Source: Gemmatimonadaceae bacterium (GTDB lineage: Bacteria > Gemmatimonadota > Gemmatimonadetes > Gemmatimonadales > Gemmatimonadaceae). From it: a DNA stretch of 64,000 bases. Below are positions 1-64,000 of this stretch, piece by piece. The notes below the pieces were generated by a model. The model saw only the letters and a program-made list of their open reading frames with translations. It did not search any database and was not told the origin of the DNA. Location of the stretch: assembly GCA_035606695.1 (NCBI GenBank), contig DATNEW010000028.1, forward strand, positions 1 through 64,000, read 5' to 3'. The translations under genes and the position numbers were made by a program. Each line of letters starts with the position of its first letter. The first letter of the stretch is position 1.

Positions 1-2
1 AG

Positions 3-1079
3 TCCGGCGCGACACCGCTCGTGTGGGACGACGCGAAATACAACTTCGCCCGCGCCCGCGACGCCGAGACCTGGATCTTCACGAAGCAGACGGTGAAGGA
101 CTATCCGGACTACTGGGTGATGGGCGATGGGTTCAAGTCGCCGCGTCGTCTGTCGACCGCAAATCCGCAGCAGGCGGACTATGCCTGGTCGAGTGGCGCT
201 CGTCTCGTCGACTACGTGACGGACAAGGGCGATTCGCTGCAGGGCGCGCTGTTCCTGCCGCCGAACTACGAGGCGGGCAAGAAGTATCCGACGGTGGTGT
301 ACATCTACGAGAAGCGCTCGCAATTCCTGCACAGCTACAGCGTCCCGAACGAGACGCAGGCATTCAACCCGAGCGTCTACACGAGCCGAGGGTATGCTGT
401 GTTCCAGCCGGACATCGTGTACAAGGTGAACGACCCGGGTATGTCGGCGGTCTGGGCGGTCGTCCCGGCGGTGAAGGCCGCCATCGCGACCGGGATCGTC
501 GATTCGGCGAACGTCGCGCTGCACGGCCACTCGTGGGGCGGCTACCAGACGGCCTTCCTCGTCACGCAGACGAACATCTTCAAGAGCGCGATCGCCGGCG
601 CGCCGCTCACCGACATGGTGAGCATGTACAGCTCGATCTACTGGAACACGGGCGGCACGAACCAGGCGATCTTCGAGTCGAGCCAGGGCCGCTTCAAGGG
701 CAACGTGGCCGACAACATGGAAGCCTACCTGCGCAACTCGCCGGTCTTCCACGCGAAAAACGTCAAGACGCCGCTCATCATTCTGTCCGACGACAAGGAC
801 GGCGCCGTGGACTTCAATCAGGGCATCACGTACTTCAACACGTTGCGCCAGATGGGCAAGGACGTGATCCTGCTCGAGTACGTCGGCGAGAATCACGGCT
901 TGGCGCGTCCGATCAACATGAAGGACTACGCCATGCGCCAGAAGGATTGGTTCGATCACTACCTCAAGGGCGCGCCCGCGCCCGAGTGGATGACGAACGG
1001 CATTCCGCGCATCAAGATGGATGAGTACTGGCAGCAGCTCAAAGCGCAGCAGCAGGGCGCCGCGCCGATCGTCCCGTAA
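3..1079 (+). CDS. S9 family prolyl oligopeptidase-like peptidase, 3' part (5' end outside window)
   Basis: The frame is open from the first bases of the window, so this is the C-terminal part of a longer protein; the GTG at 21 is internal. The visible 352 residues form an alpha/beta-hydrolase catalytic domain. The nucleophile motif GHSWGGYQ has its Ser near residue 171 counted from that GTG. An Asp in SDDKDGAVD and a His in ENHG complete the S9 (POP/DPP4/acylaminoacyl peptidase) triad in the usual order. The beta-propeller expected in the family would lie upstream. It probably degrades peptides in the periplasm, but the signal peptide is out of view. It converges with the multicopper oxidase gene, with 3 bp between the two stop codons. 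Confidence 0.9.
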   Translation, partial: SGATPLVWDDAKYNFARARDAETWIFTKQTVKDYPDYWVMGDGFKSPRRLSTANPQQADYAWSSGARLVDYVTDKGDSLQGALFLPPNYEAGKKYPTVVYIYEKRSQFLHSYSVPNETQAFNPSVYTSRGYAVFQPDIVYKVNDPGMSAVWAVVPAVKAAIATGIVDSANVALHGHSWGGYQTAFLVTQTNIFKSAIAGAPLTDMVSMYSSIYWNTGGTNQAIFESSQGRFKGNVADNMEAYLRNSPVFHAKNVKTPLIILSDDKDGAVDFNQGITYFNTLRQMGKDVILLEYVGENHGLARPINMKDYAMRQKDWFDHYLKGAPAPEWMTNGIPRIKMDEYWQQLKAQQQGAAPIVP

Positions 1080-1082
1080 GCG

Positions 1083-2810
1083 TTACCGCACGCGCAGCAT
1101 CGTCATCATGCCCGCGCCGAGGTGTTCGGCGATGTGGCAGTGCAGCATCCAATCTCCGGGGTTCGACGCGTCGATCAACAGATCGACCGTCGATCCCACG
1201 GGGATGAGGGCGGTATCCTTCCACGCCATGTTGCGCGTGCGCACGCCGTCGCGCGACACGACCAGCATTCGTTGCCCATGGAGATGGATCGGGTGCTGCA
1301 TCGGATGAAATGACTTCGGGTCGTTGAAGATCCGGAGCTTTACCACCGATCCGCGCGCCGCGGTCCAGTCGATGTCCATGTTCTCCTTTCCCGTGGACTC
1401 GTCGCGCAGAATCCAGCGCACCTGCTTGCCCGTCGAGAGCCAGTTCATGTCGGGCATGCCGTCGACCCACTCGACCGGCGCGAAGTACGCGGTATCGACA
1501 TTCATGAACTGCACCGTCGCGAGCGGTAGCGAGTTGGTCGCTACGGTCAGGCGCAGCGTCTTGTCGGGCGGCTTGTCGAAGTACGCGCGATACTTGTCGA
1601 TGTCTCGCGAGACGTCGCTGTTTTCGCGCAACGCTGAGAATTGCGCCGCGTAGCTCGGCACCGCCGCCGCTGCATCGACGGCGATCGTGCCGAGCGTGTC
1701 CACCTCGGGCGAAAATTCGCCGGCATAGTGGTTGATCGCCTGAATGGCGTTCACAAACGCATACGTTCCGGGCCGATCGAACTTCACCTCGACGACGTAT
1801 CGCTCCGCCGGAGCGATCACGACGCTCGGCACGCGTTCTTCGCGCTCGAACTTGCTGACGTCCGATGCCACGACTTTGATCGGCGCGCCGCCGAACGACA
1901 GGTTGTACGTGCGCGACGACGATACGTTCGTCAGGAAGAAACGCACGACGGCGCCGCGTTTCACGCGCAGCGAATATTTGGGCTCGCCGTTCACGAGCAG
2001 CGTGTTTCCAACGCGACCCATCAGCGCGAAGTCGGGCGACTCCTTGCCAAACGGAATGAGCGTGTCGCCGTTGATCAGCAGATCATCGAGCGTCAGCGTT
2101 TGCTCCCAGTTCACCGGCGAGTAATAAGACTTGTCCGGGGAATCGACGCGAATGTTGCCGAATAACCCCATCGCCTGCTCGATGTCTTCGCGCACGTGCG
2201 GGTGATACCAATAGATGCCCGCGTCGGGAAATTTCACCGTGTACGTGAAGTCGTCGCCGGCGCGCACCGAGTCCTGCGTGAGTCCGGGCATGCCGTCGAA
2301 GCGATTGTCCAGTCGCACACCGTGCCAGTGGACGGTGCTCGGCAGATCGATGCGATTGTGAAAGCGCACCGTGATCGTGGCGTTCTGCGGCACGCGCAGC
2401 AGCGGTCCAGGCACCTGACCGTTGAAGCCATACATGACGAACGTGTGGCCCTTGATCGTTCGGCGGACGATCATCGCCGTGAGATCGAGCGTATCGCCGT
2501 TGCGAAGTGGCGTGATGCGCGTGGGCTGCGCGGCTGGAAGTCGCAGCGGATCACGACCGGCGCCGGGAAGAAAACTCTGCACGGGCGGCGTGAGACCGAC
2601 GAGTCCCGGAATCATCGGCATGCCGGGCGGCATCGGAATGGGCATACCGTTTCCCATATCCATAGCCATGTCCATCGACATCGTGTCGTGGCTCATGGGC
2701 GCCGGCTTCGGCGCAGGTTTCTTCGCCGGCGGTTTCCTTTGCGCGAATGTCGTCGCCGGCGTGATGCCGAGTGCGACTCCCAGCGCAAACCATGCGAGGC
2801 GCCGAATCAC
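1083..2810 (-). CDS. Multicopper oxidase (three-domain, laccase/CueO-like), Met-rich N-terminus
   Basis: Secreted copper oxidase of about 575 aa. All four copper-ligand motifs are present in order: HWHG, WYHPH, HPIHLHG and HCHIAEHLGAGM, the last carrying the type-1 Cys, His and a Met axial ligand. It should oxidise phenols or metal ions (Cu(I), Mn(II), Fe(II)) with O2 in the periplasm. A signal peptide (MIRRLAWFALGVALG, cleaved near TTFA) is followed by a Lys/Pro linker and a Met/His-rich stretch that could bind copper. I chose GTG at 2810 because it overlaps the TGA of the upstream gene (GTGA), places the signal peptide at the N-terminus, and avoids a long upstream extension that only shadows the neighbouring gene. 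Last gene of a three-gene coupled operon. Confidence 0.9.
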   Translation of the reverse strand: MIRRLAWFALGVALGITPATTFAQRKPPAKKPAPKPAPMSHDTMSMDMAMDMGNGMPIPMPPGMPMIPGLVGLTPPVQSFLPGAGRDPLRLPAAQPTRITPLRNGDTLDLTAMIVRRTIKGHTFVMYGFNGQVPGPLLRVPQNATITVRFHNRIDLPSTVHWHGVRLDNRFDGMPGLTQDSVRAGDDFTYTVKFPDAGIYWYHPHVREDIEQAMGLFGNIRVDSPDKSYYSPVNWEQTLTLDDLLINGDTLIPFGKESPDFALMGRVGNTLLVNGEPKYSLRVKRGAVVRFFLTNVSSSRTYNLSFGGAPIKVVASDVSKFEREERVPSVVIAPAERYVVEVKFDRPGTYAFVNAIQAINHYAGEFSPEVDTLGTIAVDAAAAVPSYAAQFSALRENSDVSRDIDKYRAYFDKPPDKTLRLTVATNSLPLATVQFMNVDTAYFAPVEWVDGMPDMNWLSTGKQVRWILRDESTGKENMDIDWTAARGSVVKLRIFNDPKSFHPMQHPIHLHGQRMLVVSRDGVRTRNMAWKDTALIPVGSTVDLLIDASNPGDWMLHCHIAEHLGAGMMTMLRVR

Positions 2811-3292
2811 GGCGGTATCCCGCGAAAGAGCGGATGACTCAGAAACGACTGCAGCCACCCGCTCGGCGACGTACCGTGTAATACGGTGGGCCCGTCGTGC
2901 GTCGTCGCTTCCGCGCTCGACTCCGCCGTGATCACGAGGAGAAACTTGTTCAACTCCGCGTGCCCGACCGTGTTGTCGCCGTTGCGGACCACGCCCAGGC
3001 GCACCCATGTCTCGAGATCGGTGCTTGCTGCCCACGCGACGTAACTGCGATACGCGCCGAGCGTCGATGGTTCCGGCAGACTGTCGGCGTGAATTTGAAC
3101 GTCGTAGCTCGCATGGCCGTCGGCCGTCGCGGCGACGCCGAACGGAGACGGCGCGTAAACGAGTCGCGCGCTTCCGTGTGCCGACGGCGCTTTCGGCGTG
3201 TTGAACAACGCAATGTCGAACGGCCCGGCGGTCGCGGCGAACACCGCCGCGACCGTGAACAACAGCGTTCCGCGAAGAGCTACGCTCGTCAC
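2807..3292 (-). CDS. Exported protein of unknown function, middle gene of the multicopper oxidase operon
   Basis: About 161 aa. I chose GTG at 3292, which overlaps the TGA of the preceding gene; its own TGA overlaps the GTG of the oxidase gene, so all three genes look translationally coupled. The N-terminus is a hydrophobic signal or anchor (LRGTLLFTVAAVFAATAG). The rest is soluble, with a block reading YVAWAAS..LETWVRLG and then LNKFLLVITAE, suggestive of a small beta-sandwich domain. No catalytic motif is seen. It probably assists the oxidase or the upstream repeat protein, for example as a copper carrier or assembly factor; that role is inferred from the operon only. Confidence 0.7.
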   Translation of the reverse strand: MTSVALRGTLLFTVAAVFAATAGPFDIALFNTPKAPSAHGSARLVYAPSPFGVAATADGHASYDVQIHADSLPEPSTLGAYRSYVAWAASTDLETWVRLGVVRNGDNTVGHAELNKFLLVITAESSAEATTHDGPTVLHGTSPSGWLQSFLSHPLFRGIPP

Positions 3293-4677
3293 GGCACGAC
3301 CGGCTTCACCGCGCGATCGGGTCCGTGATCCCAATCCTGCACGCTCGAGATGTTCGGCATTCCGTAGTCATGACCATTCCAACCGTTGAATCCATCGAGA
3401 TGGAAGAGCCAGAGTCCGCTGCGCATGTCGGACAGCACGATCAATCCGTCGTAATTGCGCACGTCCACGCCGAACGCGCCTTGCTCGACACTCGTCGTGC
3501 TTTGCCAGCCGTTGTCGGGTGTGCCTCCGAATCCGTGCTCGTGTTCACATTCGCAGGTGTACCACGCGCCGTCCGTCTTCGGATGCTTCGGGTCCTTGAG
3601 ATCGAACACCTGCAACCCATCCTCGTACGCCGACACGAAGACATACGGCCAGCGCACTTCGTGATTGTGCGACAGGTCGCGCCAATCCGCCGTCCACGCG
3701 CTGATCGGGATGTCGATGTTCTGCGTCTTGCCCTGCTGGCCGGGCTCGAGATCCCATATGCGCAGCGGCGTGTATTGATATTCGGTCTCGGTCACGGCGT
3801 AATGTCCGTCGGGCGACGGCGTGAACGTGTGCGCGATGTCCATACCGAGACTGGTGATCGTGAAGAGCTGTTTGGGCGTTTCGGGATGGGTGACGTCCCA
3901 CACCGAATAGCCGCCCAAGCCGGCGCCGTAGAACTTGTCCTGATGCGTCGCCGGGTCATAGCCGACGTAGAAGTCGTGATATCCGCCGCCGCCGATCTGC
4001 TTGAACGGCGTCGGATTGGGCACCTCGCCAATGAGCCAGGTCGATTCCGGCGCGCCGCTCACCACTTTCGCGAGATCATAGACCAGCGCCTTCGACTGAT
4101 TGATCGTCGCGAAGTACAGCGCACGCCCGTCCGACGCCTTGTACGCGAAGGTATTGTGAAAGCCGCCCGGCGACTGCGGGTAGCGAATTCGCGCCACGAC
4201 CTTTACGGCTTTTGGATCGGGCAGCCCCGTCACATCGAAGATCACCGCACCCAGATCGGCGTCGGGACTGCCTTGCATGAACTGATACGACTGCGCGTAG
4301 TAGTATTTGTTGCCGATCTTGAAATACTTGCCGTCCATCGCCCCGATGCCGCGATGCAGCTCCGGATTCTCGATCGTCCAATCGAAGATCTTTTTCGGCG
4401 CGGCGGTGTTCCCGATGTCGTAGATCTGCACGTCGAAGTTGACGAAGCCGCAGACATACACGTACGGCCGATTGCGATCCTGCTCGAGCTCGATGTCCGC
4501 CGCCTTCCACGCCCCAGGGTGCGTGACGACGTGCGCGAGCATCTTCATCTTGTCCGTTCCGCCATGTTTCTGATCGGACGCCTGGAGGGCAACGCCCGGG
4601 TCCTGCGCTACAGCCGAGCCGGCCAGTGTCGTGCTCGCGGCGGCGAGCAGCAGCAACGTGTTGAAGCGGTGCATCAT
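3289..4677 (-). CDS. Secreted LVIVD-repeat-like beta-propeller protein
   Basis: 462 aa beginning with a clear signal peptide (MMHRFNTLLLLAAAS...GSAVAQ). The mature part has recurring strands such as YVYVCGFVNFDVQIYDI, GYSVWDVTHPETPKQL and YVFVSAYEDGLQVFDLKDP. These 'V.D...P..P' blades are typical of LVIVD/YncE-like beta-propellers. A Cys/His cluster (YTCECEHEHGFGG) could bind metal, which would fit the downstream multicopper oxidase. It is the first gene of the three-gene operon and is read away from the KirBac gene. No enzymatic residues are recognised; a scaffold or metal-handling role is inference. Confidence 0.75.
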   Translation of the reverse strand: MMHRFNTLLLLAAASTTLAGSAVAQDPGVALQASDQKHGGTDKMKMLAHVVTHPGAWKAADIELEQDRNRPYVYVCGFVNFDVQIYDIGNTAAPKKIFDWTIENPELHRGIGAMDGKYFKIGNKYYYAQSYQFMQGSPDADLGAVIFDVTGLPDPKAVKVVARIRYPQSPGGFHNTFAYKASDGRALYFATINQSKALVYDLAKVVSGAPESTWLIGEVPNPTPFKQIGGGGYHDFYVGYDPATHQDKFYGAGLGGYSVWDVTHPETPKQLFTITSLGMDIAHTFTPSPDGHYAVTETEYQYTPLRIWDLEPGQQGKTQNIDIPISAWTADWRDLSHNHEVRWPYVFVSAYEDGLQVFDLKDPKHPKTDGAWYTCECEHEHGFGGTPDNGWQSTTSVEQGAFGVDVRNYDGLIVLSDMRSGLWLFHLDGFNGWNGHDYGMPNISSVQDWDHGPDRAVKPVVP

Positions 4678-4833
4678 GAATCCTCGAGCTGTGGGTAACC
4701 CGTCGGACGGCGCCGGTGCCGCGCGCGGCCGGTTTGGGAGTATGGGGCACGTTACATTGACGGGGCAAGGTGGCCTCGAACTCGCGCGCGCCCGTAGTTT
4801 TTGGGCTGCCCCTCATCCGGACCACGATTGCCG

Positions 4834-5853
4834 ATGACCGCCCCCGACGTCCCTCTGAACGAAGAACCGAAAGATCTTGGCTTCGGCTCCGTCATCGGCC
4901 GCGTCAACGAGAAGCGGCTGCTCAATCGCGACGGAACGTTCAATCAGCGCCGCGAAGGTCTGCCGTTTCTGTCGTCGCTCAGCTTCTATCATTATTTTCT
5001 AACGATCAGCTGGGCGCGGTTCTTCGCGCTCATCGTCGGCGCGTACGCCGCCGCGAACACGACGTTCGCGCTGCTGTATTTGGCGTGCGGCGCCGGAGCG
5101 CTGAGCGGACCGATGCCCTCCGCGATGGGCGGCGCGTTCTGGCGCGCCTTCTTCTTCAGCGTCGAGACGCTCGCCACGATCGGCTACGGCAACATCGCGC
5201 CCACTGGCATGGCGGCGCACCTCGTAATGACGTTCGAATCGCTCATCGGTCTGCTCGTGTTCGCGCTGACGACCGGAGTTCTGTTCTCGCGCTTCGCGCG
5301 CCCCACGGCGGCGCTGATGTTCAGCGAGCACGCCGTCGTGGCGCCGTACCGCCAGAAGCACGCGTTCATGTTCCGCGTCGCCAACGCGCGCAGCAATCAG
5401 TTGGTCGAGCTCGAGGCGAAGGTGCTGTTCTCCCGCATCGAGGGCTCCGCGCGCTTGTATGACGAGCTCGCGCTCGAGCGGTCGCGCGTGACGTTCTTTC
5501 CGCTCAGCTGGACGGTGGTGCACCCGATCGACGACAAGAGCCCGCTCTTCGGCCGCACGCACGAGGAACTCACCGCCAAGGATGCCGAGTTCATGATCAT
5601 GCTCACCGGTACCGACGAAACGTTCTCGCAGACCGTACACGCGCGCTCCTCCTACAAGCCCGAGGAAATCCTGTTCGGGCGCAAGTTCGTGAACATCTAC
5701 AATCCCACCGACGCCAACGGCGTGGTGAGCATCGACGTGCGCAAGCTCAGTCACACGGAAGTCGCCGAAGGCGACGAGTGGGGCCATACGTCGACGTGGC
5801 ACCACACCGGACATTTCGCCGGCTACTCGCCCGGGAAAAAGACGCGTGGTTGA
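4834..5853 (+). CDS. KirBac-type inward-rectifier potassium channel
   Basis: 339 aa. The architecture matches bacterial Kir channels. A short N-terminal slide-helix region (NRDGTFNQRREG) is followed by TM1 (about residues 55-85), the pore helix, the selectivity filter TIGYG (about 115-119), and TM2 (about 125-150). A C-terminal immunoglobulin-like cytoplasmic domain follows, with the usual TFFPLSWTVVHPID and VHARSSY blocks. It should conduct K+ across the inner membrane under lipid and proton control. I chose ATG at 4834 because upstream in-frame codons lie in the divergent promoter region and add no conserved sequence. The next gene begins 8 bp after the stop. Confidence 0.93.
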   Translation: MTAPDVPLNEEPKDLGFGSVIGRVNEKRLLNRDGTFNQRREGLPFLSSLSFYHYFLTISWARFFALIVGAYAAANTTFALLYLACGAGALSGPMPSAMGGAFWRAFFFSVETLATIGYGNIAPTGMAAHLVMTFESLIGLLVFALTTGVLFSRFARPTAALMFSEHAVVAPYRQKHAFMFRVANARSNQLVELEAKVLFSRIEGSARLYDELALERSRVTFFPLSWTVVHPIDDKSPLFGRTHEELTAKDAEFMIMLTGTDETFSQTVHARSSYKPEEILFGRKFVNIYNPTDANGVVSIDVRKLSHTEVAEGDEWGHTSTWHHTGHFAGYSPGKKTRG

Positions 5854-5860
5854 AGCGAGA

Positions 5861-6373
5861 GTGAAACGGATCGCATCGATTGGACTCGCGTTGGTTGTCG
5901 TGTGCGCCGCCACCGCCGCGGCGCAGCTTCCGACGCCCGCCTGGGCGCCGCCGGCTCGGTCGCACATTCGCGGCTACGTCATGCGGCCCGACAGCGTGCC
6001 GCTCGACGCGTGGATCCTGCAGTACCGCGGCAACCTCGCCGAGCTCGGTACGTGCCTGCACTGTGACGTGACGGTCATTGTCCCGATCGACAGCATTCAG
6101 TCGCTCGAGATCGCGCGCGAGCGATCCAACATGACGGTGAAGCGATTTCTCTGGGGCGTCGGAAAGGGGACGCTCATTGGAGCGGCCATCGGCGCCGGGT
6201 TGGGTCTCGTTCTCATCGTCGGCCCGAAAAATTGCGCCAACGACAGCTGCGAGTTGCTTCCGCTCATTCCGATCGGCGGCGCCATCCTGGGCGGAGGTAT
6301 CGGCGTCGTCGGCGGCGTCCTGCACGGGCTGCTCCAGCGAGCCGAGTACTGGGAGCCGGTCCGTCGATATTGA
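5861..6373 (+). CDS. Exported glycine-zipper protein of unknown function
   Basis: About 170 aa. It has an N-terminal signal peptide (RIASIGLALVVVCAATAAAQ) and a middle segment with a CLHC pair. A Gly/Ala-rich hydrophobic stretch follows (GTLIGAAIGAGLGLVL and GGAILGGGIGVVGGVLHG) like glycine-zipper membrane segments. GTG at 5861 is preceded by GCGAGA and starts after the KirBac stop; GTG at 5846 is the alternative and would overlap the channel gene. The domain before the zipper resembles proteins that map a local structural element, but I do not recognise a family. It is probably cotranscribed with the channel gene. Confidence 0.7.
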   Translation: MKRIASIGLALVVVCAATAAAQLPTPAWAPPARSHIRGYVMRPDSVPLDAWILQYRGNLAELGTCLHCDVTVIVPIDSIQSLEIARERSNMTVKRFLWGVGKGTLIGAAIGAGLGLVLIVGPKNCANDSCELLPLIPIGGAILGGGIGVVGGVLHGLLQRAEYWEPVRRY

Positions 6374-6399
6374 CACCATTGTTGTACCATTGTTAGACT
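6370..6399 (+). promoter_or_regulatory. Sigma-70-type promoter of the clpP operon
   Basis: A perfect -35 box TTGACA (6370-6375) is followed after 18 bp by TAGACT (6394-6399), four of six matches to the -10 consensus. The start codon of the next gene is at 6430, leaving a leader of about 24 nt. The -35 box overlaps the stop codon of the preceding gene. A direct repeat ACCATTGTT (6375-6383 and 6386-6394) lies in the spacer and could be a regulator site. Confidence 0.55.
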
Positions 6400-6429
6400 A
6401 AAGCGCAGCGCCTTTATCGAGAGGTTGGC

Positions 6430-7164
6430 ATGCGCGTTGGTGACTTTGGGGTGGAAGTCGTGGCGGTGCGCGACGGCGACGTCCGCGAGCTCGAGTCGGG
6501 GCACGTCCTCGCACACACCGGAACCGTGTACGCCATTCGGCTCCGCAACTTCGGCCCGCTGCGTTGTGTGGCCGACGTGCGTGTGGATGGTACATCGGTG
6601 ACTGCCCGAGGCCTCGTCGTCAACGCGTATGGCGTCGTCACGCTCGAGCGGCCCGTCGAGGGGCGCGACGCCGGCCGCTTCACGGTCATCGCCGAAGGCG
6701 ACGAGCGCGTGTTCGGTCCCGACGGGGGCCGCGACAATCCGGACCTGGGCTCGATCGAGGTCAGCTTTCGCCGCGAGCTCCCGCGTGACTCGGCGCGCGC
6801 GCGGCCCGATCTGTCCGACGTCCCGATGCTACCCGTTCCGCGCATTCCTATGCCGCCTTCGCGCCCGATGGCGCCGCCCGAGTGGACGCCGCCTGGGTTG
6901 CCGTATGGCTTCCATGCGCGCGCGACCACACCGGCGTTGCCCGATGTCGCGCGCGACGACACCGATCTCATCGAGCGCGCCGCGGGCACGGGGCTCACCG
7001 GGCGCTCGATGCAAGAATTTGAATCAATTGCGATCGGACCGTTGGAGGCGGAGGCAACCGTGCTTCGTCTTCGCATCGTCATTGGAACGGACGACGCCTT
7101 CGATGCGTCCCGTCCGCTGGCCGACAACGATCGTGCGCCGGCCCGTCCGCCGGCGCGCCCGTAA
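6430..7164 (+). CDS. Unknown protein, first gene of the clpP operon
   Basis: 244 aa with no signal peptide. The N-terminal 110 residues look like a compact beta domain: VYAIRLRNFGPLRCVADVRVDG, then GYGV-type turns (NAYGVVTLERP) and RFTVIAEGDERVF. This 'IRLRN...V.VDG...' pattern resembles a family of bacterial and viral proteins of unknown function. A Pro-rich linker follows (PVPRIPMPPSRPMAPPEWTPP) and then a tail ending in ARPPARP. Three bases separate its stop from the next start, so the three genes up to clpP form one operon. Function unknown; a ClpP substrate or adaptor role would be a guess from position. Confidence 0.7.
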   Translation: MRVGDFGVEVVAVRDGDVRELESGHVLAHTGTVYAIRLRNFGPLRCVADVRVDGTSVTARGLVVNAYGVVTLERPVEGRDAGRFTVIAEGDERVFGPDGGRDNPDLGSIEVSFRRELPRDSARARPDLSDVPMLPVPRIPMPPSRPMAPPEWTPPGLPYGFHARATTPALPDVARDDTDLIERAAGTGLTGRSMQEFESIAIGPLEAEATVLRLRIVIGTDDAFDASRPLADNDRAPARPPARP

Positions 7165-7167
7165 CAC

Positions 7168-7809
7168 ATGGCGCGCGCGAAGACACGCGGCGTCCGCCGC
7201 GAGGCACCGAGTGAAACGCGGCTCGAGCAGATCGAACGCGAGCTCGAGCGATGGCGCCGTCGCGCCGTTCCCGACGACACGGCCCCGCTCGATGCCGACG
7301 ACCTGGCGCGTCTGACGCGCGACTGCTTCGCGTTCTTCGGCATCGATGCGGCGGGCGACAGCTTTTCGGTGAACACGGTTCACTACTATCGCCGCAAGGA
7401 CATCCTCGACGAACCGGATGGTCGCACGGCGGCGGCGCGCTATGCTCTGCGCCATGTGTGGCAGGCAGTCGGCGCACGCCTCGCGGGACATCTCGGGCTC
7501 GTCACGCTCGCCGAAGCGCGCGATGCGATTCGCGGCGCCGGGGACGATGAGCTACGACGCTTCGTTGCGTCGCGCGTGGCGGATGCGCGCGCGCGGGACG
7601 CCGCGCGTCAGACTACGCCCGAGGCGCGTCCGCTCACGAATGCCGATGCGTCATCACAGACGGCAGCCGTCGCGGCGACTGCCACCGTCATCCCGCTCGG
7701 CGGCAACGCCATGTGTCTCATACCGACTGGCCACGACGCGCTGCATTCCAAGGATGCCGCGCGAACGCTCGTGGCGTCGCTTGCTCGCGGGCTCGGTCTC
7801 AATTCCTGA
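7168..7809 (+). CDS. MerR-like helix-turn-helix protein
   Basis: 213 aa. Residues about 50-115 resemble a MerR-type winged helix: the wing signature VNTVHYYRRKDILDEPDG is followed by RYALRHVWQAVGARLAGHLGLVTLAEAR, matching 'YYR..GLL..P.G.R.Y....' and the following helices. A basic N-terminus and a C-terminal region without a recognised effector domain flank it. Being between an unknown gene and clpP, it may regulate its own operon. The HTH call is by pattern only; the MerR similarity is moderate. Confidence 0.6.
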   Translation: MARAKTRGVRREAPSETRLEQIERELERWRRRAVPDDTAPLDADDLARLTRDCFAFFGIDAAGDSFSVNTVHYYRRKDILDEPDGRTAAARYALRHVWQAVGARLAGHLGLVTLAEARDAIRGAGDDELRRFVASRVADARARDAARQTTPEARPLTNADASSQTAAVAATATVIPLGGNAMCLIPTGHDALHSKDAARTLVASLARGLGLNS

Positions 7810-7824
7810 GGTGAGGAGAGTTTT

Positions 7825-8484
7825 ATGTCGTCGATTTCGGTTCCGTACGTCATCGAGCGCACCGCGCGCGGCGATCGCACGTATGACGTCTTCTCGCGGC
7901 TGCTGATGGACCGCATTCTCTTTCTCGGCACGGAGATCAACGACGACGTCGCGAACATCATCGTCGCGCAATTGCTGTTTCTCGAAGCCGACGGCCCGGG
8001 GCGGGAAATCCAGATGTACATCAATTCGCCCGGCGGGAGCGTCCCGTCCGGTCTCGCGATCTACGACACGATGCAACACATCTCGTCGCCGGTCGCGACG
8101 ACGTGCGTCGGCATGGCGGCGAGCATGGGTGCGTTTCTGCTCGCGTCCGGCGCGCCCGGCAGGCGCTCGGCGCTGCCGCATTCGCGCATCATGATGCATC
8201 AACCGCTCGGACGCGGCGGGCAGGGCACTGCGTCCGACATCGAGATCGTCGCGAAGGAATTCATCTATCTCAAGGGGAAGATGTTTCAGCTCATGTCGCG
8301 ACACACGGGGCAGCCGCTCGAGTGGATCGAACGTGAGTTCGATCGCGACCGCTACATGTCGGCGTGCGAGGCAAAACGCTTCGGGATGATCGATCATGTC
8401 GTCGAGCGACGCGAGGAGCTCGTACCCGAGCCGACACGCGAGGCCGCGCACGATGACGGTAATCTCGTGGTGACGGTGGCGTAG
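7825..8484 (+). CDS. clpP: ATP-dependent Clp protease proteolytic subunit
   Basis: 219 aa, the usual ClpP size. The conserved blocks [35 protein letters not shown] and the FDRDRYMS region are present. They carry the catalytic Ser (about residue 100), His (about 125) and Asp (in FDRDRY). It forms the tetradecameric protease chamber fed by ClpX or ClpA/C. No Clp ATPase gene is adjacent. The start ATG at 7825 has a strong GAGGAG ribosome binding site 16-11 bp upstream. Gram-negatives usually place clpP between tig and clpX; here it follows two unusual genes, suggesting a second, specialised copy. Confidence 0.95.
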
Positions 8485-8494
8485 CGAACCTCGA

Positions 8495-8740
8495 CCACGG
8501 ACAAACGGCGGACAACTGCGGATAGGCACGGAGACGGCGGAACTGCAGTTGACTGCTGTTGAATGATTATTTTTAGAACATCCTCGGGATGCTTCGCGAC
8601 TGGAAGCTTCCCGAGAGTGTCAAAAAAAAAGGATTCAACGTCAAACGCCGTTACAACGCAGTGCAAACGCCGTCTCCGTGCCGGTCCGCCGTTGTCCGAT
8701 GTTCGTCCGTGGTAGGCTGTTATCCGCCGTTCGTCCGTGA
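8495..8740. repeat. MITE- or REP-like non-coding element with 45-bp inverted arms
   Basis: The left arm 8495-8540 and the right arm 8668-8712 are near-perfect reverse complements. Both read, in the left-arm sense, CCACGGAC.AAC..CGGACAAC.GCGGA then GGCACGGAGACGGCG. A further partial copy of the terminal motif (CGCCGTTCGTCCGTG) follows at about 8724-8739. The centre holds another hairpin (8583-8615) and an A9 run. There is no coding sequence in it. It occupies the whole gap between clpP and the convergent ABC permease gene. Confidence 0.65.
8583..8615. terminator. Hairpin inside the inverted-repeat element, possible terminator
   Basis: CTCGGGATGCTTC pairs with GAAGCTTCCCGAG around a 7-base loop: a 13-bp stem with one mismatch. 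It is followed by GAGTGTC and a run of nine A. On the plus strand this lacks a U-tract; on the minus strand the T9 run lies before the stem. It may end clpP transcription or be part of the repeat element. Confidence 0.4.
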
Positions 8741-11371
8741 TTACTCGGCGCGAATCGCCGTGAGCGGATCGACGCCCGCCGCGCGACGCGCCGGGATGAA
8801 CGCCGCGGCCAAGCCCGCCGCGCCTAGCACGATCACGACGGCGGCGAACGTGAGCGTATCCGTCGGCGCGACGCCGTAGAGCAATCCACTCAGCACCCGC
8901 GCGCTGGTGAACGCCACACCAAGCCCGAGCACGAGCCCGACGCACACCGGCAGCATGCCGCCGCGCAGGACCATGCCCACGACGGCGCTCGTTGGCGCAC
9001 CGAGTGCCAGGCGAATGCCGATCTCGGAGCGTCGCTGCGACACACCGTACGCGATGACACTGTAGATGCCGGTGCTTGCGAGCAGCAGCGCAAGTCCGCC
9101 AAACGCGCCAAGCAGCCACGCATGAAAGCGTGGCCGCACGACGGATTGCGATATCATCGACTCCAGCGATTGCGGCCGATGCGCGACGAGCGATGCGTCG
9201 ACCGAATGCAGGGCGTCGCGGATCGGCGCGGCGAGCGCCGCGGCATCACGCGAGGAGCGCATGGCGATCCACACACCGGGAAAGGTCTCCTGCGCGTACG
9301 GGACGTAGATGGCGGGCTTCATCGGCGTGTCGAGCCCTTCGTACACGGCGTTACCGACCACGCCGACGACGGTGCGCGTTTCATTGTTCACGTCTATGCG
9401 TTGTCCGACGGGATCGACGCCGGGAAAGTATCGTTGCGCGAGTTGCGCGCTGATGATCAGCACGCGCGGTGCGGCCGAATCGTCGCGTACGTCGAAGAAA
9501 CGGCCGCGCGCGAGTGGAATGCTGAGCGCACCGAAATACTCCGGCGTCGCGGGGATGTAGATCGCCGTCGGCTCGTGGCCCGGTTCCGGCTTCGGCTTTC
9601 CCGTGAGCTCGAAGCTTTCGATTTCTTGAATGCGTGTTGGTGGAAGGCTCGTGCTGGCACCGGCGGTCGTGACGCCCGGGATTTGGCGCAGCTTCGCCAG
9701 TAAATCCTGGAGTGCGCGGCTCTTGGACTCATTCGACGCATAGCGCGGACCGAGCATCGTCACGCTCGTGACCGTCACGCCTGTCGGCTTCACGCCGAGG
9801 TCCGCCGACGTCAACTCGGCGAAGCTGCGAAGCATGAGGCCCGCGCCAACGAGCAGCACCACGGCGAACGCGACCTCGAGCGTCGTGAGCGCGGAACGCG
9901 TGCGCCCCGCGTGCACGCCACCGCCTGTGCCCTTTCCTTGCGCGCGGAGCGCCTCGTGCACGCCGCGCCCCCATCCGAGCAGCGCAGGTGCGACGCCAAA
10001 CAGCAAGCCTGTCAGCAGCGACAAAACGAAGGCAAAGGCGAGCGTCTCTCCGTCGATCGACACGTTCTCGAGCCGTGGAATATCGGCTGGACCGAAGCGC
10101 ACCAATATCCGCGTCGCCACGAACGCGAAGCCGAGGCCCGCGCCACCGCCGATGAGACCGAGCAGCACGCTCTCCGTAACGAGTTGCCGCACGACTCGCC
10201 CGCGATGTGCGCCGAGCGCGCGGCGAACGGCGAGCTCGCGCGCCCGGGCCGACAATCTCGCGAGCAAGAGGTGCGCGACGTTCACGCATGCGAGCAGCAG
10301 GATGAGCCCCGCCGCGCCGAAGACGGTCCAGAGGCCGCGTTGGACGTTGCGAACGGTATCATCGCGAACGGACTGCACGTGAATGTCCATGCCGCGATCG
10401 ATCGTGGGATATGCATCACCGAGCCGGTGCTCGATGTCGTTCATGACACGATCGGCCTGATCGCTCGTGACCGCTGGTTTGAGACGCGCCACGACGCGAT
10501 ATGCACGCAACGTGCGACTGGCCAGCCAGACATTCGGGCCCGGACCGGTCTGTGCGACGATCGAGTAGAGCGTCGTCCAGAGATCGATGTCCGGAGTAGG
10601 AAAGTGGAAACCTGGCGGCATCACACCGATGATCGTGTACGGCTGTCCACCCATTTCGAGCTTCGTGCCGATCACGTCCGGCTTGCCGGCGTATCGCTCC
10701 TGCCAAAGGCGATAGCTGATCGTCACGACGGGCGCGTCCTCTTCGTCGGGGCGAGGCAGGCGACCGAGCGTGGGATGCGCCTCGAGCACATTGTACAACG
10801 AGCTGGTGCCGAGGATGCCGCGCGCCTGCCCGCCGCCTTGTGGACCATTCAAATCGAAGCGGTTGAACGCATACGCACCGAGCGACTCGAACACTGAAGT
10901 TGACTGCTTCTCCCAGTCGTGGACGTCGGGCAGCGAGGTTGGGTCGCGATCGGTTGGCGTCGACGTTGGCGACGTCCACACCGAAACGAGTCGGTCAGGT
11001 TGTGTAAACGGAAGCGGCCGCAGAATGACGGCGTTGACGATGGTGAAGATCGCGGTATTGGCGCCGATGCCGAGTGCCAGCGTGAACACGACGGCGGCCG
11101 TGAAGCCCGCGTCGCGACGCAGAACGCGCCATGCGTAGCGCGTGTCATGCAGCAGATCGTCGAACAGTCCAAGGCTCCACATGGCGCGAGCTTCCTCCTT
11201 GAAATAGGTCGCGTTGCCGAGCGTACGCGAGAGTTGAACGCCGCCGGCCGACGGCGATCGATCCCGATCGAGAAGCTGCCGATGATAGCGCATCTCTTCG
11301 TCGAGCTCGGCGCTCAGCTGGTCGCGGCGGAGGCGGTCCCGCAAGCGGGACAGAAACTCACGGGCGCGCAT
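8741..11371 (-). CDS. MacB-like ABC transporter permease (ADOP family, FtsX fold)
   Basis: About 876 aa. The first 75 residues are the helical prefix typical of the ADOP permease group (RDRLRRDQLSAELDEEMRYH...GNATYFKEEARAMWS). Two MacB-type modules follow, each with a periplasmic core domain and FtsX transmembrane helices (near residues 95-115, 350-470 and 760-870). It ends in DPLTAIRAE, the usual ending. No ATPase is encoded here, which is normal for the family. ATG at 11371 lies 2 bp after the padR-like gene stop, so the pair is one operon. The substrate is unknown; drug, lipid or signal-peptide export is the usual guess. Confidence 0.92.
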   Translation of the reverse strand: MRAREFLSRLRDRLRRDQLSAELDEEMRYHRQLLDRDRSPSAGGVQLSRTLGNATYFKEEARAMWSLGLFDDLLHDTRYAWRVLRRDAGFTAAVVFTLALGIGANTAIFTIVNAVILRPLPFTQPDRLVSVWTSPTSTPTDRDPTSLPDVHDWEKQSTSVFESLGAYAFNRFDLNGPQGGGQARGILGTSSLYNVLEAHPTLGRLPRPDEEDAPVVTISYRLWQERYAGKPDVIGTKLEMGGQPYTIIGVMPPGFHFPTPDIDLWTTLYSIVAQTGPGPNVWLASRTLRAYRVVARLKPAVTSDQADRVMNDIEHRLGDAYPTIDRGMDIHVQSVRDDTVRNVQRGLWTVFGAAGLILLLACVNVAHLLLARLSARARELAVRRALGAHRGRVVRQLVTESVLLGLIGGGAGLGFAFVATRILVRFGPADIPRLENVSIDGETLAFAFVLSLLTGLLFGVAPALLGWGRGVHEALRAQGKGTGGGVHAGRTRSALTTLEVAFAVVLLVGAGLMLRSFAELTSADLGVKPTGVTVTSVTMLGPRYASNESKSRALQDLLAKLRQIPGVTTAGASTSLPPTRIQEIESFELTGKPKPEPGHEPTAIYIPATPEYFGALSIPLARGRFFDVRDDSAAPRVLIISAQLAQRYFPGVDPVGQRIDVNNETRTVVGVVGNAVYEGLDTPMKPAIYVPYAQETFPGVWIAMRSSRDAAALAAPIRDALHSVDASLVAHRPQSLESMISQSVVRPRFHAWLLGAFGGLALLLASTGIYSVIAYGVSQRRSEIGIRLALGAPTSAVVGMVLRGGMLPVCVGLVLGLGVAFTSARVLSGLLYGVAPTDTLTFAAVVIVLGAAGLAAAFIPARRAAGVDPLTAIRAE

Positions 11372-11373
11372 GG

Positions 11374-11706
11374 TCAGACGGATCGCATGACGCGATGAAT
11401 GGCGGTGAGCAGCTCGCCGAAGCTCTCTTCTTCGTGGCCGAGCTGTTTGCGTCCGGCGGCCGAAATGGTGTAGTAGCGCGCGCGCTGGTTGTTCGGCGTC
11501 CGTCGCCACTCGGCGGCGACCCAGCCGCGCTGCCGCAGCCGCTGGAGGGCGGGGTAGAGCGAGCCTTCGTCGATCTGCAGGACCTCGCGCGACCATTCCT
11601 TGATGTGGAGCGCGATGCCGTAGCCGTGTTGCGGCCCGGCGGTGAGGGTCTTGAGGATCAACATGTCGAGCGTGCCGGGGAGCAGGCTCTGTTTTCGCGG
11701 GGACAT
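11374..11706 (-). CDS. PadR family transcriptional regulator
   Basis: 110 aa, the normal size for the short PadR subfamily linked to ADOP permeases. The start LLPGTLDMLILKTLTAGPQHGYGIA and the winged helix DEGSLYPALQRLRQRGW are the family hallmarks, followed by a short dimerisation helix (GRKQLGHEEESF). It should repress its own operon and respond to a small molecule. A perfect palindrome lies 10 bp upstream of the start codon (see the operator entry). The permease gene follows after 2 bp. Confidence 0.95.
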   Translation of the reverse strand: MSPRKQSLLPGTLDMLILKTLTAGPQHGYGIALHIKEWSREVLQIDEGSLYPALQRLRQRGWVAAEWRRTPNNQRARYYTISAAGRKQLGHEEESFGELLTAIHRVMRSV

Positions 11707-11715
11707 GGGCGGCCC

Positions 11716-11738
11716 ATGGGATAGATTGTCTATCCCAT
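11716..11738. promoter_or_regulatory. Palindromic operator upstream of the padR-like gene
   Basis: ATGGGATAGA and TCTATCCCAT are perfect 10-bp arms around TTG. This 23-bp palindrome begins 10 bp upstream of the regulator's ATG. The core ATAGA-N3-TCTAT resembles sites often found before PadR/ADOP operons. It probably covers the promoter and lets the regulator repress itself and the permease. Confidence 0.7.
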
Positions 11739-11782
11739 AGACACACCCGAGCTCGAAAGGGTTCGCCCGGCGCTCGCGGGGT

Positions 11783-12328
11783 TCAGAACAGCGTGCGCTG
11801 ATCGTCCTCGGGCGCGGCGTACGTCAAGCGGCCGCGCACGACGCGGGCGGGGTCCATGAGCCGGTGCGCCTCGGCGGGCGCCTCATCGCGGATGTGCAGG
11901 ACGTCGTGTCCCTGCGTCAGGAGCACGTCGGAAATCAGCCGGCGGTGGCAGCGCCACCACAGCAGCTCGGCGCACATGATCGTGGTCCGAACGCCGGAGG
12001 CCGCGGCGACCAGTTCGGTCAAGCCATCGGCGAATTCCTCGGTCGCGATGTGGTCGGCGTAGCCGCGAAAGGAGTCGTTGCGCCAGCCGGTATTCGGAGA
12101 GCCGGGTACCGGCCGCCGGCGTCCGCCGAGCGACGGAAGCCACTCGTAGGCGACGCCGGCGCGTTCAAGCGCGCCGGCGAGTTCGGCTGATCCAAATTGC
12201 GGCAGACGGCGAGAGCCCGGAAACCGGCGTACGTCGATCAACGCCTCTATGCCCTGCGCCTGCAGAACTGCGAGGAACTCCTCGATCGACCGTGTAGAGT
12301 GGCCAATCGTCCAGACGGTTGCCGTCAG
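11783..12328 (-). CDS. DUF488 family protein with a probable CTG start
   Basis: About 181 aa if translation starts at CTG 12328. The protein then opens with LTATVWTIGHSTRSIEEF, the family's N-terminal signature TIGHS. It continues with LIDVRRFPGSRRLPQF, WRNDSFRGYADH, and the CAE....CHR motif near the C-terminus. The first conventional start in frame is TTG at 12241, which would remove the signature and the first strand. The CTG overlaps the TGA of the upstream gene (CTGA), like the GTGA couplings elsewhere in the window. The molecular function of DUF488 is uncertain. Confidence is high for the family and moderate for the start. Confidence 0.8.
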   Translation of the reverse strand: MTATVWTIGHSTRSIEEFLAVLQAQGIEALIDVRRFPGSRRLPQFGSAELAGALERAGVAYEWLPSLGGRRRPVPGSPNTGWRNDSFRGYADHIATEEFADGLTELVAAASGVRTTIMCAELLWWRCHRRLISDVLLTQGHDVLHIRDEAPAEAHRLMDPARVVRGRLTYAAPEDDQRTLF

Positions 12329-13230
12329 GGCGTCTTTTTTCCGCAGAGCGCGTCCTGAAGTCGTGCCGTCGGGGCCATGCTGGCGAGCATGTCTGGATTC
12401 AAGTCCTTCATCATCGACCGCATGTCCATGACGCGGAAGCCTGCCGGCGCATGGAACAACGAGTCGGCGAGCGGGCCGTGGCTCAGCTCGACGATCTCGT
12501 CCGTCGTCGTGACGGAGATTGGGCGGCCGTCGGCATCCGTGCTCTGTGAGTGTTTGATGGTGCGGAGATGCGAGCCTTTGGGAGTCGCCGCCGTAACGCG
12601 CGTGTCGTCCGGCATATCGTCCATGTCGCCGAACATCTTGCCCATCGTCTTGGCCATGGCGTTATCCGCAGCCGACTCGAGGTCGACGTCGGGCGCGATC
12701 CACGTTTCCTCGACGCCGGTGGTGTGGCGCGTGCAGCCCTGCTCGCCCTCACCCACCTGCATGGTCCAGTCGAAGGTGTTGCGATAGTGCCGTGTCGCGT
12801 GGCCGAGAATGCGTTCGCCCGCGCCGAGGTTCTCGACGGGGCCGGTGGACATGTGATTTCCGGATGTTGTGAGTTTTTTGATGTCCGCCGTCGCGTTCTT
12901 CATCGTCGACCCGACCATGCCGAGGCCGATGATCGTCGCCATGTGCTGGTTGGGCATGACCATGGTCACGGTGCTGTCCACGGAATCGAAGATCATGTAC
13001 ATGCCTTCGGCGTCGGCGCTTTGGTCGCGCGCGCCGGAGATCTGGGCGAACTCCGTGCGAAGGTAGCGCGGTGTGATCTGCTGGCGCATGGCCATCGACG
13101 ACGGCCCCTTGCCGGAGTCGGTCGTGGTGTTCCTCGTGACTGTCCATCCGACAATGGGCGCTTGGCCGCGGGCGGTCGCGGCGACGATCGCAAGAGCGAA
13201 CGCGGCGATCGTCAAGGGCGTGCGTTGCAT
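12325..13230 (-). CDS. Exported protein of unknown function, DUF4412-like
   Basis: About 301 aa. A signal peptide (TPLTIAAFALAIVAATARGQA) follows the ATG at 13230, which has GGAG 5 bp upstream; an earlier TTG would add six residues. The mature protein is rich in Met and polar residues. Segments such as GMYMIFDSVDSTVTMVMP and LGHATRHYRNTFDWTM look like the beta-strands of periplasmic lipid- or metal-binding folds of the DUF4412 type. No catalytic residues are evident. The DUF488 gene overlaps its stop. The 17-bp palindrome at 13247-13263 lies just upstream and may control it. Confidence 0.7.
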   Translation of the reverse strand: MQRTPLTIAAFALAIVAATARGQAPIVGWTVTRNTTTDSGKGPSSMAMRQQITPRYLRTEFAQISGARDQSADAEGMYMIFDSVDSTVTMVMPNQHMATIIGLGMVGSTMKNATADIKKLTTSGNHMSTGPVENLGAGERILGHATRHYRNTFDWTMQVGEGEQGCTRHTTGVEETWIAPDVDLESAADNAMAKTMGKMFGDMDDMPDDTRVTAATPKGSHLRTIKHSQSTDADGRPISVTTTDEIVELSHGPLADSLFHAPAGFRVMDMRSMMKDLNPDMLASMAPTARLQDALCGKKTP

Positions 13231-13246
13231 GGAGTCTCCGGCCAAC

Positions 13247-13263
13247 ATTAAATGTATTTTAAT
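13247..13263. promoter_or_regulatory. 17-bp palindrome ATTAAA-N5-TTTAAT, copy 1
   Basis: Reads ATTAAA TGTAT TTTAAT, an AT-rich perfect palindrome in a GC-rich setting. It starts 17 bp upstream of the ATG at 13230, between that gene and the divergent gene at 13349. The same arms and spacing recur at 14416-14432. It is probably an operator or a divergent -10 region. Confidence 0.5.
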
Positions 13264-13348
13264 ACGTGAACACTAAACGCGTGAATTGTCACAGCGGCGC
13301 GGCACCGCACTTGCCGTCGTGGACGGTCCTGCTCGACGTGGAGACGGT

Positions 13349-13717
13349 ATGTCCAATGAATCCGGGAAGCAAGGACAGAATGATCAAGATTCGACCGCCG
13401 GGTGGGCGGCCGACGGTGTCCTTGCGGCCGCACGGGCCTGTTTGCGGCGTGCTATCGAAAACGAGCTTTCACCCGACACGACGCCCCGCGATCTGCGCGC
13501 GTCGGACGCCGTGTTTCGGCAGCTCAGCGATTGTGTGCAGGAATACGTGCGCGTGCTCGCCCGCCTGAAGCACGACGAGCGAAGCATTCTCGAGACAATT
13601 CTCGGCGTGTTCGACGATGCGGCGTTTCCCGACGAGCCGCATCCGGCGCTTCGCATGGCGGTCGCCGAGTGGGCGGCCGAGGCGTTGGAGGAGTCGAATC
13701 CGTCGACGACTCCGTGA
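13349..13717 (+). CDS. Small protein of unknown function
   Basis: 122 aa. ATG at 13349 follows GTGGAGAC; an upstream GTG at 13286 would add 21 residues of low quality. It is soluble and mostly helical (VFRQLSDCVQEYVRVLARL, DERSILETILGVFDD), with no signal or membrane segment and no motif I recognise. The last 194 bp overlap the 3' end of the winged-helix gene on the opposite strand. In the overlap the plus-strand reading looks more protein-like than the Arg/Pro-rich minus-strand reading. It may work with the neighbouring regulators. Confidence 0.6.
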   Translation: MSNESGKQGQNDQDSTAGWAADGVLAAARACLRRAIENELSPDTTPRDLRASDAVFRQLSDCVQEYVRVLARLKHDERSILETILGVFDDAAFPDEPHPALRMAVAEWAAEALEESNPSTTP

Positions 13718-14189
13718 CGAGTTGATACCCGAACCCGCGAATCGTCTGCAGCGCGTCGCCAACCCCGATGTGGGTCAGGCGTTTGCGCAATCCACAGACG
13801 TACACCGGAAGCGACCGTGCGCGACTCGACCCGCCTCCGGGCTCGGGCGGCCACGTGCGCTCGACGAGCTCTCTCCGTGAGAGCGGACGGCCGGAGGCGT
13901 TGAGAAGAATGGTGAACAGGCGCCGCTCGATGCGCGACAACGTCGCTCGCCGATGTCCGTTGGCGACGGTCGATCGCGACCAGTCGACGACGACGCGGCA
14001 GCCGCCGATCTCGTGCTGTGTCACCGACGGGCCCGGGAGACTGACGCGGATGCGCGCCGACACGCGTCCGTCGCTCGAGGTGAGCGTGAAATCGTGAGTA
14101 CCCTGAACGAGCGCCTCGAGCACTCGCGAGGCGGCGCCCGGCGACGTCTCGAGTTGCGCGACCACCTGTACGCGGCGGCCCTTTGCCAT
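13524..14189 (-). CDS. Winged-helix (OmpR/PhoB-type) DNA-binding protein without a receiver domain
   Basis: 221 aa. Residues about 80-160 form a Trans_reg_C winged helix: LSRIERRLFTILLNASGRPLSRRELVERTW, then SLPVYVCGLRKRL and LQTIRGFGYQL. The first 75 residues are a beta-rich domain (FTLTSSDGRVSARIRVSLPG) rather than a phospho-acceptor receiver, so it is not a standard response regulator. The C-terminal 55 residues are Arg/Pro-rich and antisense to the 13349 gene, so they may be dispensable. No sensor kinase is adjacent. An AT-rich promoter-like stretch lies upstream near 14340-14380. Confidence 0.7.
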   Translation of the reverse strand: MAKGRRVQVVAQLETSPGAASRVLEALVQGTHDFTLTSSDGRVSARIRVSLPGPSVTQHEIGGCRVVVDWSRSTVANGHRRATLSRIERRLFTILLNASGRPLSRRELVERTWPPEPGGGSSRARSLPVYVCGLRKRLTHIGVGDALQTIRGFGYQLVTESSTDSTPPTPRPPTRRPPCEAPDAARRETPHRRTRRELSRECFARRASGGRARARIPAHNR

Positions 14190-14507
14190 GCCATGCTCGG
14201 GAAGGAGACGAGCTCCAAGCTGTCACGTGCGTGCCGGGATCACCGTTACATGGGGTGCATCGGGTTTCTGTCGGTGTATACAATGCGCCGAGCCGCCCCG
14301 CGACGAGAGAGTTGTATCAACCTGAGTCGGCTATGCGGGCGCATGTATAAAAACAATAATAGTCGGCGAGTAAAGGATTTTTACACCGCGGGATGAGCGG
14401 ACCCTATTCCGAAACATTAAAGCACGTTTAATATTCGGCGTCGCTCGTTGCGACGCGGTGGCAAAACCGTTTCCACGTTGAACTCACTCCTTCCGAGGAT
14501 ATTCCTA
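14190..14507. other. Intergenic regulatory region between divergent regulators
   Basis: 318 bp without a gene. It holds an unusually AT-rich patch at about 14341-14385 (TATAAAAACAATAATAG, and GTAAAGGATTTTTAC, itself a small inverted repeat) and the second 17-bp palindrome at 14416-14432. Promoters for the divergent winged-helix and HTH genes probably lie here. I see no RNA gene. Confidence 0.5.
14416..14432. promoter_or_regulatory. 17-bp palindrome ATTAAA-N5-TTTAAT, copy 2
   Basis: Reads ATTAAA GCACG TTTAAT, with the same arms and spacer length as the copy at 13247-13263. It lies 75 bp upstream of the HTH gene start (14508). A shared regulator, possibly that HTH protein, is a reasonable inference. 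Confidence 0.5.
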
Positions 14508-14798
14508 ATGGCGGCACGCTCCAAGAGACCAAGAAAGTCCCCCGAACGCGTCATTCCCAAGGAAACGCTCGCCGAGTTCGTGGCGGACGTGCTCGAAAAG
14601 CGCGGCCTGAGTCAGACGGAGGCGGCGGAGCTGATGGACGATGCGCCGTCGCAAGTGTCGCTGGTGGTCGGCGGGAAGGTTCGTGGTTTTTCGCCCGAGC
14701 GCCTGCTGCGCATGATCTCGAAGCTCGGACATGACGTCGAGATCGTGATCCGGAAGGGCCGCGGCAACACCGGCAAGGTCCGCGTCGTCACGCGATAG
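14508..14798 (+). CDS. XRE-like helix-turn-helix protein (HTH_37 / HigA-like)
   Basis: 96 aa. A basic N-terminus is followed by LAEFVADVLEKRGLSQTEAAELMDDAPSQVSLVVGGKVRGFSPERLLRMISKLGHDVEI, a compact XRE-type helix-turn-helix of the group seen in antitoxin-like regulators. ATG at 14508 sits 6 bp after GAGGAT; the in-frame GTG or ATG further upstream adds unconserved sequence. No toxin gene (RelE/HigB) lies next to it, so it is probably a stand-alone regulator. It may bind the ATTAAA palindromes. Confidence 0.8.
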   Translation: MAARSKRPRKSPERVIPKETLAEFVADVLEKRGLSQTEAAELMDDAPSQVSLVVGGKVRGFSPERLLRMISKLGHDVEIVIRKGRGNTGKVRVVTR

Positions 14799-14856
14799 CC
14801 GAACCGAACCACTCGGCGGCGCGACCGCCGTCGAGTGGCCGCGTTCGCTCGCGTTG

Positions 14857-14901
14857 GCTGCGTCAGCTGCGTCAGCTGCGTCAGCTGCGTCAGCTGCGTC
14901 A
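14857..14901. repeat. Five tandem copies of a 9-bp unit
   Basis: GCTGCGTCA is repeated five times without error, followed by a short hairpin (CACTGG-CTTCA-CCAGTG, 14900-14916). It lies in the gap between the HTH gene and the kinase gene. Such arrays vary in copy number by slippage and could alter expression of the kinase. Confidence 0.85.
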
Positions 14902-14972
14902 CTGGCTTCACCAGTGTCACTAGCGTCTCGCGCGAGTGATTCGTATGTTCGCGCCGTGTCCTGCGTATCCCG

Positions 14973-17900
14973 ATGACGGAGCTGCGGTCACGCCTCGAGT
15001 CCAGCCTCGGCGAGGCCTATCGGATCGAGCGTGAGCTGGGCGGCGGAGGCATGTCGCATGTCTTCGTTGCCGAAGAAGCCGCGCTTGGCCGACGCGTCGC
15101 GGTCAAGGTGTTGCGCGCCGATCTCGTCGCCGAGATCTCCACGGAGCGATTCAGGCGCGAGATTCTCGTCGCGGCGCGGCTACAGCACCCCCACATCGTC
15201 CCGGTGCTGACCGCTGGTGAAATCGGCGGCGTTCCATTTTATACCATGCCGTTCGTGTCGGGCGAATCGCTCGACGTGCGGCTTGCTCGCGAAGGCGCGC
15301 TTCCCATTCGTGAGGCCGCACGCATTCTGGCCGGCATCGCGCGGGCGCTGGCGTACGCGCATCGCGCCGGAGTGGTGCACCGCGACATCAAGCCGGGCAA
15401 CGTCCTCGTCGTGGACGGAACGGCCATGGTCACCGACTTCGGCATCGCGAAAGCGATCGTCAACGCTCGGCGGACGGATTCGGGCGTGCAGCCCGATGCG
15501 TCTCGTCCGCAGGAGACCTTGACGGCGATCGGCGAGAGTGTCGGCACACCGGCCTACATGGCGCCCGAGCAGATCAGCGCCGATCCCGGAATGGATCACC
15601 GGGCCGACATTTACAGCTTTGGAATCCTCGCGTACGAGATACTCGCCGGCCGCCGGCCGTTCACCGCGAGCGGGTATCAGTCGCTGATCATCGCGCACCT
15701 GACGAAGTCGCCGCAACCGCTGGCGGAGATTCGGCCCGAGGTTCCGGCGGAGTTGGCGCAGCTCGTCACGGAATGCCTACGGAAGCAACCTGGAGAGCGT
15801 CCCGCAACGGCCGACGAGCTCGTCGCGCCGCTCGATGCGTTCGCGGCCGGTCATCGCTACCGCGGCGGCGCGCGGGCGAGCAGCGCGCCGGCCATGCGCA
15901 CGACCGACGAGCAGCGTGCGGCGGCAGCCGTCGAGCGAACGGCGCGTCCGGTCGTCGGCCGCGACTTCGAGCTTGCCGCGCTGACCGCGAGCTTCGATCG
16001 CGCGTCACACGATCGCGGGTTGGTACACGCGATCGCCGGCGAGCCGGGCTTGGGCAAGACGACGCTCGCGACCCGCTTCCTGGAACAGACCGCGGGGCAG
16101 GTCGAGCGCTGCCGCGTCGGCGTCGGTCGATGTTCGGAGCGCCTCGCTGGTGCCGAAGCGTATCTGCCCTTTCTCGAGGCGCTCGAAGGTTTGCTGAACG
16201 GTCCCGACGGAGCGCTCGTCGCGCAGGAAATGCGCGAGATAGCGCCGGCGTGGTATGCGCAGGTGCGGCCCGCGACGATGTCCGATCCGTCGGGCGCGCG
16301 GACGCCGACGGACGCGCGAGTCGGATCGGCCGAACAGATGAAGCGGCAGCTGGGCTCATTTCTCGTGGAGTTGACGCGTTCGGGCCGTCTGGTGGTCTGC
16401 CTCGAGGACGTCCACTGGGCGGACGCGTCGACGGTCGATCTGATCGTCTATCTCGCCGATCGGTTCGATACGCTGCCGATGCTGCTGCTCGTGACGTATC
16501 GGCCGTCGGATCTGTTGGCGGCGCGCCATCCGTTCGCCGACGCCGCTCTGCGCCTGCACGAGCGCGATCGTATTCGCGAAACGTTCCTGCGCGCGTTCGA
16601 CCGGCACGTACTCGGCGAATATGTCGACCGCGCGTACGAGAGCAACGAGTTTCCGAGTGAATTCGTCGATCTGATCTTTCAGCGCACCGAGGGGACGCCG
16701 TTGTTCGTGGTGGATCTCATGCGGCAGCTGGCGGACCGCGGCGTGATTGGGCAGCGCGACGGCAGCTGGCGGCTGGAGCGTGCCGCCGATACCGTCGACG
16801 CGGAAATTCCGCAGTCGATTCGCAGCGTCATTCAGCGCACGATCGATCGGTTGGACGAGCTGGATCGCCGCTTGTTGACGATCGCGAGCGTGCAGGGCGC
16901 CCAGTTCGATTCCGCGGTCGTCGCCGGCGCGACCGGATTGCCGCCGGAACAGGTCGAGGAGCATCTCGAGCGGCTCGAGCGCGTCTACGCCATGGTGCGG
17001 CTGGTCGAGGAGCGTGTGATCGGCAAGCGGCATCCGTCGCTGCGGTACGCGTTTTCACACATCTTATATCAGAATACGCTCCAATCCCCGTTGCGGGGCA
17101 CGCGTCGTATGGCGCTGAGCGCGTCCGTTGCGTCGGTGATGCACGATTTGTACGGGGACGATCCGGCGGTCGCGGCGGAATTGGGCGTGCTGCATCGGGC
17201 GGCGCGGCAGTTTGGCGAGGCGGCGCGATGCTTCCTCACCGCGGCGCGCACGGCGACGCGGCTGTTCGCCAACAAGGAAGCGGTCTTGCTCGCACGGCGC
17301 GGGCTCGACGCGGCCGCGGCGATGCCGGACGACGACGAGCGCGCACGAATCGAGCTGGATCTCCAGCTCGCGCTCGGCGTACCGCTCAACGCGCTGTTCG
17401 GTTATTCGGGCAGCGAAGTGGAATCGGCGTACTCGCGCGCCCGCGAATTGTCGGCGCGCTTCAGCGATCCCGCGACGCAGATTCCGGCGCTCCATGGTCT
17501 CTATCGGTTCTACGTCGTGAGCGGGCGCCTGCACACGGCGCGTGACGTCGTCGAACAGCTGGTGCACGTGGCCGAGGCGACGGGCGATCCGAGGCAGATC
17601 TTCATTGCGCGCACCGCGATGGGCCCGCCGCTCATTCAGCTCGGCGAATTCGAGCGCGGCGTCGAGTTCCTGCGCTCCGGCATGTCGGTGTACGATCAAA
17701 TGCGCACGGACGTCGATCGCTTGACGTATGGCGCCTTCATGCCCGGCGCATGGCTGGCGATCGCTCTGTGGATGCTCGGCGACGATGCGCTGGCGCTGGA
17801 GGAGAATCGTCGCGCGCGCGAGCACGCCGACACACCGTTCGCCAAGGCATACGCGGTCACGCTCACCGCGTGGCTGCACGCGCATCGCGGCGACGCGGAA

Positions 17901-18365
17901 TTGACGAAGCAGTATGCCGAACAAAGCATCGAGATCTCACGCACCCACGACTTCGTCCAGTGGCGTGCGGTGGGCGTGCTCTTTCACTCGTGGTCGCGCG
18001 TGGTGCTTGGCGATCATGACGAGGCGCTGTCGACGCTCGTCCGCGCGCTCGACGGATATCGCGCTACGCAGGCAGAAATGAATCTGCCGCACTACATGTG
18101 GCTGCTCGCCGATGCCTACCACCGAACGGGGAAGCCCGCGCTGGCGCTCGATACGCTCCTTCAGGCGCAAGCGGTTGCCGAGAAGAATGACAATCGGTGC
18201 TGGGAGCCCGAGTTGCATCGCTTGCGCGGCGAGATCCTGCGTGAGCGCGGTGACCGGCATGGCGCCGAGCATTCGTTTCAACGCGCGCTGTCGATCGCAC
18301 GCGATCAGAACGCGGGGTCGCTGGTTCGGTTAGCCGAGGCGAGTTTGGCTCAAATCGGTTTGTAG
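14973..18365 (+). CDS. Serine/threonine kinase fused to an AAA-type ATPase and TPR region
   Basis: 1130 aa. The N-terminal Hanks-type kinase is complete: glycine loop GGGGMSHV, VAVK (Lys 45), HRDIKPGN (about 136-143), DFG (155-157) and APEQ. From about residue 326 (VVGRDFELAAL) there is an ATPase module with Walker A GEPGLGKT (356-363) and Walker B LVVCLEDVHWAD (about 473-484), as in signalling STAND/AAA_16 ATPases. The last 450 residues are TPR-like helical repeats. It probably senses a ligand through the TPR/ATPase part and signals by phosphorylation; substrates are unknown. Its stop overlaps the convergent methyltransferase gene by 16 bp. Confidence 0.92.
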   Translation: MTELRSRLESSLGEAYRIERELGGGGMSHVFVAEEAALGRRVAVKVLRADLVAEISTERFRREILVAARLQHPHIVPVLTAGEIGGVPFYTMPFVSGESLDVRLAREGALPIREAARILAGIARALAYAHRAGVVHRDIKPGNVLVVDGTAMVTDFGIAKAIVNARRTDSGVQPDASRPQETLTAIGESVGTPAYMAPEQISADPGMDHRADIYSFGILAYEILAGRRPFTASGYQSLIIAHLTKSPQPLAEIRPEVPAELAQLVTECLRKQPGERPATADELVAPLDAFAAGHRYRGGARASSAPAMRTTDEQRAAAAVERTARPVVGRDFELAALTASFDRASHDRGLVHAIAGEPGLGKTTLATRFLEQTAGQVERCRVGVGRCSERLAGAEAYLPFLEALEGLLNGPDGALVAQEMREIAPAWYAQVRPATMSDPSGARTPTDARVGSAEQMKRQLGSFLVELTRSGRLVVCLEDVHWADASTVDLIVYLADRFDTLPMLLLVTYRPSDLLAARHPFADAALRLHERDRIRETFLRAFDRHVLGEYVDRAYESNEFPSEFVDLIFQRTEGTPLFVVDLMRQLADRGVIGQRDGSWRLERAADTVDAEIPQSIRSVIQRTIDRLDELDRRLLTIASVQGAQFDSAVVAGATGLPPEQVEEHLERLERVYAMVRLVEERVIGKRHPSLRYAFSHILYQNTLQSPLRGTRRMALSASVASVMHDLYGDDPAVAAELGVLHRAARQFGEAARCFLTAARTATRLFANKEAVLLARRGLDAAAAMPDDDERARIELDLQLALGVPLNALFGYSGSEVESAYSRARELSARFSDPATQIPALHGLYRFYVVSGRLHTARDVVEQLVHVAEATGDPRQIFIARTAMGPPLIQLGEFERGVEFLRSGMSVYDQMRTDVDRLTYGAFMPGAWLAIALWMLGDDALALEENRRAREHADTPFAKAYAVTLTAWLHAHRGDAELTKQYAEQSIEISRTHDFVQWRAVGVLFHSWSRVVLGDHDEALSTLVRALDGYRATQAEMNLPHYMWLLADAYHRTGKPALALDTLLQAQAVAEKNDNRCWEPELHRLRGEILRERGDRHGAEHSFQRALSIARDQNAGSLVRLAEASLAQIGL

Positions 18366-19627
18366 CAGCCGATCTCGTGCGAGGGCCGTCCGGAGGCGCG
18401 TTGAAAGACGACGCGGTAGCTCTCGAGTGATCCGCTCCGTTGTAGTTGATGCGCGCCTGCCCAGAGGTACAACCGAAACAGGCGATACACACGCTCGCCG
18501 ACGATCGGCAGGACGCGATCGTACGCTGCCTCGAGATTGCGCGCCCACGCCTGAAGCGTGAGGTAATAGCTGTGGCGATCGTTGTGCAGCGCGATCGGCT
18601 CGAAGCCATGCGCGATCGCGGCCGCGAAGAGGCCGGGCAGATACACCGGGGTGTGATTTCCCGGAAACACGTACGTCGACGTGAACGTGCTCACTTTGTA
18701 CTTGCGCTGCCCGGCGGCAAAGTCCATGTAGACGCGCCCCGCCGGTTTGAGAAGCGTGGCGAACCGCGCGAAGAGTCCGTGATAGTCGGGCAAGTGCTCC
18801 ATGACACCGAGCAACGTGATGGCGTCGTATTGAGCGGCAGAGGAGAACGCGAAGATACTTTCGCGCACGACCTCGAGCCGGCCCGGTTCAGGATTGCGCA
18901 GACAGAAATCGGAGAGGAACGCGTACTGGTCGTGCGAGAGCGTGAGCATCGTCGAGCTGACGCCGCGCGGCGCGATGAACTTCTCGAACGAGGCCCAGCC
19001 ACCGCCGACGTTCAGCACGTGCGAGCCGCGCCGCAAGCGGCACACGTCGACGATGTACTCGAGCTTGTTCACGACGGCTTCGTCGAGTGAATCGTCGTCC
19101 GCCGTGTACAGCGCTTGCGAGTACAGGCCGTATTGCTTGTCGAGAAACGCCCAGTAGAACTCGTTGCCGAAATCGTAGTGCTTCGGCACCCACGCCATGT
19201 CGCTGCGCCGTTGGCCCAGCACCAGCGGAATTACGTGGCGCAGCAGCGACCGCAATGGGCGGCGATCGGTGAGGATGCCGCGCAAGTCGAGACAACTGAG
19301 AAAGTCGCCCTCGACGTCGATGTCACCGCGCAAATACGCCGTGCCCAGCTCCATCTCGTCGAGACTGACGAGCGCACGCCGGCCGCGGTCGTTGCGGACG
19401 CGCAGCAGGAATCGCGCGCGTTCTCCGTCGTCGCCGGCACGCGCGTCGCCTTGCAGATGTTCGACCGTTCCATCCGGCAGCTCGACCACGAATGGAGACA
19501 TGCCGGTGCCGGCCAGCCGCTTGTGCAGCGAGGACAGCACCGATGTGCGGCGGCGCTGTTCGCGTTCGTGGTTGGAGAGTGGTGGCGGCGGTGCGAACGA
19601 CGTGACCCGATGTGCTGTTTGAGGCAT
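18350..19627 (-). CDS. Cyclopropane-fatty-acid synthase-like SAM methyltransferase
   Basis: 425 aa. The order is that of CFA/mycolic-acid methyltransferases: an N-terminal region with ELGTAYLRGDIDVEGDFLS, then HYDFGNEFYWAFLDKQYGLYSQALY, SAM motif VLNVGGGWASFEKF and MEHLPDY. It is expected to methylate or cyclopropanate lipid double bonds at the membrane. The glycine loop reads GGGW where most members have GCGWG, and the C-terminal half is less typical, so the product could be another lipid methylation. No adjacent lipid genes are seen. Start ATG at 19627. Confidence 0.85.
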   Translation of the reverse strand: MPQTAHRVTSFAPPPPLSNHEREQRRRTSVLSSLHKRLAGTGMSPFVVELPDGTVEHLQGDARAGDDGERARFLLRVRNDRGRRALVSLDEMELGTAYLRGDIDVEGDFLSCLDLRGILTDRRPLRSLLRHVIPLVLGQRRSDMAWVPKHYDFGNEFYWAFLDKQYGLYSQALYTADDDSLDEAVVNKLEYIVDVCRLRRGSHVLNVGGGWASFEKFIAPRGVSSTMLTLSHDQYAFLSDFCLRNPEPGRLEVVRESIFAFSSAAQYDAITLLGVMEHLPDYHGLFARFATLLKPAGRVYMDFAAGQRKYKVSTFTSTYVFPGNHTPVYLPGLFAAAIAHGFEPIALHNDRHSYYLTLQAWARNLEAAYDRVLPIVGERVYRLFRLYLWAGAHQLQRSGSLESYRVVFQRASGRPSHEIGCYKPI

Positions 19628-19703
19628 GGTCGGGTTGCTGGTGGGAGGCGAGGACGACGGCCGCGAAGATTATGCTGCGGCCATCGGTCTCGAGCAAGAT
19701 CCG

Positions 19704-20492
19704 TCAGGCCGTTCGGCAGCGATTCGCAAGCAGTCCCGTCGCGGCGCCGGTTTCGATGTCCGCTATGAGCAGTCCGCTAACGCCGTAGGGTTGCCACGCG
19801 AGTACGCTGCCGTCGGGGCTCACCACGGCAGACGTGGTGGGCGATCCCTCGCCCGCGCAGTTCACGCTCGCGAAATAACAGGTGTTCTCCGCGGCGCGAC
19901 ACAGCATCGCCTTTTCATGAAACGTGTTCGCGGGATCGGCGAAGGCGGTCGGGCGATAGCTGTTCGCTTCCGCCTCGCCGAAGTGCGGATGAAACACCAC
20001 GTGTGCACCGCGCCGAGCTGCCCACCGGACGGTTTCCGGATAGCGCCAGCCTTCATGGCAAATTGAAATGCCAAACTTCAATGGCCCGCACTCGAACACA
20101 CGCCGCTCGGCGCCAGGCACGTATGTGGCTTCTTCGGAAGGGTCGAGCTGCACCTTGTCCTGAAAGCCGGCGATCGATCCGTCGCGGTTGATGACGAGCG
20201 CGGCGATACGCGCCGTTCCGTCGACAACGCGTTCGGTGCCGAGGACCACGGCGACGTTGGCTTCGCCGGCGGCTAACGCGATGTCACGCCACGCGCTCTC
20301 GAGAAACTGCGCGTCGGGCGGCGGAAGCTGTCTGTCCGCCGTGCGGTATCCAGGCACGTAGCACTCAGGAAAACACAGGATGTCGGCGCGCTCCGTCGCC
20401 GCATGAGCAATCGCCCGTTGCGTCAATGCCACCGACGCAGCGGGCGATTCAGGGTACTCGAGATTCGCGAGCGCGATTCTGACGAGAGTCAT
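19704..20492 (-). CDS. Carbon-nitrogen hydrolase (nitrilase superfamily)
   Basis: 262 aa, the usual length. The catalytic triad is visible: Glu 43 in CFPECYVPGY, Lys 113 in QDKVQLDP and Cys 145 in SICHEGWRYPE. It should hydrolyse an amide or nitrile in the cytoplasm; members of this branch act as omega-amidases or N-carbamoyl amidases, but the substrate cannot be read from sequence. The start ATG has no ribosome binding site and is preceded at 6 bp by TATCAT, so it is probably leaderless. Confidence 0.92.
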   Translation of the reverse strand: MTLVRIALANLEYPESPAASVALTQRAIAHAATERADILCFPECYVPGYRTADRQLPPPDAQFLESAWRDIALAAGEANVAVVLGTERVVDGTARIAALVINRDGSIAGFQDKVQLDPSEEATYVPGAERRVFECGPLKFGISICHEGWRYPETVRWAARRGAHVVFHPHFGEAEANSYRPTAFADPANTFHEKAMLCRAAENTCYFASVNCAGEGSPTTSAVVSPDGSVLAWQPYGVSGLLIADIETGAATGLLANRCRTA

Positions 20493-20498
20493 GCAAGC

Positions 20499-20504
20499 AT
20501 GATA
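20499..20504 (-). promoter_or_regulatory. Probable -10 box for a leaderless nitrilase-family mRNA
   Basis: On the minus strand TATCAT lies 6 nt before the ATG at 20492, a distance expected when transcription starts at the start codon. No Shine-Dalgarno sequence is present. Confidence 0.45.
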
Positions 20505-20535
20505 AAGACGAGCCGACGAGTCGCGCCAGATGCGA

Positions 20536-21159
20536 TCAGGAGTGCGGATGACCGAGCGTCGGAAGATCGCGACCCAGGAGGTCCTCGACGGGTTGCCGCC
20601 CGTTGTTGCCCATACGGTGTTCGTCCATGAGGCCGATGGCGCGGGCGTTCGCGAGGGCTTCGTCGACTGGAATGCCGCGTTCCTTGATCAGGTACGCCGC
20701 CCAGAGATGTGATGCGCGCCACCCGATCGTGCAGTGCAGGAGCACCTTGCCGCTCGATTCGCGAACGGCGTTGCTGAACTTCGTCACGGCGTCCGGCGAA
20801 TACGGAAATTCGGAATTTCCACGCATGGGGATATAGACGTACTTCATGCCGAGCTGCGAGACCAGCGCGGCTTCGTCGAAGTTCACGGAGCGCTTCATTT
20901 CCTCGGGCGTTCGCAGATTCACGACGGTCGTGACGCCCTGCGCCTTCATCTCGCGCAGCGCGCGTTCCGTCGGCTGTCCGCCGACGAAGACGTCGTCGCC
21001 GACGCGCGCGATGGTCGATTGAAACCTGCCGGCGGAGTCGAGCGCGACCGGAGCGGGTAAATGGGTGATCTTGGCGGCGCTGGTGAAGTGCTGCGCGCGA
21101 GCGCCATATGGCAGCAGTACGCAAAGTGCGAGTGAGAGAACGATCGGGCGGTGAGACAT
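20536..21159 (-). CDS. Secreted dual-specificity-type protein tyrosine phosphatase
   Basis: 207 aa. The signal peptide (MSHRPIVLSLALCVLLPYGARA) follows the ATG at 21159, which has GGAGAG about 9 bp upstream. The catalytic loop HCTIGWRAS matches HCxxGxxR in part: the Cys is present and Arg is at position +5 of the loop. An upstream TVVNLRTPEEM block is typical of the beta-lactamase-hydrolase-like (BLH) phosphatases. It acts outside the cytoplasm, possibly on phosphoproteins or other phosphoesters. The next gene downstream is the nitrilase-family gene, 43 bp away. Confidence 0.82.
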   Translation of the reverse strand: MSHRPIVLSLALCVLLPYGARAQHFTSAAKITHLPAPVALDSAGRFQSTIARVGDDVFVGGQPTERALREMKAQGVTTVVNLRTPEEMKRSVNFDEAALVSQLGMKYVYIPMRGNSEFPYSPDAVTKFSNAVRESSGKVLLHCTIGWRASHLWAAYLIKERGIPVDEALANARAIGLMDEHRMGNNGRQPVEDLLGRDLPTLGHPHS

Positions 21160-21264
21160 GAAGCTCTCCAGAAGCGGTAATGCCGAACCATCGCCGCCGC
21201 GAGCGATGGCCGCAATGTCGAGTGTCCGACGATTTCGGCCATGTACAGCATTGGCACGCCACCC

Positions 21265-21293
21265 TTTCATCCCGCGTACATTCGCTCTACGAT
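21265..21293 (+). promoter_or_regulatory. Promoter for a leaderless secreted-protein mRNA
   Basis: TTTCAT (21265-21270), 17 bp, TACGAT (21288-21293), then 7 nt to the ATG at 21301. No ribosome binding site is visible, so the transcript is likely to begin at the start codon. Confidence 0.45.
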
Positions 21294-21300
21294 TTGCCGC

Positions 21301-22962
21301 ATGAATCGTCGACTCGTTGCATTCGGCGCCCTGGCGGCGCCGGCGATGGCGTTCGCTGCCGCGAGACATCGCGCTGAACGCGACGTCGAACAGACGAAGC
21401 AGGGCACGCGTCCGCCGATCGGCGTCGTCGCAAGCTTCGATGGATTAGGCAGCGGATTCTCCGGACCGCAGGGCAACGCCGCGCTGCGCAACCCGTCGGA
21501 CAACTCCGTGGCGGTCGGGCCCAATCACATCGTTCAGATCGTGAACACGCGCATGGCGATCTTCACGAAGAAAGGTGCGCGATATGACACGACGGGCCGC
21601 GTGTTGTACGGCCCGGTGGAAACGCGGAACGTGTTTCGTGAATTCGGCGGACCATGCGAGCAGCGCAACAACGGTGACGCGGTGGTTCGGTACGATCAGC
21701 TGGCGGGGCGGTGGTTGATCGTCATGCCGATCTTTTCGCGCATCGCCGAGCAGTCGGATCCGCGCGGGGCGCCGCGTGCCGGTGACGGATCGCGCGAGAG
21801 TTTGCCGGGCGTCGCGGGTCAGCCTGGTGCAGCGGTTCGCCTCTACGAGCCGCCACCGCCGCCACCGCCGCCGCCTGACACGACGCCGCGCGATACGTCG
21901 CAGCGACGTGCGCGACCGCCGCAGCCGACGACGGGCGTATATGCCATGTGTTACGCGGTGAGCACGGGCAACGATCCGTTCGGCCCATACTATCGCTACG
22001 AATTCATTCGCCCGCTTTTTCCCGATTATCCGCGTCCCGCCGTCTGGCCCGACGGCTACTACGTTCCGACGAGCACCGGCGACGAGGTCATACAAAAACA
22101 CGCCTGCGTCGTCGAGCGCGCGAAGATGTTGATCGGCGCGCCGGCGCGCGAGCAGTGTGTCGTCATCGACAGCGTCAATTTCCTGAACAACGCCGACGTC
22201 GACGGAATGAACGCACCGCCCCGCGGCGCTCCGAACATCATGCTTGCGGCCGGCGGACGGCAGCTCGCGAAAGTGATGGAGGACTCGGTCATTCTCGCCT
22301 GGACATTTCACGTCGACTGGAACGATGCGGCGCGCACGCGAGTGAGCGGCCCGACCAACGTTCGTGTGGCGCCCTATCACTATTTGTGTAATGGCCAGCT
22401 GACGAATTGCGTGCCTCAACCGGGCGTCGAACGCCGGTTGGACGCGCAAGGCGACAAGCTGATGGCGCGCGTGGTGTATCGCCGCGTTGGCGGACACGAA
22501 TCGATCGTGGCCGCGCACTCGGTCGATACACACGCGGGGGGCGGCGGAGTACGCTGGTACGAATTCCGGCTCGACGCGCGGCGACTGCCGGCGTTGTATC
22601 AGCAGGGAACGTACGCGCCCGACGGGGGCTTTCGCTGGCTGGGCAGCCCGGCGATGGATGCCCGCGGCAACATCGGCATCGGCTACTCGTTCGGCGATTC
22701 GACGACGTTTGTCGGGCAACGCTTCGCGGGACGACGTGCCGGCGATCCGCGCGGCACGTTGTCACTTCACGAAATGGTGCTCGCCTCCGGCGAAGCACCG
22801 CAGACGAACACGCTGCGCTGGGAGGACTACACGCAAACCGCGGTCGACCCGAGTGACGATTGCACGATCTGGTACGTGGGCGATTACGTCAAGGCGGGCG
22901 CGACGAACTACACGACGCGCATTGCCGGCGTGCGCTTTCCCGATTGTCGCGGAGCGCGATGA
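21301..22962 (+). CDS. Large secreted protein of unknown function, sialidase-like propeller suspected
   Basis: 553 aa with a signal peptide (MNRRLVAFGALAAPAMAFAAA). Early residues read PSDNSVAVGPNHIVQIVNTRMAIF and later VVRYDQLAGRWLIVMPIF, blocks known from secreted proteins with neuraminidase-like beta-propellers. A poly-Pro insert (PPPPPPPPPDTTP) splits the domain. Later segments (GYYVPTST, WEDYTQTAVDPSDDCTIWYVGDY) fit the same fold. Several paired Cys suggest disulfides. No catalytic set is recognised. Confidence 0.75.
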   Translation: MNRRLVAFGALAAPAMAFAAARHRAERDVEQTKQGTRPPIGVVASFDGLGSGFSGPQGNAALRNPSDNSVAVGPNHIVQIVNTRMAIFTKKGARYDTTGRVLYGPVETRNVFREFGGPCEQRNNGDAVVRYDQLAGRWLIVMPIFSRIAEQSDPRGAPRAGDGSRESLPGVAGQPGAAVRLYEPPPPPPPPPDTTPRDTSQRRARPPQPTTGVYAMCYAVSTGNDPFGPYYRYEFIRPLFPDYPRPAVWPDGYYVPTSTGDEVIQKHACVVERAKMLIGAPAREQCVVIDSVNFLNNADVDGMNAPPRGAPNIMLAAGGRQLAKVMEDSVILAWTFHVDWNDAARTRVSGPTNVRVAPYHYLCNGQLTNCVPQPGVERRLDAQGDKLMARVVYRRVGGHESIVAAHSVDTHAGGGGVRWYEFRLDARRLPALYQQGTYAPDGGFRWLGSPAMDARGNIGIGYSFGDSTTFVGQRFAGRRAGDPRGTLSLHEMVLASGEAPQTNTLRWEDYTQTAVDPSDDCTIWYVGDYVKAGATNYTTRIAGVRFPDCRGAR

Positions 22963-22980
22963 ACCGCGTTCGGCAACGCG

Positions 22981-23010
22981 TTGCGCGGCGGGCGTTGCGC
23001 ACGGTAGACT
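22981..23010 (+). promoter_or_regulatory. Promoter for a leaderless FkbM methyltransferase mRNA
   Basis: TTGCGC (22981-22986), 18 bp, TAGACT (23005-23010), then 7 nt to the ATG at 23018. TAGACT is also the -10 of the clpP operon promoter. Confidence 0.45.
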
Positions 23011-23017
23011 GCGCGTC

Positions 23018-23935
23018 ATGAGGAAACAGCAGACCGCGACGCCGCTCGCTTCCGAGGTCCGGACCAATCGGCTCGTCGAGCGGCTCATCTGGTCTCTCCG
23101 CGACACGCGGCTGGCGCGCCGGATTTCGCTGTCGCTTTCCGTGCGCTATCGCGGACGGTCGATTCGCGTTCCGGTCATCGATGGCCTGGGGCTTGGGAAT
23201 TCCCGGCTCACCGAACCGTGGATGCTTCCGTTGCTGGAGCGGCTGCTCGCGCTGGACTCGCGCGCGGTTCTCGATGTCGGCGTCAACCTTGGTCAGACGC
23301 TGATGAAGTTCCTGCTCCTGAGTGATGGGCGGCGCTACATCGGGTGCGAGCCCAATCCGTTGTGCGTATTCTATGTCGAGCGAATGGCGGCGTTGAACGA
23401 CGCACGAAGCGTGGCGATCATCCCATGCGGGTTGAGCGACCAGCATGGCGTATTACAATTGTTCTCCGGTGGTCCCGTCGATTCCGCGGCGAGTCTCGTC
23501 GCGGGCTTTCGCGACGCGTCGGAGTACACCTCGTCGCGCATTGCGATCGTCGCGCCGGGCGACGAGGTGCTACAGGTGGCGGGAGCGCCGCCCATCGGCA
23601 TTCTCAAGATCGACGTCGAAGGCGCGGAGCTCGACGTCCTGCGCGGACTCCATCAAACGCTCGCGCGAGACCGGCCTCTGGTCGTGTGCGAAATCCTTCC
23701 GACGTATTCCGACACGACGGAGAACGGTCGCATGCGACGCAAGCGAGCCGACGCCGTGACGGAGGTCATGACATCGCTCGGCTACCGGATGTACCGCATC
23801 AATCACGCGGGCGGCTTGCAACCCCTCGATCGCGTCGAAACACACGGTGACGTCGAGCTATCCGACTATCTCTTCGCGCCGCGAGAGCGCAGCGGCGACG
23901 TCGAACGCGCCTTCGGCGTCGCCGCTGCGCATTGA
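23018..23935 (+). CDS. FkbM family methyltransferase
   Basis: 305 aa. The SAM-binding motif is AVLDVGVNLGQTLMKFLL; IGCEPNPLCVFYVERM, IPCGLSDQHG and ILKIDVEGAELDVLRG complete the FkbM pattern. It methylates a hydroxyl of a small molecule or sugar; the substrate is unknown. The first 50 residues are basic and not conserved. The start ATG at 23018 lacks a ribosome binding site and lies 7 nt after a -10-like TAGACT. The gene is isolated, with no glycosyltransferases nearby. Confidence 0.9.
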   Translation: MRKQQTATPLASEVRTNRLVERLIWSLRDTRLARRISLSLSVRYRGRSIRVPVIDGLGLGNSRLTEPWMLPLLERLLALDSRAVLDVGVNLGQTLMKFLLLSDGRRYIGCEPNPLCVFYVERMAALNDARSVAIIPCGLSDQHGVLQLFSGGPVDSAASLVAGFRDASEYTSSRIAIVAPGDEVLQVAGAPPIGILKIDVEGAELDVLRGLHQTLARDRPLVVCEILPTYSDTTENGRMRRKRADAVTEVMTSLGYRMYRINHAGGLQPLDRVETHGDVELSDYLFAPRERSGDVERAFGVAAAH

Positions 23936-23941
23936 CGACGC

Positions 23942-24772
23942 TCAGCGCGCAGGCGGCGGCGGCGGAAGTTGAGCCAGCCGGCGCTTCATGTTGTCGAACG
24001 CCTGCGTATCCGTGCGCAGCCGGTTCAGCGTGGCCGCCGACGTCGAATTGAGCATTCGTTGAACATCCGCGATACGATCCTGCGTACCCGGGTGGTCGGA
24101 GAACCACGACGCCGTGGCACCGCCGCCGTTGCTCTGCTGCTCTTCGGCGAGCAGCTTCTCGAAGAACGTGAGCATGCCGCGCGGGTTCAAACCGGCGTTG
24201 ATCTCATTCTGGAAGCCGCCCTCGTCGGCTTGCACTTCGTCGTCGCGACCGAACTTCGCGAACAGCAGCGTACCGCTCGCCTGAATGCCCGCCTGAGCGA
24301 GCCCGGAGTTGCAGACATTCGTCAGCGCGCAGAGCACGCCGGCGCCGACGTTTGCGCCCTGCATCTGCTCCATCTGCTTCACCGAGTGCCGGCGCACGAC
24401 GTGTTCGATCTCGTGGCCGAGCACCGCCCCGAGCTCGCTCTCGTTGCTCGCGCGGGTGAGCACGCCGCGGTTCACATAGATGAACCCGCCCGGCAGCGCG
24501 AACGCGTTGACCTCGTCGGTGTTGACGACCGCGAAGCTCCATTGCAGGTCGGCGCGCGACGTATGACTCGCAATCTGCTGGCCGAGACTGTTCACGTAGC
24601 TGTTGATCGTGGGGTCGTTGAGTATCGGGAGCTGCTGGCTCACCTGCGCGGCCTGCTCCTGGCCGAGCTGCACTTCCTGTTGCTGCGAGATGCTGCACGC
24701 CCCGAGCAGCATCGCGGTCATCACTAGCGTGCCCTGCCGTAAGCGGCTCGGGATACAATGAGTATTGGTCAT
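23942..24772 (-). CDS. M48 family metalloprotease lipoprotein
   Basis: 276 aa. A lipoprotein signal with lipobox LLGAC (Cys 26) anchors it at the outer or inner membrane. The zinc motif HEIEH (120-124) and the third ligand Glu in EVQAD (about 179) are those of BepA/LoiP-like peptidases. It probably performs periplasmic quality control of membrane proteins. A Pro-rich tail (LPPPPPAR) ends the protein, as in many members. The divergent small lipoprotein gene begins 189 bp away. Confidence 0.92.
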   Translation of the reverse strand: MTNTHCIPSRLRQGTLVMTAMLLGACSISQQQEVQLGQEQAAQVSQQLPILNDPTINSYVNSLGQQIASHTSRADLQWSFAVVNTDEVNAFALPGGFIYVNRGVLTRASNESELGAVLGHEIEHVVRRHSVKQMEQMQGANVGAGVLCALTNVCNSGLAQAGIQASGTLLFAKFGRDDEVQADEGGFQNEINAGLNPRGMLTFFEKLLAEEQQSNGGGATASWFSDHPGTQDRIADVQRMLNSTSAATLNRLRTDTQAFDNMKRRLAQLPPPPPAR

Positions 24773-24961
24773 GGCAGGCCTTCATGAAGCACTCAGCGTA
24801 CCAGCGGCTCGGCGCGGCACGTCGATCCCGTGCGCTCGATCCGCGGTTCGTGAAATCCGGTGGCGAGACTTGCCGCGGTCCACTTGATGCTGCATTGTGC
24901 ATACAATTCGCGCCGCCACCCTCGGCGTTCGGCCTTCATCATCGGCAACCAGGAGCAGAGA

Positions 24962-25228
24962 ATGTCGACGACACGTGGCTCGACGATCAGAACAGCGATT
25001 CGACTCGGGCTCGCATTGGCGGCGGCAGGGGCGCTCGGCGCGTGCGCTTCCATTCCGCAGCGGGCATGGGCAAACGGCCAGGCGATGACGCAGAGTCGCG
25101 CCTATCAATCGGTCATGGCGGGCAACAAGAGTTTCCAGGCACACCGCGAGCTGCAGTGGAGTCTCGACCCGCGGCGCTTGAACTACCAGGAAGTGAACTA
25201 CCCCGCGTTCGGGCAGTGGTGGTACTGA
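24962..25228 (+). CDS. Small lipoprotein of unknown function
   Basis: 88 aa. The signal RTAIRLGLALAAAGALGACAS has a good lipobox (LGAC). The mature part is about 60 residues ending in PAFGQWWY, with two aromatic patches. ATG at 24962 has CAGGAGCAG 5-13 bp upstream. It has no recognised family. An inverted-repeat-like GC hairpin follows the gene (GCCCGCGCAGACTGCGCGGGC around 25293-25314) and may end transcription. Confidence 0.7.
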   Translation: MSTTRGSTIRTAIRLGLALAAAGALGACASIPQRAWANGQAMTQSRAYQSVMAGNKSFQAHRELQWSLDPRRLNYQEVNYPAFGQWWY

Positions 25229-25389
25229 CGCCGAGGCATTGACGGACGGGGCTCGCCCGGCCGCCAAACACGATCGGCACGAGACGTTTTCGGCCCGCGC
25301 AGACTGCGCGGGCCGTGTCGTCTCCAGGCGAATCGAGCGGTTAAGAAGTCTTTCGGTCGAACGGCACGTCCTTTCCGCGGCACCATCAC

Positions 25390-26382
25390 GTGATCACGGC
25401 AAGACAGCTCAGCAAGCACTACCGGGTGAAGGTTCGCGATCCCGGTATCGGTGGTGCGTTGCGCGCGATCGTCGCGCCGCGCTACGATGATGTCATTGCC
25501 GTCGACAAGCTGACGTTTACCATCGAGCGCGGCGAAGTCGTCGCGTTCCTCGGCCCCAACGGCGCCGGAAAGACGACGACGTTGAAGATGATCACCGGCC
25601 TGTTGTATCCGACATCCGGGTCCATCGAAGTCGCCGGCCTCAATCCGTGGACGGCCAGCGCGGCGTTCAAGTGCCGGATCTCGCTCGTGCTCGGCAACAA
25701 GCAGCAGCTGCTGTGGGATCTGCCGGTCGAGGAGACGTTTCGTCTCAATCGCGCGATCTACGCGATTCCCGACGCGATCTACGCAAAGCAGCGCCGTGAT
25801 TTGATCGAGATGCTGGAGATCGGCGAATTGCTCGATCGTCCCGTGCGCAATCTCTCGCTCGGCGAACGCATGAAGTGCGAGCTCGCCGCGGCGTTGCTGC
25901 ATCGGCCGGAGCTGGTGTTGCTCGACGAGCCGACGCTTGGCCTCGACGTCACGGCGCAAGATGCGGTGCGCGGCTTTCTGAAAGACTACGCCGTGCGTCA
26001 CACCGCGACGATCCTGCTCACGTCGCACTACATGGCCGACGTCACCGCGTTGGCGAAGCGCGTGATGATGATCAACGACGGCCGCCTGGTTTACGACGGC
26101 TCGCTGTCCGACCTCGTGGCGCGCACCGTTCCGGTGAAGCGACTCGAGCTCACGCTGTGTCCCGAGACGACGCTGGATGCTGTCGCACATTTTGGAGAAG
26201 TGAAACGGTTTCAGCATCCCTCCGCCGTGATCGAGGTGCCGCGAGATGAGGCGGCCAGAGCGAGCGCGCGCATTCTGATGTCGGGGCTCGTGGTCGACCT
26301 GTCAATTCACGACCCGCCAATCGAGGACGTCATTCGCCAGGCGTTCGCCGACGCTCGCGACGACGGGATGACCCCCGAATGA
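25390..26382 (+). CDS. ABC-2 transporter ATP-binding protein (COG4586-like)
   Basis: 330 aa. Walker A GPNGAGKTT (about 55-63), a signature loop reading LSLGE in place of LSGGQ, Walker B LVLLDEPTLGLD, and the switch region LLTSHYMADV are present. The long C-terminal extension and the N-terminal YRVKVRDPGIGGALRAIVAP fit the ATPase of the COG4586/4587/3694 export trio. GTG at 25390 is the start; the stop overlaps the next gene by 4 bp. The exported substrate is unknown. Confidence 0.92.
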   Translation: MITARQLSKHYRVKVRDPGIGGALRAIVAPRYDDVIAVDKLTFTIERGEVVAFLGPNGAGKTTTLKMITGLLYPTSGSIEVAGLNPWTASAAFKCRISLVLGNKQQLLWDLPVEETFRLNRAIYAIPDAIYAKQRRDLIEMLEIGELLDRPVRNLSLGERMKCELAAALLHRPELVLLDEPTLGLDVTAQDAVRGFLKDYAVRHTATILLTSHYMADVTALAKRVMMINDGRLVYDGSLSDLVARTVPVKRLELTLCPETTLDAVAHFGEVKRFQHPSAVIEVPRDEAARASARILMSGLVVDLSIHDPPIEDVIRQAFADARDDGMTPE

Positions 26383-27197
26383 GCGGCATCGCACTCTGGC
26401 CGAGACGCTATGCGGCGTACATCCGCGCGGCGTGGATGGTGGACCTGCAATACCGCGCCGACATCGCGTTGTGGCTGCTGTGGGGTATCACCGAACCGGC
26501 CATTGCATTGGGCGTGTGGTGGACAGTCGCCGCGAGCGTCGGCGGCGACGTCGACGGATATACGCGGGTTGCCTTCGCGCGCTACTTCTTCGGCGTCACG
26601 CTGATCAATCAGCTGACGCAAGCGTGGGACGCGTGGTACATCGACCACTGGATCGCCGACGGCGAAATGAATCATCGACTCGCGCGGCCGGTGGCGCCGA
26701 TTCACGAATCGGTCGCCGACAACATCGCGTACAAGGCGCGCGTCGGTACGATCGTCATCGTGGTGTGGTTGCTCACCGCGCTCGTGTGGCCGACGGTGCG
26801 TGTGCCCGTCGCGCCCGGGCGATGGGCGCTCACCGCCATCGCTGTGATTCTCGGCGCAGGCATTCGGTTCTTCAACGGATTTGCCGTTGGTTTGCTCGCA
26901 TTCTGGACGACGCGCGCGTATGCCATCGTCGAGCTGCAATTGGCGATCGGCGTATTTCTGTCGGGTCAGCTTGCGCCGATCGATCTCTTGCCGCACTGGG
27001 TCGAGCGACTCTCGACGCTGCTCTGGTTCCCGTACGCGATTGCGTTTCCGGTGTCGCTGCTTACCGGAACCGGTGGATGGGAGAATCACATCGCGCGCGG
27101 CTTCGCCGGGCAACTCGCGTGGCTCGCCGCGTGGTTCGTGATCTATCGCGTCGTCTGGCGGAACGGTCTCAAACGATACGGGGCCGTCGGTGGCTAA
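26379..27197 (+). CDS. ABC-2 family permease (COG4587-like)
   Basis: 272 aa with about six hydrophobic segments. It starts within the ATGA overlap with the ATPase gene and overlaps the next permease by 8 bp. Typical blocks are YIRAAWMVDLQYRADI and INQLTQAWDAWYIDHWIADGEMNHRLARP. Together with the next gene it should form a heterodimeric membrane channel driven by the 25390 ATPase. Confidence 0.9.
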   Translation: MSGIALWPRRYAAYIRAAWMVDLQYRADIALWLLWGITEPAIALGVWWTVAASVGGDVDGYTRVAFARYFFGVTLINQLTQAWDAWYIDHWIADGEMNHRLARPVAPIHESVADNIAYKARVGTIVIVVWLLTALVWPTVRVPVAPGRWALTAIAVILGAGIRFFNGFAVGLLAFWTTRAYAIVELQLAIGVFLSGQLAPIDLLPHWVERLSTLLWFPYAIAFPVSLLTGTGGWENHIARGFAGQLAWLAAWFVIYRVVWRNGLKRYGAVGG

Positions 27198-27987
27198 ATC
27201 GTCGAATCTCACCGGCGCGTTTCGCGCGCTGATCGAGCTCAACGCCGCGCGCGAGCTGCAATATCGAGCGAACTTCGTCGCGAGCTCGCTCGGGGCGGCT
27301 TTCTGGCTGCTGATGGCGGTGTTCACCGTCAGCATCTTCTACGAACACACGAGCGTCGTCGGCGGCTGGAGCTTCTGGGAAACAGCGGTGCTGCTCGGCG
27401 TCTTCAATGCGCTCGTCGGTGTGGTCGAGGGCTGGTTGCGTCCCGGGATTGGCAGTTTACCCGACGAGGTGCGACATGGCTCGCTCGATCTGCTGTTGCT
27501 GCGCCCAATCGATACGCAACTCTATTTGAGTTTTCGCGAGCTCGATTTGTGGCGCGTCACGGACGTGATCGCGGGCTTCGCCTTGTCGATCTACGCGATG
27601 CATCGGCTGGGTCGGACCATCAGCATCGCCGAGCTGAGCGTGTTCCTCGTGATGTTCGCCGCCGCGATCGCGATTCTCTACGGCGTGTGGCTGACGTTGA
27701 TGTCGCTGGCGTTCTGGTTCGTCGCAGTGGAGAATCTGTCGACCGTGTTCGATGCCTTGTTCGAGGCGGCGCGCTATCCCGCGTCGGCATACCCGACGGC
27801 ATTGCGCGTCGTGTTCTTGTTCATTCTGCCGGTCGCGTGGACGACGACCATTCCGGCGGCGGCGCTCGTCGGGCGATTGTCGCCGGTCACCGCGGCCGCA
27901 TGTCTCGTCGTCGCGGCCATCGCGCTTGGCGTCAGCCGTGCGGTGTGGCGGGTGGCGCTTCGGCGGTATACGAGCGCGGGCGGATGA
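27190..27987 (+). CDS. ABC-2 family permease (COG3694-like)
   Basis: 265 aa with about six membrane segments, the partner of the preceding permease. LNAARELQYRANFVASSLGAAFWLL and GSLPDEVRHGSLDLLLLRPIDTQLYL are the family's usual N-terminal and loop signatures. The 3' end overlaps the convergent MFS gene by 56 bp. Confidence 0.9.
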   Translation: MAKSSNLTGAFRALIELNAARELQYRANFVASSLGAAFWLLMAVFTVSIFYEHTSVVGGWSFWETAVLLGVFNALVGVVEGWLRPGIGSLPDEVRHGSLDLLLLRPIDTQLYLSFRELDLWRVTDVIAGFALSIYAMHRLGRTISIAELSVFLVMFAAAIAILYGVWLTLMSLAFWFVAVENLSTVFDALFEAARYPASAYPTALRVVFLFILPVAWTTTIPAAALVGRLSPVTAAACLVVAAIALGVSRAVWRVALRRYTSAGG

Positions 27988-29173
27988 TCGACAACACAAT
28001 GAGGAAAGCCAAACCGAAGGCGGCGTTCGCGCCCGCATCGACGGCGAGCATTCCGCGAGCGCCGAAATGAGCGTGGCCGAGTCCATCGAGGCGTAGCATG
28101 TAGGCGACCGGAACGTTCACCGCCGCCATGAACAGTGTGAACTGCGTCCCGCTCGTCGACGCCCCGGCTCCCAGCAACTCGAGCGCGAGCGACATGAACG
28201 TCGCGTAGCAGAAGCCCGTCGCGAGCGCGTATGCGGCGGCGCCAAACGCGTACGTCCATGGTGAGAGTGGCGCGAGCAGCATGCCGCCGGCGCTCGCCGC
28301 GGCGAGCAGCCCGCCGACCGGGTACATCAGCCAGCGGTTGAATCGGTCGCAGAGGTAGCCGCCGATCAGCGCGCCCGCCGGCGTGAGCACCCCGGCGATC
28401 GCAACGACCGACACAACGACGTTCGGAGACGCGTGAAAATCTCCGGCGACGGCCGTGAACAGGTTCATCAACGCGCTGGCGCCGATGGGACTGAGAAAGA
28501 AAAGAAATCCCGCCCACACGCGCCGCTGTTTGAGGACTGTCCACAGCTCACGCGCCATTCGTTTCGGCTGAGCGCGCATGATGTGTCGCGCACCGATCGG
28601 TTCATCGATCGCGAGGGCGGCGAGGGATGGGAGCCCGACAAGTACGGCGGCGACGCCGGCTACTACCAGTAGGCTCGCACGATCAGCAAGCCAAACCGAG
28701 AGGCCGCCCGCCGCAATACCGCCGAGCAGTATTCCAGCTTGCGACCATCCGCCCGTTCGTCCGCGGAGGGCGCTTGGCACGACAGCGGCGACCAATCCGC
28801 CGACAGCGCTCGACACCGGCTGATTGAGCGCGGACGCGGCGATGAACAGTCCGGTGAGCACACCGATCGCGCCTGCCGTTACCCGCGTCAGTGCGAACGC
28901 GGCGCAGGCGCCGCTCGTCATGGCGAGCAGGATGATCCATGTGCGACGTCGCAGCTTGAGATCGATCGCCGGCGCCCAGAGAAAGTACCAGATCGCCGGC
29001 AGCTGGATCATGGCGCCGATCGACGCGATTCGATCGACGCTCAGCCCTTGTTTGCGAAGCAGATACGGGACGGCGACCGCGGCGAGTCCGTTGAACGCGC
29101 CGTACGGCATGGACACGATGCCGAACAGCCAAGGCGGCGGATGCGATGGTCGACTGTCTACCGTCGCATCCAC
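27932..29173 (-). CDS. Major facilitator superfamily transporter, AmpG-like
   Basis: About 413 aa with twelve hydrophobic segments. PPPWLFGIVSMPYGAFNG at the start and the loop DLKLRRRTWIILL are typical of AmpG/PAT-type MFS proteins, which import muropeptides or acetyl-CoA-like compounds. The substrate here is not known. I prefer GTG at 29173, which overlaps the upstream DUF2147 gene by 16 bp and includes the conserved HPPPWLFG region; GTG 29116 and ATG 29110 are alternatives. Confidence 0.8.
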   Translation of the reverse strand: MDATVDSRPSHPPPWLFGIVSMPYGAFNGLAAVAVPYLLRKQGLSVDRIASIGAMIQLPAIWYFLWAPAIDLKLRRRTWIILLAMTSGACAAFALTRVTAGAIGVLTGLFIAASALNQPVSSAVGGLVAAVVPSALRGRTGGWSQAGILLGGIAAGGLSVWLADRASLLVVAGVAAVLVGLPSLAALAIDEPIGARHIMRAQPKRMARELWTVLKQRRVWAGFLFFLSPIGASALMNLFTAVAGDFHASPNVVVSVVAIAGVLTPAGALIGGYLCDRFNRWLMYPVGGLLAAASAGGMLLAPLSPWTYAFGAAAYALATGFCYATFMSLALELLGAGASTSGTQFTLFMAAVNVPVAYMLRLDGLGHAHFGARGMLAVDAGANAAFGLAFLIVLSIIRPRSYTAEAPPATPHG

Positions 29174-29613
29174 GTCTGCGAACGGCCGAACAGTGAGATC
29201 CCGATGTATCCGCGGACGACCAGCTTTTGGCCGCCATCCTCCAGCGTCATTTTCGCCTTGTAGGTCTTGCCGTTTTCGGGGTCGAGAATCTCGCCGCCGC
29301 TCCAGGTATTTCCGGAATCGCCGTCGCGGTGCATGTGGCGCAGAATCTCCATGCCGACGATGCGCTGCCCACGCCGCTCGTCCGAGCATTTGCCGCAGAT
29401 GCTGTCGTCGTGCGTTGCCGGAACGAGCAGCGCGCGAACGACGCCCACCAATTCGTCGCCGGCCTGCTGAATTTCGACGACGGCGGTGGGCCGGTGGTCG
29501 TCGTCGTCGATCGTGCTCCACAAGCCCACGGGGCTGGCCTGGCCGCGCGCGATGGCCGGAAGGGCCAGCACGAGGGCGGTGAGGAGCATCACGCCGCGGG
29601 CGAAGGGGTTCAT
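29158..29613 (-). CDS. DUF2147 family periplasmic protein
   Basis: 151 aa. After a signal peptide (MNPFARGVMLLTALVLALPAIARG) it reads SPVGLWSTIDDDDHRPTAVVEI, then CGKCSDERRGQRIVGMEIL and GGEILDPENGKTYKAKMTLEDG, the standard DUF2147 pattern. The family is a small beta-barrel-like periplasmic protein of unclear role. ATG at 29613 matches the signal peptide. It is upstream of and overlapping the MFS gene. Confidence 0.88.
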   Translation of the reverse strand: MNPFARGVMLLTALVLALPAIARGQASPVGLWSTIDDDDHRPTAVVEIQQAGDELVGVVRALLVPATHDDSICGKCSDERRGQRIVGMEILRHMHRDGDSGNTWSGGEILDPENGKTYKAKMTLEDGGQKLVVRGYIGISLFGRSQTWMRR

Positions 29614-29720
29614 GAACGGATCACAAAGGGAAGTTTGTGCGGGGATGCCGCGATGGGGCGTGTTCGGAGTGTATGATATCGCTGATCCTCCCACTCAACC
29701 CGCCCGCAGCGACGTAGACC

Positions 29721-29972
29721 ATGGACACTCTACACACCATCAAGGACCTTGCCGCGAAGCAGTTCGGCGGCGATGCGGACGCGATCGACGAGAACGCGCC
29801 CGTCGACAAGCTCGGTATCGATTCGCTCGGTTTCCTCGAATTTCTGTTCGAGCTCGAAGATCAGTTCGGCTTGTCCATTCCACAGGAATCGGTGACGCAC
29901 GTGAAGACCTTGCGCGAGCTCGCCGATGTCGTCGACGGACTGATCGCTGCACGCCCGGCCGCGACGTCCTGA
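29721..29972 (+). CDS. Acyl carrier protein
   Basis: 83 aa. The phosphopantetheine site LGIDSLGFLEFLFELED has its Ser at residue 35. It carries acyl or ketide intermediates and is not the housekeeping ACP, because it heads an operon with a ketosynthase, an alpha-oxoamine synthase and an epimerase. The next gene starts 6 bp after its stop. An extended -10-like TGTATGAT lies about 45 bp upstream. Confidence 0.93.
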   Translation: MDTLHTIKDLAAKQFGGDADAIDENAPVDKLGIDSLGFLEFLFELEDQFGLSIPQESVTHVKTLRELADVVDGLIAARPAATS

Positions 29973-29978
29973 GGTGTC

Positions 29979-31211
29979 GTGGTGCATCGCGTCGTCATCA
30001 CGGGCGTGGGCGTGATCAGCCCAGTCGGACAATCCATCGATGAGTATTTCGATGGGCTCGCGTCGGCGCGCTCGGGCATTCGGCCGGTGACACCGGAGGT
30101 GTACTTGGGTGCGGCACCGCTCGTGGCGGGCCGCGTCGACTTCGATGCGTCGAAATTCTGGGCGCCGCACCAGCTCTCGCAGCTCGACCGCGCGACGCAG
30201 CTCGCGCTCGTCGCGGCGCGTCAGGCGATCGACGATGCAACCTTGCAGTCGACCGACGACGATGCGGTTCGCACCGGTGTGTACTGGGGAACGGGACTCG
30301 GCGGCGCGGCGTCGATCGAAGACTCGTATCGCGAGTTGTACGCGGGCAAGGGACGCGTGCGTCCGACGAGCGTGGTGTTGGCGATGAACAATGCGGCGGC
30401 CGGCCAGATCTCGATCGCGAACGGATTGCGCGGTCCGGTGCTCAACGTGTCGACCGCGTGCTCATCGTCTTCCGCGGCGATCGGAGAAGCGTACCGTGCG
30501 ATCAAGCACGGCTTTGCCGATGCAATCGTCGCCGGTGGATCGGAAGCGCTGGTCACGAACGGCAATCTTCGCGCGTGGGATGCGATGCAGGCACTCGCGC
30601 ACGCCGACGCGAACGATCCCGCGAAAAGCTGCAAGCCGTTCTCGAAGAATCGAACGGGAATTGTATTGAGCGAAGGCGCCGCCGCCATCGTGTTGGAGCG
30701 CGAAGATCGCGCGCTCGCGCGCGGCGCCACGATTTATGCCGAGCTCGCGGGCTATGGTAACGCCGCGGATGCGAGCCACATCTCGAAACCGAACGCCGAG
30801 GGCCAAGCGCGCGCGATGCGCGCGGCCTTGACGGATGCAGAGCTTTCGCCGGAGGACGTCGACTACGTGAATGCGCACGGCACCGCGACCGCCGTCGGCG
30901 ACGTCGTGGAGACTCAGGCGATCAAACACGTCTTCGGCGATCGCGCGCGCTCCCTGCCGGTTTCATCGACGAAAGGAGTTCACGGACATCTCATGGGTGC
31001 GACGGGCGCCGTCGAACTGCTCGCGGCGCTCTCCGCGATTCAGCGCGGCGTGCTGCCACCGACGGCGCACCTCGACGTCCCCGATCCCGAGTGCGACCTG
31101 GACTACGTGGCGAACGTCGCGCGCCGAGCGAAGGCGGACGTCGTCATGTCGAATTCGTTCGGGTTCGGCGGAATGAACGCCGTGCTCGTGGCGCGTCGAT
31201 TCACATCCTGA
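29979..31211 (+). CDS. Beta-ketoacyl-ACP synthase (FabF-like)
   Basis: 410 aa. The Cys-His-His triad is complete: Cys 161 in STACSSSSAA, His 300 in NAHGTATAVGD and His 337 in KGVHGHLMGATGA. It condenses acyl-ACP with malonyl-ACP. Its place after a dedicated ACP and before an alpha-oxoamine synthase points to a specialised acyl chain. GTG at 29979 follows the ACP stop; a second GTG is adjacent. It is classified with FabF rather than FabB/FabH by motif spacing. Confidence 0.92.
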   Translation: MVHRVVITGVGVISPVGQSIDEYFDGLASARSGIRPVTPEVYLGAAPLVAGRVDFDASKFWAPHQLSQLDRATQLALVAARQAIDDATLQSTDDDAVRTGVYWGTGLGGAASIEDSYRELYAGKGRVRPTSVVLAMNNAAAGQISIANGLRGPVLNVSTACSSSSAAIGEAYRAIKHGFADAIVAGGSEALVTNGNLRAWDAMQALAHADANDPAKSCKPFSKNRTGIVLSEGAAAIVLEREDRALARGATIYAELAGYGNAADASHISKPNAEGQARAMRAALTDAELSPEDVDYVNAHGTATAVGDVVETQAIKHVFGDRARSLPVSSTKGVHGHLMGATGAVELLAALSAIQRGVLPPTAHLDVPDPECDLDYVANVARRAKADVVMSNSFGFGGMNAVLVARRFTS

Positions 31212-31221
31212 GACACTACGC

Positions 31222-32418
31222 ATGCGCGATCTCCAGGACGTAGCGGCATGGATGGCGCGGCGCGGCACGCGTCGCGACGAGCTGGTGCCGGCGACGCTGC
31301 CCGATCCGGCGTTTCGCGCCGATGGCCGCACGCTCGTCTCGTTCAGCACCAACAATTATCTCGCCCTGGCGACGAGCGAGCGTCTCAAGGCGCGCGCCCA
31401 CGACGCGATCGACCGCTACGGCGTCGGCAATTGCGAGTCGCGCCTGTTGGGCGGCAATCTCGAGCTGTACGATCGTCTGGAGGCGAGACTTGCCGGCATC
31501 AAGCGAAAAGAGTCGGCGCTCCTCTTCGCCACCGGCTATCTCACGAACCTCAGCGTGCTCCCGACACTCGCGAAGACCGCGAACCTGGCGCGTGCGTTCG
31601 GCTACTCGCCGCCGATGAACTGGAAGCACGCGTTCTTCACGGATGAGTTCAATCACATGAGCATTCGTGAAGGGATTCGTGCGTCGGGGGCGCCGTCGTT
31701 CGCGTACAAGCACCTCGACATGAACGATCTCGAGGACAAGCTGCGTGCGTCGACGGCGTCGATCCGCATCATCGTCACCGACGGCGTATTCAGCCAGCAC
31801 GGCGACATCGTACCGCTGCCCGCCATGATGACGCTTGCCGAGCGATACGATGCCGTGGTCTACATCGACGACGCGCACGGCACCGGCATACTCGGCCCAA
31901 CCGGCGCGGGAACCGCGGAATACTTCGATATCGAAAGTCCACGCATCATTCACATGGGTACGCTGAGCAAGGCGTACGGCTGCATCGGCGGCTTCATCGC
32001 GAGCGAATCGTACATCACGGAGATTCTACGGTTCGGCGCGTCGGGGTTCGGCTTCACGTCGACGCTTCCGCCCGACCAGGCCGCCGCGCTCCTCGAGGCG
32101 ATCGACATGGTCACCGACGAGCCGCAGCGGCGCGAGTGTTTGTGGAAGAACCAGGAGTATTTTTTGGCGCGGCTTGGCGCGCACGGCATTCCCGCGCTCT
32201 CGAACGCGACGCCGATCGTACCGGTGCACGTCGGCGACGACGAACGCTGTGTGCGAATCGCTTCAGGGTTGCGTGAGGCCGGCTTTCATGTGGATGCCAT
32301 CATGTTCCCCGCGATCAGTCCGGGACACAGCCGCCTGCGTTTCATGCTCAACGCGCATCACACTCGCGAGCAGATCGACGACGTCACCAACGCGCTGGCA
32401 CGCTTGATCGCGACGTGA
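31222..32418 (+). CDS. Alpha-oxoamine synthase (PLP-dependent; BioF/serine palmitoyltransferase family)
   Basis: 398 aa. The PLP lysine is Lys 250 in HMGTLSKAYGCIGG; Asp 217 and His 219 in DDAHGTG and His 145 in EFNHMS are the other cofactor contacts. It should condense an amino acid with an acyl thioester, releasing CO2, to give an amino-ketone. AONS makes a biotin precursor and SPT makes 3-ketosphinganine; with ACP, ketosynthase and epimerase neighbours the latter type is more likely. An insert (NLARAFGYSPPMNWKHA) before His 145 is unusual. The stop overlaps the next GTG (GTGA). Confidence 0.88.
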   Translation: MRDLQDVAAWMARRGTRRDELVPATLPDPAFRADGRTLVSFSTNNYLALATSERLKARAHDAIDRYGVGNCESRLLGGNLELYDRLEARLAGIKRKESALLFATGYLTNLSVLPTLAKTANLARAFGYSPPMNWKHAFFTDEFNHMSIREGIRASGAPSFAYKHLDMNDLEDKLRASTASIRIIVTDGVFSQHGDIVPLPAMMTLAERYDAVVYIDDAHGTGILGPTGAGTAEYFDIESPRIIHMGTLSKAYGCIGGFIASESYITEILRFGASGFGFTSTLPPDQAAALLEAIDMVTDEPQRRECLWKNQEYFLARLGAHGIPALSNATPIVPVHVGDDERCVRIASGLREAGFHVDAIMFPAISPGHSRLRFMLNAHHTREQIDDVTNALARLIAT

Positions 32419-33401
32419 CCGGCGGCGCGGCGATGCGCGTGTTCGTCACCGGCGGCAACGGGTTCATAGGGTCAGCGGTCGTGCGCCGGCTCGTGAACGA
32501 TGGGCATCATGTACGGTGTCTGCTTCGGCAGACGAGCCGCACGGATCGCATCGACGACCTGCCGTTCGAGCGCGCATTCGGCGACGTTCGCGATCGCGCG
32601 TCGCTGCGCGCGGCGATGGCCGGCTGTGACGCGACGATTCATCTCGCCGCGCCCGGCGGATGGGATGCCGATCAACCCGCAACGCTCACCGCGGTGATCG
32701 AGACCGGCACGGCGAACGTGCTGAGCGCCGCGCAGGCGCTTCACGATCATCGTGTCGTCTTCGTGTCGAGCACGGCGGCGATCAATGCCTCGGACACGCC
32801 GCGCGTCTTTGACGAGCGCACATCGTTTGCGCTGACGGATGACTCACTGCGCTACGCGCATGCCAAACATCGCGCGGAGCTCAAGGCGTTGTCGGCGGCG
32901 CGCGAAGGGTTGTGGGTCGTCATCGTCAATCCAGCCGAGGTGTATGGGCCGGGCGACACCGCGCTCGGAACAGCGGCGAATCTGCTCGACTTCGCGCGAT
33001 CGACGCCCGTGCTGGTGTGCCGCGGTGGAACGAGCGTGGTGCACGTCGAGGACGTTGCGCTCGGCATCATCGCGGCGCTGCATCACGGCCGCTCCGGCGA
33101 GCGCTACATCCTCGGCGGCGACAATCTGACGATTCGCGAGTTGGCCGAGCTCGTGTTGGAGCTGATCGGCCGCCGGGCACCGATCGTGTCGGTGCCGAAC
33201 GGCCTCATTCGAGTCGTATCGCGCGCGGCCCTGCGAGTACGAGCCCCGCTGCCATTCAACCCGACCGTCGCGCTGTATGCCACACGGTATTGGTTCATGG
33301 ACAACAGCAAGGCCCGCCGCGAGCTTGGCATGACGTTTCGCGGCGCGCGAGCGACGATCGCCGGAACGATCGAGTGGCTGCGCGCCGCCGGGCATCTTTG
33401 A
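32415..33401 (+). CDS. NAD-dependent epimerase/dehydratase family protein, possible 3-ketosphinganine reductase
   Basis: 328 aa. Extended SDR: the NAD(P) motif is VFVTGGNGFIGSAVV, and YAHAK gives the active-site Tyr and Lys. Later PAEVYGPGD and VHVEDVALG are typical. GTG at 32415 overlaps the preceding stop; ATG at 32433 (MRVFVTGG) is the alternative. In Caulobacter an epimerase-type reductase follows SPT in the sphingolipid pathway, so this may reduce the amino-ketone. That assignment rests on context. Confidence 0.88.
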   Translation: MTGGAAMRVFVTGGNGFIGSAVVRRLVNDGHHVRCLLRQTSRTDRIDDLPFERAFGDVRDRASLRAAMAGCDATIHLAAPGGWDADQPATLTAVIETGTANVLSAAQALHDHRVVFVSSTAAINASDTPRVFDERTSFALTDDSLRYAHAKHRAELKALSAAREGLWVVIVNPAEVYGPGDTALGTAANLLDFARSTPVLVCRGGTSVVHVEDVALGIIAALHHGRSGERYILGGDNLTIRELAELVLELIGRRAPIVSVPNGLIRVVSRAALRVRAPLPFNPTVALYATRYWFMDNSKARRELGMTFRGARATIAGTIEWLRAAGHL

Positions 33402-33424
33402 TGGAGCGCGGACTGTGTGCCCGG

Positions 33425-34723
33425 TCACGTCACGACGATGCGCCCCTGCATCTTCGGGTGCAGCGAGCAGAAATAGTGATACGTGCCGGGCGCCGCGAGC
33501 GTGGCGCTGAATCGCTGATCGGTGTCCAGCACTCCCGATTGCCTGAACTTCCGTTCGACGTTCACGATCAGGTGCGGCACGTCATCGTTGTTGATCCACG
33601 TGACCGACGTGCCGCGCGCGACGTGCAGCTCGGCCGGCGTGAACTGGAAGTTGTCGATGCCGATCTGATTCGCCGCCAGCGGCGTCGTGCGCCGCGTCCG
33701 TTGGCGTTGCATCATCGCATCGTGCGACGCGGCCTCGAAGGCGGGCGGCTCGCCCGAGAGTGTCGCATCCACGATCGCGAGCGATCCGCGGTTCGGAATG
33801 AACGTGACGTTGGCGATGCCGAGCACGCTCTTGAGTTTTTGTGGATCGACCGTCATCGGTCCCGGCGCCGGGGCCGTGCCTGGCGCAGGCTGCGGGAACG
33901 CGGTGGACATCGCGGTATGAAATGCGATGTGTCCTTCCACTTTCTGCATGATCTGGTGAATGTGCCCGTTGAGCACCGTGACGGAACCGAAGCGCTTGAG
34001 GAGCGCGAGCGCCTGTTCGGAATCGTCGGTGCCCCACCCCCAATCCGGGTACACCGTCCAGTGGGGAATATGAGCAAATAGTACTATTGGGGTACTATTA
34101 GATAATGCTGATACATCGCGTTTGAGCCACGCGATCTGCTCGGGGCCGAGCGCGCCGAGGCCGCCCGCTTTCAGGTTCAGGACGTTGACGAGGCCGATGA
34201 AATGCACGCCGGAGTGATCGAAGCTGTACCAGCCGCCGCCCGAAGTCTTCTTGCCATAGCGTTGCAGGTACGACGCGCCGTTGTCGGTCGCGACGTCGTG
34301 CTCGCCCGGGACGTAGAAGATGCGCTCCGTCTTCACGCCTTTGAGCACCTGGTCCGCGGTGTCGAACTCGCCAGGTTTGGCGAGCTGCGTGATGTCGCCG
34401 GTGTGTAAGACGAACGCGGGGCTTTGCGGCAGCGCATTGAGCTTCGCGACCGCGTCGCCAAGCGTTGCGGTCACGTCCTTGTTGGCTTCCTTGCTGAAGC
34501 CGATGTGGCTGTCGCTGATCTGCGCGAAGAAGATGCTCTTGCGCTGCGTGTCGGTCAGCAGCGGAAGCCGATGCAGCGGAATGGACGTCGGCACGCCGGC
34601 CGCCATGCCCCACACCGTAGCCGTACCAGCCCACGCCATGCATTTGAGAAAACCACGGCGGTCGATGCCGTCATCGCTCTCCGCGGTGATGTAGTCGCCG
34701 GACTTGCGGGAATCGTCTGTCAT
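33425..34723 (-). CDS. Tat-exported metallophosphoesterase fused to a cupredoxin domain
   Basis: 432 aa. It begins with a twin-arginine signal (RRGFLKC). The phosphoesterase has SDSHIG, LHTGDIT, GEHD (usually GNHD), AHIPH and NGHIHQ. From about residue 340 a plastocyanin-like domain follows (DNFQFTPAELHVARGTSVTWINNDDVPHLI) and ends with YFCSLHPKMQG, supplying His, Cys, His and Met type-1 copper ligands. It is an outward-facing enzyme that may couple phosphate ester hydrolysis with copper or electron transfer. It is divergent from the ECF sigma gene, 137 bp apart. A stretch of AT-ending codons lies at 34063-34117. Confidence 0.88.
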   Translation of the reverse strand: MTDDSRKSGDYITAESDDGIDRRGFLKCMAWAGTATVWGMAAGVPTSIPLHRLPLLTDTQRKSIFFAQISDSHIGFSKEANKDVTATLGDAVAKLNALPQSPAFVLHTGDITQLAKPGEFDTADQVLKGVKTERIFYVPGEHDVATDNGASYLQRYGKKTSGGGWYSFDHSGVHFIGLVNVLNLKAGGLGALGPEQIAWLKRDVSALSNSTPIVLFAHIPHWTVYPDWGWGTDDSEQALALLKRFGSVTVLNGHIHQIMQKVEGHIAFHTAMSTAFPQPAPGTAPAPGPMTVDPQKLKSVLGIANVTFIPNRGSLAIVDATLSGEPPAFEAASHDAMMQRQRTRRTTPLAANQIGIDNFQFTPAELHVARGTSVTWINNDDVPHLIVNVERKFRQSGVLDTDQRFSATLAAPGTYHYFCSLHPKMQGRIVVT

Positions 34724-34860
34724 GAATCGTCTCTGGTTGGGAGCCGATCTCCTGACGGGAACCGAATGACGCATATTCCCCGGGGAATAAAGTCGTTCGT
34801 CTCCGGGTCTGGCTCTCCGCGGGCGGCATCTCGCCGGCGACTCGTTCGTTCTTCGACTCC

Positions 34861-35370
34861 ATGACTCAGCTCGACGTCCAACGCTTCGATCGGGTGGTGC
34901 TGCCGCATCTCGACGATGCGTACACGCTCGCGCGCTATCTGCTGCGCGACGAGCATGACGCGCAGGACGTCGTGCAGGAGGCCGTGCTGCGTGCGCTGCG
35001 CTATATCGACGGCTACGCGGGCGGGGATTCGCGCGCGTGGTTGCTGTCGATCGTTCGCAACTGCGCGGCGGATTGGCATCGCCGGCATCGCAATGCGGCG
35101 CCGGACGTCGATCTCGCGACGATTGCCGGTGACAGCGAGACCGACGCGCTCGCGATCGGCCGCTCGGAGCGGCGTCGCATCGCGCGCGCGGTGGAAGCGC
35201 TTCCCGTCGAGTTTCGAGAGGTGATCGTGCTGCGCGAGATTCAGGAATTGTCCTACAAGGAAATCAGCGAGGTCGTTGGCGTTCCGATCGGCACCGTGAT
35301 GTCCCGACTCGCCCGCGCCCGCAAGCGCCTCGCCGCTCAACTTGGCGACGACGCGCAGGAGGCGAGCTGA
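34861..35370 (+). CDS. ECF-type RNA polymerase sigma factor
   Basis: 169 aa. Region 2 (LLRDEHDAQDVVQEAVLRALRY, then AWLLSIVRNCAADWHRR) and region 4 (ALPVEFREVIVLREIQELSYKEISEVVGVPIGTVMSRLARARKRL) are both present. It is followed after 1 bp by its anti-sigma gene. It probably controls the divergent phosphoesterase-cupredoxin gene and envelope genes. The target promoters are not identified. Confidence 0.95.
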   Translation: MTQLDVQRFDRVVLPHLDDAYTLARYLLRDEHDAQDVVQEAVLRALRYIDGYAGGDSRAWLLSIVRNCAADWHRRHRNAAPDVDLATIAGDSETDALAIGRSERRRIARAVEALPVEFREVIVLREIQELSYKEISEVVGVPIGTVMSRLARARKRLAAQLGDDAQEAS

Positions 35371-35371
35371 C

Positions 35372-36130
35372 ATGCGCTGCGATCACTGCCGAGAGGCGCT
35401 GGATGCGTACCTGGATGATGAGCTCACGCCCGACGAGCGTCGCGAAAGCGAGGCGCATCTCGCGACTTGCGCGGTGTGCGAGCGCGAACACGCGTCGCTC
35501 GTGCACCTTCGCACGCAAGTGAAGGAGCACCTGGTGCGCTACGCCGCTCCCGATGTGTTGAAGGCGCGACTGCGCGCCGACGTTGCGCGACTGGAGGCTG
35601 TGTCGAGCGCGGAGACGAGCGCGCGCCTGCCGTGGCGCGGCATCATCGCGGCCTGTCTCGTGATCGCTGTCGCGAGCAGCGCGGCAACCTTCGCGATCAT
35701 GCGCGGTGGGGCGGGTGGGGGCACGTCTCCGTCTGTATCGAGCGAACTGGTCGCCTCACACATTCGTTCGCTCATGCCCGGCCATCTCACCGACGTCGTG
35801 TCGTCGAATCAGCATAATGTGAAGCCGTGGTTCAACGGGCGCGTCGACATGTCGCCCGCGGTTCCGGATCTGTCAGCGGCCGGCTTTGCGTTGATCGGCG
35901 GGCGGTTGGATTACGTGCGGGGCCGAGCGGTGCCGGTCATTGTTTACGCGCGGCGGCAGCACGTGATCAACGTGTACGAATGGCCGTCGCCGGAACGACC
36001 GGAGCGTCGCACCGACTCGGCCAATGGGTATCACTTGATCGAATGGAGCGCCGACGGCACCGAATATTGGGCGGTGTCGGACTTGAACGTCGCGGAGCTC
36101 GATCAGTTCGTGAAAGCGTTCGCCGGCTGA
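35372..36130 (+). CDS. Zinc-binding anti-sigma factor, membrane-anchored
   Basis: 252 aa. The ZAS motif H-x3-C-x2-C is at His 29, Cys 33, Cys 36 in EAHLATCAVC. One transmembrane segment (IIAACLVIAVASSAATFAIM, near 85-105) separates this cytoplasmic sigma-binding part from a 150-residue periplasmic domain that contains VPVIVYARRQHVINVY and EYWAVSDLN. It should hold the ECF sigma inactive until an envelope signal arrives. ATG at 35372 is 1 bp after the sigma stop. The convergent deacetylase gene ends 1 bp after its stop. Confidence 0.93.
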   Translation: MRCDHCREALDAYLDDELTPDERRESEAHLATCAVCEREHASLVHLRTQVKEHLVRYAAPDVLKARLRADVARLEAVSSAETSARLPWRGIIAACLVIAVASSAATFAIMRGGAGGGTSPSVSSELVASHIRSLMPGHLTDVVSSNQHNVKPWFNGRVDMSPAVPDLSAAGFALIGGRLDYVRGRAVPVIVYARRQHVINVYEWPSPERPERRTDSANGYHLIEWSADGTEYWAVSDLNVAELDQFVKAFAG

Positions 36131-36131
36131 G

Positions 36132-37187
36132 TCACTTCACGAATCGCGTTTTGTTCTTGTCGAGGCCATCGAGAACGGTGTGAATGTCGTTCCCGATCGC
36201 TTCGATGCGCGTGATGTGGTGCGGATCGAACTTCGGATCGTAGGGGCTGAGCGTCGGACCGCCGCTGACCTCGAGGACCGCATCGAAGTGGTAGGGATGC
36301 GCCTGCCCGGTCTTGGGGTCCGTCCACGTGCCCTGCCACGCGAGCTGCTTGTTCTTCGGCCACAGCCCGTACGGCAGCGCCAGCGTGCGAATCTTGTAGC
36401 CCGGCACCGCCGAGTCGATCGCCACCATGTTGCCCGCGATCTGCGCCTGCACCTTGTCGTCGGGATACTGATTCAGCTTCATGTGCCACACCGTGTGGTC
36501 GCAGAGCTCGAAGCCTTGATCGGCGAGCCACTTCACTTTCTGGAACCGCCACGCCTTCTGCTGGCCGCCGTATTTCGGATTGTCGCCGAAGAAGTTGTGA
36601 CCCGCGGCGGCCCCGTTCAGCATGCAGAACGTGCCGCGATTCTTCCACCCCGGATGCGTCTTCGCGAAATCTTCCCAGATGCCGATCGCGGAATTCGGAT
36701 CGATCGTCAGCTGGCCGTTCGCTCCGGCGATATATGAGAATTGTGATGGCGACGCGTCGTCGAACACGAAGACCACCGGCGACATGCCGTCCGGCACGTC
36801 GCTCCAGTTCTTGTCGAGCATTTCGGCGATCGTGATCGGGCGGTAGCCGCGCTTGTACACGTCCTCGAGATCCGCCTTGAAGCTCTCGACCGTGCGCGTG
36901 TACAGCGCGTTCTGCGTGCCGCCGATGACGTGGTACTCGAGCACGGGAATGCGTCCCATGTGATTCGACGGCAGCGGATCCGTCGCCTTCTCCGTCGTCC
37001 CTCCGGAGGCGCCGGCGGGCGCGCTGCGCGATGTCGAGTCGGAAGCCTTGGTCGCGGCGCCCGCGGTGCCCGCGGCGACCGAGCCAGCCGAAGAATCGGG
37101 CTGCTTGCTGGCGGAGCTCTTCGAGCAGGCGGTCAGACTCGCGAACATTGCGACCGCCGTCACTGACACTACCGAACGGAACGTCAT
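36132..37187 (-). CDS. Polysaccharide deacetylase family lipoprotein (NodB-like)
   Basis: About 351 aa. The signal has lipobox LTAC (SVTAVAMFASLTAC), then a Ser/Ala/Thr linker of about 60 residues. The catalytic part starts GRIPVLEYHVIGG and has PVVFVFDDASPSQF, with the conserved Asp-Asp pair. ELCDHTVWHMKL carries the His-x-x-x-His zinc motif typical of NodB deacetylases. It may de-N-acetylate peptidoglycan or an envelope glycan. The third residue of the FDD motif is Ala, not Gly. It is divergent from a penicillin-binding protein gene, so a cell-wall role fits. Confidence 0.85.
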   Translation of the reverse strand: MTFRSVVSVTAVAMFASLTACSKSSASKQPDSSAGSVAAGTAGAATKASDSTSRSAPAGASGGTTEKATDPLPSNHMGRIPVLEYHVIGGTQNALYTRTVESFKADLEDVYKRGYRPITIAEMLDKNWSDVPDGMSPVVFVFDDASPSQFSYIAGANGQLTIDPNSAIGIWEDFAKTHPGWKNRGTFCMLNGAAAGHNFFGDNPKYGGQQKAWRFQKVKWLADQGFELCDHTVWHMKLNQYPDDKVQAQIAGNMVAIDSAVPGYKIRTLALPYGLWPKNKQLAWQGTWTDPKTGQAHPYHFDAVLEVSGGPTLSPYDPKFDPHHITRIEAIGNDIHTVLDGLDKNKTRFVK

Positions 37188-37320
37188 GGATTGGTCTGGA
37201 GTAGGACTGTTGTACCCTTGGCGACGGCGCGCACCCCGTTTTCTACGGATGCGGCGGCCAGAAACCTGCGAGAGCGAAGACCGTACCAAAATCATAGCGC
37301 TCGACGACTCTTAACCACGC

Positions 37321-39513
37321 GTGAACGACACCCCGATCGCCGGCCGAATCGACACGCTCAAGCGGCGTTTGCGTCCCAACCCCGCCGATCCGCCACGCCG
37401 CTGGATTCGGCGGCATTGGGCATGGTTGGGTCTGCTGGCGCTCGCCTGCGCCGGCGTCATCCTGTTCGATACCTGGCTGGGCACGTGCGGTTTCTACGGA
37501 TGCCCAAGCCCGTCCGAGATTCGCGCCTTCCATCCCAGCGAAGGCGGCAACGTTTACGATCGCAACAATCGGCTCCTCGGCCACTTGGAAAACGTGCGCC
37601 GCGTCAACGTCCCGATCAGCGTCGTGCCGGTTCCGGTGCGCAACGCATTCATCGCGACCGAAGATCGCCGTTTCTACCAACATAACGGGCTCGACTGGAA
37701 GGGCGTGCTGCGCGCGGTGTTCACGAACCTGAGCGCGGGCGGTGTGCGGCAGGGTTTCAGCACGATCACCATGCAGGTGGCGCACAACAGCTTTCTCGAG
37801 GATCGCTATCACGGGCGGTCGATGCGGCGAAAGCTGATCGAGGTGCGCATCTCGCGGCTGCTCGAGCGAGAGTTGACGAAGGACCAGATCCTCGAGCACT
37901 ACCTCAACGTCATCTACCTCGGCAACGGCGTGAACGGAATCGAGGCGGCGAGTCTCGATCTCTTCGGCAAGAACGTCGACAAGCTGACCCTGTCGGAAGG
38001 CGCACTGCTCGCCGCGCTGCCCAAGGCTCCGTCGACGTACACGCCGCGCCGCAATCCCGACAAGGCCGAGCAGCGCCGGAATCTCGTGCTCGGATTGATG
38101 GCGCAGCAGGGATTCATCACCGCCGCGCAGGCGCAAGCGTCGCAGGCAGTGCCGCTGCGCATTGCCGACACCGAATGGCGGCCGTCGATCGCGAATGAGC
38201 CGAGTGCGTTGGACGCCGTGCGTGCGCTGGTGGACTCCGTGATGCCGGACGTGTTGAAGGAAGGCGACGTGAACGTCTACACGACGCTGGATTTCACGGC
38301 GCAGCGCGCGGCGGACCGCACGGTGCTGAAGCACATCGCCGAGATCACGCAGGAGACGCGCGAGTCGATGGGCCACGTCACCGACGAGGCGCAGGGTGCG
38401 CTCGTGGCGCTCGATCCGACGACGGGCGACATTCGCGCGGTCGTTCCGGGGCGGCGCACGCAGCGCCGGGAGTTCAACCGCGCGTTCTACGCTCGGCGTC
38501 AGCCCGGGTCGACCTTCAAGCCCTTCGTGTATTCGGCGGCGATCGCGGCGGGCTACAGTCCCGGCACCGAGGTGGACGACGATCCGGTGCAGGTGCAGAT
38601 CGGCCGGCAGGTCTGGCAGCCGGTGAACTACAGCAACAACTATGCGGGGCGCATCACGTTCGCGCGGGCGCTCATTCTGTCGGCGAACTCGGCGACGGTG
38701 CGCGTGAGCCGCGCGGTTGGCGAGAAGGCGGTGATCGCCGCGGCGCGGCGCAACGGCATTACCAGTCCTTTAACACCAGTTCCATCAATCGCGTTGGGCG
38801 CCGAAGGCGTGACGCCGCTCGAGCTGGTGACCGCATATGCACCATTCGCGAACGGCGGCTATCGCGTGCAGCCGCGGCTGGTGGCGCGCATCGAGGCGCC
38901 GGACGGGACGCTGCTCTGGAGCACCGAGGAGCGGCAGCACACGGCGGCGATGGATCCGCGCGATGCCTATGAAGTCAACGAGATGCTGCAGGGTGTCGTG
39001 AACTACGGCACGGGCAAGGCCGTGCGCGATTACGGCGTGCAGGGGCAGGTGGCGGGGAAGACCGGCACCACCAATGAAGGCAACGACGTGTGGTTCGTTG
39101 GATTCACACCGACGCTCGTGGCCGGCATCTGGTTCGGGTACGACACACCGCGGCAGATCAGCACCAACCCGAGCGGAGGCCGGTTGGCCGCGCCGGCGTG
39201 GGCCGAGTTTTATCAGGCGGGCTGGCATGAGCCGCGCGGTTCGAGCTTCGCGGTGCCGCAGGGCATGGTGTCCGCGGTGGTCGATCCCGAGAGCGGCGAG
39301 CTTGCCACCGAATGGTGTCCGCGCCGCGTCAGGGAATGGTACAAGCCGGGTACCGAGCCGCAGGAGACCTGTCACCTGCATACGGGAATGCCGGAGGGGC
39401 AAATCGCCGTGGATGCGAATGGCAACGTCACGACGCAGGGCGGGAACAACGATCCGATCTCGCAAGCGGCCAAAGGCATTGGAAACATTTTGAGGAAGAT
39501 CATTCATTGGTAA
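37321..39513 (+). CDS. Class A penicillin-binding protein (PBP1A-like)
   Basis: 730 aa. TM anchor about residues 32-50. The glycosyltransferase domain has EDRRFYQHNGLDW and GFSTITMQVAHNSFL, then RKLIEVRISRLLERELTK. The transpeptidase domain has SxxK as GSTFK, SxN in SANSATV, and KTGTTN. It polymerises and cross-links peptidoglycan in the periplasm. GTG at 37321 starts it. The second glycosyltransferase motif reads GFSTI instead of GGSTI. A patch of AT-rich codons at about 38757-38790 stands out. Confidence 0.93.
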   Translation: MNDTPIAGRIDTLKRRLRPNPADPPRRWIRRHWAWLGLLALACAGVILFDTWLGTCGFYGCPSPSEIRAFHPSEGGNVYDRNNRLLGHLENVRRVNVPISVVPVPVRNAFIATEDRRFYQHNGLDWKGVLRAVFTNLSAGGVRQGFSTITMQVAHNSFLEDRYHGRSMRRKLIEVRISRLLERELTKDQILEHYLNVIYLGNGVNGIEAASLDLFGKNVDKLTLSEGALLAALPKAPSTYTPRRNPDKAEQRRNLVLGLMAQQGFITAAQAQASQAVPLRIADTEWRPSIANEPSALDAVRALVDSVMPDVLKEGDVNVYTTLDFTAQRAADRTVLKHIAEITQETRESMGHVTDEAQGALVALDPTTGDIRAVVPGRRTQRREFNRAFYARRQPGSTFKPFVYSAAIAAGYSPGTEVDDDPVQVQIGRQVWQPVNYSNNYAGRITFARALILSANSATVRVSRAVGEKAVIAAARRNGITSPLTPVPSIALGAEGVTPLELVTAYAPFANGGYRVQPRLVARIEAPDGTLLWSTEERQHTAAMDPRDAYEVNEMLQGVVNYGTGKAVRDYGVQGQVAGKTGTTNEGNDVWFVGFTPTLVAGIWFGYDTPRQISTNPSGGRLAAPAWAEFYQAGWHEPRGSSFAVPQGMVSAVVDPESGELATEWCPRRVREWYKPGTEPQETCHLHTGMPEGQIAVDANGNVTTQGGNNDPISQAAKGIGNILRKIIHW

Positions 39514-39617
39514 GGCGGGCGTATGGGCGTATGGGCGTCTTCGAACAGTCTCCCGTCACGGCTAGCCACTCGCCATATTGTCTTCGGCTCTTCCAACTCC
39601 CCATCGAGAGGCAACAC

Positions 39618-40328
39618 ATGCGTCGCATCTACAATTTCGCGCTGATCGCCGCTGCGATCGTGCCCGCTGCGCTCGCCGCGCAGGGCATGGATGAATCGTC
39701 GAAGTCGGTCGCCAACGGCGGCATTTTCGTCAACGGGTGGCAGGCGAAGGTCGACGCGCGTGAGGCCGGTCAAGGCATGACGGAGAAGAACGCGCGCTTC
39801 GCGGCCGAAGGAAAGAGCTTTCACATCACGACCGGACCGGCGATCACGTACTGGAATCCGGCGAACAAGGCGAGCGGCGACTACACCGTGTCGGCGACGT
39901 TCTCGGAACCGAAGTACATGAACCTGAACGACCACCCGCATCCGTACGGCATCGTGATCGGCGGCAACGATCTCGGCACCGACCAGGAGAGCTTGCTCTA
40001 CTGTGAAGCGTACGGCAACGGCACGTTCATCGTCCGCGGCTTCGCGCCGGGTACGCAGCGCGGCACGTTCAACATGAATGGCCGCGGCGGCGCCGATGAC
40101 GCCGTACACAAGGCGGCGGGCAAGGATGAGCCGGTGACGCAGGACATCGCGATGTCGGTGAAGGGCGACAAGGTCACGTGCTCGATCAACGGCAAGGAAG
40201 TCGCGAGCTACGACAAGTCGGCCGTCGTCGGCACGGGCAAGCTCAAGTCCACCGACGGCGTCTACGGCATTCGCAGCGCGCACAATACGGAAGTCATCGT
40301 CAGCAACTTCAAGATGACGAAACCGTAA
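39618..40328 (+). CDS. Exported protein with a concanavalin/DUF1080-like fold
   Basis: 236 aa. Signal peptide (RRIYNFALIAAAIVPAALAAQ) after ATG 39618, which has GAGAGG 8-13 bp upstream. The mature part resembles single-domain glycan- or lamin-binding sandwiches: YTVSATFSEP, YGIVIGGNDLG, VSVKG.KVTCSINGKEV and KSTDGVYGIRSAHNTEVIVSNF. The last strand pattern is that of LamG/DUF1080 proteins. A binding or hydrolase role is possible, but no catalytic residues are recognised. The stop abuts the ankyrin gene's stop on the other strand. Confidence 0.75.
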   Translation: MRRIYNFALIAAAIVPAALAAQGMDESSKSVANGGIFVNGWQAKVDAREAGQGMTEKNARFAAEGKSFHITTGPAITYWNPANKASGDYTVSATFSEPKYMNLNDHPHPYGIVIGGNDLGTDQESLLYCEAYGNGTFIVRGFAPGTQRGTFNMNGRGGADDAVHKAAGKDEPVTQDIAMSVKGDKVTCSINGKEVASYDKSAVVGTGKLKSTDGVYGIRSAHNTEVIVSNFKMTKP

Positions 40329-41678
40329 TCATCGCGCGGCAAGCAGCTCGTCGATCGCGGCGTATCCGGTAGGGACGGATACGCCGCTTGTGTTTGCGCC
40401 GGCGTCGAGCAACGCGCGTACCGAACGCGGTGAGCGTCGCCGCTGCCAGTATGACTGCGTCGCGCCACGCACGGCTTGGACGAGCGGCGAGCGACCCTTG
40501 CTGTCGAGCGCATTGACGTTCGCGCCGCGCTTCACCAGCAGCTCCACGGTGTCGTGTGAGGCGCGCCATGCGGCATTATGCAGTGCGGTCGATTTCGGCG
40601 TCACGTCGAAGTAGCCGTCCGCGTGCTCGTACGGCGCATCGATTGGCGCGCCGAGATCGAGGAGCAGCGCGATGCCTCGAGCGTTGTCGACGCCGGCGAA
40701 CTCGCAGAGGAGCAAACCGGCGCCCGCGACGATCTGTTCGACGAGCGCCGGCTCTGAGCGCGCGATGCGCGTTGCTTCGGCTGCATCGGCGCGCGCGCAC
40801 GCGGCGATGAGTCGCTCGACGCCATGAAACTCGACGGCCACGCCGCGTCGTTCGAGCGACGCGAGAATATCGGCGCGACCGCGGCGCGCGGCGATGGAGA
40901 TCGCGGACATTCCTTCACGGGCAGGCCCGCCGTGGCCAAGGTCGTCGGCGACGATGGTCGGGTCCGCGCCGCGGTCGAGCAGCAGATCGATGATGCCGAG
41001 GTCGTTGTCGCTGATGACGGCGTTGTGCAGCGCGGTCTTGCCCCATCGCGTGAGTTGATTGACCCGGGCACCGGTGTCGAGTACGAGACGCACACCGTCG
41101 ACGTCGTGCCAATCGGTTTTGCGCAGCAGCATCATGCTGAGACTGTCGGGCGTCATCTTGCCGCTGTCGAGCAATATCTTGAACGCGTCGTTGTCGTACG
41201 ATTCCGGCGAATGGTACGGCACTTCGTCATCGTTGGGATCGGCGCCGCGTTCGATCAGCAGCCGCGTGATTCCGGCGTGACGCGCGACGCCCGCCGCGCC
41301 ATACAACACGCTCTCGCGCGTCGGCGCGGGAGAGTGTGCCGAGTCGAAGAAGCCGCCGTTGGGATCGGCGCCGGCGTCGAGCAGTGCGGCGGCGGTTTGC
41401 ACGAAATCATCCGAGCGTTCGCGATCGTGCGCCAGAAAACGCGAGAAGCACAGGTACGTCAGCGCATCGACGTTGCGCGGGCCGCCCTTGGCCGTGGCCA
41501 GAGAGGGATCGCTTGCGATGAACCGCCGGACCGCCTCGTGATTGCCGACTGTGGCCGCGGTGAAAATGTCGAGATTCGCCAGCTCCGGGTGCGCTTCGAG
41601 CACGGCGCGCGGCGTCTCGATGTCGCCGTGCCAGAACGATGCCTCGAGAAACGAGTCACGCAACGTCGCATCGATCAT
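40329..41678 (-). CDS. Ankyrin-repeat protein
   Basis: 449 aa with about ten ankyrin repeats, for example LLDAGADPNGGFFD, LLIERGADPNDDE, LLLDRGADPTIVAD and LLVKRGANVNALDSKGRSPLVQA. No signal peptide is seen, so it is cytoplasmic and probably a protein-binding scaffold. Its ATG overlaps the stop of the ABC exporter gene (ATGA), so the two are coupled. Confidence 0.9.
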   Translation of the reverse strand: MIDATLRDSFLEASFWHGDIETPRAVLEAHPELANLDIFTAATVGNHEAVRRFIASDPSLATAKGGPRNVDALTYLCFSRFLAHDRERSDDFVQTAAALLDAGADPNGGFFDSAHSPAPTRESVLYGAAGVARHAGITRLLIERGADPNDDEVPYHSPESYDNDAFKILLDSGKMTPDSLSMMLLRKTDWHDVDGVRLVLDTGARVNQLTRWGKTALHNAVISDNDLGIIDLLLDRGADPTIVADDLGHGGPAREGMSAISIAARRGRADILASLERRGVAVEFHGVERLIAACARADAAEATRIARSEPALVEQIVAGAGLLLCEFAGVDNARGIALLLDLGAPIDAPYEHADGYFDVTPKSTALHNAAWRASHDTVELLVKRGANVNALDSKGRSPLVQAVRGATQSYWQRRRSPRSVRALLDAGANTSGVSVPTGYAAIDELLAAR

Positions 41679-43648
41679 CGCAGCACTTCTTCGGCCTGAT
41701 GCTCGGCGGCCTCCATTTGCCGCATGACCATTCCATAATAGACGCCGCGAGCCGCCATCAGCTCCACGTGCGTGCCGCGTTCGGTGATGCGCCCGTCCTC
41801 GAGGAGGAGGATCAGGTCGGCGCGCCGAACGGTCGACAGCCGATGCGCGATCACGAAGGTCGTGCGGCCCGCGAGCAACGTGGACATCGACGCCTGGATG
41901 AGCTGCTCGCTTTCGGTATCGAGATTGCTCGTCGCCTCGTCGAGGATGAGAATCTGCGGCGCCTTGAGAAAGGCGCGCGCAATGGCGAGGCGCTGCTGCT
42001 GGCCGCCCGACAGCTTCACGCCGCGCTCGCCGATGAACGTCTCGTAGCCTTCGGGCAGCTCGAGGATGAACTCGTGCGCGTTCGCTCGCCGCGCGGCATC
42101 GAGGATGTCCGCGTCGCTCGCGTCGTGCCGTCCGTAGGCGATGTTCTCGCGAACGGACCCGTCGAACAGGAACACGTCCTGTTGCACGATGGCCAACAGA
42201 TCGCGGTAGGTTCGCAGCCGAAAGTCGCGAATGTCGACGTCGTTGAGCAGAATTCGTCCGCGCGTCGGGTCATGGAAGCGCGCGACCAGATCGGTAACCG
42301 TCGTCTTGCCGGCGCCGCTCCGTCCAACCAGCGCCACCACGGAGCCGCCGCGCACGCTGACGTTGAAGTCGCGAACGACGGGCCGGCCTTCACGATACTC
42401 AAATTCGACATCCTCGAACCGAATCTCCTCGACATGCCGTGGAGCGTTGGTCGCATGCGGTCGATCCGGCTTGTCATCCTCCATGCCGAGCACTTCGAAC
42501 ACACGCTCCATGGCGGCGAGCGCGCGTTGCAGCTCGGAGAACGAGTTCACGATGTTCCATACCGGATTGAGGAGCAGCATCGTGTACCACTGGAACGCCA
42601 TGATGTCGCCGACGGAGGCGCGGCGGTTGAGGTTGAGCCAACCGCCGTACCACACGATCACGACGTTCACGGCGCTCAGCAGCAGCCCCCACGAGGTCCA
42701 CAGCACGAGCTCCCGCCGATGCGCGAACAGTTCCTTGCGCAGAATCCCATGCCGCCCGCGCATGTACTCCAGCAACTCCGCCATCTCGCGCCGGAACGCA
42801 CGCACCACCCGAATACCGGAGAACGTCTCGCCGACCCGGCCGTCGATGATCTCCGAATCCTTTCGGACGACGCGGTAGATGGGGCGCACGCGCCGCGCGA
42901 AGACGAAGCTCAACAGCATGACGCCGGGGATGAGCGCCATCGCCGTGAGCGCGAGACGCCAGTTGAGCGTGAAGAGAACGCTCATCGCGAACACGAGACG
43001 CGCGAGCGACAGCACGGGCGAAAGCACGGCCATCTGGAACAGGCCGGTGGTCGTCTCCACATCGCCCGAGATGCGCGACAGGATGCCGCCGGTCTTCATG
43101 TCCCACAGCTTCGGCAGCGGCAGGTGCAGCAGCCGCTGATACAATGACCGCCGCAACGTCAGCATCATCCGAACGTTCAGGATGCGCTGGCGATAGTCCT
43201 TCACCACGCCGATCAACGCCGAAACGATCACGACGGCCAGGAACGTCATGCCGGCGAGATTCAGCCGCGCGATACGCGCTGCAAGACCCAACGCCTGATT
43301 CAGCAGCACGTGATCGGTGATGTACCGCAGAAAGAGGGGCTCGACCATCTGCATGCCGGCGGTGATCAGCGACAGCACGAACACGACGGCGACCGCGCGC
43401 CGATGTGGGCGCAGCCAACGCAGATAGTCGCGCGCATACTGCCGACGCGAACCCTTCCGCAGCCCTTTCAGAATCCCTTTCGGACGCTCGACTTCCGGCG
43501 CCGGCGCCGGCTCGGGCACCTTCGACCCGCTGTTCTGCGCGTCGATCGACTCGTCGAGCCGCCCGCGCTTGTAATCCTCCACGAACGCGGCGTATCGCTG
43601 ACGCGACGTGCGAGGCGGCGGAGCGGGCGGGGGCGGTTGTTTACTCAT
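41675..43648 (-). CDS. ABC transporter, fused permease and ATPase (MsbA-type)
   Basis: 657 aa. A Pro-rich N-terminal tail precedes six transmembrane helices (about residues 95-370). The nucleotide-binding domain has Walker A VGRSGAGKTT, signature LSGGQQQRLAIARA and Walker B ILILDEATSNLD, with the H-loop in AHRLSTV. Works as a homodimer to export lipid or drug-like molecules. It is coupled by ATGA to the ankyrin-repeat gene downstream. ATG at 43648 starts it. Confidence 0.93.
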   Translation of the reverse strand: MSKQPPPPAPPPRTSRQRYAAFVEDYKRGRLDESIDAQNSGSKVPEPAPAPEVERPKGILKGLRKGSRRQYARDYLRWLRPHRRAVAVVFVLSLITAGMQMVEPLFLRYITDHVLLNQALGLAARIARLNLAGMTFLAVVIVSALIGVVKDYRQRILNVRMMLTLRRSLYQRLLHLPLPKLWDMKTGGILSRISGDVETTTGLFQMAVLSPVLSLARLVFAMSVLFTLNWRLALTAMALIPGVMLLSFVFARRVRPIYRVVRKDSEIIDGRVGETFSGIRVVRAFRREMAELLEYMRGRHGILRKELFAHRRELVLWTSWGLLLSAVNVVIVWYGGWLNLNRRASVGDIMAFQWYTMLLLNPVWNIVNSFSELQRALAAMERVFEVLGMEDDKPDRPHATNAPRHVEEIRFEDVEFEYREGRPVVRDFNVSVRGGSVVALVGRSGAGKTTVTDLVARFHDPTRGRILLNDVDIRDFRLRTYRDLLAIVQQDVFLFDGSVRENIAYGRHDASDADILDAARRANAHEFILELPEGYETFIGERGVKLSGGQQQRLAIARAFLKAPQILILDEATSNLDTESEQLIQASMSTLLAGRTTFVIAHRLSTVRRADLILLLEDGRITERGTHVELMAARGVYYGMVMRQMEAAEHQAEEVLR

Positions 43649-43700
43649 GCAAGCCCCGCACTCGGCCAGGGTGGCGACTGGAACCTAGAAGTACTTGAAA

Positions 43701-44954
43701 CTAGAAGTACTTGAGAATGCTCTGCGGATTTCGGCGCTTGATCTCACCGTACCACCGGCAAAGCGGATATGCCAGTGCGATGACGACGGCGTATACGACG
43801 TACAGCAGCAACAAGCTCCACCGCTGATTGTTCGGCGTCTCGACATACGGCGCATTCGCGAACCAACCGAAGTGCGTCGTCCCGTCGCGCAACTTCCACG
43901 CGACGAGCGAGAGCGCGTGAATCAGCGGAATGTGCAGTAGATAGTAAAACATCGGCACGCGGCCAAATGTCGCAAGGGCGCGCGAGACCCGCCCCCGCGC
44001 GCGGTCCGCGTATGGGAGGACGGCGATCGTCGGCCCGAGCGTCATCAGCAGGAACAACTGTGAATCGCGGTACTTGTTCTGGCCGAGGAGCCGGAACAGG
44101 AACGGGACGCCATCCTGCGCATGAGTCGCGGCCAGAAAGCTGCCGACCACGAGAAAAAGCGCTGTCATCGTCACGCCGATCCGCAGGCACCAGCGATCAC
44201 GATCGGCCGGCTCGCGCACCATGATGGCGCCGAACCCGTATCCGGCCATCATCACGCCGATCCACGGAATGATGTTGTACAGCACGATCACGTCGACGCC
44301 AACATGCGCTCCGCCGCCGAGATACAAAAACTGCCACACTACCTTCGCCGCGGGGAACGCCTGTGCGAGCGGACGCATGAGCGTCTGCAGCGCCATGATG
44401 CCGACGCCAATTCCGCCGACGGTTGCGGGGGAGAGCCGAACGAATGCAGCGAGAATCACCATGCACCAGCCGAGCATCCAGATGACGCCCGCGAGCATGG
44501 TGCTGAAGTTGAAGCCAAACGTCCACGCGACGTGGAGATAGGTGAGCTCGAGCGCGACGAGAATCGGGCCGCGCTCGACGAGGAAACGTGCGAGCGTCGA
44601 TGGATCGCGCTTCCGGCCATACAGGAAGGCGCTCGTTCCGGCGAAGAACGCGAATCCTGGCGCGCAGAAGTGCGTGACCCATCGCGTGAAGAAGACGCCC
44701 GGCGTCGGACCGCCTGCCGGCACGCCCGAATAGACGCGAACATGGTCGATGGCCATCAACACCATGATGAGACCACGCACGACGTCAATAGACCCGATGC
44801 GACTCGATGCGCGCGACGGCGCGGTATCGGCGCTGTACGTCGTCAGGCCTGCTTCACGAGTCGTCACGCCCGCTGCACTCGTCGCACCCACGGCCACGCT
44901 CCGTCTGAGAAGACTCAAATGCTGCGCCTCATACCCGTCGTCGGCAACCGGCAT
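43701..44954 (-). CDS. DUF1624 / heparan-alpha-glucosaminide N-acetyltransferase-like membrane protein
   Basis: 417 aa with ten or more hydrophobic segments. RIGSIDVVRGLIMVLMAIDHVR near residue 60 has the conserved Asp and His of the acyltransferase group, and VTHFCAPGFAFFAGTSAFLYG follows. It probably moves an acetyl group to an envelope glycan. ATG at 44954 starts it; the first 50 residues are not conserved. It is divergent from the LytS-type kinase gene (69 bp). Confidence 0.85.
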   Translation of the reverse strand: MPVADDGYEAQHLSLLRRSVAVGATSAAGVTTREAGLTTYSADTAPSRASSRIGSIDVVRGLIMVLMAIDHVRVYSGVPAGGPTPGVFFTRWVTHFCAPGFAFFAGTSAFLYGRKRDPSTLARFLVERGPILVALELTYLHVAWTFGFNFSTMLAGVIWMLGWCMVILAAFVRLSPATVGGIGVGIMALQTLMRPLAQAFPAAKVVWQFLYLGGGAHVGVDVIVLYNIIPWIGVMMAGYGFGAIMVREPADRDRWCLRIGVTMTALFLVVGSFLAATHAQDGVPFLFRLLGQNKYRDSQLFLLMTLGPTIAVLPYADRARGRVSRALATFGRVPMFYYLLHIPLIHALSLVAWKLRDGTTHFGWFANAPYVETPNNQRWSLLLLYVVYAVVIALAYPLCRWYGEIKRRNPQSILKYF

Positions 44955-45011
44955 GCGGCGAACGGTCCTGGCTGTGCCGTAAACGGCGTTGCGCCGCGCA
45001 CGCGCGGCGCG

Positions 45012-45017
45012 TAGCAT
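45012..45017 (+). promoter_or_regulatory. Probable -10 box for a leaderless LytS-like mRNA
   Basis: TAGCAT lies 6 nt before the GTG at 45024. No Shine-Dalgarno sequence is seen, as in the other leaderless candidates. Confidence 0.4.
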
Positions 45018-45023
45018 GGCGGC

Positions 45024-46127
45024 GTGAAAATGCCGCGCCGCGTACAACCCTGGATGATCGTCGCCGCCGCCTGGATCATTCCCGCCATCCTCGGCGCCGT
45101 CGATACGATTGGCCAACACGCGGTATGGGGTGGGACGCTCGAGTGGGGCGCGGTGCTGTTCTCGAGCATCGATTGGCTGATGTACGGCGCGTTCACGCCG
45201 CTGATTTTCCGATTGTCGGCGCGTTGGCCGCTCATGAGAAAGACGTGGAAGCGCAACATCCCGCGGCATCTCGCCATGTCGCTTCTGTTTTGCGTTGCGT
45301 GGGCGTCTGCCGGCGCGGTGCTCCGCGCCCTGATCTCGCGCGGCAAGTTCGACGGGGGCTTCGCGCACTGGTACGCCAGCTGGATTCTCACGACGCTGCC
45401 GTTCGGCGCGTCGGTGTATCTCGCGATGGTCGGCATCGAGCACGCGATCCGCTACTTCAGCGAGGCGCGCGATCGCGAAACGCAATTGGCTCGGATGGCC
45501 GAGCAGTTGACCGGAGCGAAGCTCGCGACGCTCCAGGCGCAGCTCAATCCGCACTTCCTGTTCAACAGCTTGAACACCGTCGCGGTGCTCGTGCGCGACA
45601 ACGACGCGCCGCGGGCGACAGCCGTCATCGAGCATTTGAGCGATGTGCTGCGCCGCACGCTCAGCCGCACGGGCGCCAGCGAAGTGTCGCTTGCCGACGA
45701 GCTCGATCTGGTGCGCGAGTATCTCGCCGTGGAGCAGGCACGCTTCTCGGACCGTCTCGATCCGCGATTCGGCGTCGACGAACAGCTGCTCTCCGCCGCG
45801 GTGCCAAGCTTCGCGCTGCAGCATCTCGTGGAGAACGCGGTGCGTCATGGCATCTCGCGTCGGACCGGCGCGGGCGTGGTCGAGATTGCAGTCCGGCGCC
45901 GCGGTGATTCGCTCGAGCTGATCGTGACTGACGACGGCGGCGGACTCATGGCCGACGTGCGCGCGGCAGGCCACGGACTGGAGAACACGCGCGAGCGTCT
46001 CCGCACGTTGTACGGCGAACGCGCATCGCTCGACGTCACGGCGGCGCCCGCACGCGGGACGATTGCGCGTCTCGTCATTCCGTATCATGAGCTTTTGCTC
46101 AACACGGTGACGGATGCCCAACGGTAA
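45024..46127 (+). CDS. LytS/YehU-type sensor histidine kinase
   Basis: 367 aa. Four hydrophobic segments in the first 150 residues are followed by a coiled region and LQAQLNPHFLFNSLNTVAVLV, with the phospho-acceptor His, then a GHKL ATPase domain (LVENAVRHGI, DDGGGL, GHGLENTRERL). It senses a membrane signal and phosphorylates the LytTR regulator that overlaps its 3' end by 14 bp. GTG at 45024 starts it. Confidence 0.93.
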   Translation: MKMPRRVQPWMIVAAAWIIPAILGAVDTIGQHAVWGGTLEWGAVLFSSIDWLMYGAFTPLIFRLSARWPLMRKTWKRNIPRHLAMSLLFCVAWASAGAVLRALISRGKFDGGFAHWYASWILTTLPFGASVYLAMVGIEHAIRYFSEARDRETQLARMAEQLTGAKLATLQAQLNPHFLFNSLNTVAVLVRDNDAPRATAVIEHLSDVLRRTLSRTGASEVSLADELDLVREYLAVEQARFSDRLDPRFGVDEQLLSAAVPSFALQHLVENAVRHGISRRTGAGVVEIAVRRRGDSLELIVTDDGGGLMADVRAAGHGLENTRERLRTLYGERASLDVTAAPARGTIARLVIPYHELLLNTVTDAQR

Positions 46128-46839
46128 ATGGCGCGTGCTGATCGCGGACGATGAGCCGGCGGCGCGCCGCGGCGTCCGGCAATTGCTGGCGGCATTTCCA
46201 GAGTTTATCGTCGTCGGCGAATGTCGCGACGGCCGCGAAGTGTTGTCGTCGCTCGACTCGCTCGCGCCGGACATGGTGTTTCTCGACGTGCAAATGCCCG
46301 AGGTGGACGGCTTCGAAGTCATCCGCCGACGTTCTCCCGAGCACATGCCGGTCGTCGTCTTCCTGACGGCGTACGATCAATTCGCGCTGCGTGCGTTCGA
46401 CGCCGAGGCGCTCGACTACCTCGTGAAGCCGGTGAGCGAATCACGCTTTACCGCGACGATCAAGCGCGTCGCGCGGCGGCTCGAGGCGGGCGGCCGGGAC
46501 GCGCGTGAACCGGCGATCGTCGTTTCGACCGCGCGCGGTGCCGTCGTGGTCAATTTGCGCGAGATCGACTGGATCGAAGCCGCCGATTACTACGCACGCG
46601 TTTGGGTTGGCGCGCGTAGTTATCTGCTTCGAGAGTCCCTGGACGATCTGGAAGCGCGCGTCGGCGCGCACGGATTCGTTCGCGCGCACCGGAGCGCATT
46701 GGTGCGGCTCGCGGCAGTTCGCGCACTCCAGCGGCGCGACGGCGGCGAGATCGTTGCCTTGCTCGGCTCCGGCGCCAAGGTCGCCGTGTCGAGGCGCCGT
46801 CGGGCGGCCGTCGCGGCCGCGGTGCGCGCGCGAACGTGA
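46114..46839 (+). CDS. LytTR-family response regulator
   Basis: 241 aa. The receiver domain has IADDEPAARRG, the phospho-Asp in FLDVQMPEVDGF and the Lys in DYLVKPV. A LytTR DNA-binding domain follows (REIDWIEAADYYARVWV, SLDDLEARVGAHGFVRAHRSALV). It is the partner of the LytS-type kinase. Targets could include the divergent acyltransferase gene. Confidence 0.95.
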   Translation: MPNGKWRVLIADDEPAARRGVRQLLAAFPEFIVVGECRDGREVLSSLDSLAPDMVFLDVQMPEVDGFEVIRRRSPEHMPVVVFLTAYDQFALRAFDAEALDYLVKPVSESRFTATIKRVARRLEAGGRDAREPAIVVSTARGAVVVNLREIDWIEAADYYARVWVGARSYLLRESLDDLEARVGAHGFVRAHRSALVRLAAVRALQRRDGGEIVALLGSGAKVAVSRRRRAAVAAAVRART

Positions 46840-46843
46840 TCGC

Positions 46844-47821
46844 TCACTTCGCGATTCGCTTCGCCTCCATCGTCCATGCGTCGAGCAGCCAGGTGCGACC
46901 GCCGTCCGTGGTGCGATCCGCGCGCCACAGGAAATGATTCGGCGCGATCGCCATGTAGCGAATGCGCATGATGGCGTTGCCGTCGTGCTGAATCGCCAGG
47001 CGATCGGTGCCGTCGGTCCACGTCAAGCCAAGCGCGAATTCGCCGCCGTTGGAGTTCATGCCGATGATTCGCCAGATCTGCCGGTTGGGATCGAACGTGC
47101 GATACGTATACGTGCCTGCCTCCATCGGCTGCGTGGGGTTGTCGGGACGCCAGCGATCCTCGATGAGGCGGCCGCCCGGCTTCTTCTTGAATGCCCAATG
47201 CCCGGGAAAGGCCGGCGAAAAGGTTCCGTCCGGAGTTCGACTCTGGAATCGGAATTCCCACACGCCCATGAGCGCATCGTAATCCGCGAGTGTTGCTTGT
47301 TTCGTGGCGCTGTCGGCGATCGGGAAGTTGGCGCCGAGGGTATCGGGGAGGGGAATCTCGCGGCCCGGTGGCGTAACGGGCCCCAATCGCCAAAACGGAT
47401 TTACCCATCGGCCGCGATCGTGCACGAACAACTCCACGGCGTGGCCGCGCGTCGAGTCGACGCGCCGATCTCCTCGCATGACGAGACGGTAGTTGGACGT
47501 CACGAGCGCGACGTCGCCGTCGAGGGTGACTCGAGTATTCTCGAAAGTGATGCCGTCGAGCCGCGCTCCGGAGCGGGCGAAGTCGCGCGACTGGCCCATG
47601 ATGGTGCCGCGATCGGCCCATTGTGCCTCCGGTCTGCCCTCCGCGGCGACGGCCGCGGCGGGAAGCACGCGTCGCAAGAGCGCCGTGTCGTTCGCGAACC
47701 AGGCGCGCCATACCGAGTCGCGCGCCGCGAATATTTCCCGCGTGACGGCCGGCGATGGCTGTTGGGCCGAGCCGTGCGCCGACGCGAGAAGCACTCCGAT
47801 GAGCCCAAGTGAGCGCCGCAT
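46844..47821 (-). CDS. Exported two-domain protein, SnoaL-like plus DUF1579-like
   Basis: About 325 aa. A signal peptide (SLGLIGVLLASAHGSA) starts at ATG 47821, which has GGAGG about 8 bp upstream. The first half (FAARDSVWRAWFANDTALLRRVLP ... VTLDGDVALVTSNYRLVM) looks like a SnoaL/DUF4440 domain. The second half (LMGVWEFRFQSRTPDGTF ... GGRLIEDRWRPD) looks like a DUF1579 beta-barrel. It is probably a periplasmic binding protein or enzyme; substrate unknown. Confidence 0.78.
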   Translation of the reverse strand: MRRSLGLIGVLLASAHGSAQQPSPAVTREIFAARDSVWRAWFANDTALLRRVLPAAAVAAEGRPEAQWADRGTIMGQSRDFARSGARLDGITFENTRVTLDGDVALVTSNYRLVMRGDRRVDSTRGHAVELFVHDRGRWVNPFWRLGPVTPPGREIPLPDTLGANFPIADSATKQATLADYDALMGVWEFRFQSRTPDGTFSPAFPGHWAFKKKPGGRLIEDRWRPDNPTQPMEAGTYTYRTFDPNRQIWRIIGMNSNGGEFALGLTWTDGTDRLAIQHDGNAIMRIRYMAIAPNHFLWRADRTTDGGRTWLLDAWTMEAKRIAK

Positions 47822-47975
47822 ACGTTCCTCCGGGAAGGGAATGCGACGATGGGCGCGCCCCGCGAGCGCCGCCACGATCATTCAGCGATCGGCGTCCAGC
47901 ATGCCGTGAACGGCGGCACGGTCGCCGGTGACCGTGGTCACGGCATGTCGTCCTCGGTGGAGGCAGCCTACCATC

Positions 47976-48941
47976 ATGCGTTCCATCGTCATTCTCGCCG
48001 CGGTCGTTTGCGCGCTCGTGGCAGCGCTCGCGGCCGCGGCGTGCGATTCAGCGCCGACGTCGATCGCGTCGGTGCACACCGTCGTGAAGCCGCCGGTCAT
48101 CGGCGGTTCGCTCGAGGGGCGGCGGCCGTTTCCCGCGGATAATGCGTGGAACACCGACATCAGCGCCGCGCCGGTCGATCCCAATTCGGCACGGCTCATC
48201 GCGTCGTGCGGCACCGCCAATCTGCACCAGGATTTTGGCACCACGTTCAATGGCCAGCCGAACGGGATTCCATACGTGCTCGTCTTCGACGGCCAACCCA
48301 GGGTGCCGGTGTCGTTCGACATTCCCGACGAGAGTGATCCCGGGCCGTATCCGATTCCGCCGAATGCGCCCATCGAAGGCGGGCCGAGCGCGGGCGGCGA
48401 TCGACACGTGATCGTCGTCGATGTGAGCGCATGGAAACTGTACGAATTGTTTGATGCGCATCCGTTGAACGGCGGCATGAGCTGGCACGCCGGCTCGGGC
48501 GCCGTGTTCGACCTCAATTCAGATGCGCTGCGTCCCGCGGGCTTCACGTCGGCCGACGCGGCCGGCCTGCCGATCTTCCCGGGGCTCGTGCGCTACGACG
48601 AGGCGGTCGAGCAGCACGCGATCAACCACGCGCTGCGATTCACCTGCCCTCGCACGCGGAAGGCATTCGTCGCTCCGGCGCGCCATTTCACGAGCAGCGA
48701 CACGAGTAGCGCGCTGCCGCCAATGGGCATGCGTGTGCGGCTCAAGGCGAACTTCGACACCACGGGATTTTCGCCGACGGTGCGGACGGTGCTGCGCGCG
48801 ATGATGAAGTACGGCATGCTGGTCGCGGACAACGGCAGCGGCTGGTTCTTCCAGGGCGCGTCGGACACGCGGTGGGACGAGACCGAGCTGGCGACGTTCT
48901 CGCGCGTCCCGTCCAGCGCGTTCGAGGTCGTGAAGCCGTGA
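47976..48941 (+). CDS. Lipoprotein of unknown function
   Basis: 321 aa with a lipoprotein-type signal (MRSIVILAAVVCALVAALAAAAC). The mature part carries PFPADNAWNTDISAAPVDPNS near the N-terminus, then DRHVIVVDVSAWKLYELFDA and LGLPIFPGLVRYDE-like blocks, a pattern met in secreted proteins of soil bacteria whose function is not known. Several conserved Trp and Asp residues suggest a carbohydrate-related domain, but I cannot name one. ATG at 47976 starts it. Confidence 0.72.
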   Translation: MRSIVILAAVVCALVAALAAAACDSAPTSIASVHTVVKPPVIGGSLEGRRPFPADNAWNTDISAAPVDPNSARLIASCGTANLHQDFGTTFNGQPNGIPYVLVFDGQPRVPVSFDIPDESDPGPYPIPPNAPIEGGPSAGGDRHVIVVDVSAWKLYELFDAHPLNGGMSWHAGSGAVFDLNSDALRPAGFTSADAAGLPIFPGLVRYDEAVEQHAINHALRFTCPRTRKAFVAPARHFTSSDTSSALPPMGMRVRLKANFDTTGFSPTVRTVLRAMMKYGMLVADNGSGWFFQGASDTRWDETELATFSRVPSSAFEVVKP

Positions 48942-48949
48942 TGGCAAAC

Positions 48950-48975
48950 GCGGGACGCCGTCTCCGGCGTCCCGC
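48950..48975. terminator. Bidirectional-type terminator hairpin
   Basis: An 11-bp perfect stem, GCGGGACGCCG and CGGCGTCCCGC, around TCTC, located between two convergent genes. An AT-rich stretch follows (48987-49014). No T run directly follows the stem on the plus strand. Confidence 0.65.
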
Positions 48976-49020
48976 ATGCGAGATCTGATACTAGTATATT
49001 GGTATTATAAATTCAGCATC

Positions 49021-50316
49021 TCAGAGCACGCCGAGCCACTTCGACTGGTCGCCCGTGAACCCGGGGAACACGGCCTCCATCTTCGCGGCGCCCAAGTGCT
49101 TGAACGCTACTTCCGAGAAGACCGAGCGGAAGTCGGTCGTCAGCGCGAGATCTCGGCCCTCGTTCAACTGCTCGGGCTCGAGCCCCGGCCACTTGCCGTG
49201 GACCTTGCGGCCCTTCACGTCGCCACCGATGACGAACATCGACGTCGCGTGGCCATGATCCGTCCCACCGTTGCCGTTCTGGTGCGCCGTGCGCCCGAAC
49301 TCGGACATCGTGAGGATCGTGACGTCGGACATGCGTGGCCCAAGATCCTGCACGAGGGACGCGATCGACCGCGAGAAATCATCGAGCCGCCCGGCGAGCT
49401 GGCCCGTGGCACCGCCCTGATTGACGTGCGTGTCCCAGCCGCCGACGTCCGCGAACGCGATCTCCAATCCGACATCGGCCTTGATGAGCTGCGCGATCTG
49501 CTTCAGGTGCTGTCCGAACGGCGAGTTCGGATACGTCGCGCCGTTCTGCGGGATGTACTGCTGCGGATTCGCCGTCTTGAGGATCTTCATCGCTTCGAAC
49601 ATCTCGCCGCCCGCGGCATGCACCACGTCGGCGTTCCCCGTGCGGTACAGTGCCTCGAGCCGCTCGGCCTGCGTGCCGTTCGTGCGAATCGTGAATTCGT
49701 CGAGCGAGTTCATAGCGACGGTCGCCGCGTTGCCCTCGAGAATGCGCGGCGTCTGCGGAGTCATCGCCACCGCCTGGAACGGCGAGCCCTTGGCGTGCGC
49801 GCCCGCGTCGTTCAAGTGGCATTCGTCGCACGTGCCCTTCACGGCGAGATAACGATTGAGCCAGCCGTCTCTCGTGCCTTTGTTGTCGGGTGTTCCGCTT
49901 TCCATGTAGTCCTGCGCGTCGAAGTGCGAGCGCGTATTGCTTGGACTGCCGACGGCGTGGACGGGTGCGAGAATGCCGTCGTCCCAGAGTCGCTTGAACG
50001 GCGAGAGAGATGGATGCAAGCCGAAGAATCCGTCGAGGTCGATCGCGGTTTGCGCGGCGCCGGAGACGGGACGCGGGATCGCGATCGTCGGACGCATGCT
50101 GTAGTACGCTCGTTCGCCGTGCGGTACGACGACGTTGAGCGCATCGGCCGCGCCGCGCTGGAAGAGCACGACCAGCACCTTCCCGCGTCCGTTGCCGTTG
50201 AGCGCCGCACCCTTGACCAGATCCTGCGCGAAGACCGTGCGGCGAAGGAACGAGGGATTCAACCCCATCGTCGCCAGCGCCATCGCGCCCGACTTCATGA
50301 ACACTCGGCGTTTCAT
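49021..50316 (-). CDS. DUF1501 family protein
   Basis: 431 aa. The signal MKRRVFMKSGAMALATMGL is Tat-like. GKVLVVLFQRGAADALNVVVPHGE and WDTHVNQGGATG with VTILTMSEFGRTAHQNGNGGTDHGHA are the DUF1501 signatures, a fold related to alkaline phosphatase/sulfatase. It pairs with the DUF1800 gene just upstream, a constant association in many phyla. The role is unknown, probably an extracytoplasmic hydrolase or attachment complex. Stop is next to the AT-rich spacer. Confidence 0.92.
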   Translation of the reverse strand: MKRRVFMKSGAMALATMGLNPSFLRRTVFAQDLVKGAALNGNGRGKVLVVLFQRGAADALNVVVPHGERAYYSMRPTIAIPRPVSGAAQTAIDLDGFFGLHPSLSPFKRLWDDGILAPVHAVGSPSNTRSHFDAQDYMESGTPDNKGTRDGWLNRYLAVKGTCDECHLNDAGAHAKGSPFQAVAMTPQTPRILEGNAATVAMNSLDEFTIRTNGTQAERLEALYRTGNADVVHAAGGEMFEAMKILKTANPQQYIPQNGATYPNSPFGQHLKQIAQLIKADVGLEIAFADVGGWDTHVNQGGATGQLAGRLDDFSRSIASLVQDLGPRMSDVTILTMSEFGRTAHQNGNGGTDHGHATSMFVIGGDVKGRKVHGKWPGLEPEQLNEGRDLALTTDFRSVFSEVAFKHLGAAKMEAVFPGFTGDQSKWLGVL

Positions 50317-50358
50317 TCCAGTATCCTCATCGTCTGCATTGACGGCTGTCGACTGCTA

Positions 50359-52371
50359 TTAGCGTCTTTGAAATTCCGGCGAGCCCAGCGCCAGTCCGAC
50401 GACTTGCGGCAAGCCCTGCAGGTTGATCGGCCGCGTGCCGCCAATCGGTTGATTCGCACCGCGGCCTCGTCCAAGCGCCGCTTTGTTGCCCAGCCCCGCC
50501 GCGCGGGCGCGCGCGGGCGCCATCGTCGCCGTGTCCGCCATGACATTCGGATCGGTCATGCTGCCCATGTCGTTCGGCGCATTCTTCGCGAGCGGGTTCT
50601 CGCCGCTCAGCAGGACATCGCGTGTTTCGGTCGACACCTGACCACCGAGTAATGATTTCACGACGCCGTCGACCTGCTGGTCGCGCGGTTGAGTGCGGAG
50701 TGTCGCGAATTGCGGCCAGTTGTTGAGCCGTGCGTTCGGAATCTGTCCGGCGGCGAGCGCCAGACCGAAGTTGATGCGATTGAGAATCGCGCCCGTGTTC
50801 ATCCACGCGTCGGCGCGGTCGGGCCAGCCTTCGGGCGTCTGGTGACCGAAGATCGGCTCACCAAGGCGCGCGACGAGCTGCGAGCTGCGCGGCGTCGTAT
50901 CCGGCTGCGCGTTCACGGCGCGCAGCGCGCTGGTCACGAGCTCGAACGGCGTCTTCACCTTCGAGCGATACGCCGCTCGGCTGAAGAACTCCGGCGACAC
51001 GACGATGCAGCGCAATGTTTCGCGAATGTCGCCGTCGGTCTTCGTGAACGTGTTCGCGCAGCGGTCGACGAGCGCCTTCGGCGGATCGTCCGACACGAAG
51101 TGGCGCGCGAGCTTCGTCGTGATGAAGTGCGCGGTCGCCGGCGCGTGCGCGACGATGTCGAGCACCTCTTCGCCTTCATCCTCGCCGTGTCCGGCGGGGA
51201 ACGTGTGTCCCAGAATCGTCTTTTGGTCGGCGTCGTGAATGGCGGGATTGAAGACGAACTGGCCCGTCTGCCGATTGAACGTCCAGCCGGTGAGCGCGCG
51301 CGCGACTTCCTGCACGTCCTTCTGCGTGTACCCGCCGTCGACGCCGAGGGTGTGGAGCTCCATCAGCTCGCGGGCGTAGTTCTCATTGAGGCCGCGCCGC
51401 GCCTGCTGCTGCAGGCGTTGAATGATTTGCTGCCGCTGCTCCGGCGTCGCGTTTTCGAGTTGCTGGCGAATCGCCGGCGGCACGTTCGCTGGAATGTTTT
51501 GACCAGTCAGAATCGCCGGCCGCCGCGCGATGATGCCGGGCCGCCCGCCGCGTCCACCACGTCCGCGCGCCGCGAGCGTCGCATGCGTCGAGTCGGCGGC
51601 ACTTTGCCAATTGTCGAGGAAGAACAACATCGCCGGACTCTTGGCCACGGCGCCCAGCAGGTCGCGGAACTTGCCGAGCGCGTGTGGGCGAATGACGTCG
51701 CGTTCGTATTGCGGGAGAAAGAGACGTGTCTGTCCCTTGCCCGCGAACACGCTGAAGTGGTTCTCCCAGAAGTCGACCATGACTTCGTCGAGCTGCCGGT
51801 CGGTGGTCACGGCGCGCGCCACCTTCTCCGATGCGATCTGTCCGACGAGCTGTTGATTCTGCCGAACGAGTTGCGCGAGCTGCTGATTGTCGGCCAGCGC
51901 TTCCCGCCGCACGTCCTTCTTGTTCATGTCGCTGTCGGCGGACGCCTTGGCCTTCACCTGCCGCTGCAGCTTCTGCGCGACGGTGTAGTCGTTGACGATG
52001 TCGCTGGTCGGCACGCCGTAAATCGCGTAGTGCGTCATCAGCGAATCGGTGGCTGCGTCCGGAATGCGCTCGGGGTGAAGCTGCCGGTCGATCCAGTTCT
52101 CGATGCCCATCGCGCGCACGGTTTCGACGTCGCCGGGGCGGGCGCCGAAGGTCAAGCGGTTGAGCACTTGCTGAATCTGTTCGTCGGGCAGGAGATCGCC
52201 GATTTGCATCGGACCGGACGAGGCCATCGGCGGAGCGCTGACCGTCGCGTTGACCGGGGGCCGAGCGGACGCGCCGGTGGACGCCGGCGTCGAAACCGTC
52301 GTGGCGCGCGACGCGCAGGCGGCCGCCGCGACGGCAACGAGCGATGCGGAGAGATGTCGGATGCTTCGCAT
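50359..52371 (-). CDS. DUF1800 family protein
   Basis: 670 aa. Signal-like N-terminus (HLSASLVAVAAAACAS) with a weak lipobox. LNRLTFGARPGDVETVRAMGIENWIDRQLHPE and VDFWENHFSVFAGKG, then NENYARELMELHTLGVDGGYTQKDVQEVARALTGWTF, are the family signatures. The partner DUF1501 gene follows 42 bp downstream. ATG at 52371 is preferred; TTG at 52386 is the alternative. A Gly/Arg-rich insert (ARGRGGRGGRPG) lies mid-protein. Confidence 0.92.
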   Translation of the reverse strand: MRSIRHLSASLVAVAAAACASRATTVSTPASTGASARPPVNATVSAPPMASSGPMQIGDLLPDEQIQQVLNRLTFGARPGDVETVRAMGIENWIDRQLHPERIPDAATDSLMTHYAIYGVPTSDIVNDYTVAQKLQRQVKAKASADSDMNKKDVRREALADNQQLAQLVRQNQQLVGQIASEKVARAVTTDRQLDEVMVDFWENHFSVFAGKGQTRLFLPQYERDVIRPHALGKFRDLLGAVAKSPAMLFFLDNWQSAADSTHATLAARGRGGRGGRPGIIARRPAILTGQNIPANVPPAIRQQLENATPEQRQQIIQRLQQQARRGLNENYARELMELHTLGVDGGYTQKDVQEVARALTGWTFNRQTGQFVFNPAIHDADQKTILGHTFPAGHGEDEGEEVLDIVAHAPATAHFITTKLARHFVSDDPPKALVDRCANTFTKTDGDIRETLRCIVVSPEFFSRAAYRSKVKTPFELVTSALRAVNAQPDTTPRSSQLVARLGEPIFGHQTPEGWPDRADAWMNTGAILNRINFGLALAAGQIPNARLNNWPQFATLRTQPRDQQVDGVVKSLLGGQVSTETRDVLLSGENPLAKNAPNDMGSMTDPNVMADTATMAPARARAAGLGNKAALGRGRGANQPIGGTRPINLQGLPQVVGLALGSPEFQRR

Positions 52372-52569
52372 GAAGATTCCAATCAACGTGGATCGATGTG
52401 ACTGGAGGGTAGACGCCTGGCTGCCTCGACGCGTTAACCTGCTTTCACGCTAAGACTCTCCGTTCTGGCGACGGCGTGTCACAATTCGTCGTGCGGTAGA
52501 TCACACGCTGCCACACTCTTGCGCCTCGCCCAACGCCATCCTACGGTTTGAGAGAGTGCCGACGGGTCG

Positions 52570-55500
52570 ATGTCGGCTGCAACCGCCTTCCCGCCTGTCC
52601 CGTCGGTAGTGCCTCATTTTTATCGTACGTCGGATGAGTTCGTCGCCGCCGCGCAGGCAGCCGTCGCGGGCGCCGCGCCGCGGCAGCCCGTGGCTGTCCT
52701 CGTCGCTGAAGTCGACCCGTCGCCGGCGCCAGCAGGGGTGCTGCCGCCTGCCGAGTCGGCGATCGGCGCGGTGGCGGAAGTGCTTCGGCACACGCTGCGC
52801 GAGGATGACATGGTTGGTCGCTTGGGCGACCGGTTGATCGTCGTCATCCCGGGCGCCGCCGCCGAGGATGGACGGGCGGCGGGTGATCGCCTCTGCGCCG
52901 CGGTGCGCATTCACGCGTTCGGCGAAGGCCTGGGCCAGCTCACTCTCTCGGTGGGGTCAGCGTCGGCGCCGGAGCACGGTCACGCCTTCGACGCCGTGTC
53001 GAGCGCTGCCGGAACGGCGCTCGTGCGCATTCAGGCGCAGGGAAGGGACGGCGCCGCGGCGGCTCCGCTGCCGCATCACGAGTGGCTGCATCGCCCGCTG
53101 TCGATCGATCGCTTTGCCGGTCGCGCGCAGGAGCTCGGGCTGTTGGTTCGGTGGCTCGACGAGGCCGCGTCGGGACAGCCGCGCGTGGTCTCCGTATTCG
53201 GCGAGGCAGGCCTTGGCACCGCGACGCTGCTCCGGCAGCTCGAGGGCGAGGTGCGCTTGCGCGGCGGGTTGTTCGTGAGTGTCGCGAGTCCCGATCTCGC
53301 CGTGCGGAAGCCGTATGGCGTGTGGCAGTCGTTTTTGCGCGCGACGCATCGCTTCCCGACGGCGCCGGACAAGGAATGGCAGGAGCTGCATCACCTGGAG
53401 AGCTCGCTGCGCTCGAGTGAGACGAGCGGCCACACGGGCAGCCAGTATCGTCTGTTGGGTGAGCTCACGGACTATGTGCGTGCGCTGGCGGCGAATCGTC
53501 CGCTGGTGATCGTGCTCGACGAGATGCAGTGGGCCGACGGCACCACGTGGGACGCGCTGGAGCATTTACTGTCGCAGCTCGACGTCGACCGCATGATGAT
53601 CTGTCTGGCGCATCGCCCCGACTCGGCGTACGAGGGATCGACGTATCGGCAGATGCTCGCGCGCCACGATTTCTCGCGCGAGATCACGCTGTCGCGTCTG
53701 ACGCGCGACGAAGTGAAGCAGTGGCTGGAGGCGGCGTTTCATCGCCAGCAGGTGGCGCGCGAGTTTTTAGCGTTCTTGTACCGCCACACCGAGGGCAACC
53801 CGCTGTTCATCGCGCAGTTGTTGCGCGCGCTGGGAGAGGAGGGGGCCATCTGGTGGAATGGCAGCCGCTGGGAGTGGAGCCCGGTGTCGGAGCTGCGGTT
53901 GCCGGCGGGCCGGCGGGCGCTGCTCGCGAGGCGTGTCGCGCGGTTTTCGTCGAGCACGCAGGCGGTCTTGGGTACCGCGGCGATCGTCGGGCGCGAGTTC
54001 GACGTTGGGCTATTGGTGGCGGCGGCGGCGGGGAGCGAGCCCGCGGTGCGGCTGGCGATCTCGGAGGCGGTGAATGCCGGATTGCTGCGGGCGACGAATG
54101 ATCGAAAGACCGGGGCGTACGCGTTCGATCATGATGAGATCGCGGAGGTGCTGGTCGCGGCGGTGCCGTCGCATCAGGTGAGGCAGCTGCATTATCGGGT
54201 GGCGCAGGCGTTGGAGAAGCGGCGGCCGGATCGGCTGGGGGAGATTGCGCTGCACTATGATGCGGCGGAGGTGCATGGAGAGGCGTATCGCGCGGGGCAG
54301 GCGGCGGCGCGGGCGGCGGAGAGTGTCTATGCGCACGTGGCGGCGCGTGACTATCTGCAGATCGCAGCGCGGAATTCGACCACACCGGGCGAGCTCGCCG
54401 AGATCAGAATTGCGCTTGCGCACATCGCGGAGACGCTCGGGCATCACGATGAAGTCGAAGAATTGTGCGACCTGGCGATCGAGTGGTTTGAAGGGCAACA
54501 GGATGAGCGACGGGCGTTGACGTTGCGGCGGATGCGGGAGCGGGCGCGGATGGAGTTGGGGCAGCCGGCGCGGATCACACTCGACGCATTGGTCAAGCTT
54601 GATGATGAAGCGAAGCGTCTCGGCTTCGGGCACGAGCGTGTCGCGTTGTTGATGATGACATCGCAGACGTACGGACGGCTGGGCGATCAAGCGACTGCCG
54701 CGCGGATCGCGACGGAATGTGTCGCGATGGCCGAGAACATCGACGACCCGGCGCTCCTCGGCGATGCATTGAACCGATTGGGAAATTCGATGGCATCCGA
54801 GTCGCCGGCGCAGGCCTTGGCCGCCTACGAGCGCGCACTCGATCTGTACGAAAGCGTCGGTGATGTTCGCGGGCAGGCTCGCAGTTACGGCAACATGGGG
54901 AACGCGGCGCAATTCGAAGCGCGGCTCGAAGAAGCGCAGAACGCGTTCGCGCGCTCTATCTCCGTTGCGAAGGCGGCAGGGATCCCGGACTTGTGGGGGT
55001 CCGCTGCTGTGAATCTCGGCGTTCTGCTCCAAAAGTGCGGAGAATATGACCGCGCGCGAGAGCTCTTCGGCGAAGCGCTGGCACTTTTCGCAGCCGTTAA
55101 ACACAGTGAGTTTCAGTTAGCCGCGCTCTACAATATGGCGCACGTCGAGCGCGAGCTCGGCTTGTGGGAATCGGCCGGAGAACTTTACGAGGCGACTCGG
55201 CCATTGGCTGAACGAATTGGGCAGTACGAAATCCAGCTTGGAGCGATCGCTGGGAGCGGCATATGTGCCCTAGAGCTGGGTCGGCTTGACACGGCACAAA
55301 TGGCGGCGCGCGAGGTCGAGTCGTTGATCGAGGACCGGCCCAACTGGTTCCAGGGACGCGAAATCGCTGAGGCTTTGATCATTCGAACGGCTGCCGCGGC
55401 CGGTCGCGATCGGGACGCCTTGTCCCGATTTGACCGGGCTGTCGCCCTCGCTGAGGCGACCGACGTTTACAATGCGGCTTGGCTAACGGCCATTTGTGCC

Positions 55501-55623
55501 GATTCGCTTCGCCGCATCGACCCGGCACGGGTCAATCTGTCCGTAGATCGGTACTCAGTGAAGGTGCGGAGCCTCGGATATCCGGAAATGACAAGGCGTT
55601 ACGATGTCTTGACAGCGGAGTGA
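52570..55623 (+). CDS. Degenerate GGDEF domain fused to a STAND-like ATPase and TPR region
   Basis: 1017 aa. The first 160 residues resemble a diguanylate cyclase fold, but the signature is LGDRL (85-89) in GRLGDRLIVVIPG, so no catalysis is expected. From about residue 180 an ATPase module follows. Its Walker A is GEAGLGTAT (211-219), with Thr in place of the invariant Lys; Walker B LVIVLDEMQWADG is intact. The last 450 residues are TPR repeats such as AYERALDLYESVG. It resembles the kinase-ATPase-TPR protein at 14973 but lacks a kinase. It is probably a ligand- or nucleotide-sensing scaffold. Confidence 0.88.
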   Translation: MSAATAFPPVPSVVPHFYRTSDEFVAAAQAAVAGAAPRQPVAVLVAEVDPSPAPAGVLPPAESAIGAVAEVLRHTLREDDMVGRLGDRLIVVIPGAAAEDGRAAGDRLCAAVRIHAFGEGLGQLTLSVGSASAPEHGHAFDAVSSAAGTALVRIQAQGRDGAAAAPLPHHEWLHRPLSIDRFAGRAQELGLLVRWLDEAASGQPRVVSVFGEAGLGTATLLRQLEGEVRLRGGLFVSVASPDLAVRKPYGVWQSFLRATHRFPTAPDKEWQELHHLESSLRSSETSGHTGSQYRLLGELTDYVRALAANRPLVIVLDEMQWADGTTWDALEHLLSQLDVDRMMICLAHRPDSAYEGSTYRQMLARHDFSREITLSRLTRDEVKQWLEAAFHRQQVAREFLAFLYRHTEGNPLFIAQLLRALGEEGAIWWNGSRWEWSPVSELRLPAGRRALLARRVARFSSSTQAVLGTAAIVGREFDVGLLVAAAAGSEPAVRLAISEAVNAGLLRATNDRKTGAYAFDHDEIAEVLVAAVPSHQVRQLHYRVAQALEKRRPDRLGEIALHYDAAEVHGEAYRAGQAAARAAESVYAHVAARDYLQIAARNSTTPGELAEIRIALAHIAETLGHHDEVEELCDLAIEWFEGQQDERRALTLRRMRERARMELGQPARITLDALVKLDDEAKRLGFGHERVALLMMTSQTYGRLGDQATAARIATECVAMAENIDDPALLGDALNRLGNSMASESPAQALAAYERALDLYESVGDVRGQARSYGNMGNAAQFEARLEEAQNAFARSISVAKAAGIPDLWGSAAVNLGVLLQKCGEYDRARELFGEALALFAAVKHSEFQLAALYNMAHVERELGLWESAGELYEATRPLAERIGQYEIQLGAIAGSGICALELGRLDTAQMAAREVESLIEDRPNWFQGREIAEALIIRTAAAAGRDRDALSRFDRAVALAEATDVYNAAWLTAICADSLRRIDPARVNLSVDRYSVKVRSLGYPEMTRRYDVLTAE

Positions 55624-55744
55624 TTTTCGACACAGAAGTTGCTTTCAGGCTGGCGTTAATTGGACGAAAGCCGTATCTTCGTGGGCAGCTTCCTCGTCGT
55701 TCGAGGTCGGACGAAGTTGTCCCCCCCTTCTTAGCTCCTTCCTA

Positions 55745-56455
55745 ATGCGCGTGACTTTCAGAAACCTGGCCGCGACCGCGGCAATTCTTGCGGCCGCTGC
55801 TTGTGGCGACTCCACGGTTGCTCCGAGCTCGGCGTCTTCAACGCTGCTGCCGACTGACCGTGCTCCGTCTTTCGATCTTTCGCTAGCTGGCAACTTCGGC
55901 AGCGATTTTACGCTGACGTCGAGGGGCGGCACGTTCTCGGTCGCCGGCGTATACACGGTCAATTTCCCGGCGAATTCCGTTTGCGATCCCGCGACCGCGA
56001 ACTACAGCGCTGGCCAGTGGGATGCACCGTGCGCGACGCTCGCCGCCGGACAATCGGTGAAGGTGCACGCGACTCTCGGACTCTCGTGGTCCGGCGTTTC
56101 CGTGGACTTCCAGCCGGAACTCCGGTTTTCGCCAAATGCGACCGTTACGATCGCGACCGACATCTACGCTCCGATCATCGTCGCGAATCGCAATTATTAC
56201 GCGGCACATCCGCAGGCACTTGGTCCGTTAGCGATGGCGTACTCGTCGACGCTCGGCGGCGCTCGCGTCGCGGACTATGTCACCGATCCCACGGCGATCA
56301 CTCACATCAGTCTGATGACGGGCCGCGTGTGGCGGAGAATCAAGCACTTCAGCGGATATAACATTTTCACTGGCGAACAGTGCACGCCGACGCAGTACAA
56401 CAGTGACTGGTGCGTCGATGTCAGTGGTCAACAGGACCAGCTTACCGGCCCGTGA
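55745..56455 (+). CDS. Lipoprotein of unknown function
   Basis: 236 aa. A lipoprotein signal (RNLAATAAILAAAACGDST) is followed by a beta-rich part with GTFSVAGVYTVNFPANSVCDP and a Cys pair. Later YYAAHPQALGPLAMAYSST and EQCTPTQYNSDWCVD. Four Cys could form two disulfides. No family recognised. A strong terminator follows, so it is a single transcription unit; no ribosome binding site is evident upstream of ATG 55745. Confidence 0.72.
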   Translation: MRVTFRNLAATAAILAAAACGDSTVAPSSASSTLLPTDRAPSFDLSLAGNFGSDFTLTSRGGTFSVAGVYTVNFPANSVCDPATANYSAGQWDAPCATLAAGQSVKVHATLGLSWSGVSVDFQPELRFSPNATVTIATDIYAPIIVANRNYYAAHPQALGPLAMAYSSTLGGARVADYVTDPTAITHISLMTGRVWRRIKHFSGYNIFTGEQCTPTQYNSDWCVDVSGQQDQLTGP

Positions 56456-56475
56456 CCCCGTCATGGAATACCCGA

Positions 56476-56508
56476 GGCCCCGGCGGTTATCCGCCGGGGC
56501 CTTTTTTT
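56476..56508 (+). terminator. Rho-independent terminator
   Basis: GGCCCCGGCGG pairs with CCGCCGGGGCC around TTAT, followed by seven T. It ends the lipoprotein gene transcript 20 bp after its stop. Confidence 0.9.
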
Positions 56509-56575
56509 GTATGGGTGCTTGTCGTTCTCGCGCTCCATCGCCAATGTCGTTCGCCGCGAATTGCGGTCTAGGTAC

Positions 56576-58048
56576 ATGAGGAGCTTCGTCGTGTTTCGCC
56601 GTGACGGTCGTTGTTGGCCTGTTGCTGTCTTACTCATCGCAGCAGTCGGGACCCCGGCTGCGTCGCAGCAGCAACGCTCCCGCGTCTCACTAGCGACAAC
56701 GCGGCTCGTTCTCGGCAATGGCCTAACCGTTCTTCTGAATGAAGATCGGTCCGCGCCCGTCGCAGCCGTCGACGTCTGGTATCGCGTCGGTTCGGCGGAT
56801 GAGAATCCGGGTCAGGCTGGATTCGCCCACGCCTGTGAACATCTGATGGGACTCTCCTCGCCGAACGGGTCGGATGCGGCGTCAACGTTTCTCAGATCGA
56901 TAGGTGCGGTTTCAGGCGGACGCCGTGGGGCGTGGGCGACCACTGCGGCGGAGTATACGCAGTACTACGAAACGATACCGAGCGACAAGCTCGAGACTGT
57001 GCTGGCTTTTGAAGCGGCTCGGATGGCCGCTCCGTTCGCGCGCGTTGACTCTCAACATTTCAATTCGATTCGTTCGGTCATCCGCCAGGAGCGAACCCTG
57101 CGGGTCGACAACGTGCCGTTTGGCGAGTCGGTCGACATTACGCGCGAGGCCATTTTTCCAAAGGATGATCCGCTGCACTCGCCACCGCTCGCTCCACTCG
57201 CGGATCTCGACACGGCGCGGCTGGAGACAGTGGTCGACTTTTGTGCGGAGTACTATCGCCCAAACAACGCCATTGTCGCGATAAGCGGCGACTTCGCGAC
57301 GGACTCGGTTGCTCGCCTTCTTCGGCGGTACTTCGAGCCAATTCCTCGCGCGCAAATCCGAGCGCGTCGCCTGTCGTCGGCGACCCAGCTTCGCGGTGAG
57401 CGACGCCTGGTCATTCAGGGCCCGCGCGCCAACACGAGCCGACTTCGCTTTGCGTGGCGAGCGGTTGGTTTCTCGAGTCCGCAAAAGATGCCGCTGTACG
57501 CGCTCGCCGGCGTCATGAGCGGCGATAAGTATGGTTTCAGCCGATTCGGCCGTCTGGCCGAGGCGCTTATGCGCAAAGAACCGCTCGCGACGTTCGTTCA
57601 CGCGGAATTGTACGATTTCCAATCCGAAGGAATGTTCGTCATCGATGTCACGGCACGTCCCGGTGCGTCCCTCAGTCGGATCGAACGCGTCGTCGATAGC
57701 GTCATCGCGGATTTGGCGGCAACTCCAATTCGGCCCTCTGAATTGGAGGCATTCGCGAACCTCAACAGCGTAACGGCAGTCACTGCCCTGCAACCCAGAT
57801 CGGCGAGGACTGATACTTTGGCGCAGAGCGAGATGTGGACACATGACCCGCAGACGTATTCGAAGCAAATCGCTCGAGCGTTCTCGATCGCTCCGGCTGA
57901 CGTTCAAAAAGCAGCGCGTCAGTTCCTCGGGCCTTCGCGTGTAGTCGTCAGCATGGTTCCCGCCGGAAAGCTGGCGGATATCAGCAAGCCAGAGTTGCCC
58001 TATGACGATGTCACGCCGGTTGCGCATGGCCGAACGAGGCCGCAATGA
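56576..58048 (+). CDS. M16 family zinc peptidase, active subunit
   Basis: 490 aa. Signal-like start (VAVLLIAAVGTPAASQ). The zinc motif HxxEH reads HACEH in AGFAHACEHLM, and a downstream Glu in the RMAAPF/QERTL region is the third ligand. The other blocks (VWYRVGSADENPGQ, ISGDFATDSVARLL) are as in PqqL/zinc-peptidase pairs. It probably cuts peptides in the periplasm as a heterodimer with the following gene, whose ATG overlaps its stop (ATGA). ATG at 56576 starts it. Confidence 0.92.
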   Translation: MRSFVVFRRDGRCWPVAVLLIAAVGTPAASQQQRSRVSLATTRLVLGNGLTVLLNEDRSAPVAAVDVWYRVGSADENPGQAGFAHACEHLMGLSSPNGSDAASTFLRSIGAVSGGRRGAWATTAAEYTQYYETIPSDKLETVLAFEAARMAAPFARVDSQHFNSIRSVIRQERTLRVDNVPFGESVDITREAIFPKDDPLHSPPLAPLADLDTARLETVVDFCAEYYRPNNAIVAISGDFATDSVARLLRRYFEPIPRAQIRARRLSSATQLRGERRLVIQGPRANTSRLRFAWRAVGFSSPQKMPLYALAGVMSGDKYGFSRFGRLAEALMRKEPLATFVHAELYDFQSEGMFVIDVTARPGASLSRIERVVDSVIADLAATPIRPSELEAFANLNSVTAVTALQPRSARTDTLAQSEMWTHDPQTYSKQIARAFSIAPADVQKAARQFLGPSRVVVSMVPAGKLADISKPELPYDDVTPVAHGRTRPQ

Positions 58049-59469
58049 GCTGGCCGATGCGGGCGTGGGTGTTCGGCATGTCAGTCTGGGCCGGAACCGC
58101 GCGCGCACCCGTCGTTCGTGCCCAGTCGCCGACCACGGTCGGACCACGAGTGATCTCTGATTTCGCGGTACCGGTCGTCCACGCGACGACTTTGCAAAAC
58201 GGTGTCCGCGTTCTCGCGGTCGAGAACCACTCGCTTCCAATCGTATCCGTGCGGGTGATGCTCGGAGTCGACTCACTCGATGACCCAACCGGAAAGGAGG
58301 GTCTAAGTGAGCTGATGACGTCTACCATGGCCGATGCGACAGACAAGGTTCCCGAGCAGGAACTGAGCGACAGCGAGGCGATGCTCGGCACGCACATTTC
58401 GCCAACGCGTTTTACGACCACGACGAACAATTTCCGTGCGGCGATCCTCCTCCTCGGCCAGATCATAGAACGTCCGTCATTTCCAGAGGATGGAGTTGCG
58501 CGCGCGAAGTCCGCAATAGCGCAACGCGTGCAAAGCCAGTATGCCGCGACGGCACCCGTACGTGTCTTCTTCAGCATCTTGCTCGCACCTGGCAATCCTG
58601 CGCGCCGCACGGCGACACCCGCGAGCGTGGATGCATTGACGCGCGCTGACGTCGTCTCATTCTACAAGACGGCAATTCGGCCCTCACGCACGACCGTCAT
58701 CATTGTCGGCGACGTCATGCCGACGCAGGCATTCGCGTTCGCGAAATCCGCGTTCGGCAAATGGATCGTGACATCGGCTATGGAGACTCGCCCGTCGGAA
58801 TTTCCCGTGAATGCCGCGACACCCACGACCATCTACCTGGTCGATGTTCCCGGACGATTGCGAACGTCCATCCTGGTGGGCCAACTCGGCCCGCAACGAG
58901 ACACGGCAGTGATGCCGGCGGTAGATGTCCTTGCCGATATTCTCGGACAGGTAGGCGGGAGCCGGCTCCAGGTCGAGTTGCGCGACAGGCGCGGCTTCAT
59001 GTACGCCGGGATTCCGTACGGAGTCGATTGGCGTCCAACCCCACAACGCTCAATCCAGGCCGGTTCGGCATCTGTCGATGCGGTGAAGGTCGATAGCGCA
59101 TTGATTGCGTGGCTAGGCGCACTGCGCGACGTTCGCGGGCCGTCTCCTGTTACGGCGAAGGAACTCGATTTTGCCGAAGGAGTTGCGGTAGCGTCGCTGC
59201 CGACGAGGTTCGAAACCACAGACTCAGTCGCGTCGCAGGTCGCCGAGGCCGTTCGTTACGGGGGTGAACTGCGTGATCTCGAACAGTACGTTCGCGCAGT
59301 CAGAGGCCTATCGCCCGAAAAGGTTACTCGTGCCGCGGAGCGCTACATCGACCCCGGCCACCTCACCATCGTCGTCGCGGGCGACCGCAAAACTCTCGAG
59401 CCTTTACTGCGTCGGGCCGACATCGCTCCCATCGTCATCGTCGACGAGAACGGCAACCCAAAACCTTAG
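58045..59469 (+). CDS. M16 family peptidase-like protein, non-catalytic partner
   Basis: 474 aa. Same fold as the preceding peptidase, but the zinc motif position reads GLSELM, with no HxxEH, so it is the structural partner. It keeps the C-terminal blocks VIIVGDVMPTQAF and QVGGSRLQVELRDRRGFMYAGI. Signal-like N-terminus (VFGMSVWAGTARAPVVRA). The pair is coupled by ATGA. Confidence 0.9.
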   Translation: MSWPMRAWVFGMSVWAGTARAPVVRAQSPTTVGPRVISDFAVPVVHATTLQNGVRVLAVENHSLPIVSVRVMLGVDSLDDPTGKEGLSELMTSTMADATDKVPEQELSDSEAMLGTHISPTRFTTTTNNFRAAILLLGQIIERPSFPEDGVARAKSAIAQRVQSQYAATAPVRVFFSILLAPGNPARRTATPASVDALTRADVVSFYKTAIRPSRTTVIIVGDVMPTQAFAFAKSAFGKWIVTSAMETRPSEFPVNAATPTTIYLVDVPGRLRTSILVGQLGPQRDTAVMPAVDVLADILGQVGGSRLQVELRDRRGFMYAGIPYGVDWRPTPQRSIQAGSASVDAVKVDSALIAWLGALRDVRGPSPVTAKELDFAEGVAVASLPTRFETTDSVASQVAEAVRYGGELRDLEQYVRAVRGLSPEKVTRAAERYIDPGHLTIVVAGDRKTLEPLLRRADIAPIVIVDENGNPKP

Positions 59470-59479
59470 GCGGCGCGCC

Positions 59480-60199
59480 TTACCCTTGCTCGGCGCTCCC
59501 CGACGTCTTGAGCACATACCCGACTCCGCGCACGGTCTGCAACAGCGGCTCTTCCCCTTCCGCATCGAGCTTCTTCCGCAGATAAGCGACGTACACATCG
59601 ACGATGTTCGTGTCCTCGCCATTCACGGGCGTCTGCCGCCACACCTGCTTCGCGATCAGCGCCCTCGACAGCGGCCGGCCCGCGTTCCGCATGAAGAACT
59701 CGAGCAGCGAAAACTCACGCTGCGTCAGGCCCAGCTGACGGCCACCGCGCGAGACCTCGCGCGTCAGCTGATCCAACACCAAATCTCCGACACACAACCT
59801 TGGTACCCGGCCACTGGTGGCCGAGCGCCGCAAGAGCGCGCGTACTCGCGCCACCAACTCGTCAGTATCGAATGGTTTGGTGAGATAATCGTCGGCGCCT
59901 GCGTCCAGGCCGGTGATGCGATCCGCAACCTCGCCGCGCCCCGTCAACATCAATGTCGGCGCGTTGACGCCTTTGCGGCGCAGCTCCTGGACGACCTCGA
60001 AGCCGTTGCGACGCGGCAGGCCGACGTCCAGGATCAGAAGATCCGGCTCGTTCTCGAGCGCGCTCGACAGCCCCGACTCGCCATCCTTGGCCGAGCTGAC
60101 GTCGTATCCACTCTCGCCTAGCACGCGCTCGAGGAGGGCAACGAGGTCGGGACTGTCTTCGACGACCAGGATCGTGGCGAGGTGCGTGGCGGCCTGCAT
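59480..60199 (-). CDS. OmpR/PhoB-type response regulator
   Basis: 239 aa. The receiver domain has VVEDSPDLVALLE, phospho-Asp in LLILDVGLPRRNGF, Lys in LTKPFDTDEL. A winged helix follows (LTQREFSLLEFFMRNAGRPLSRALIAKQVW, TVRGVGYVLKT). No histidine kinase gene is adjacent. ATG 60199 starts near the first strand; ATG at 60235 is the alternative. An AT-rich TATGTT lies about 8 nt before 60199, so it may be leaderless. Confidence 0.95.
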   Translation of the reverse strand: MQAATHLATILVVEDSPDLVALLERVLGESGYDVSSAKDGESGLSSALENEPDLLILDVGLPRRNGFEVVQELRRKGVNAPTLMLTGRGEVADRITGLDAGADDYLTKPFDTDELVARVRALLRRSATSGRVPRLCVGDLVLDQLTREVSRGGRQLGLTQREFSLLEFFMRNAGRPLSRALIAKQVWRQTPVNGEDTNIVDVYVAYLRKKLDAEGEEPLLQTVRGVGYVLKTSGSAEQG

Positions 60200-60349
60200 C
60201 GGGTCAAAACATACGGGCTGGGCGGAGACGGGCAAGACTGGCGCGTGAACGTGCGACGTTTTGCGACATCGTTCCCCGCTCGCCCCCTCTTGGCGCGATG
60301 CTGGACCGCGGGCCTTGAGTCCTCTCGATCACATCGCTTGCTTTTGTGC

Positions 60350-60817
60350 GTGCAAGCCCTGCCCGTTTCCACCTCCCCGACCTCCAGCATCGTCGTCGGC
60401 ACGGTGGCTTCCGCCGCGACCACGGGCGCGCTCATCGCGGCCGGCCGCCGATTGGGCAGCGCCGGCATTCCCTTCGCCGAGATCAGCTCCGCGCTCTTTC
60501 ATCGAACGCCGAGTGGGGGCGAGGTCGGCCTCGTGTTCAGCGGCGTCGTGCTGCACGTCGCGGTGACGATGTTGTGGAGCGCCGCGTTCGTGTGGCTCGT
60601 GAGGCGCGCGCGATGGCGCCGAATCTTCGCCGCCGTGGTCGTGGCATGCGCGTCGCTCGTGTTGTCGTGGCTCATCGCGTGGTCCACGGGCCGCGGCGTC
60701 GCGACGGTCCTGCCGCTGGGCGATCGGATCGTGGTTTCGGTCGTCCTGGCGATATCGCTCGTAGTGGGCATGCGCTTTGCCTTTTTCCCTGGCGAAATGC
60801 CCGAATTGCCTGAGTAA
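60350..60817 (+). CDS. Small membrane protein of unknown function
   Basis: About 155 aa. Four hydrophobic segments (IVVGTVASAATTGALIAAG, LVFSGVVLHVAVTMLWSAAFVWLV, IFAAVVVACASLVLSWLIAW, IVVSVVLAISLVVGMRFAFF). The frame is open further upstream, but that part would overlap the regulator gene on the other strand; GTG at 60350 is a reasonable start. No family recognised. Confidence 0.6.
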   Translation: MQALPVSTSPTSSIVVGTVASAATTGALIAAGRRLGSAGIPFAEISSALFHRTPSGGEVGLVFSGVVLHVAVTMLWSAAFVWLVRRARWRRIFAAVVVACASLVLSWLIAWSTGRGVATVLPLGDRIVVSVVLAISLVVGMRFAFFPGEMPELPE

Positions 60818-60866
60818 ACAGGCTCAAAAGTCTCCTGCGTGCGCGCGCTCCGATCGCGCTCGATGG

Positions 60867-60902
60867 CTCGTACAGCGACTGGTACAGCGACTCGTACAGC
60901 GA
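60867..60902. repeat. Three tandem 12-bp units
   Basis: Three copies of CT(C/G)GTACAGCGA in a row, in the gap between the membrane protein gene and the unknown gene at 61098. Confidence 0.75.
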
Positions 60903-61086
60903 TCTGAGCGTCATGTGACCGAAGCCACTGCACGACGGTTAAACAAGGAACATCGTGGAGCGTTGCGGGTCGAATCCTGTTGACGCTTCAGGGTGCGCAT
61001 CGTTGGCCGAAACTTCGATGCGTCCGGAATCGTCGAGGTAGTAGGGATGGTCGAGCAGGACCCGCAGGACCAGCAGTACCACATAC

Positions 61087-61092
61087 AGGAGG
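61087..61092 (+). promoter_or_regulatory. Consensus Shine-Dalgarno that fixes the start at 61098
   Basis: A perfect AGGAGG 5 bp before ATG 61098. The open frame extends upstream to GTG 60993, but that start has no such site, so 61098 is the likely start. Confidence 0.7.
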
Positions 61093-61097
61093 GGGGC

Positions 61098-61640
61098 ATG
61101 GACATCCTCGTGATGCTCGAGGAGAACCCCGATCACTCGCCGGTGCTGGCGCATGTGAACTCCGTCCCGTCGCCGTTGCATTCACACGAGCGGCCGTCGC
61201 GAGACATCGTGACGTTGTACGGGGAACCAAATCCGGAGGCGCTTGCGTTGGCGCTTGCGGCAGCCGTCGAGTCACACCGATCGAATGACGGCAACAGAAC
61301 CGAGGCCATTCGGCATCTCGGCATCTGGCCGGAGCGTGGGGCCGTAGGGGACGCTGCCTGGAGAGATTCAGCAGGGCAGCTCGTAACGACCGATCTCGAG
61401 ATCTCCCTCGAGACGTTGCATTCCACGGCGAATCAGTTGCTGTCGGAATGCGGACAGTTGATCCGGCGGCTGGTCGCAGGCCTGTCGATGCCGGATTGGC
61501 CGGACGGAGCTCGGCGAGCCATCAGTATTTCGATTTCGCCGATCGTTGGACTGACTGGACCGGTGTTCGCGCCGCTCGAAAGTGTCATCGAGCGCATGAG
61601 AGAGGCTGATGGACTGGCCTTCGAAACCGAAGGAGATTGA
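61098..61640 (+). CDS. Protein of unknown function upstream of the RiPP genes
   Basis: 180 aa. Soluble with no signal peptide: MDILVMLEENPDHSP, GEPNPEALALALAAAVESH, ISLETLHSTANQLLSECGQLIRRLVAGLSMP and ISISISPIVGLTGPVFAPLESVIERM. It ends with acidic residues. No family recognised and it does not look like a precursor peptide (no short leader/core layout). A perfect AGGAGG sets the start. A terminator follows, so it is not in the YcaO transcript. Confidence 0.65.
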   Translation: MDILVMLEENPDHSPVLAHVNSVPSPLHSHERPSRDIVTLYGEPNPEALALALAAAVESHRSNDGNRTEAIRHLGIWPERGAVGDAAWRDSAGQLVTTDLEISLETLHSTANQLLSECGQLIRRLVAGLSMPDWPDGARRAISISISPIVGLTGPVFAPLESVIERMREADGLAFETEGD

Positions 61641-61677
61641 GAACGGAACCTGACTTGTCAGAGTAGGGACGTAGGAA

Positions 61678-61710
61678 GCGGGGCGACTTTGGTCGCCCCG
61701 CTTTTTTTTT
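61678..61710 (+). terminator. Rho-independent terminator before the YcaO gene
   Basis: GCGGGGCGAC pairs with GTCGCCCCGC around TTTG, followed by nine T. It separates the unknown gene at 61098 from the YcaO-TfuA-PqqD series. Confidence 0.92.
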
Positions 61711-61759
61711 CACACAATTCATACGCGGCGTTTCGACGCCCTGACGAGGGCCGCGGATC

Positions 61760-63031
61760 TTGCGGCGGCCCGGTTCCGAGCCGATTTTAGCCCTCCCGCC
61801 AACGGACGCCGTCGCCCGCGTGCACCGTCTCCATTCCAGCCTCAGATCCGTCGCACCCGACGAAGCCCTGGCGCGCGCACGACACATGGGCGCACGACTG
61901 GGCGTCTCTCGCGTGACGGACACCACGCGGCTCGATCGCATCGGCATTCCGGTGTTTGCCGGCATTCGTCCCGATGCGGCCGACCATTCGCTGTGCGTGA
62001 GTGCCGGCAAAGGCGTGCGGCCGATCGAAGCGCAGATCGGTGCTTATATGGAAGCGGTGGAGCTCGCGGTCGCGGAACGATGTGCGTTGCGAGACGCCAT
62101 TCAGCCCATCGATCCGCGCGACGTGTTGTCGCGAAGCTCGATGTCGGGACTCATCGATCTCTGTCCGTTGCGCGGAGTGCGGCACAATACAGCCGATTCC
62201 GTCGACTGCGTCGACGCGGAAGAACTCCTCTCGGGCGCCACCGTATCTGTTCCCGCGGAGCTCGTGTTCTTTCCGTATTTGCCCTCCCAAGGCCGGCTGT
62301 TCGGGAACACGACCAACGGGCTTGCGTCAGGCAGCACGGTCGCCGAAGCGACATTGCACGCGCTGCTCGAAGTGGTCGAGCGTGACGCGGTATCGTTCAT
62401 GAACGTACGATCCGGCGTCCGCGGCGTTCGTCTGGACACGCTGCCCTCGACGGTCCGCGCGTTGCTCGGCGCGATCGAGTCGGCGGATTGCGAGATCGCT
62501 GTGCGTGAATTGCCCAGCGAGTTCGGGCTGCCGACGTTTCACGCCGCCGTGTTCGACCGCGCGCGCATCGCGAGTCTGACCGTGGCGGCTGGCTACGGCT
62601 GCCACGCCGATCCCGAAATCGCGCTGGTGCGCGCCGTGACCGAAGCATGTCAGAGCCGGCTGACCGCGATTCACGGCGGACGCGACGATCTCGATCGATG
62701 CGAGGCGCGCGTCGACGCACGTCCCGCGGGCGAACATGACCGGATCGCGGAGGAACAATTCCGGCGCATGGCCGCGTGGCCGGACGTCGCGTCGTTCGAG
62801 ACCGTGCGGGCATCCGTCAACGTTGGCGGCAGCGTCGATGCGGCACTCGCGCAAATCCTCGCGCATCTTCAAGCGCGCGGCGTCAACCAGGTGTGCCGCG
62901 TCGCCCTTACTCTCGACGCCGACGAGATGAGCGTCGTACGCGTCATCGTGCCGACGCTCGAGTGTTTCAATCGGGACGTCGCGCGTGTCGGTCCACGTCT
63001 GCTGCGAGCGATGCATGCCCGCGTCGCGTAA
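61760..63031 (+). CDS. YcaO-domain protein (RiPP azoline- or thioamide-forming enzyme)
   Basis: 423 aa. The YcaO fold is shown by the N-terminal HSSLRSVAPDEALARARHMGARLGVSRVTD and by the ATP/Mg-binding blocks AYMEAVELAVAE, ATLHALLEVVERDAVSF and RAVTEACQSRLTAIHG. YcaO proteins use ATP to activate the peptide backbone. With a TfuA partner they are known to form thioamides, as in thioviridamide-type clusters and archaeal McrA. TTG at 61760 is used here; GTG at 61820 is the alternative. No signal peptide. The next gene overlaps it by 17 bp. The true start and the peptide substrate are not visible. Confidence 0.93.
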   Translation: MRRPGSEPILALPPTDAVARVHRLHSSLRSVAPDEALARARHMGARLGVSRVTDTTRLDRIGIPVFAGIRPDAADHSLCVSAGKGVRPIEAQIGAYMEAVELAVAERCALRDAIQPIDPRDVLSRSSMSGLIDLCPLRGVRHNTADSVDCVDAEELLSGATVSVPAELVFFPYLPSQGRLFGNTTNGLASGSTVAEATLHALLEVVERDAVSFMNVRSGVRGVRLDTLPSTVRALLGAIESADCEIAVRELPSEFGLPTFHAAVFDRARIASLTVAAGYGCHADPEIALVRAVTEACQSRLTAIHGGRDDLDRCEARVDARPAGEHDRIAEEQFRRMAAWPDVASFETVRASVNVGGSVDAALAQILAHLQARGVNQVCRVALTLDADEMSVVRVIVPTLECFNRDVARVGPRLLRAMHARVA

Positions 63032-63737
63032 CGTCGCGTTCGTCGGCCCCACCTATGCGCCGATCGCCGACACAAGTCTCATCGAGCGCGCGGGGTTCGA
63101 GCCATGCGCGCCCGCGCGCCGCGGCGACATGGATGCGCTCGACGGTGAGCCCGGGGTGGCGGTCCTCGTGGACGGACGTTTCAACCATGCGCTCGCCGTC
63201 GGGCATGCGGAGCTGCGACGCGCGGTTGAGCGCGGATGGTCGGTCTGGGGTCTCTCGTCGATGGGCGCCATTCGCGCGTATGAATTGCGCAACCTCGGCG
63301 TTCGCGGCTTCGGTAACGTCTACGCGCACTTTCTCGCGGCGGACGACTTTCAAGACGACGAAGTGGCGCTGATGCACGCGCCCACTGCACCGTATGAAAC
63401 ATTCAGCGAGCCGCTCATACATATCCGGTACTGTCTCGCGGAGATGGTTCGTTTGGGTGAGATCGACTCCGGTGTCGCGCGACGCACGGCGGGGTATCTC
63501 AAGTCGCAATGGTTCGCGGCGCGCACACTCGACGGATTCGTGGCGGCGCTCACCACCTTCGGAGGCGACGTCGCCGCGAACTCGGCACGCGCGCACGTCG
63601 CACGCTTCGATCAATTTCGCGTCAAGACGAAGGACCTGATCGCATTCTTCGCGGAACAGCCGTGGCGCTCGACGTCGTACATCGCGACGCCGGCGCCGGC
63701 GCCGTTCTTGGACAGTCTCACCGAGGACGCTGCATGA
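63015..63737 (+). CDS. TfuA-like protein, YcaO partner
   Basis: 240 aa. After ATG 63015, VAFVGPTYAP is followed by the TfuA core VAVLVDGRFNHALAVGHAELRRAVERGWSVWGLSSMGAIRAYEL, with the family's SSMGA-RA-EL motif. TfuA acts with YcaO to put sulfur into backbone amides. It overlaps the YcaO gene by 17 bp and its stop overlaps the next ATG (ATGA). The C-terminal 80 residues are less typical. Confidence 0.92.
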   Translation: MPASRNVAFVGPTYAPIADTSLIERAGFEPCAPARRGDMDALDGEPGVAVLVDGRFNHALAVGHAELRRAVERGWSVWGLSSMGAIRAYELRNLGVRGFGNVYAHFLAADDFQDDEVALMHAPTAPYETFSEPLIHIRYCLAEMVRLGEIDSGVARRTAGYLKSQWFAARTLDGFVAALTTFGGDVAANSARAHVARFDQFRVKTKDLIAFFAEQPWRSTSYIATPAPAPFLDSLTEDAA

Positions 63738-64000
63738 CCTCGCAAACCAACCCGGACGCGCCAACCTCCTGGGAAGCCGGCCTCGCGCGTGGATCGATCG
63801 TGCTCGAGCTGGACGAATCCGTCCTCGACAGCGTGCAAGGCGAGCACACGGTGCTGCTCGACTACGAGCGCGGCGAGTACTACGGCCTCAATGCGGTCGC
63901 GACCGCGGTGTGGCAACAACTTCGGGCGCGGCGGCAATTTCCGGACATCGTCGCGGCTCTCACCGCCGAATACGATGTAGCCGACGAACTCGCGCGGCGC
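63734..64000 (+). CDS. PqqD-like (RiPP recognition element) protein, 5' part
   Basis: The frame starts at ATG 63734 and is open to the right end of the window (89 codons seen). VLLDYERGEYYGLNAVATAVWQQL followed by FPDIVAALTAEYDV is the PqqD/lasso-B1 pattern, a small winged-helix domain that binds leader peptides. It should hand the precursor to the YcaO-TfuA pair. ATGA overlap with the TfuA gene. The 3' end is outside the window. Confidence 0.88.
   Translation, partial: MTSQTNPDAPTSWEAGLARGSIVLELDESVLDSVQGEHTVLLDYERGEYYGLNAVATAVWQQLRARRQFPDIVAALTAEYDVADELARR

Follow-up and report, generated by a model that had tools for sequence, protein, structure and literature searches.

Organisation of the locus and predicted structure of the encoded protein

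The DNA analysed (hereafter the window, a stretch of 64,000 nucleotides from a Gemmatimonadaceae genome) includes an open reading frame coding for a protein in which a degenerate GGDEF-fold domain, a STAND nucleotide-binding domain and a TPR superhelix are joined. The relevant features of this protein and of its recurrent neighbours, with the evidence for each in brackets, are as follows.

49021-50316, reverse strand: DUF1501 gene, conserved synteny (Pfam, locus comparison)
50359-52386, reverse strand: DUF1800 gene, divergent from the 52570 ORF, conserved synteny (Pfam, locus comparison)
52570-55623, forward strand: GGDEF-STAND-TPR protein, short form, degenerate, 1017 aa, ATG start (ORF, Pfam, predicted structure)
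52627-53064, forward strand: GGDEF-fold domain, degenerate, residues 20-165 (Pfam, model with pLDDT 90.6, structural matches to diguanylate cyclases)
52798-52809, forward strand: I-site RxxD, R77-E-D-D80 (alignment of 24 derived rows)
52825-52836, forward strand: signature GDRL (canonical GGDEF), preceded by a one-residue deletion (alignment)
52888-52890, forward strand: R107, third I-site residue, equivalent by spacing to R794 of SgmT (alignment; spacing as described in PMC3509222)
53110-53604, forward strand: STAND nucleotide-binding domain, AAA_16, residues 181-345 (Pfam; match to MalT 8bob_C)
53200-53226, forward strand: P-loop GEAGLGTAT, degenerate, with Lys replaced by Thr at 217 and Ser/Thr by Ala at 218 (alignment)
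53503-53538, forward strand: Walker B, LVIVLDEMQWAD (alignment)
53794-53802, forward strand: G-N-P, STAND GxP-like motif, equivalence by motif (24 of 24 derived rows; role of GxP as described in PMC6468293)
54130-54132, forward strand: H521, putative winged-helix His within the STAND pocket (kept in all 23 derived rows with sequence at this position; role assigned from H382 of PH0952 as described)
54370-55599, forward strand: TPR superhelix, residues about 601-1010 (Pfam, model, structural match)
55745-56455, forward strand: small protein of 236 aa downstream of the 52570 ORF, at a conserved position and without a Pfam family above cut-off (Pfam, locus comparison)
60993-61640, forward strand: conserved 215-aa downstream protein (locus comparison)

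Pfam assigned residues 65-160 of the 1017-aa protein to GGDEF (E = 2.7e-8) and residues 181-340 to AAA_16 (E = 1.3e-19), the best stretches for TPR families lying between residues 734 and 975. A first-pass annotation of the window had described an LGDRL signature, a GEAGLGTAT P-loop and a retained Walker B motif within a protein keeping both folds, and the open reading frame, Pfam assignments and alignment confirmed each of these sequence features: the signature reads GRLGDRLIVV, the P-loop reads FGEAGLGTATLL, and the Walker B motif LVIVLDEMQWAD is kept.

Structural modelling likewise agreed with Pfam on the retention of both folds. The model of the whole protein had a pLDDT of 87.8, and its top Foldseek match in the PDB was the STAND-TPR protein PH0952 (6mfv_A, E = 3.6e-15; Z = 24.5, rmsd 10.5, 600 aligned residues). 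Model residues 180-613 matched the NOD of MalT (8bob_C; Z = 25.4, rmsd 4.2, 368 aligned) and Apaf-1 was also among the structural matches (3sfz; Z = 22.0, rmsd 4.5, 397 aligned), so that the predicted model contains the NBD-HD-WHD core and TPR sensor of the MalT/PH0952 kind. When folded alone (pLDDT 90.6), the GGDEF domain gave PleD as its top PDB match (2wb4_A, E = 4.1e-8) and aligned with the cyclase 6hbz_A (Z = 19.7, rmsd 3.1, 152 aligned), Pfam and predicted structure thereby agreeing on the GGDEF fold. As predicted, therefore, both folds are kept despite the lost active sites; because the input alignments of the predictor included intact relatives, both models inform on fold and not on ligand pockets.

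Distribution and phylogeny of long and short forms

An initial search of 59 relatives returned a match at E <= 1e-3 in 52, and a second search of 179 genomes of the family returned 88 matches at E <= 1e-80 in 56 genomes. In a third search, of 395 phylum genomes evenly drawn, 43 matched at E <= 1e-60 and all were in the window's own family. A search of genome contigs with the window protein alone gave no match, and with the alignment as query gave 69 loci, of which the close ones were labelled Gemmatimonadetes, Gemmatimonadaceae, Gemmatimonadota or Gemmatimonas, and those more distant, with 24-32% identity in the STAND part, came mostly from Chloroflexi classes.

The alignment consisted of the window protein and 73 homologues, that is, 72 of the 88 family matches (window included) together with L051 and L070 from the search of 59 relatives; a TPR-only fragment from the phylum search (G136) was left out. 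The other 16 family matches, which lie outside the trees, the parsimony counts and the 39 long rows, were checked separately: 15 were of the long kind, L201 was a contig-end piece resembling it, and derived short forms numbered 0 of 16.

In a tree of 72 rows, prepared after removal of fragments L050 and L070, 39 rows were long and the 33 short-form rows constituted one clade (SH-aLRT 99), within which 24 rows including the window, here termed derived, again formed a single clade (SH-aLRT 99). The derived form was found in 24 genomes of six genera within one Gemmatimonadota family, and the basal short-form members, in eight genomes of five genera, retained the GGDEF domain, the I-site and the P-loop Lys. 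L046 and L051, both at contig ends and separated by a tree distance of about 0.01, were counted as one gene of one genome. A more careful tree of 34 rows, from which the GGDEF domain and ATPase motifs had been removed, which included only four of the 39 long rows and was prepared also without L046, L049 and L051, recovered its 23 derived rows once more as one clade (support 100/99).

The root of the tree was assumed to lie on three divergent long rows, and it is consequently by inference from that rooting that the short GGDEF-STAND-TPR protein probably arose when a TPR-HD-GYP-GGDEF-STAND-TPR enzyme lost its N-terminal half. Two long paralogues, L053 and L054, are present in the window genome and share 37% and 34% identity with the window protein over the common GGDEF-STAND-TPR part. 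Each is about 1600 aa in length, with TPR, HD (HD_5/HD; of the HD-GYP type by the HD_5 match), GGDEF, AAA_16 and TPR assigned by Pfam, and both differ from the window protein in possessing an HD domain, an intact A-site and an intact P-loop, and in having no RxxD. Among all the long forms checked, A-site and P-loop Lys were intact in 55 of 55, with the I-site triad present in just 29 of 55.

Conservation of the locus

A DUF1800 gene was located divergently upstream in the window. Of the fetched derived loci, 20 extend 1.8 kb or more upstream, and all of these except L098 carry the gene in that position (19 of 20); L049, L091 and L100, with less than 1.8 kb, fall outside this count. Six basal short loci have upstream sequence, and four of them also carry the DUF1501/DUF1800 pair, at a distance of 1.5-2.5 kb in three cases; since it occurs at these loci too, the pair does not account for the active-site loss. 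A link between DUF1800 and bacterial chitin synthase operons has been proposed (PMC5122149). Of the 23 derived loci fetched, 19 have the 215-aa protein downstream; among the four without it, L098, L103 and L049 extend less than 1 kb downstream and L047 extends 8.6 kb. A pair of M16 peptidase genes at 56507-59469 is probably a local insertion, given that it was matched at only one of 33 short-form loci (L046; 30% and 23% identity). No obvious c-di-GMP output was apparent among the conserved neighbours.

Loss of the A-site in the derived GGDEF domain

The guanine-site Asn, the counterpart of PleD N335, was present in all eight basal short rows and all 39 long rows, and in none of the 24 derived rows. 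All five of the A-site residues checked were intact in 39/39 long rows and 7/8 basal short rows (the contig of the eighth begins within the GGDEF domain), but in 0/24 derived rows; the 16 additional family matches had intact A-sites and P-loop Lys residues throughout. In the window protein (E47, A55) the metal Asp is replaced by Glu and the signature reads GDRL, and the protein consequently does not have the intact A-site of an active cyclase (metal Asp, guanine Asn/Asp, GG[DE]EF). Parsimony changes at eight A-site columns numbered 8, 10, 8, 8, 7, 4, 3 and 9 in the derived clade, compared with 0, 0, 0, 0, 2, 0, 0 and 2 in the long forms, an exceptional rise, as high in just three of 100000 random sets of eight columns. 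Three derived rows of genus g20, in which the signature still reads GGDE and the metal Asp is present, suggest that the A-site might remain in use, serving another nucleotide or some remaining cyclase activity, but the uniform absence of the guanine Asn, combined with the Glu and GDRL of the window protein itself, makes this very improbable.

Most of the live rows read AGDEF at the signature, a variant compatible with activity in that VCA0965, with AGDEF, is described as making c-di-GMP (PMC3974145).

Retention of the I-site

By way of contrast with this decay of the A-site, R77 was present in 24/24 derived rows, D80 in 21/24 (Glu in three) and R107 in 23/24 (His in one), so that R..D/E..R was complete in 23/24 and the strict R..D..R in 20/24. 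It counts against a receptor reading that RxxD is common among GGDEF domains generally; elsewhere in this family R..D/E..R was recorded in 8/8 basal short rows, 19/39 long rows and 10/16 of the additional matches. Parsimony changes in the derived clade were none for R77 and one each for D80 and R107, against a mean of 7.17 over the 138 columns of the domain, and changes as low as those of this triad were recorded in 93 of 100000 random column triads. Among the 39 long forms the same columns showed 7, 4 and 10 changes, and the I-site residues are therefore not structurally obligatory; against the receptor reading, the drop relative to the long forms was not in itself exceptional, being equalled or exceeded in 11541 of 100000 random triads. 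By sequence, the derived proteins combine a degenerate A-site with an intact RxxD in the manner of receptors of the SgmT/PopA kind, and as a likely c-di-GMP site is kept across many species, a receptor or scaffold seems likelier than a broken enzyme.

The same conservation would be expected were both domains structural spacers for the TPR superhelix, engaging no nucleotide, with R77, D80 and R107 serving to hold the GGDEF domain against the NOD. Three further residues for which we know of no c-di-GMP role, R113, H115 and D160, were equally fixed in the derived rows (0 changes, compared with 13, 18 and 8 in the long forms), which points to a fixed interdomain surface. Such a pure scaffold would however require it to be coincidental that the I-site triad ranks among the most conserved columns amid the decay of the A-site, and we regard it as rather unlikely.

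Loss and retention of nucleotide motifs in the STAND domain

The P-loop Lys was present in 39/39 long rows, 8/8 basal short rows and only 1/24 derived rows, its replacements in the other 23 being Thr (18), Ser (2), Ala (2) and Cys (1); the first-pass annotation had proposed a comparison of the P-loop in orthologues, and the absence of this Lys from 23 of 24 derived rows, together with that of the guanine Asn from all 24, bears out the degeneracy described there. The sole derived row with the Lys (L047, at 217) sits deep within the derived clade, a position that calls for two changes on the tree, whether a single loss followed by a regain or repeated losses. A displaced lysine of the deviant Walker type was considered and rejected, as the only Lys between columns 209 and 221 of the P-loop, across the 24 derived rows, is that of L047 at 217.

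Nevertheless, there is some evidence for a NOD that retains ADP or ATP binding despite the missing Walker Lys, with slow cycling, so that the protein would still be a nucleotide-dependent STAND switch. In the derived rows G214, G216, GR184-185 and the GxP motif were kept in 24/24 and H521 in 23/23 with sequence at that position, and PH0952 is described (PMC6468293) as contacting ADP with its P-loop together with a winged-helix His and a residue of GxP; the GxP motif and winged-helix His are accordingly both present here, their equivalence being inferred from motif and not from a residue-level structural alignment. The Lys of L047 could be read likewise. Against a live NOD stand the otherwise general loss of the Lys, and with it the functional P-loop of a STAND ATPase, the occurrence of Ala, Leu or Val at the following Ser/Thr position in 13/24 derived rows, and changes to Walker B (second acid Asn in 6/24, first non-acidic in 2/24) and to Arg349 (kept in 18/24, lost in 6/24), from which we consider continued nucleotide-dependent switching to be distinctly unlikely. 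Taken together, these residues suggest that the NOD has lost its phosphate/Mg side and kept its adenine/closed-form side.

The suggestion in the first-pass annotation that the protein may sense c-di-GMP or ATP thus fared unequally, the c-di-GMP half being favoured by the retained R77, D80 and R107, and the ATP half being weak because the pocket no longer has its phosphate/Mg side, with the motifs that contact adenine and beta-phosphate in a relative remaining. Within the limits of sequence and predicted structure, there is good support for its more general description of a binding, not catalytic, device.

Selection on the derived proteins

The derived proteins are under purifying selection. 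Across four derived sets delimited by genus, ML omega values for four domains ranged from 0.017 to 0.076; those for the GGDEF domain were 0.025-0.066 in derived sets compared with 0.017 in basal short rows. Equivalent NG86 estimates of GGDEF dN/dS were about 0.13-0.40 for six g2 pairs, 0.07-0.10 for three g20 pairs and 0.01-0.08 for two live pairs. All omega and dN/dS estimates were below 1, with long trees suggesting saturated dS in the wider sets. The dead GGDEF domain diverges faster than the remainder of the protein, and the constraint on it is weaker than on the live one, both of which count against the receptor reading.

Intact orthologues, which the first-pass annotation had taken as a possible sign of a strain-level defect or sequencing error, do exist in eight genomes, but they belong to other genera, and the degenerate state is that of one old conserved clade. 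Its occurrence in 24 genomes and six genera, the low omega, the conserved synteny and the state of the frames (22/24 span the query fully or nearly so without internal stops; L049 is a contig-end fragment) leave a defect, a decaying gene or an error with practically no likelihood, and this explanation was rejected. A degenerate A-site, a lost P-loop Lys and kept I-site residues accordingly characterise one clade at a conserved locus.

The protein encoded at 14973

A second ATPase-TPR protein, encoded at 14973, had been put forward as a comparator keeping both active sites. Its P-loop is indeed intact (GEPGLGKTT), but Pfam finds no GGDEF domain there and identifies a Ser/Thr kinase-AAA_16-TPR protein. 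Nor did the proposed co-occurrence prove strong, only seven of 40 genomes, the window's own included, having a match at E <= 1e-100; matches in other genomes showed 37-60% identity, and four of nine covered the kinase part only. Being a kinase fusion matched in so few genomes, the protein does not offer an apt comparison, and it was rejected as a comparator.

Discussion

Degenerate GGDEF domains that act as receptors have precedents. SgmT of Myxococcus xanthus has a degenerate A-site and an intact I-site, and binds c-di-GMP (PMC3509222); the spacing of its R763/D766/R794 (31) corresponds to that of R77/D80/R107 (30) once one deleted residue is allowed for, but its arrangement is GAF-histidine kinase-receiver-GGDEF, in a description that mentions neither a STAND nor a TPR module. 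Its GGDEF domain is also described as able to exert its effect by confining the whole protein to clusters (PMC3509222). BcsE, the enterobacterial cellulose secretion regulator, is as described comparable to the window protein in its degenerate GGDEF domain and in an N-terminal region predicted to be RecA-like, and differs in that it has a receiver domain, also degenerate, as well as an N-terminal domain of its own, the likeness being one of description. The GGDEF domain of BcsE is reported to bind c-di-GMP through RxxD, and can also carry a protein-protein interface. PopA, PelD and CdgA have partner domains different from those of the window protein. All three are cited as degenerate cyclases serving as c-di-GMP receptors (PMC3974145).

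MalT and PH0952 share with the predicted model a NOD and a TPR sensor, but are described as switching on ADP/ATP exchange, whereas the window protein has no P-loop Lys and carries an N-terminal degenerate GGDEF domain. It has the fold of a STAND protein and not the P-loop, and its place among degenerate-GGDEF receptors is an assignment by sequence only. While such receptors are already known (SgmT, BcsE), the combination of a degenerate GGDEF domain with an inactivated STAND module, with live-looking intermediates in extant genera, was not found among the titles and abstract openings listed by searches of open-access literature.

On balance, the derived proteins are moderately likely to be conserved pseudoenzymes in which a c-di-GMP receptor is built on a pseudo-STAND/TPR scaffold, the short form having kept its I-site while its diguanylate cyclase active site and the Lys that binds the phosphate of ATP disappeared. 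The window genome has 15 GGDEF places (the 52570 ORF included), four EAL places and one PilZ place, and c-di-GMP from other cyclases, for which the 14 further GGDEF places are putative sources, would bind at R77/D80/R107 and shift the packing of the GGDEF domain on the NOD, thereby exposing or hiding a TPR face for a partner. The NOD would no longer cycle ATP/ADP and would serve as a rigid or ADP-locked hinge. As the DUF1501/DUF1800 genes are the usual neighbours, the output might, as a guess, concern the cell envelope or an exported product.

A more specific proposal, which we offer as a doubtful one, is that c-di-GMP replaced ATP as the multimerising ligand of the STAND switch in the derived clade. 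Binding of c-di-GMP at the I-site would cross-link the GGDEF domains of two protomers and make ATP-driven NOD assembly dispensable, after which the P-loop could have decayed to leave a TPR hub gated directly by c-di-GMP.

If the derived proteins are indeed receptors on a pseudo-STAND/TPR scaffold, a single bacterial family would contain a natural series leading from a live long enzyme through a live-looking short form to a twin-dead receptor, with the short forms largely at one locus, and comparison of extant orthologues could test directly how a cyclase and an ATPase became a signal receptor. A c-di-GMP receptor would also be added to those of the Gemmatimonadota, in a genome where 15 GGDEF places are accompanied by one PilZ place.

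Residues of the short and long forms

Outside the c-di-GMP I-site, three residues of the GGDEF domain of the window protein (R113, H115 and D160) were found to be invariant across the 24 derived short forms, the GGDEF-STAND-TPR homologues with a degenerate A-site, and to vary among the long forms. None of the three is known to have a role in relation to c-di-GMP, and they perhaps constitute an interdomain surface.

Some of the long TPR-HD-GYP-GGDEF-STAND-TPR paralogues, including both of those coded for by the window genome (L053 and L054), were characterised by an intact GGDEF A-site and the absence of RxxD, the reverse of the degenerate receptor pattern. In four genomes, two neighbouring long paralogues were located on one contig (loci L056, L115, L116 and L117).

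Inspection of codon 217 in the P-loop established that one homologue, L047, was the sole derived protein to specify Lys (AAG), its closest relatives in the tree having Thr; this pattern may reflect regain through a single base change, or several losses within the genus.

Other genes of the window

14973-18365, Ser/Thr protein kinase-AAA_16-TPR fusion (kinase domain, E 4.4e-47)
56507-59469, M16 peptidase gene pair
60993-61640, conserved 215-aa protein with no Pfam family (54-88% identity across 23 short-form loci)
61760-63031, YcaO-domain protein (E 3.7e-60)

The kinase fusion retained an intact P-loop (GEPGLGKTT), and was partially matched by TIGR03903, the TOMM kinase/cyclase fusion family, at 382.8 bits, a value under the family cut-off. 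The M16 peptidase pair was apparently inserted into what is otherwise a conserved neighbourhood.
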